Positions 1 to 18,076 of a stretch of 18,076 nt of DNA are shown here, piece after piece. The notes beneath the pieces were generated by a model. That model did not search any database, had not been told where the DNA came from, and was given only the letters and a program-made list of their open reading frames with translations. Source of the DNA: an uncultured Clostridia bacterium. GTDB taxonomy: Bacteria; Bacillota; Clostridia; Oscillospirales; Ruminococcaceae. The stretch covers positions 1 to 18,076 of the forward strand of contig CAMVBT010000012.1 of the NCBI GenBank assembly GCA_947165805.1, read 5' to 3'. The first letter of the stretch is position 1. Each line of letters starts with the position of its first letter. The translations under genes were made by a program, and so were the position numbers.

Positions 1-65
1 ACTATTAGCAGACCGCACACCAGCGTTACCGCGTGGTTTTTCAGCCATTTCACAAAACCGTTCAT
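1..65 (-). CDS. Start of a putative membrane protein gene, cut by the window edge
   Basis: Only the first 21 complete codons are visible, reading MNGFVKWLKNHAVTLVCGLLI. The basic start (K6, K9) followed by a hydrophobic run suggests a signal anchor or first membrane helix. The ATG (65-63 on the minus strand) lies two bases after the stop of the upstream minus-strand gene, and a GGAG about 10 bases upstream, inside that gene's last codons, can serve as ribosome binding site. The tight spacing implies co-transcription with the upstream membrane-protein gene. No family can be assigned from so little sequence. Confidence 0.5.
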   Translation of the reverse strand, partial: MNGFVKWLKNHAVTLVCGLLI

Positions 66-67
66 TT

Positions 68-532
68 TCAGTCATCTCCGAGTATCGAGGGCGCTTTTTC
101 GTCCTCTTTTTTCTTTTTCGCCTCGAAGAGCTTCGCGAAATTGGCGCGCTCCTCGATGACCAGAATGAATATGTCCAGCAGAGCCGCGAATATCAGCGGC
201 AGATAGAGGTCGTCGGGGCCCGTGCTCTCCGCGGTGTATTGATACAGCTCCGCAAACATCGCGTCAACGACAAGCACTCCCACAAGTCCGGCGACTCCCA
301 GCCCCGCCGCGACGCGGTAGTGCTTCATGAAGATAAGGGCTGCAGCGAGTATGAATATTACAGCGGTGACAAGCCATATCACCATGATGTCCGTTCTGGC
401 GGCTACGTCCTCGGGGACTATCTCCGCTCCCGATGCCATGATGCACACCGGGAAGAATATTCCCACCGCTGCGCCCCAGACGCAGACGATGAGCGTTTCC
501 GCGATCTTCAGTATAAGTGATAAAATTTTCAT
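68..532 (-). CDS. Hypothetical four-helix membrane protein
   Basis: Encodes a 154-residue protein that I do not recognise. It has four hydrophobic segments at about residues 4-28, 47-67, 73-93 and 109-126, then a charged cytoplasmic-looking tail rich in Lys, Glu and Asp (EAKKKKEDEK near residues 137-146). Loops are short, and no catalytic motif is visible. The start ATG is followed at once by the first helix. The ribosome binding site upstream is poor (GGAACGGACG), and a TATAAT-like -10 box lies at about 572-577 on the minus strand without a convincing -35. The next minus-strand gene begins two bases after its stop, so the two probably form an operon that is divergent from spoIVB. Confidence 0.7.
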   Translation of the reverse strand: MKILSLILKIAETLIVCVWGAAVGIFFPVCIMASGAEIVPEDVAARTDIMVIWLVTAVIFILAAALIFMKHYRVAAGLGVAGLVGVLVVDAMFAELYQYTAESTGPDDLYLPLIFAALLDIFILVIEERANFAKLFEAKKKKEDEKAPSILGDD

Positions 533-678
533 AAAAAACGTCCGTTCCGAATATAGATAATATGTGACTCTATTATAATATCACGATTTCCGGAAAAAAT
601 CAATATCTTTCCTATGATATATCGGACGTGCCTGCAAATAATAATATCTGTCAAAACGCGAAAAGAAGGTAAAAGCCA

Positions 679-1740
679 ATGAAGAAGCTATCGTGTATAC
701 TGAATATCGCCGCGGCGCTGCCCGCGGTATTGTTTCTGGCGGGAACGGCGGTAAGCTGGAGATCATGCGACGCCGTTCCCGCGGTGAATATGACGGAATA
801 CGAGGAGCGGCGTACCGTGATACCGTGCGGTACGCCCTTCGGCATAAAGATGCTGACAGACGGAGTTGTCGTCACCGATTTCGGCACCGTGAACGGCCGC
901 CTCAGCCAGCAGTCACCTGCCGAGGCCGCCGGCATACGCAAGGGCGACATAATCACGTCGGTGAACGGCATAGCTGTCACTGACAGTATAAGGCTCTGCG
1001 AAGCCGTGCAGGAAAACCCCGCCTGCACCATCAAGGTACTGCGGGAGGGCGAGGAGCTGACATTTACCGCCAAAGCCCTCGAGTCGGACAGGGACGGCGA
1101 GTACAGGCTCGGCATGTGGACAAAGGATAGCGTGGCGGGCATAGGGACGATGACCTACTACGACCCGGATACCTGCGTGTTCGCGGGGCTCGGGCACGGG
1201 ATAAGCGACACGTCGTCGGGAGTGCGTATGCCGCTGCTCAGCGGCGAGATCACGGCGGTCACCATAACCGACGTGATACGCGGAGCCGACGGTATGCCCG
1301 GCGAGCTGTGCGGGGCGTTCATCTCCAGCGTGGAGATAGGGAAGCTCACGCTGAACAGCGACTTCGGGGTGTTCGGCGAGTGCGCGGCTGCGCCTCTGCT
1401 CGGCGAGCCCGTCCCGGTAGCGCGGCGCGACGAGGTGAAGCCCGGAGCCGCGATCATATACACCACCACCGGCGGCATGATGCCCGAGGAATATGACATC
1501 GAGATCGTCAGCGTGGACCGTTACAGCACCTCTCCGGTGCGCAACATGACCATACGCATAACCGACCCCGACCTGCTCGCGCGCACGGGCGGCATAGTGC
1601 AGGGCATGAGCGGCAGCCCCATAATACAGGACGGGCGGCTCGTCGGCGCGGTGACACACGTCCTTGTCAACGAAGCGGACATGGGATACGCCGTATTCGC
1701 CGAAAACATGATTAATGCGGAAAAAGCCGGAAACCGATAA
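679..1740 (+). CDS. spoIVB: SpoIVB-type intramembrane-signalling serine peptidase (S55)
   Basis: SpoIVB is the forespore-secreted peptidase that cuts SpoIVFA in the intermembrane space and so triggers SpoIVFB processing of pro-sigma-K. This 353-residue protein has an N-terminal signal anchor (about 6-26), a PDZ domain (about 55-135, with AAGIRKGDIITSVNG) and the S55 peptidase domain. Family landmarks are GIGTMTYYDP (154-163), the His in GLGHGIS (H173), the TDPD stretch (Asp 296/298) and the catalytic Ser in GMSGSP (S311). It is shorter than the Bacillus protein (about 425 residues), mostly in the N-terminal region. AGAAGG nine bases upstream of ATG 679 supports the start. The gene is monocistronic, with a hairpin terminator right after the stop. 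In Bacillus and Clostridium spo0A usually follows directly; here it does not. Confidence 0.93.
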   Translation: MKKLSCILNIAAALPAVLFLAGTAVSWRSCDAVPAVNMTEYEERRTVIPCGTPFGIKMLTDGVVVTDFGTVNGRLSQQSPAEAAGIRKGDIITSVNGIAVTDSIRLCEAVQENPACTIKVLREGEELTFTAKALESDRDGEYRLGMWTKDSVAGIGTMTYYDPDTCVFAGLGHGISDTSSGVRMPLLSGEITAVTITDVIRGADGMPGELCGAFISSVEIGKLTLNSDFGVFGECAAAPLLGEPVPVARRDEVKPGAAIIYTTTGGMMPEEYDIEIVSVDRYSTSPVRNMTIRITDPDLLARTGGIVQGMSGSPIIQDGRLVGAVTHVLVNEADMGYAVFAENMINAEKAGNR

Positions 1741-1747
1741 AAAACAG

Positions 1748-1784
1748 CTGCTCCTTTTCACCCGTAAAAGGAGCAGTTTTCTTT
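1748..1784 (+). terminator. Rho-independent terminator of spoIVB
   Basis: An 11-bp perfect inverted repeat (CTGCTCCTTTT at 1748-1758, AAAAGGAGCAG at 1766-1776) with a 7-base loop is followed by TTTTCTTT. It lies seven bases after the spoIVB stop and separates it from the Pse operon. Confidence 0.9.
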
Positions 1785-1862
1785 GAGCCGGAAGCGCGGA
1801 GGCTGCCTTATCACGCTCCGGAGCATATCGCGGAGCCCGCCGGACGTTATTTGCGGCACCCC

Positions 1863-1891
1863 TTGACAGATGAACGGTTAAATGCTACAAT
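1863..1891 (+). promoter_or_regulatory. Sigma-A promoter of the Pse operon (extended -10)
   Basis: Consensus TTGACA (1863-1868), a 17-base spacer and TACAAT (1886-1891), with TGC directly upstream of the -10 (1883-1885) acting as an extended -10 element. The predicted transcript start is near 1898, about 220 bases upstream of pseB. This is the strongest-looking promoter in the first 10 kb and the only good one found upstream of the seven-gene operon. Confidence 0.85.
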
Positions 1892-1894
1892 ACA

Positions 1895-1920
1895 GATATG
1901 ACCGGAAAACCGGTCATGTC
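1895..1920 (+). promoter_or_regulatory. Hairpin/palindrome at the predicted transcript start
   Basis: ATGACCGG (1898-1905), loop AAAA and CCGGTCAT (1910-1917) form an 8-bp perfect inverted repeat, extendable to 11 bp (1895-1905 with 1910-1920) with one T-G pair. It starts at about +1 of the promoter at 1863-1891. It could be a repressor operator or a 5' mRNA stem that protects the transcript; the sequence alone cannot decide. Confidence 0.6.
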
Positions 1921-2119
1921 AGAGAAAAATTATCCGCCGGCCCCTGCTGCTCCAATGCCGCGAAGGGCTCCGCCCCCTGCGCGGACCCTGTGCGAGGCGG
2001 AGAAGGAACGCCCTGCGGCGGCAGCCGATATCCAGGCTATGCAAAAAGAACGAATCACAGACCTTGACGCGTTTGTGTCACGATAATAAAAACAACAGAT
2101 CCACAGGGAGGATATGGAA
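1898..2119 (+). other. Pse-operon 5' leader with a possible short leader ORF (1898 or 1916 to 2086)
   Basis: This 222-base stretch between promoter and pseB start is GC-rich and folds locally, for example CTCCGCC near 1968 against GGCGGAG near 1995. It holds one open frame of 62 codons from ATG 1898, or 56 from ATG 1916. The product is Pro/Ala-rich at the front and more acidic and helical towards the end (ITDLDAFVSR). ATG 1898 coincides with the predicted transcript start, so it would be leaderless; ATG 1916 has no ribosome binding site outside the hairpin. I see no known riboswitch and no terminator with a U-tract. It may be a leader peptide, an untranslated structured leader or a meaningless ORF. 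Confidence 0.35.
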
Positions 2120-3115
2120 ATGCTCAAAAACTCAACGATCCTGATAACAGGCGGCACCGGCTCCTTCGGCAACACCTTCGTCCCGATGACACTGGCGAAG
2201 TACGACCCCAAAAAGATCATCATATACAGCCGCGACGAGATGAAACAGTGGAACATGGCGAAAAAGTTCCCGAACGATCCCCGGGTGCGCTTCTTCATCG
2301 GCGATGTCAGGGATAAGGAACGGCTCTACCGCGCCCTGAACGGAGTCGATTATGTTGTCCACGCGGCAGCGACAAAGATCGTACCGACGGCGGAGTATAA
2401 TCCCTTCGAGTGCATCAAAACAAATGTAAACGGTGCGATGAATCTTATAGACGCCTGCATAGACAGCGGCGTCAAAAGGCTTGTGGCGCTCTCCACAGAT
2501 AAAGCGTCCCAGCCCGTCAACCTTTACGGCGCGACGAAGCTGTGTTCCGACAAGGTCTTCATTGCGGGCAACGCCTATACCGGCGGGAAAACCAGATTCG
2601 CCGTCGTTCGTTACGGCAATGTCATGGGCTCCCGCGGATCGGTCATCCCGTTCTTTATGGAGACAGCACGTTCGGGCAGGCTGACGATCACCGACAAGCG
2701 CATGACGCGCTTCATGATAACACTGGAGCAAGGTGTCGAATTGGTCTGGCACGCGTTCGACGACATGGAGGGCGGCGAGATCTATGTAAAGAAGATCCCG
2801 TCAATGAATATCTGCGATATCGCGACCGCGGTGGACGCAAACGCCGAGCAGGTCGAGATCGGGATACGCCCGGGCGAGAAACTTCATGAGCAGATGATCG
2901 GTGTCGAGGACGCGCCATTTACTTACGAATACACGGATCACTTCAAGATACTCCCGCAGATATGCAGCTGGGGGCCTTTCGATGCCATGATCAAGGAAGG
3001 CAGGCCTGTCCCGGAAGGCTTCAGCTATACATCCGACAAAAACAAAGAGTGGATGACGATCCCGCAGCTTCAGGAATGGATAGAGAAGAATAAGGCTAAG
3101 ATCGGAAGCATCTGA
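2120..3115 (+). CDS. pseB: PseB, UDP-GlcNAc 4,6-dehydratase (C5-inverting)
   Basis: First enzyme of pseudaminic acid synthesis: it converts UDP-GlcNAc to the UDP-4-keto-6-deoxy-L-arabino-hexos sugar using bound NADP. The 331-residue product is an extended SDR protein with the nucleotide loop GGTGSFG (11-17), the family signature YSRDEMKQW (36-44) and the active-site set STDKA (D127, K128) and YGATK (Y136, K140), matching the D/K/Y arrangement known from FlaA1. I chose ATG 2120 over ATG 2114 because GGAGG (2107-2111) is 8 bases from the former but only 2 from the latter, and family members usually start close to the ILITGGTG strand. It leads the operon, and pseC starts 18 bases after its stop. 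Confidence 0.93.
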   Translation: MLKNSTILITGGTGSFGNTFVPMTLAKYDPKKIIIYSRDEMKQWNMAKKFPNDPRVRFFIGDVRDKERLYRALNGVDYVVHAAATKIVPTAEYNPFECIKTNVNGAMNLIDACIDSGVKRLVALSTDKASQPVNLYGATKLCSDKVFIAGNAYTGGKTRFAVVRYGNVMGSRGSVIPFFMETARSGRLTITDKRMTRFMITLEQGVELVWHAFDDMEGGEIYVKKIPSMNICDIATAVDANAEQVEIGIRPGEKLHEQMIGVEDAPFTYEYTDHFKILPQICSWGPFDAMIKEGRPVPEGFSYTSDKNKEWMTIPQLQEWIEKNKAKIGSI

Positions 3116-3133
3116 AAAAGAAGAGGTTTTGAT

Positions 3134-4333
3134 ATGGAAAAGCTGGCGATCAAGGGCGGTGATCCTGTCCGCAGCACGAAGATCTTCTACGGGCGGCAAT
3201 GGATAGATGAGGACGATATAAAGGCTGTGTCGGATACACTGCGGTCCGACTACATTACCTGCGGCCCGAAGGTCGAAGAACTTGAAAAGGAGCTTGCCCG
3301 CCACACGGGAGCAAAGTATGCCATAGCCGTAAGCAGCGGAACAGCGGCTCTTCATTGCGCCTGTATCGCGGCAGGCATCGGTCCCGGCGATGAAGTCATC
3401 ACGACGCCGCTCACTTTCGCGGCATCAGCGAACTGCGCTCTCTATGTCGGTGCGCGCCCGGTTTTCGCCGATATCGATACCGGGACCTACAACATCGACC
3501 CGGCAAGTATTCGCGAGAGGATCACAGACAGGACAAAGGCTGTTGTGGCCGTTGACTTCACGGGTCAGGCCGTGCGGCATGATGAGATCAGGAAGATCTG
3601 CGACGAGTACGGTCTGGTCTTCATCGAGGACGCGGCTCATTCGCTCGCGACAAAGTATAACGGGAAACAGGTCGGCTCCTTAGCCGATATGACTACATTC
3701 TCCTTCCACCCCGTAAAAACGATAACCGGCGGCGAGGGCGGAGCCATCACGACGAATAACGAAGATTCATATAAAAAGCTTGTTCTCGCTCATACCCACG
3801 GCATCACACATGACGAGAGCCTTATGGAAGATGCTCCGCACGAAGGACCCTGGTATTACGAACAGATCGCTTTGGGCTACAACTATCGCATCACAGATAT
3901 CCAGGCGGCTCTGATCGTCAGTCAGATGAAAAAACTTGACAGGTTCGCCGCGAGGAGAAAGGAGATCGTAAAGCGATATGACGAAGCATTCGGCACGATC
4001 CCCGGGATCATTGTACAGAAAGAGATACCGCAGTCCGATACCTGCCGGCATCTGTACATCATACGTCTGGATCCCGGCAAGCTGACGTGCACGCGCCGCG
4101 AATTCTTTGACGCTATGTCCGCCGAAAATGTCCGGTGCCAGATACACTACGTTCCCGTATATTGGTTCCCGTATTACAGGCATCTCGGATACGAAAAAGG
4201 TCTTTGCCCGAATGCGGAGGAGGTTTACAAAGGGATAATGAGTATCCCGCTCTATCCGAAGATGACCGATCGGGACGTGGATGATGTCATCCACGCGGTG
4301 AAGAAGGTCGCGGGATATTACAGAAAAACGTAA
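3134..4333 (+). CDS. pseC: PseC, UDP-4-amino-4,6-dideoxy-N-acetyl-altrosamine transaminase
   Basis: PLP enzyme of the DegT/DnrJ/EryC1 family that aminates C4 of the PseB product. The 399-residue protein has YGRQWIDEDD (19-28), AVSSGTAALH (65-74) for phosphate binding of PLP, the acidic EDAAHS (165-170) that contacts the pyridine nitrogen, and the Schiff-base lysine K195 in FHPVKTITGGEGG. Length and motif order are typical. AAGAGG lies upstream of ATG 3134. It is followed by a 70-base gap holding a GC-rich hairpin, the largest gap within the core five genes. The family also contains other sugar aminotransferases; the neighbours pseB, pseG and pseI make PseC the specific call. Confidence 0.93.
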   Translation: MEKLAIKGGDPVRSTKIFYGRQWIDEDDIKAVSDTLRSDYITCGPKVEELEKELARHTGAKYAIAVSSGTAALHCACIAAGIGPGDEVITTPLTFAASANCALYVGARPVFADIDTGTYNIDPASIRERITDRTKAVVAVDFTGQAVRHDEIRKICDEYGLVFIEDAAHSLATKYNGKQVGSLADMTTFSFHPVKTITGGEGGAITTNNEDSYKKLVLAHTHGITHDESLMEDAPHEGPWYYEQIALGYNYRITDIQAALIVSQMKKLDRFAARRKEIVKRYDEAFGTIPGIIVQKEIPQSDTCRHLYIIRLDPGKLTCTRREFFDAMSAENVRCQIHYVPVYWFPYYRHLGYEKGLCPNAEEVYKGIMSIPLYPKMTDRDVDDVIHAVKKVAGYYRKT

Positions 4334-4355
4334 CGCTGAGGAAGCGCGGAAGACT

Positions 4356-4379
4356 CCCCGCCCGGGTCCGGCGGCGGGG
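4356..4379 (+). promoter_or_regulatory. GC-rich intercistronic hairpin between pseC and pseF
   Basis: CCCCGCC (4356-4362) and GGCGGGG (4373-4379) form a 7-bp all-GC stem with a 10-base loop in the 70-base pseC-pseF gap. No T-run follows, so it is not a standard terminator. It could stabilise an upstream mRNA segment or modulate pseF expression. Confidence 0.5.
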
Positions 4380-4403
4380 ACGATCGACAGGAGACATTCT
4401 ATT

Positions 4404-5105
4404 ATGAGCAGTATCGCTATCATCACGGCCCGCGGAGGGTCAAAGAGGATACCCGGCAAAAACATAAGATCATTCTGCGGAAGACCGATCATCGCTTACA
4501 GTATCGAAGCGGCATCGGGAGCCGAGATATATTCCGAAGTCATGGTCTCCACAGACAGCGAAGAGATCGCGGAGACCGCCGTGAAATACGGGGCAAGCGT
4601 CCCCTTTATGCGCAGCGCGGAAACGTCCGGCGACCATGCGACCACCCGCGATGTGCTGATGGAAGTGCTGTCGGAATATAAAAAACGCGGCAGGTCTTTT
4701 GATGATATGACCTGTATCTACCCGACAGCCCCATTTGTCACGGCGGAGAAGCTGAGAGCGGCAATGAAGCTTTTCCGGGAGTCGCGCAGCTCCCTGCTGA
4801 TCCCTGTCGTGCAGTTCTCATATCCTCCGCAGAGGGCTTATATCATAGAGGACGGAAAGCTCCGGTTCAAATGGGAGGAGTACAGATATGCCAGGTCGCA
4901 GGATACAGAGCCTTTCTATCATGAAGCCGGACAGTTCTACTGTTACAACATCTCGGACTACCTTGCGGCGGACGGAACGATCAGAGAGAACATCGTTCCG
5001 TTTATTCTTCCGGAGTCGGAAGTCCAGGATATCGACACCGAGGAAGATTGGAAGCTGGCAGAGCTGAAGTTCGAGCTGATGAGGAGGAAAAACGCCGATG
5101 AATAA
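4404..5105 (+). CDS. pseF: PseF, CMP-pseudaminic acid cytidylyltransferase
   Basis: Last step of the pathway: CTP plus pseudaminic acid gives CMP-Pse, the donor used by glycosyltransferases. The 233-residue product begins with the CMP-sialic-acid-synthetase signature ARGGSKRIPGKN (9-20), the CTP-binding loop, followed by GRPIIAYSIEAA. The mid-protein stretch CIYPTAPF (about residue 109) and the C-terminal DIDTEEDW, which provides the metal-binding aspartates, are also typical. Size fits PseF rather than the two-domain animal-type enzyme. AGGAGA sits about 10 bases before ATG 4404. The stop overlaps the start of pseI by 8 bases, suggesting translational coupling. Confidence 0.92.
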   Translation: MSSIAIITARGGSKRIPGKNIRSFCGRPIIAYSIEAASGAEIYSEVMVSTDSEEIAETAVKYGASVPFMRSAETSGDHATTRDVLMEVLSEYKKRGRSFDDMTCIYPTAPFVTAEKLRAAMKLFRESRSSLLIPVVQFSYPPQRAYIIEDGKLRFKWEEYRYARSQDTEPFYHEAGQFYCYNISDYLAADGTIRENIVPFILPESEVQDIDTEEDWKLAELKFELMRRKNADE

Positions 5106-6153
5106 GACAATAAAGATAGGCAGCAGGATAATAGGCGAAGGTCAGCCTGTCTATATTATTGCCGAGATGTCCGCAAATCACCTGCAGGACTATGAAAGAG
5201 CGAAGAAAATAATACTGGCGGCGAAGGAGGCCGGCGCAGATGCCGTCAAGCTCCAGACATACCGCCCCGATACGATCACGATAGATTGCCGCGGCGACGA
5301 GTTCATGGCGACGAAGGGCAGCCTTTGGGAAGGGCAGAACCTTTATCAGCTCTATGAGTCGGCATATATGCCGTGGGAATGGCATGAAGGGCTGTTTGAA
5401 TACGCGAGGGAGACAGGCATCGAGATATTTTCTTCTCCGTTCGACTTTACGGCGGTCGATCTGTTGGAGGGGCTGAACGCTCCCGCGTATAAGATCGCCT
5501 CTTATGAAATAATGGATATCCCGCTGATAAAGCGCTGTGCCGCGACCGGAAAGCCCGTTATCCTTTCTACGGGCATAGCCGCGCTTGCCGACACCGAAAG
5601 AGCGGTGAACGCCTGTAAAGCCGAGGGGAACGAGGATATAGCCATTCTGAAATGTGTATCTCAGTATCCCACTCCTTATCCGGATCTGAATTTAAGGACG
5701 ATCCCGCATATGGCGGAGATGTTTGACTGCGTCACGGGACTTTCGGATCACTCGATGGGGCACGCGGCAGATGTGGCGGCAGTGGCGCTTGGCGCACATA
5801 TCATCGAGAAGCACATGACGCTCCGCCGCTCGGACGGAGGCGCAGACGCGGCGTTCTCTATGGAGCCGGAGGAGTTCGCTCAGATGGTGACCGATGTCCG
5901 CAACATCGAAAAAGCTTTAGGAAAAGTTGCATATGAACTGACGGAGGCTCAGGAACGCGGCAGAAAAAACGCGCGTTCCTTGTATGCCGTTGAGGACATC
6001 AAGGCAGGAGAAGTATTCACCGGTCAGAACATCAGGTCTGTCAGACCCGGAAGAGGACTGCACACATGGCATTATGAAGAGATACTCGGCAGGAAGGCAG
6101 CCGCCGATATCAAGCGCGGGACAGCGCTGAAATGGGAATATATCGGGGATTAA
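5098..6153 (+). CDS. pseI: PseI, pseudaminic acid synthase (NeuB family)
   Basis: Condenses the free 2,4-diacylamino-trideoxy-altrose with phosphoenolpyruvate to give the nine-carbon acid. The 351-residue protein has the NeuB TIM-barrel (about 10-270) with IAEMSANH (21-28), KLQTY (51-55), SSPFD (112-116) and two likely metal-binding histidines, H218 in SDHS and H239 in EKHMTL. A C-terminal SAF antifreeze-like domain (about 285-345) follows, as in all NeuB-type synthases. AGGAGG lies inside the 3' end of pseF upstream of ATG 5098, and the two genes overlap by 8 bases. The opening sequence is of the PseI rather than the NeuB or LegI type, as judged by memory of family members. Confidence 0.94.
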   Translation: MNKTIKIGSRIIGEGQPVYIIAEMSANHLQDYERAKKIILAAKEAGADAVKLQTYRPDTITIDCRGDEFMATKGSLWEGQNLYQLYESAYMPWEWHEGLFEYARETGIEIFSSPFDFTAVDLLEGLNAPAYKIASYEIMDIPLIKRCAATGKPVILSTGIAALADTERAVNACKAEGNEDIAILKCVSQYPTPYPDLNLRTIPHMAEMFDCVTGLSDHSMGHAADVAAVALGAHIIEKHMTLRRSDGGADAAFSMEPEEFAQMVTDVRNIEKALGKVAYELTEAQERGRKNARSLYAVEDIKAGEVFTGQNIRSVRPGRGLHTWHYEEILGRKAAADIKRGTALKWEYIGD

Positions 6154-6163
6154 GGGGATAATT

Positions 6164-7186
6164 ATGTTATTTGTCAGAGCGGACAGCAATCCGACGATCT
6201 CGGGCGGACATATCATGCGCTGTCTGGCAATAGCGAACGAGCTCGCCGACCGGGGTGAGCAGGTGTGTTTCCTTGTTGCGGACGATGATCCCGTTCCCGT
6301 ACTGGAGGAAGCCGGGGTCCCTTACATCGTTCTTCGCTCCGACTGGCGCGATCCGATGACAGACGCGGAACAGGTGAAGGGCTTGCTGGAAAAAGACTCT
6401 CATCCTGTTCTGCTGATAGATACATATCAGGTAACAAGAGAATATGTCGAAAAGCTAAAGCCTTATTGCAGGATCGCTTACTTAGGGAGCAAAAAGGAGT
6501 ACCTCGGACAGCTTGATCTGCTCATAAACTACAGCATGGCTACTGATCACGAGTTCTACAGAAAAAACTATGATGAGCGGACCGTACTGCTTCTCGGACC
6601 TCGATACGCTCCCTTACGGAAAGAATTCCGGAACGCGGTCCGCGAATACCGGGATCGCGTCGAGCGAATACTCATTACCACGGGAAATACGGATCATGAT
6701 AATATGGTGTCCGCTGTTATCGAAGGGCTCAGGCCGATTGCCGCCGGAACGGGGATAAGGCTCGATGTTGTCGTCGGGCGGATGTTCGGGCATAAAAAAG
6801 AACTGCATGAGGCATACGATAATGAGCCTGATATAATCCTGCACGAGAATGTGAAGTCAATGTCGGCACTGATGAAAGACTGCGATATGGCCGTTTCCGC
6901 AAACGGCACGACAGTCTATGAGCTGTCCGCAATGGGGCTTCCGACGATATCGTTTGCTATGGCCGAGGAACAGACAAAGAGCGCGGAAGCCATGTCCGAA
7001 GCAGCGGCAGTGGACTACTGCGGACGATCGTTCGAGGATAAGGACAGATGCGTCGCCCGGATCGTGAGCAGGGTGTCTTATTATCTCGCGGATAACAACA
7101 GGCTGATAGAACTGGCAGAAAGAGCTCATGCTCTTATCGGCGGAAACGGCGTATTTCTCATCGCGAATGCGTTATGCTCATTATGA
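6164..7186 (+). CDS. pseG: PseG, UDP-2,4-diacetamido-2,4,6-trideoxy-altropyranose hydrolase
   Basis: Releases UDP from the nucleotide sugar, giving the free sugar for PseI. The 340-residue protein has the GT-B-like fold of the MurG/PseG group. It opens with RADSNPTISGGHIMRCLAIA, containing the glycine-rich loop and the catalytic-type histidine H16. It shows LLIDTY (about 84-89) and the C-terminal SANGTTVYELSAMGLPTI region that binds the uridine diphosphate. GGGGAT precedes ATG 6164, 10 bases after the pseI stop. Presence of PseG, rather than a NeuC/LegG-type hydrolysing epimerase, is what marks the cluster as pseudaminic and not legionaminic acid. No PseH domain is fused to it. Confidence 0.92.
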   Translation: MLFVRADSNPTISGGHIMRCLAIANELADRGEQVCFLVADDDPVPVLEEAGVPYIVLRSDWRDPMTDAEQVKGLLEKDSHPVLLIDTYQVTREYVEKLKPYCRIAYLGSKKEYLGQLDLLINYSMATDHEFYRKNYDERTVLLLGPRYAPLRKEFRNAVREYRDRVERILITTGNTDHDNMVSAVIEGLRPIAAGTGIRLDVVVGRMFGHKKELHEAYDNEPDIILHENVKSMSALMKDCDMAVSANGTTVYELSAMGLPTISFAMAEEQTKSAEAMSEAAAVDYCGRSFEDKDRCVARIVSRVSYYLADNNRLIELAERAHALIGGNGVFLIANALCSL

Positions 7187-7242
7187 ATGCTGACAGCGGG
7201 CAGACCGTACAAACGCTGAATATATAAAAGAGAGGCAAGACT

Positions 7243-8253
7243 ATGTTCGTTATAATCGGCGCGTCGAGCTTTATCGGGGTCTACACGGCCACCCATTTTA
7301 TAGAGAACGGAGAAAAAGTCGTTGTAACAGGACGGAACAACAAGTTCCGGGAGTATTATGATTCTGTCGGCGCCGACTATGTCGGCCTGGACCTGACACA
7401 TCCGGAAGATTTCGAGAAACTCCCGAAAGAAGGAGTCGAAGGCGTCATCCTCATTTCCGGTGCTCTTCCGGCAAGCGAGAATGCCGATCTTAAAGAGAAG
7501 GAAAACGCGGATCAATATATAAAGGTCAATACTCTCGGAACGTGCTATGCGCTGGAGTATTGCAGAAGAAACGGCATCGGGCGTCTTATAAACACGATCT
7601 CCTTCGGCGACGTCGCAGGCGCGTGGAGGACCGACCCTCCCGTTGATGAATCCGAACCGAGAGATTTCAGCTTCGCCGGCGACCATGCGGTGTACGTTAT
7701 TTCCAAGAACGCGGCGGCTGATATCATGATGTACTATAACCGGCAGCACGGAATGAAAAATGCCTGGTTCAGACTGCCTCCCGTGTACGGAGTCGGCCCC
7801 CACGGCCACCTGAAGGTCAACGGAAAGACCGTAAAGTCAGGTCTTCAGACCTTTATAGATAAGGCTAAGGCCGGAGAGACCATCGAAGTATACGGATATC
7901 TGGCGAGAGACACAGTCTATGTGAAGGACGTTGCCCAGGCTTATTACAAAGCGGCTAAGAGCGAGAACGCATACGGCCTCTACAATATTACATCCGGAAA
8001 AGCCACGACACTGCTCGAACAGGCAGAGGTCTGCGCCGACCTGTTCGCGGCTGACAGCGGACACAGATCGGAAGTCATATACCGGGACGATATGGTGAAC
8101 AGCGGCAGATCATACCTGTTCTCGATCGAAAAAGCAAGGCGTGATTTCGGATATGAGCCCGTGTTCTCCGACTTCCGGGAGCTGATGAAGGACTATATCA
8201 AGGAGACAGAACGCGGCGTATATCCGCGGCTTTTTGCCGACAGAGAAGTGTAA
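7243..8253 (+). CDS. SDR-family NAD(P)-dependent epimerase/dehydratase in the Pse operon
   Basis: A 336-residue extended SDR enzyme acting on a nucleotide sugar or sugar acid, substrate unknown. The Rossmann loop is unusually close to the start (GASSFIG, 6-12). The catalytic pair is Y151 and K155 in YVISK, with S120 in NTISFGD as the third residue. VYGVGP lies in the substrate-binding half, and FGYEP near residue 302 is the usual C-terminal mark. It differs clearly from pseB, so it is not a duplicate. AGAGAGG lies upstream of ATG 7243, 56 bases after pseG. Its position suggests a tailoring step (epimerisation or reduction) on a Pse derivative, but this is inference. Confidence 0.8.
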   Translation: MFVIIGASSFIGVYTATHFIENGEKVVVTGRNNKFREYYDSVGADYVGLDLTHPEDFEKLPKEGVEGVILISGALPASENADLKEKENADQYIKVNTLGTCYALEYCRRNGIGRLINTISFGDVAGAWRTDPPVDESEPRDFSFAGDHAVYVISKNAAADIMMYYNRQHGMKNAWFRLPPVYGVGPHGHLKVNGKTVKSGLQTFIDKAKAGETIEVYGYLARDTVYVKDVAQAYYKAAKSENAYGLYNITSGKATTLLEQAEVCADLFAADSGHRSEVIYRDDMVNSGRSYLFSIEKARRDFGYEPVFSDFRELMKDYIKETERGVYPRLFADREV

Positions 8254-8272
8254 AAACGAAAGGAAAACGATC

Positions 8273-9463
8273 ATGAAGTCTATCTTCATTCTCGGGGCCG
8301 GCAGGCTGCAGATCCCGGCGATCAGGAAGGCAAAAGAAAAAGGGCTCTTCGTCTATGTGCTGGATTATGATCCGGAAGCCCCCGGTATACGATACGCTGA
8401 CAAGTTCCTGGAGATCAGTACGATAGACAGGGAGGCGGTATATAAGGCCGCTCTCGAATACCAGCCCGATCACATCATCACCTCCACAAGCGATATGCCG
8501 GTCAGGACAGTGTCTTGGGTCTGCGAAAAACTCGGGAAGCAGACCGATATCTCCTACGAAGGCGCTGTGTGCGCGACCGACAAGATATCTATGATGAAAC
8601 GTATGCGGGAGTGCGGAGTACCCGTTCCGGAGTTTTATGAGATCAGGGATCCCGACGAATTTCTTGTTACAGCCGCCAGGATGCCCGCAAGATTTATCCT
8701 TAAACCCGCAGATAATGCCGCAAGCCGGGGCGTTATCCTGATAGACAAGGAAAAAAGCCCGGATCTTGAAGAACTGTACAGATACTGTATACAATACTCC
8801 CGGAGCGGCGAGGCTATTGCCGAGGAGTTCATGGAAGGCCCCGAGGTCAGTGTTGAGTCTTTTACCGTTAACGGGGAACCTCACATCATAACCATCACCG
8901 ATAAGATAGTTACCGAGCTGCCCTTTTTTGTGGAACTCGGACATACCGAGCCCAGCAGATTGACTCCCGTACAGCAGGAGGATATCAGAAGAACAGCGGA
9001 TGCCGCCGTCCGCGCGATAGGTATGCGGAACGGACCTACTCATACAGAAATAAAGGTCACGCCCGCGGGAGCAAGACTCGTCGAGATAGCGGCCCGGGCA
9101 GGCGGCGACTTCATAACATCAAGATTGGTGCCGCTTTCCACCGGCGTTGATATGACAGAGTGTTCGTTCGCCGCTCTTCTGGGCGAAGAGGTCCATTGCC
9201 GCGGAAAGTTCGACCGCGGGGCCGCCATTCGGTTTATTCAGGGCGAAAAAGGCATACTAAAGGCTGTCGAAGGTGTTGAAGCGGCACGAAGCATGCCCGG
9301 AGTTCAGGAAACAGAGATCTATATGAAGACCGGAGACCGTATCAGACGGCCGGAAAACAGCTCCGACCGTATCGGCCATGTCATCGCAACCGGAAAAAAT
9401 GCCGATGAGGCAGCTTTCAACGCTGAGGCGGCGCTGGCACAGATCCGGGTCATTGTCGGATAG
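8273..9463 (+). CDS. ATP-grasp carboxylate-amine ligase in the Pse operon
   Basis: A 396-residue ATP-grasp protein. It has an N-terminal Rossmann-like pre-ATP-grasp domain (ILGAGRLQIP, 6-14; VLDYDPEAPG, 29-38), ATP-binding lysines K104 (TDKISM) and K144 (FILKPADN), the adenine-contact stretch EEFMEGPEVSVES (184-196) and metal ligands E259 and E271 followed by AARAGGD. The arrangement resembles L-amino-acid ligase and PurK/PylC-type enzymes, which join a carboxylate to an amine through an acyl phosphate. ATG 8273 has AGGA 8 bases upstream; a longer frame from 8234 overlaps the previous gene and adds nothing conserved. As the only amide-forming candidate in an operon lacking PseH, it may acylate an amine of the sugar. 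The substrate is unknown. Confidence 0.85.
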   Translation: MKSIFILGAGRLQIPAIRKAKEKGLFVYVLDYDPEAPGIRYADKFLEISTIDREAVYKAALEYQPDHIITSTSDMPVRTVSWVCEKLGKQTDISYEGAVCATDKISMMKRMRECGVPVPEFYEIRDPDEFLVTAARMPARFILKPADNAASRGVILIDKEKSPDLEELYRYCIQYSRSGEAIAEEFMEGPEVSVESFTVNGEPHIITITDKIVTELPFFVELGHTEPSRLTPVQQEDIRRTADAAVRAIGMRNGPTHTEIKVTPAGARLVEIAARAGGDFITSRLVPLSTGVDMTECSFAALLGEEVHCRGKFDRGAAIRFIQGEKGILKAVEGVEAARSMPGVQETEIYMKTGDRIRRPENSSDRIGHVIATGKNADEAAFNAEAALAQIRVIVG

Positions 9464-9554
9464 GCCGGCGGGGTCTGCTGTACGGCAATGATGTATAACA
9501 GCTGCTGATATCTGTATATCAGAACATCTGCCGGATGAAAAGAGAGGGACCGAT

Positions 9555-10134
9555 ATGACAGACAAGCTTTTCGGCGGTATAAGAATGACATGGCTGAAGG
9601 TGATACTGTTCGCAGCCGCGGCAGGCATCTATACAGCGCTCATGGCGATTTTTGTGCCGCACTCGAATTCATTTCACGATATAGCGGTCAATACGGAGGG
9701 CTGGATACTTCCCGCGCTCATCATCATCACGAACTGCGAGAAGCCGCTCGAAGCAGCGTTAAGACATTCGTGTTCTTTCTGATATCACAGCCGCTCGTAT
9801 ATCTGATACAGGTGCCGTTCAACGGTCTCGGCTGGGGGCTGTTCCGATATTACGGCTTCTGGTTCATAATGACGCTCCTTACCTTCCCGGGAGCGTTCAT
9901 AGGCTGGTATATAAAAAAGGACAACATACTGTCGGGGCTGATACTGTCCGTTATGACCGTATTGCCAGCGATAATGGGGGCAGGATATCTGAATACCGCG
10001 ATAAGGAGCTTCCCGGATCATCTGCTGTCGGCCAATATATTGCTTTGCGATGATGCCGGTATATATATTCGGTATCCTGAAATCGAAAGGTTCACGGATA
10101 ACTGCGTCTGTTGTTGCCGTTATTGCGGTAAAGG
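9555..10134 (+). pseudogene. Multi-TM membrane protein broken by a -1 and a +1 frameshift
   Basis: Three reading segments join into one plausible hydrophobic protein. The first runs from ATG 9555 (GAGGG six bases upstream) to about 9768 and ends with ...EKPLEAAL. The second, in another frame from about 9769 to 10035, begins KTFVFFLISQPLVYL and ends ...FPDHLLSA. The third returns to the first frame and reads CFAMMPVYIFGILKSKGS, then a helix VVAVIAV. Each break is explained by one lost base (near 9769) and one extra base (near 10036). The whole would have about six membrane helices. Unbroken, it reads like the membrane half of a two-part protein whose other half is the protease domain that follows. 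Family not recognised. Sequencing or assembly error is the alternative to true decay. Confidence 0.7.
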
Positions 10135-10137
10135 TAA

Positions 10138-10695
10138 ATGTACTACGCACCGACAGCGGCTCATGTTGTGAGCATCGAACATTCGGAGCTGCTTGTTTTC
10201 ACCGTCAATACCGATATGCGTTCCGAGAACATTCCCGGGCTTGAGGGATTCAATATGCTTTCCGCAGATGTTTATAACTCAATGTACAAGGCGGAAATAA
10301 TGTTTGTCAGCAGCCTTGACGATCTCGCGGTCATAAGGTTCTCTTCGGACGAGGAGCTTTCCGTTATCGAGTTTGCCGACAGCGATCCCGGAATAAATGA
10401 TCGTATCATGTGCGTCGGCAATCCGCAGAATGAATGGTTCAGAGTTTCTTACGGCAAGGTAACATCGGGTATCGAACGGTTCGGGGAATTCAAGGGCTTC
10501 CCGAGCAGCGCAATGAAGCATACCGCGTATATTCAGGTCGGCAGCAGCGGCGGCGCTGCAATAAACGAACAGATGCGGCTTGCGGGAATAACACCGGGGG
10601 CTTCCCTTTCGCTTGACGGGAGCACTTTCAATTACGGTGTGATGATACCTGTAAGCGAGATCAGAAAATGCCTTGATGAGTGGACAGACCGATAA
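10138..10695 (+). pseudogene. Trypsin-like serine protease domain, N-terminally truncated
   Basis: The 185-residue frame carries the trypsin/HtrA-type triad in order: His in TAAHVV (about residue 9), Asp in DDLAVIRF (about 62) and Ser in GSSGGA (about 141), plus IMCVGNP and YGKVTSGI between them. The roughly 20-25 residues that normally form the first strands before TAAHVV are missing, and no ribosome binding site precedes ATG 10138, which sits directly after an in-frame stop. A +1 shift near 10130 would join it to the preceding membrane segment. It is most likely the C-terminal domain of a membrane-anchored protease gene that is now broken. The catalytic residues themselves are intact. Confidence 0.7.
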
Positions 10696-10738
10696 AACAG
10701 TGTACTGAAACAAATATCTGTCCGTATCGCAAAAACTC

Positions 10739-10767
10739 TTGAAAAATACCGCCCGATGTGATATAAT
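10739..10767 (+). promoter_or_regulatory. Sigma-A promoter of the DMT transporter
   Basis: TTGAAA (10739-10744), 17-base spacer, TATAAT (10762-10767). Predicted start near 10774, 28 bases upstream of the ATG at 10802. The -35 and spacer overlap the left arm of a 12-bp inverted repeat. Confidence 0.85.
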
Positions 10768-10800
10768 ATCCCTCGATGTCGAAAAAAAGGCGGTATTTTT
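10742..10800 (+). repeat. 12-bp perfect inverted repeat flanking the -10 and covering the RBS
   Basis: AAAAATACCGCC (10742-10753) and its exact complement GGCGGTATTTTT (10789-10800), 35 bases apart. The left arm lies in the -35/spacer and is not transcribed from the local promoter; the right arm includes the likely ribosome binding site (AAGGCGG) of the transporter gene. Confidence 0.8.
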
Positions 10801-10801
10801 T

Positions 10802-11650
10802 ATGTTACTTATGCTTGCGGTAGTCGGATTATACACTATCACTTCTTTGAATGACAAATACGCGGTGAGCAAGGCCAAATACAACGGCTCACAGCTCACG
10901 TTCTTCATGGCGGCGGGAACGGTGCTGTTCCTGCTGCCGCTGCTCCCGTTTGCGGACACGACGGTCACGGCGAACTGGCTCGCTCCGGTATTCGTGCTTC
11001 TTATCGCGCTTTCAAAATACCTTGAATTCGATATGAGCGCGAAGATACTCGAATACATGTCGGCGTTCGAGCTGAAAGCGTGGGTCGGCATACTGCTGTT
11101 CGTTTCGTATTTCACCGATGTTATCATCTACAGCCAGACTATCAGCATAGTTAAGCTGCTGTTCATAGCGCTCACAATGGCGGGGCTCGTGATGATAGCT
11201 GTATCGGGGCGCGAAAAGGTGAACTACAAAAAGATCGCAATTCCTATGCTGCTCTACCTCGCGGCTCGCTTCATATACGGTTTCGTGATGAACGCGGCGG
11301 AGGGCATCATCTCATCGACAATGACGCTTCTGTTCGCGCTTATCGTTCTCGCTCTCGTCATGCTCCCGTCAGCAAAGCCGTGGACTGTCGCGAAGAACAG
11401 TCCCGAGGGCATGAAGGGCGTTATCATCGTGCTGCTGTGCAAGCTCCCGAACGCGCTCGGACTGCTCGGCGAGAACGCGGTCGCAGCCGAGAGCCTTACA
11501 AACTTCGCGTTCATACCGCCGATGATACTGATAGTGATATTCATTGTCGGACTGTTCAGCAAGAGCACCCGGCCGACAGGCCTCAACCTTGCGGGCAGCA
11601 TAGTCTGCATCGCCGGGATACTCGGATTTCAGGTCGCTGGAATGATATGA
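10802..11650 (+). CDS. DMT/EamA-type transporter
   Basis: A 282-residue, very hydrophobic protein with about ten predicted membrane helices arranged as two similar halves, the pattern of the drug/metabolite transporter superfamily. Charged loops are short; a cytoplasmic-looking GREKVNYKK (about residue 135) divides the halves. The first helix begins at residue 2, and LNDKYAVSKAKYNG after it is typical of the opening of this family. ATG 10802 is chosen because the apparent upstream extension starts with the TTG of the -35 box and would be untranscribed. Substrate cannot be predicted. It is monocistronic, with repeats and fossil sequence downstream, and is not obviously linked to the Pse genes. 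Confidence 0.75.
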   Translation: MLLMLAVVGLYTITSLNDKYAVSKAKYNGSQLTFFMAAGTVLFLLPLLPFADTTVTANWLAPVFVLLIALSKYLEFDMSAKILEYMSAFELKAWVGILLFVSYFTDVIIYSQTISIVKLLFIALTMAGLVMIAVSGREKVNYKKIAIPMLLYLAARFIYGFVMNAAEGIISSTMTLLFALIVLALVMLPSAKPWTVAKNSPEGMKGVIIVLLCKLPNALGLLGENAVAAESLTNFAFIPPMILIVIFIVGLFSKSTRPTGLNLAGSIVCIAGILGFQVAGMI

Positions 11651-11659
11651 TACACCGCG

Positions 11660-11700
11660 GGCAGTATCCTCGGCCGAAGCTGTATATATCGGATACTGCC
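11660..11700 (+). repeat. 10-bp inverted repeat with 21-base loop
   Basis: GGCAGTATCC (11660-11669) and GGATACTGCC (11691-11700), exact complements, ten bases after the transporter stop. No T-run follows, so terminator function is uncertain. Confidence 0.6.
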
Positions 11701-11766
11701 GGAAAGCCGATACCGGTCTCCTTTGATCCGGTCAGCCCGTTGGACCGGACGATATTGTTTCCGTAA
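11700..11766 (+). pseudogene. Fossil 3' end of a second DUF4179-type gene
   Basis: Bases 11733-11766 match 14407-14440, near the 3' end of the intact DUF4179 gene, at 33 of 34 positions (one mismatch at 11743). The matching part encodes QPVxPDDIVSV in the intact gene. Just upstream the fossil reads KPIPVSFD in a different frame, comparable to LEFD in the intact protein, with a roughly 5-base insertion between. An in-frame stop appears in one frame right after. The homology stops where a 21-bp palindrome begins. Confidence 0.6.
11727..11749 (+). repeat. 7-bp inverted repeat inside the fossil sequence
   Basis: TCCGGTC (11727-11733) and GACCGGA (11743-11749), 9-base loop. The extra CCGGT that breaks the fossil frame creates the left arm. 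Confidence 0.45.
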
Positions 11767-11767
11767 T

Positions 11768-11815
11768 TAATGTGTCCTCAATAACTGCATTTCGGCAGTT
11801 ATTGAGGACACATTA
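11768..11815. repeat. 21-bp perfect inverted repeat, possible bidirectional terminator
   Basis: Bases 11768-11788 pair perfectly with 11795-11815 around the loop ATTTCG. It lies between the plus-strand transporter region and the end of a minus-strand ORF whose TAA stop (11815-11813) is inside the right arm. The plus side is followed by a T-rich stretch (TTATGTTTTTGTACTTTT), consistent with termination. The length and perfection also resemble the end of a small mobile element. Confidence 0.75.
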
Positions 11816-12121
11816 CTTATGTTTTTGTACTTTTCTATCCCTTCGTATCTCAAATATCAGAATGATCGCAAACCATATTATCATGCTCTCGCTCATAAGC
11901 CCGTTGGTGAACGCAAGCCGGAACGCATTGTCGGGCATGAGCATTGTCACGCCTTTCAAAAGCCCGAAAAATATCAGAACATTCGTGAACGCGAACGGTT
12001 TCGGAAACGCAGTAAATGTGAGCCAGCTCACAGCGTCCGCGTGAAAGCTTGTGCCGCCGTACATCATCAGCCAGTCGCCGCCTCCGAATTCGTTATCATA
12101 ATAGATTCGGAAGCGAAAGCT
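11813..12121 (-). pseudogene. 5'-truncated membrane protein remnant
   Basis: The minus-strand frame is open from a stop at 12124-12122 down to the TAA at 11813-11815, 102 codons, with the first ATG only at 12067. Codons upstream of that ATG (YYDNEFGGGDW) look like real protein, so the true N-terminus seems lost. The rest has two membrane helices (around PFAFTNVLIFFGLLKGV and ESMIIWFAIILIFEI) and a basic tail RRDRKVQKHK. A GGAGG lies 13 bases before ATG 12067, so a short 84-residue product cannot be excluded. The truncation point lies next to the small HTH gene of a mobile-element remnant. Family not recognised. Confidence 0.5.
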
Positions 12122-12152
12122 TCAAGTAAAATTTTTTAAGGAGGTCATTAAA

Positions 12153-12446
12153 ATGACTGAAAAGAACATTTTGAAAACTTATATGGTGAAGGACGAGCTT
12201 TTAGAAGCAGAGGCGCGCGGAATGCTTCTTACATTGCTGTCTCTGCCCGATGACCGGAATTACTCGATCAAGAATCTGCAAAAGATAATGCCATGCGGGT
12301 ACACAAAAATCAGCAACTGTCTGAACAAGCTTGAAGATGCGGGATATTTAAGAAGATTCAGAGTCTTTGAGCACGGCAGAGTAGTAAGGTGGGAATATCA
12401 GTTTGCTCCGGATCCTGTATTCAGGAAAAAGAAAATCGATGTCTAA
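12153..12446 (+). CDS. Small winged-helix/HTH protein, mobile-element type
   Basis: A 97-residue protein with a helix-turn-helix core: YSIKNLQKIMPCGYTKISNCLNKLEDAGYLRR (about 36-68, given here as key residues I38, L41, Y51, I54, L58, L61, Y65, L66), followed by a wing-like stretch (VFEHGRVVRWEYQF). Similar small HTH proteins accompany integrative elements and plasmids in Ruminococcaceae, where they act in replication or element control. This comparison is from memory. A strong AAGGAGG lies about 8 bases before ATG 12153. The stop overlaps the next start by 8 bases, so the two are coupled. A GAAGC-GAAA-GCTTC hairpin (12109-12122) lies just upstream. Confidence 0.65.
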   Translation: MTEKNILKTYMVKDELLEAEARGMLLTLLSLPDDRNYSIKNLQKIMPCGYTKISNCLNKLEDAGYLRRFRVFEHGRVVRWEYQFAPDPVFRKKKIDV

Positions 12447-12792
12447 GCATAAAAGCCTGACGCATCAGGTAAACTCGATCATTTACGGTCAGCTCCGCTT
12501 TGGTCAGTCGAAGCATCAGGCGAGGCGTGACGAGGGAACGAAATATCCGAAAGGGATATTCTCACACATGACCTTTGAGACATATATGGAGCAGTGTCAC
12601 CTGTTTGTGAAGTGGCTTGATGGAATGATCGTAAACGACGAGCTGCCGCCGATCCGGGAGATAAAAGACGCTTTCGATTATTTACGATATCGAAATGGAT
12701 ATAGTTTCTATAGCTTGTTTCTTTGTTGCAATTGCCGAAAAATGATGTATAATATCGGTGATATTGACGAAATTATAATTTTTGATAATTAA
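12439..12792 (+). pseudogene. Truncated tyrosine-recombinase-like integrase (N-terminal part)
   Basis: A 117-residue product starting MSKHKSLTHQVNSIIYGQL. The opening (KSLTHQVN, then a basic SKHQARRDEGTKYPKGIFSHMTFETYMEQCHLFVKWL) resembles, from memory, the N-terminal arm-binding and SAM-like core-binding region of integrases in Ruminococcus-type elements. The resemblance ends around NGYSFYSL (about residue 88). The tail FLCCNCRKMMYNIGDIDEIIIFDN is not protein-like and encodes the promoter of the next gene. The catalytic domain with the Arg/His/Arg/Tyr set is entirely missing, so the product cannot recombine DNA. It overlaps the HTH gene by 8 bases. Confidence 0.55.
12726..12753 (+). promoter_or_regulatory. 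Sigma-A-like promoter of the ECF sigma operon
   Basis: TTGCAA (12726-12731), 16-base spacer, TATAAT (12748-12753), about 108 bases before the sigma gene. It lies inside the 3' end of the truncated integrase frame, marking where the mobile-element sequence gives way to the sigma locus. Confidence 0.75.
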
Positions 12793-12860
12793 ATGTCAGC
12801 TTTCGGGCTGCTCATTCGTATTATAGGCGAAAGGTCCTTTCAGAGCGAAAAGGGAGTGAG

Positions 12861-13373
12861 ATGCGAATGACCGACAGTGAACTTGAACGTTACATAAAGC
12901 TGTATCGCGCAAATGTCATAGGAGCCGCGCTGTGTTATGTGAAAAACACAAGCGATGCCGAGGACATTGCGCAGGACGTGTTTTTCAGGCTTTATACCTA
13001 TACCGGTACTTTCGAGAGCGATGAACACACGAAGGCATGGCTGCTGCGCTGCACGATAAACTTAAGCAAAAGCCTGCTGCGTTCCCATTGGTACAGGTTT
13101 TCGCTACCGCTCGAAGCCGCCGGCGAAAAAGCACATTTCGATATTGCGGAAAGCGACGGACTGCTTCGGGTAATGAGCAGGATCACTAAAAGAAATCGCA
13201 TCGCGCTGTATATGTACTATTATGAAGGCTATTCAACAAGCGAGATAGCTGAAATGACCGGTACAAACGTCGATACTGTCTCCGCGCGGCTGAGCAGAGG
13301 CAGGAAACAGCTGAAAAGTCTTCTTATCAAAGAAAGGAGAATATCCGATGATGAATTACAAAGATTTTTTTGA
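12861..13373 (+). CDS. ECF-family RNA polymerase sigma factor
   Basis: A sigma-70 family, ECF-type regulator of about 170 residues. Region 2 shows the core-binding and -10 recognition motif DAEDIAQDVFFRLY (about 32-45) and the segment KAWLLRCTINLSKSLLR. Region 4 ends the protein with YYYEGYSTSEIAEMTG and VDTVSARLSRGRKQLK, a clear helix-turn-helix for -35 recognition. Two ATGs compete: 12861 (AGGGAG 4 bases upstream) and 12867 (10 bases); both give nearly the same protein. The next gene overlaps by 26 bases and encodes a membrane-anchored partner, the usual sigma/anti-sigma pairing. A role in envelope or stress response is likely by analogy, signal unknown. Confidence 0.88.
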   Translation: MRMTDSELERYIKLYRANVIGAALCYVKNTSDAEDIAQDVFFRLYTYTGTFESDEHTKAWLLRCTINLSKSLLRSHWYRFSLPLEAAGEKAHFDIAESDGLLRVMSRITKRNRIALYMYYYEGYSTSEIAEMTGTNVDTVSARLSRGRKQLKSLLIKERRISDDELQRFF

Positions 13374-14472
13374 AGATGCTCTTTGTGAAGCGTTTACAAA
13401 AGCTCCCTTTTCCGACGATGAAAAAATGTTTGACATTGTTAAGGAAAGGACGAGAATTATGGAAAAGACAAAAGTCAAATTCAAAAAGCCGATAGCTGTT
13501 ATCGCGTCTATAGCAGCAGCGGCGGCACTTACGGTTTCGGTAGGAGCAGCGCTCAACTGGGATATCAATGCCCTGTTCGGAGATATGTTCGGTAAGAAGT
13601 CAGCCGAGCAGAATATCATGCCATATATTGATACAGACAGTCCGCAGAACGCACAGTTCGTTGCTGTTGAAAACACTTACCGGAACAGCGGCTTTGACTA
13701 CAGCAGATACGGCAAAGAGCTTGATATGAGCTATGACGGCGAAGGCTATACTCTGAACCTCAAAGGCGTTATGGGCGAAGGCAGAGTCATATACCTGATA
13801 TACGACATTGTGTTCGATGACGAGAACGATACCCTTCCGAAAGAGGGTTTTACCGAGTGGGAACCTATCTGTATCCTCGATACAACGGACGATCTCGGTC
13901 TTCTTCTCGATGATATCCTTATACAAAAGGTCGGGAACACATATACCTACTGCTCTCACATGACGGCGTCGAACGACCTTTACGGTAAAACGCTGACGGT
14001 AGATTTCAAAGGTATCAGGCGCATCGTACCTGCTGCAAGCGTAAAGCTTGATTATGACTACACCGACATCGATCGGTATGAAGCTGATTTCAAAGCAGAG
14101 ATACCGATAGACTTTGAAAGCAATGCTCCGTCAAGAAATATCGAGCTGAATGAGCCGATAACCGTTTATGATCTGGTAAACGGAAAGCTGGAGCCGGTCG
14201 AGACCGTACTTTACGATATGACGATAACGCCCTTCACCTGCACATATTCTTTCTGCACGAACGGTAAAGTCTTCGGAAAAGCCGAATGTTATTTTACCGA
14301 CCCGGTCACCTTTACATTTGCCGACGGGTCGGAGCTGATACAGCATGATAATATGACCAGAACTGACGCACAGACCGATACACAGACAAATTTTCTCGAA
14401 TTTGACCAGCCCGTTGAACCGGACGATATTGTTTCCGTAACTATTGACGGCAAAACTGTTTTGCTAAAGTAA
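13348..14472 (+). CDS. DUF4179-type membrane protein, probable anti-sigma factor
   Basis: A 374-residue single-pass protein. Residues 1-48 would be cytoplasmic (acidic, then basic KTKVKFKKP), a helix spans about 49-69, and the remaining 300 residues form an exported, beta-rich, Asp- and Tyr-rich domain, as in DUF4179 proteins that pair with ECF sigma factors in Clostridia. No zinc-binding HxxxCxxC anti-sigma motif is visible, so sigma binding would use a different N-terminal domain. AAGGAG lies 8 bases before ATG 13348, inside the sigma gene. Its 3' end (14407-14440) is repeated at 11733-11766. A strong terminator follows. Confidence 0.75.
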   Translation: MMNYKDFFEDALCEAFTKAPFSDDEKMFDIVKERTRIMEKTKVKFKKPIAVIASIAAAAALTVSVGAALNWDINALFGDMFGKKSAEQNIMPYIDTDSPQNAQFVAVENTYRNSGFDYSRYGKELDMSYDGEGYTLNLKGVMGEGRVIYLIYDIVFDDENDTLPKEGFTEWEPICILDTTDDLGLLLDDILIQKVGNTYTYCSHMTASNDLYGKTLTVDFKGIRRIVPAASVKLDYDYTDIDRYEADFKAEIPIDFESNAPSRNIELNEPITVYDLVNGKLEPVETVLYDMTITPFTCTYSFCTNGKVFGKAECYFTDPVTFTFADGSELIQHDNMTRTDAQTDTQTNFLEFDQPVEPDDIVSVTIDGKTVLLK

Positions 14473-14510
14473 AAATTTTCTGCGGCGGCTTTTCAAAAGG
14501 TCTGTAAACC

Positions 14511-14550
14511 AAAACATCTGCTTCCTTTGCGAAAAAGAAGCAGATGTTTT
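14511..14550. terminator. Bidirectional terminator between DUF4179 gene and cotJC
   Basis: A 14-bp perfect inverted repeat (AAAACATCTGCTTC at 14511-14524, GAAGCAGATGTTTT at 14537-14550) with a 12-base loop. A-rich on one side and T-rich on the other, it suits both the plus-strand sigma operon and the minus-strand cotJABC operon, which end on either side of it. Confidence 0.9.
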
Positions 14551-14558
14551 CTGTCATA

Positions 14559-15116
14559 CTACTTTATCTTGCTCTGCAGCATATCGAGCAGCTCGCCGAA
14601 CCGCTGGAAATGCACGACCTCGCGCTCACGGAGGTAACGTATGATGTTGGTAACATCGGGATCGTCGCACATACGGAGAATGTTGTCGTAGGTAGCGCGG
14701 GCTTTCTGCTCCGCCGCCATATCCTCCATAATATCGGCGATAGGGTCTGCCTTGCTCTGGAGATAAGCCGCGGAGAACGGCACTCCGGCTGCGCTGGCGG
14801 GATAGACGCCGTTCGCGTGGTCGATGTAGTAATCGCCGACGCCGTAGCGGTCGAAGCTCTTGGCTCCCTCGCCCTTGGTGAGCTGTGTCACAATGCTGCC
14901 GATCATCTCGAGATGCCCGAGCTCCTCGGTGCCGATATCGGTGAGCAGGGCTATACCGCTCTTCTCGGTCTGCGCGAAACGCTGCGACAGGTAGCGCAGC
15001 GAGGCTCCGAGCTCACCGTCGGGTCCCCCGTACTGCGACAGTATATAGCTGGCGAGACGGGGATTTTTATTGTTTATCTTTACGGGTATCTGCGTCATTT
15101 TTGTGAATATAAACAT
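14559..15116 (-). CDS. cotJC: CotJC, manganese-catalase-family spore coat protein
   Basis: A ferritin-like four-helix protein of 185 residues in the Mn-catalase family, found in the inner spore coat of Bacillus and Clostridium. Metal-ligand style motifs are visible: the Glu-rich helix with EELGHLEMIG (about 66-75), and E and H residues in MAAEQKARATYDN and REREVVHFQRF. The N-terminal PRLASYILSQYGGPDGELGASLRYL is the family signature. AAGGAGGGG lies about 9 bases upstream of the start. It is the last gene of the cotJABC operon, 15 bases after cotJB. Catalase activity is known for some members but not shown here. Confidence 0.93.
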   Translation of the reverse strand: MFIFTKMTQIPVKINNKNPRLASYILSQYGGPDGELGASLRYLSQRFAQTEKSGIALLTDIGTEELGHLEMIGSIVTQLTKGEGAKSFDRYGVGDYYIDHANGVYPASAAGVPFSAAYLQSKADPIADIMEDMAAEQKARATYDNILRMCDDPDVTNIIRYLREREVVHFQRFGELLDMLQSKIK

Positions 15117-15131
15117 GATATGTTCCCCTCC

Positions 15132-15398
15132 TTATGCCATTTTCTGGGAAGGCCACGTTCCGACGAGCCACTCCCAGTCGCTGTCGCAGTCCGCCGATGT
15201 GGCGAAAAGCGGGTAGAAACGCTTCTCAAACGCCTCGAAGCAGGCTTTCGCGTTACGGCTCGCCTCTCCGAACATACGAAGTGCCCGGGCATCGTCCGGG
15301 TGGGTGTCGAGGTAGAGCTTGAGGTCGGTAACGTAGAATGCCGCCTCACTTACCTTCTGCATGAGCTGCTGTGCGCTCATCTGTCTGTTATTTTCCAT
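15132..15398 (-). CDS. cotJB: CotJB spore coat protein
   Basis: An 88-residue protein with the CotJB features: a helical front half (SAQQLMQKVSEAAFYVTDL), LYLDTHPDD at about residue 28, and a C-terminal CDSDWEWLVGTWPSQ with several Trp and acidic residues. It is needed with CotJA and CotJC for coat assembly in Bacillus. An AAAGGGGG ribosome binding site lies about 8 bases before the ATG, inside the end of cotJA, which it overlaps by 11 bases. Order and spacing match the usual cotJABC operon. Confidence 0.92.
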   Translation of the reverse strand: MENNRQMSAQQLMQKVSEAAFYVTDLKLYLDTHPDDARALRMFGEASRNAKACFEAFEKRFYPLFATSADCDSDWEWLVGTWPSQKMA

Positions 15399-15579
15399 CG
15401 TATATCCCCCTTTCGTATTCGCCGATGCCTATATCGAGCTCGGGGAATATCGTGCCGCGGGTGATAGCTTTTTCGGGCGTATAGACCTTGCCGAGCTTCT
15501 GGAACGGCACATTCGCGTAGCCGACGGCGATCTTTGTCGGGTAGTCGGCAGTGCTGTGTTCGTATTCGTTGCAGTTCAT
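15388..15579 (-). CDS. cotJA: CotJA spore coat-associated protein
   Basis: A 63-residue protein with the CotJA pattern: VGYANVPFQKLGKVYTPEKA (about 19-38) followed by ITRGTIFPELD and a short tail. CotJA is a small coat-associated protein encoded first in cotJABC. AAAGGAAG lies about 8 bases before the start codon. A sporulation-type -10 box (CATACAAT) lies about 45 bases upstream. The short, unusual N-terminus (MNCNEYEHSTADYPT) carries no recognised motif. Confidence 0.9.
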   Translation of the reverse strand: MNCNEYEHSTADYPTKIAVGYANVPFQKLGKVYTPEKAITRGTIFPELDIGIGEYERGIYDGK

Positions 15580-15623
15580 CGCATTTCTTCCTTTCGTAGA
15601 ATTGATTGCCTTACGGCTTCTAT

Positions 15624-15631
15624 ATTGTATG
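15624..15631 (-). promoter_or_regulatory. Possible mother-cell sigma (E/K) -10 box for cotJABC
   Basis: On the minus strand CATACAAT matches the -10 of mother-cell sigma-E promoters and is also close to the sigma-K gCATAnnnTA form. About 16 bases upstream lies CACAC, containing the short AC element of sigma-K -35 regions. The match is short, and the cotJ operon is known to be sigma-E controlled in Bacillus, which fits the position. Confidence 0.45.
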
Positions 15632-15700
15632 CCGCGGGCAGCCGCTGTGTGATTTCCGGCATATATCGGGAAAATTCGTGTAAAAATCTTCCGAAACGTA

Positions 15701-15729
15701 TTGAAAAAAACGGGCTGCTGTGCTATAAT
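15701..15729 (+). promoter_or_regulatory. Sigma-A promoter for the GNAT-smpB operon
   Basis: TTGAAA (15701-15706), 17-base spacer, TATAAT (15724-15729), about 52 bases before the GNAT start. It is divergent from the cotJABC promoter. Confidence 0.85.
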
Positions 15730-15780
15730 TATTGTAAGTCAGCGATCAGGCCCGTTCGGGCAGCGCAAAGGAGTGATACT

Positions 15781-16221
15781 ATGGTAAGGATAAGAGAAGC
15801 AGAAGCCGGCGATCTCGACAGACTGCTCGAGCTGTACTCACTGCTGTTCGGACGAAGCATTCTTGAAAAGAACGAAGAGACCGTCAGGATATGGGATCAT
15901 ATCATGACAGACAAGATGTACCACGTCATAGTGGCGGAAGAGAACGGTGTCCTTGTTTCCACCTGCACCTGCGTTATTATCCCGAACCTTACATACGACC
16001 AGCGTTCATTCGCTGTCGTCGAGAACATAGTCACGAAGAGCGAGTACCGCGCTCAGGGCTTCGCGACCGCCTGTCTCGAGGAGGCGAAGAGGATCGCCGA
16101 AGCGAACAACTGCTTCCGCATCATGCTCGCCACACAGTCGAAGCTCCAGTCGACGCATAAATTCTACGAAAGGCTGGGTTACAGCAAGGACGATATGACG
16201 GCGTTCACCCAGTGGTTATAA
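15781..16221 (+). CDS. GNAT-family N-acetyltransferase
   Basis: A 146-residue single-domain acetyl-CoA-dependent acyltransferase. Strand VRIREAEAGDLDRLLELY opens the fold. VVENIVTKSEYRAQGFATACLEEA (about 80-103) includes the pyrophosphate-binding loop, here YRAQGFAT (motif A, R/Q-x-x-G-x-A/G form), and NNCFRIMLATQSK followed by THKFYERLGY (motif B) closes it. The substrate is unknown. AAAGGAG lies 7 bases before ATG 15781, and smpB starts 9 bases after the stop, so they are co-transcribed. It has the shape of a general small GNAT rather than PseH. Confidence 0.85.
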   Translation: MVRIREAEAGDLDRLLELYSLLFGRSILEKNEETVRIWDHIMTDKMYHVIVAEENGVLVSTCTCVIIPNLTYDQRSFAVVENIVTKSEYRAQGFATACLEEAKRIAEANNCFRIMLATQSKLQSTHKFYERLGYSKDDMTAFTQWL

Positions 16222-16230
16222 AGGAGAAAA

Positions 16231-16692
16231 ATGGCAGAAAACACTAAAACCATATCAGAAAACAGACAGGTAAGGCACGAATACTTCATCGTCGAGAGCC
16301 TCGAGGCGGGCATCGAGCTGACCGGCACCGAGGTCAAGTCGATACGTCAGGGCGGCGTCAACCTGCGCGACTCATGGATAGAGATAGAAAAAGGCGAGGC
16401 CTACGTCAAGCAGATGCACATATCCCCCTACGAAAAGGGAAACATATTCAACAAGGATCCGATGCGCGAGCGCAGGCTCCTGATGCACAAGCGCGAGATA
16501 ATGCGGCTCTACGGGCTCGTAAAGACCGACGGACTCACGCTGATACCGGTCTCGCTCTACTTCAAGGGCAGCCGCGTAAAGATGCAGGTTGGGCTCTGCA
16601 AGGGCAAGAAGCTCTACGACAAGCGCGCCTCGATGGCAGAGCGCGATGCCAAGCGCGCCATTGACCGCGCCATAAAGGAGCGCAATCAGTGA
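16231..16692 (+). CDS. smpB: SmpB, tmRNA-binding protein
   Basis: SmpB binds tmRNA and brings it to stalled ribosomes for trans-translation. The 153-residue protein shows the family path: NRQVRHEYFIVESLEAGIEL (11-30), TGTEVKSIRQG (31-41), AYVKQMHISPYEKGN (57-71) and the basic C-terminal tail KGKKLYDKRASMAERDAKR that inserts into the decoding path. AAAGGAG precedes ATG 16231. The GTG start of the next gene overlaps its stop. The tmRNA gene ssrA, often nearby, is not seen in this window. Confidence 0.96.
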   Translation: MAENTKTISENRQVRHEYFIVESLEAGIELTGTEVKSIRQGGVNLRDSWIEIEKGEAYVKQMHISPYEKGNIFNKDPMRERRLLMHKREIMRLYGLVKTDGLTLIPVSLYFKGSRVKMQVGLCKGKKLYDKRASMAERDAKRAIDRAIKERNQ

Positions 16693-17363
16693 AAAGGATC
16701 GTTTCGCTGATCGCGGCGCTGATGTTCGCAGTGACGGCGGCAGTCTCCGCCGGAGCCGCGGAAAGCTCATTCGAGCTTACGGAGAGCAATATGCAGGCAA
16801 CGGGGACCGATGCTCTCGAATACCTGTCGGCGCAGAAAATATTTCATTTTAAGAAGTACGGTACTGTCACCGCCGAGATACCGGCAGCCGGAGGCGTTTA
16901 TGTGTGCGTGATCGCGGGCGGCTACCGAAGCGACAGCAACGGCGTGACCGACAACGGAGTAAACCACGTCTGCGATATCTCGCTGGAATATCTTGACAGC
17001 GACGGAAATGAGGTCTCCGGGCCCATGACGGGGGCGATCACCATGTCGCCCGCCGACGGCAAGTTCCACAGCTGGCGTATCGGAACTGACTCGATGTACG
17101 CGGCGCTGCCGGAGAACGTAAGCACAGCGCGTCTCACCGTGACCGGGCTCAATGACACGGCTTACATAAAGTCGATGTACATAGCTGCCGGCGATACTCA
17201 CGCGAGAGATACATCCGACGCTTTGTGGCAGCATGACGATATCGGCAATATCAACGCGCAGACCCGTCCGATAGATTATATCATAATGGTCGGCGGAGTA
17301 TTTGCGGCGGCGCTTATCATGTTCGGCTTCAGGAAATGGCGCGAACGCATAAAGAAAGGATAA
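16689..17363 (+). CDS. Exported C-terminally anchored protein of unknown function
   Basis: The 224-residue product starts at GTG 16689, overlapping the smpB stop, with AAGGAG 7 bases upstream inside smpB. It has a signal peptide (about 1-24, cleavage likely after AGAA), a beta-rich external domain (about 25-190) with motifs such as GGVYVCVIAGG and DISLEYLDSDGNEV, then a single helix (about 195-213) and a basic cytoplasmic tail KWRERIKKG. This is the topology of a type I surface protein. No catalytic or binding motif is recognised. It lies between smpB and a CopZ-like gene, all overlapping or nearly so. Confidence 0.75.
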   Translation: MKRIVSLIAALMFAVTAAVSAGAAESSFELTESNMQATGTDALEYLSAQKIFHFKKYGTVTAEIPAAGGVYVCVIAGGYRSDSNGVTDNGVNHVCDISLEYLDSDGNEVSGPMTGAITMSPADGKFHSWRIGTDSMYAALPENVSTARLTVTGLNDTAYIKSMYIAAGDTHARDTSDALWQHDDIGNINAQTRPIDYIIMVGGVFAAALIMFGFRKWRERIKKG

Positions 17364-17368
17364 TGACT

Positions 17369-17572
17369 ATGGAAATAACTATGAAGATCGAAGGCATGAT
17401 GTGCCCGCACTGCGAGGCGGCGGTAAAGAACGCTCTCGAGGCGATAGACACCGTGGAATCCGCCGAGGTGAGCCACGAAAAAGGCACCGCGGTGGTAAAC
17501 CTGTCGGCGGAGACGCCGTTTGAAACACTAAAGAACGCGGTCGAGGAGCTCGATTACACTGTTGTCGGCTGA
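17369..17572 (+). CDS. Heavy-metal-associated (CopZ-like) protein
   Basis: A 67-residue single HMA domain with the metal-binding loop GMMCPHCEAAV (about 9-19, Cys 12 and Cys 15), beta-alpha-beta-beta-alpha-beta order and the closing ELDYTVVG. Such free-standing domains usually carry Cu(I) or other soft metal to a P-type ATPase. ATG 17369 is preferred over ATG 17363 because the AAAGGA (ending at 17360) is 8 bases from the former and 2 from the latter. It follows the exported-protein gene, whose TAA overlaps ATG 17363. No P-type ATPase is in the window. A terminator follows. Confidence 0.85.
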   Translation: MEITMKIEGMMCPHCEAAVKNALEAIDTVESAEVSHEKGTAVVNLSAETPFETLKNAVEELDYTVVG

Positions 17573-17590
17573 AAAAATAACCGAATAAAC

Positions 17591-17620
17591 AAAAAACTGC
17601 CCCCTCGGGAGCAGTTTTTT
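17591..17620. terminator. Bidirectional rho-independent terminator
   Basis: AAAAAACTGC (17591-17600) pairs with GCAGTTTTTT (17611-17620), extended by CCC/GGG around the loop CTC with one bulged A. T-rich on both strands, it ends the plus-strand smpB operon and probably the minus-strand regulator gene too. Confidence 0.9.
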
Positions 17621-17652
17621 TCGTAAAGGAGCGGCGCAGACAGCCGTTCGCA

Positions 17653-18076
17653 CTACTTGTCGTCGTCCTTCTTATATGCCGCGTTCTCTGCCCAGACTTC
17701 CTCAAGGCGGGTAAGGGTATCGGCAAGGCGGGAGCTGTTGCGCATACCGACAGCGGCGACAAGGGCGTTTATCAGGCTCAGCGGAGCCGCGAGGCTGTCG
17801 GCGTAGCTGATGATGTCGCTCTTCGCGAGCAGCAGCTGATCGGCATACTCGGCAAGCGGCGAAGCCTCGGAATCGGTTATCGCGATGATATCCGCGCCGC
17901 ACTTCTTCGCGAAGGCTGTGGCGGTGAGCGTATTGTTGAAGTATCTCGGGAACGAGATCGACACGAAAACATCGCCCTCCTTGACCCGGATGAGCTGCTG
18001 GAGTATGCCGCTGGAATTGATCGGCTGAACATACACCACATTCTCGCACGCAAGGCTCAGATAACGAACGAGGAAG
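17653..18076 (-). CDS. RpiR/MurR-type regulator, SIS domain (5' end beyond window)
   Basis: The frame is open to the window end, so only the last 140 or so residues are seen; the N-terminal HTH lies outside. The visible part is an SIS sugar-phosphate-binding domain: GDVFVSISFPRYFNNT, with ISF and the Ser/Thr-rich turn that binds the phosphate, FAKKCGADIIAITDSEASPLAEYAD (about 45-70 of the part shown) and the closing helix. RpiR/MurR proteins use this domain to sense amino-sugar or pentose phosphates. It ends with an acidic-basic tail YKKDDDK. Start and target genes are not visible. Confidence 0.82.
   Translation of the reverse strand, partial: FLVRYLSLACENVVYVQPINSSGILQQLIRVKEGDVFVSISFPRYFNNTLTATAFAKKCGADIIAITDSEASPLAEYADQLLLAKSDIISYADSLAAPLSLINALVAAVGMRNSSRLADTLTRLEEVWAENAAYKKDDDK

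Follow-up and report, generated by a model that had tools for sequence, protein, structure and literature searches.

Pseudaminic acid (Pse) is a sialic-acid-like sugar of the bacterial surface. The canonical pathway to its activated form, CMP-Pse5Ac7Ac, is the PseBCHGIF series of Campylobacter jejuni and Helicobacter pylori (PMC7910423). In Neisseria, PglB2 joins an ATP-grasp domain to a phosphoglycosyltransferase and gives a glyceramido product; its ATP-grasp domain stands in for the N-acetyltransferase of a 4-amino-4,6-dideoxy-HexNAc pathway, and PglB2 and acetyltransferase-type alleles are described as mutually exclusive (PMC11130364, PMC6959607). In Shewanella oneidensis, the ATP-grasp gene sfmE ends the nonulosonic acid operon sfmABCDE, and PseB and PseC are reported together with no clear PseH (PMC3765264). 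The flagellin sugar of this organism is described as a mono-N-acetyl nonulosonic acid carrying a 236-264 Da moiety that is thought to be nitrogen-free; the moiety comes off readily in the ion source and its linkage is given as unproven. Loss of sfmE alters flagellin gel mobility while cells still swim, and the published account does not assign SfmE to N-acylation (PMC3765264). An alanyl-bearing group on the N7 of a nonulosonic acid does occur naturally, in the Leg5Ac7AcAla of Vibrio vulnificus, which belongs to the legionaminic series and for which no attaching enzyme is named there (PMC7371886).

The window, by which we mean the whole 18,076-nucleotide stretch of clostridial DNA that was analysed, carries an operon that resembles the canonical one in that PseB, PseC, PseG, PseI and PseF all score above equivalog cut-offs, and differs from it in having a short-chain dehydrogenase/reductase (SDR) and an ATP-grasp ligase instead of PseH. 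In gene content alone, it also has the PglB2-type layout, with an ATP-grasp gene in place of an acetyltransferase after a 4-aminotransferase. PglB2, likened here by description and not by sequence, differs in its phosphoglycosyltransferase fusion and its bacillosamine (D-gluco) series. The sfm operon, likewise compared by description, shares the terminal ATP-grasp gene and the pairing of PseB and PseC with no clear PseH, but no clear PseG, PseI or PseF orthologues are reported for it (PMC3765264). PglB2 serves as a precedent for the replacement of PseH, and sfmE as a less direct one.

A pseudaminic acid operon ending in an ATP-grasp gene

The operon and its upstream elements are as follows.

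1863..1891, + strand: promoter-like site upstream of the operon (TTGACA, 17, TACAAT, with TG; consensus match only)
1898..1917, no strand: inverted repeat of 8 pairs, closely following the promoter-like site (sequence only)
2114..3115, + strand: pseB, UDP-GlcNAc 4,6-dehydratase (5-inverting); TIGR03589, 517 bits, cut-off 407.75
3134..4333, + strand: pseC, C4 aminotransferase; TIGR03588, 464 bits, cut-off 423.5
4404..5105, + strand: pseF, CMP-pseudaminic acid cytidylyltransferase; TIGR03584, 265 bits, cut-off 205.7
5098..6153, + strand: pseI, pseudaminic acid synthase; TIGR03586, 497 bits, cut-off 340.25
6164..7186, + strand: pseG, UDP-sugar hydrolase; TIGR03590, 186 bits, cut-off 153.55
7243..8253, + strand: extended SDR (GalE/NDP-sugar epimerase-like); PF01370, Tyr-x-x-x-Lys present
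8273..9463, + strand: ATP-grasp carboxylate-amine ligase (L-amino acid ligase group), putative substitute for PseH; PF13535 (ATP-grasp_4), PF18603 (LAL_C2)

The five pse genes (2114-7186) had been called recognisable in an initial annotation, and all five indeed pass their NCBIfam equivalog cut-offs. That annotation placed the start of the operon at 2120, where pseB in fact begins at 2114; its account of the genes was otherwise sound, including the coordinates of the terminal ATP-grasp gene, except that it overlooked the SDR gene. Between 1700 and 10800, 14 promoter-like sites were found against 7.9 expected in shuffles, and the inverted repeat is possibly an operator or a leader hairpin. Successive gaps across the seven genes are 18, 70, -8, 10, 56 and 19 bases. 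The same order, B-C-F-I-G-SDR-ATP-grasp, recurs in locus L046 (74% identity for the ATP-grasp protein, 77% for the SDR), and the arrangement is therefore not a matter of chance.

The ligase has the ATP-grasp fold, the ATP/Mg-binding residues and the LAL_C2 domain; these two domains are its only ones, with no phosphoglycosyltransferase fusion. Its AlphaFold model (mean pLDDT 92.9) lies nearest to 4dim and to the L-amino acid ligases 3vot (TMq 0.83) and 4wd3; its motifs align with those of 3vot, and K104, K144, E259, E271, R275 and GGD are invariant among 26 sequences. The L-amino acid ligases BL00235 (3vot), RizA (4wd3) and BacD (3vmm) make dipeptides. They share the ATP-grasp fold with the window ligase at 18-20% identity in structural alignments, and the sugar-operon setting of the latter argues for a sugar acceptor over a pair of L-amino acids. 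The SDR model (mean pLDDT 83) has the GalE-type structure 4zrn as its best Foldseek match, and the protein is 54-58% identical to SDRs from five non-Pse loci in which they adjoin a ligase of this family.

The operon thus carries a complete pse gene set without PseH and with an ATP-grasp gene. PseH is neither separate nor fused within it, as initially annotated: gaps of at most 70 bases leave no room for a missed gene, and a Pfam scan finds no GNAT domain in PseG, so that a PseH hidden inside or between the operon genes was rejected. A GNAT reading frame at 15361-16221, 5.9 kb downstream, was also discarded as PseH since TIGR03585 has no match there. In the host genome at large, the TIGR03585 search gave three sub-threshold matches on other contigs (best 28 bits, cut-off 93.1); with an assembly of 354 contigs at 80% completeness, the organism may still have a PseH that lies outside it. 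None was found at cut-off in 13 genomes that also carry this ligase next to pse genes, nor in the same-genus genome G011, which has no match at E 1e-5.

Avoidance between ATP-grasp and acyltransferase genes near PseI

The exchange of PseH for an ATP-grasp gene is not a one-off, and the comparison of operons across related bacteria that had been proposed at the outset bears this out. Besides the repeated order in L046, a tree that omitted rows of 170 bits or less unites 14 Pse-linked ligase orthologues in a single clade (SH-aLRT 99), and the ATP-grasp ligases found near pse genes belong to at least two lineages. Of 77 loci (71 plus L127, L209, L131, L219, L220 and L214) from family f51, which is taken as Lachnospiraceae, 21 have an ATP-grasp gene within 7 kb of PseI. 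With classes assigned by home-made HMMs (thresholds 45 and 100 bits), and at a 7 kb distance picked after part of the data had been seen, a GNAT or formyltransferase accompanies PseI in 1 of these 21 loci versus 32 of the 56 others (Fisher p = 1.9e-5). The avoidance holds over distances of 2-9 kb (p 1.3e-3 to 1.6e-5); many contigs are short, and the full-flank subset gives 1/14 versus 25/38 (p 3.2e-4). Where all five of PseB, PseC, PseF, PseG and PseI are encoded within 9 kb (20 loci), 10 loci have a GNAT or formyltransferase only, 8 an ATP-grasp gene only, none both and 2 neither. PseB, C, G and F, by comparison, are unassociated with GNAT/formyltransferase genes (p 0.17-1.0). Other pse operons with no PseH match, that of G011 included, carry formyltransferases, which also favours an exchangeable enzyme at this step.

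Several observations bound this result. PseF is nearby more often in ATP-grasp loci (p 0.008), so that more than one gene separates the two classes of locus. In 24 of the 77 loci, none of the enzymes sought lies within 7 kb of PseI; the absence of PseH is thus not telling by itself. One locus (L311) has an ATP-grasp gene and a PseH-like GNAT together. Independent pairs on the PseI tree (109 of 110 rows, one fusion of at least 420 residues having been dropped), scored for the direction of GNAT/formyltransferase relative to ATP-grasp, gave no power (n = 7, starred branches): 1.3 were opposite, 0.2 the same and 5.5 without difference. In the PseG tree (43 rows), all 18 ATP-grasp rows fall in one clade (support 100) with one GNAT row, a grouping that the PseI tree rejects (AU p 0.0001). 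As proof of co-evolution this clade was set aside, since it is also nearly all f51, and is only suggestive.

Proposed pathway and its alternatives

We consider it likely that the operon makes a pseudaminic acid on which the ATP-grasp ligase acylates the nitrogen at C7, in place of acetylation by PseH; the sugar probably carries an acid or amino acid other than acetyl on N7. Gene identities and order, the conserved ATP-grasp residues, the lack of PseH in the operon, the recurrence and the gene avoidance are observed; the ligase substrate, the donor, the order of steps and the role of the SDR are what we infer. PseB and PseC would convert UDP-GlcNAc to UDP-4-amino-4,6-dideoxy-L-AltNAc, and the C4 amine of the UDP-hexose that PseC makes would become N7 of the final product. 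The ligase would use ATP to phosphorylate a free acid, which could be an amino acid or a hydroxy acid (glycerate, for instance), and attack of the sugar amine on the resulting acyl phosphate would form an amide. PseG would then free the sugar, PseI join it to PEP and PseF activate it with CMP; as initially proposed, PseG and PseI would have to accept a bulkier group on this nitrogen. The SDR probably modifies either the nucleotide sugar or the acyl group.

The initial proposal that the ATP-grasp enzyme stands in for PseH gains from the gene avoidance, the single clade, a fusion of PseF to an ATP-grasp domain in L285 and the aminotransferases that neighbour its relatives, while PseH could still be encoded elsewhere. 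In 13 of the 14 loci of its nearest non-Pse relatives, the ligase gene comes after genes for a DegT aminotransferase and a PglC-like phosphoglycosyltransferase; the latter is a separate gene near the ligase, and 8 loci have a CapD-like dehydratase as well. Nine of these 13 loci lack a PglD-like or PseH-like gene, PglD-like genes having been sought with one query sequence. Seventeen rows of the ligase tree are labelled DegT_PGT, four of which (L064, L095, L104, L132) were later found without a PglC-like match.

Acetylation could instead be carried out by a GNAT encoded elsewhere, with the ligase acting after the standard sugar is complete to add a further group, such as an amide on a different amine or on an adjacent sugar. 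Three relatives (L047, L052, L055) carry PseH-like GNATs (72-82 bits) on the contig of the ligase, at a distance of 11-19 kb, and in 4 of 5 loci of another ATP-grasp type, g59, such a gene lies 11-12 kb away from PseI. The incomplete host genome and an additional CysE-like hexapeptide protein in L127, between PseC and a dehydratase that is FnlA-like and under the PseB cut-off, also leave room for a separate acetyltransferase. In the annotated loci, however, the distant GNATs have a further DegT aminotransferase and a CapD-like dehydratase close by, top PseH scores are far under 93.1 bits (28 in G000, 27.5 in G445, 43 in G193, 38 in G421; none in G011), and acyltransferase and ATP-grasp genes avoid one another near PseI. 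We regard a separate acetyltransferase as unlikely. The L285 fusion could point to a later step for the ligase, which might act on 7-amino-Pse or CMP-7-amino-Pse, leaving PseG and PseI to handle a free-amine sugar. The ligase gene directly follows PseI in L053-L056 and L131, and the 274 Da unit of Shewanella is reported as mono-N-acetyl (PMC3765264), both in keeping with late acylation. Such an order is nonetheless quite improbable: the non-Pse DegT/PglC-like loci, which lack PseI and PseF, would need a UDP-4-amino or lipid-linked sugar as acceptor, and the ATP-grasp PseG rows share one clade, though one nearly all f51. Finally, because ATP-grasp ligases require a carboxylate and Pse carries one, the enzyme might activate and amidate C1 of the nonulosonic acid itself. 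This would leave the avoidance of N-acyltransferases unexplained, and the nearest non-Pse relatives lie with bacillosamine-kind genes whose predicted sugar has no carboxylate, which makes amidation at C1 very hard to credit.

Acylation of N7 by the ligase would matter in several ways. Pse gene clusters are readily read as encoding the di-N-acetyl product; should an exchangeable enzyme (acetyltransferase, formyltransferase or ATP-grasp ligase) decide what N7 carries, many surface sugars of gut bacteria are mis-predicted, and some could bear a charged or bulky amino acid at N7. Unnatural Pse derivatives, for which chemical acylation has been used in published work (PMC7910423), could be reached enzymatically and directly from UDP-4-amino-AltNAc, free acids and ATP. 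A broader view is speculative and somewhat doubtful: exchangeable ATP-grasp ligases would make 7-N-aminoacyl (or hydroxyacyl) Pse as a widespread, undescribed branch of nonulosonic acid biosynthesis, present in roughly one quarter of f51 PseI loci (21 of 77) and here by transfer, with partner enzymes tailoring the amino acid or sugar and with surface charge and shape set by the ligase.

Origin of the operon and further ligase contexts

The contig most likely belongs to its genome, and the operon looks like its foreign part. For the flanking spoIVB-like protein, identity is 77% with its counterparts in the same-genus genomes G002 and G010, 42-63% with those of 13 other same-genus genomes, and 41% and 38% with those of G421 and G257 of f51. 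Synteny with G002, G010 and G014, compared over 4.6, 14.4 and 2.1 kb past spoIVB, takes in the first two genes and stops shortly past spoIVB; no right-hand boundary was found. This pattern speaks against a mis-binned contig and for a native one with an acquired operon.

Candidate tailoring partners of the ligases vary. The window has the SDR, L207 and L304 have a fold-III PLP decarboxylase, and in L054 and L055 PseG is fused to a domain with a marginal DegT match. Relatives in spirochaetes and Nitrospina showed no complete pse set in their flanks, some of which are short; the one Nitrospinaceae protein inspected carries a fused FMN dehydrogenase domain. The window holds no recognised transferase, and Maf-type flagellin transfer was dropped as a candidate, PF01973 occurring in 0 of 5 genomes; GT52 was found in 1 of 5, G421.

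The operon and the search for PseH

Seven plus-strand genes run from 2114 to 9463, with successive gaps of 18, 70, -8, 10, 56 and 19 bases. PseB, PseC, PseF, PseI and PseG each exceed the curated NCBIfam equivalog cut-offs; the initial annotation had recognised all five. The flanking and terminal features are:

1863-1891, strong promoter-like site upstream of the seven-gene operon (consensus match only)
7243-8253, + strand, extended SDR, sixth operon gene
8273-9463, + strand, ATP-grasp protein with a C-terminal L-amino acid ligase domain ('the ligase'), seventh operon gene

No acetyltransferase domain, separate or fused, was found in the seven genes, confirming the claim that PseH is neither in the operon nor fused. 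The genome search for a PseH homologue that had been proposed gave the same answer: in the assembly of which the window is one entire contig of 18,076 bases (assembly 2.5 Mb, 354 contigs, 80% complete), a TIGR03585 search matched only GNATs scoring 28, 22 and 22 bits against a cut-off of 93.1. Nor was PseH found over this cut-off in any of the 15 genomes searched, namely the window's own, G011 (the sole other genome with PseI over cut-off among 60 relatives searched) and 13 with Pse-linked ligase orthologues. Best matches were 27.5 bits in G445 (genome of locus L046), 38 in G421 (100% complete) and 43 in G193 (99% complete), and sub-threshold matches reach 88 bits (G452) in the remaining genomes of the set. 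In G446, G451 and G454 (loci L047, L052 and L055), the operon's own contig also encodes a PseH-like GNAT (72-82 bits), at a distance of 11-19 kb from the ligase. Each of these GNATs has a CapD-like dehydratase and a second DegT aminotransferase nearby; they may serve another sugar, or may be shared with the Pse pathway.

The left flank of the window resembles same-genus genomes to about position 1718, where similarity ends, and the closest operon relatives found belong to another order, in family f51 (taken as Lachnospiraceae). This combination suggests that the operon was gained horizontally. Neither Maf nor GT52 transferases were found in the window's genome. Directly after the promoter-like site lies an 8-pair inverted repeat (1898-1917), a possible regulator site. 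Just 3′ of the operon, an ORF of 185 residues (10138-10695) carries a trypsin-like protease domain (Trypsin_2). Another ORF (15361-16221) has a GNAT domain (Acetyltransf_1, residues 155-274), is not PseH, and lies upstream of an ORF that is SmpB-like by eye (16231-16692).

Acylating enzymes near PseI

Operon content was compared across related Clostridia, as the initial annotation had suggested, and ATP-grasp genes and GNAT or formyltransferase genes were found to avoid each other near PseI. Among 391 genomes of the class, PseI exceeded its cut-off in 37, and the 38 loci looked at held a PseH-type GNAT (10), a short GNAT (6), a formyltransferase (4), a window-type ligase (3: the window, L127 and L131) or another ATP-grasp type (5); no GNAT, formyltransferase or ATP-grasp gene was found in 10. 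A survey of 348 f51 genomes found PseI over cut-off in 76, giving 77 loci. An ATP-grasp gene lay within 7 kb of PseI in 21 of these, and a GNAT or formyltransferase accompanied it in 1/21, versus 32/56 loci without ATP-grasp (Fisher two-sided p = 1.9e-5); all three were absent within 7 kb in 24 loci. The one f51 locus with both (L311:8987-11944) pairs its ATP-grasp gene with a PseH-like GNAT.

The avoidance held for full-flank f51 loci only (1/14 versus 25/38; p = 3.2e-4), at distances from 2 to 9 kb (p from 1.3e-3 to 1.6e-5), and in the 33 remaining loci, comprising the rest of the class survey and L126 (0/5 versus 18/28; p = 0.013), where four of the five ATP-grasp loci (L207, L211, L215 and L217) are also f51 and the window is the sole exception. 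Acyltransferases showed no association with PseB, PseC, PseG or PseF (p = 0.35, 0.17, 1.0 and 0.20), and PseF co-occurs with ATP-grasp near PseI (p = 0.008). In 20 loci the complete five-gene Pse set fits within 9 kb: ten of them have only a GNAT or formyltransferase, eight only ATP-grasp, none both and two neither (L280 and L318). On the best PseI tree ATP-grasp presence switches at least 11 times; an independent-pairs test lacked power, so shared ancestry may inflate the Fisher p values. A formyltransferase is present in L126, a pse operon from the window's own genus. This gene (L126:8241-8867) and its counterparts at L199:2757-3599, L206:7810-8448 and L216:9473-10381 lie in pse operons without a PseH match, pointing to N-formyl pseudaminic acids.

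The ligase as a candidate substitute for PseH

ATP-grasp enzymes of this fold convert a carboxylate to an acyl phosphate, which is handed to an amine. In a profile search the ligase fell close to 4dim, 3vot (an L-amino acid ligase) and BacD, and its AlphaFold model (mean pLDDT 92.9, pTM 0.90) matched 4dim, 3vot (TMq 0.83), RizA, PurT and BacD. Since K104, K144, E184, E185, E259, E271, R275 and a GGD motif are invariant across 26 relatives, the ligase looks active. The SDR model (mean pLDDT 83) resembles GalE-type epimerases. The SDR accompanies the ligase in three Pse loci (the window, L046 and L127) and five non-Pse loci and was not seen in Butyrivibrio operons, a distribution that marks it as an apparently optional tailoring enzyme, unneeded for ligation as such.

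In two Neisseria reports (PMC11130364, PMC6959607), PglB2 (ATP grasp/phosphoglycosyltransferase) and PglB exclude one another, the first giving glyceramido and the second acetyl products, although PMC6959607 calls the glyceramido transfer proposed. PglB2 is thus a precedent for an ATP-grasp ligase in place of an N-acetyltransferase. Shewanella oneidensis, as described in PMC3765264, is without a clear PseH, its last sfm operon gene encodes an ATP-grasp protein, and its flagellin sugar is a mono-N-acetyl nonulosonic acid with a 236-264 Da group. Deleting the ATP-grasp gene gave a flagellin gel shift slightly smaller than those of the other four deletions, and the cells swim. The linkage of the group is putative; its ready loss in the ion source (PMC3765264) is not behaviour that we would expect of an amide. 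A legionaminic acid that carries an acetyl-alanyl group at N7 has been described (PMC7371886). Among the matches listed in the open-access literature, titles and abstract openings held no account of this pse-ATP-grasp operon type, and the term 'ATP-grasp' is absent from a 2026 survey of Pse in Clostridium. The initial proposal that the ATP-grasp enzyme replaces PseH as amide former is supported in outline by the absence of PseH, the avoidance near PseI and the precedents; its chemistry is putative.

Relatives, types and fusions

A one-genome-per-species scan (best 80 of 96 loci), with class-level relatives added, found the ligase adjoining pse genes in 14 loci: the window, L046, L127, six from Butyrivibrio (L047-L052), L053-L056 and L131. 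One clade holds all 14 (SH-aLRT 99, quick tree of 76 rows), and the f51 sample contributes further window-type loci outside that tree (L276, L290, L292 and L333). Non-Pse relatives, at 41-47% identity, are located in other polysaccharide loci, where no nonulosonic acid synthase match was seen. Of 14 such non-Pse loci, 13 have DegT and PglC-like genes on the same strand as the ligase (the exception, L064, lies on a 5 kb contig), eight of them also with a CapD-like dehydratase. Weak PglD-like matches (26.7-27.8 bits; L057, L063, L067) or a GNAT (L060, L063) occur among the 13, and nine have neither. L066 encodes, by Pfam, a CapD-like dehydratase, DegT aminotransferase, SDR, Bac_transf phosphoglycosyltransferase and ATP-grasp protein. 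The expected acceptor in non-Pse loci is a 4-amino hexose. In L095 and L104 (31-33% identity), DegT, ATP-grasp and GNAT genes are consecutive.

By profile score, the 21 f51 ATP-grasp genes comprise eight of the window type, ten of a second type, separate in the 76-row tree, and three fitting either poorly. Among these three is a PseF-ATP-grasp fusion (L285:10208-12193; CTP_transf_3 + ATP-grasp_4) between PseI and PseG, near an ORF that is flagellin-like by eye. L207:9953-11872 encodes a fusion of PseF with a fold-III PLP decarboxylase domain, and a separate such decarboxylase (L304:10083-11354) adjoins PseI/PseG and an ATP-grasp gene; these two, the loci analysed with Pfam, hint at amino acid chemistry. 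PseF in L211, L214, L215 and L217 has a length like the L207 fusion. In Nitrospinaceae, a ligase relative is fused to an FMN-dependent dehydrogenase domain (L077:3084-5336), and L075 and L084 hold similarly long ORFs. A domain of ~400 residues is fused to the PseG N-terminus at L054:3764-6115 and L055:5732-8023; in L054, the one tested, its similarity to DegT is marginal at best. In L056 and in Butyrivibrio loci, a relative of this domain occurs as a separate protein close to the ligase.
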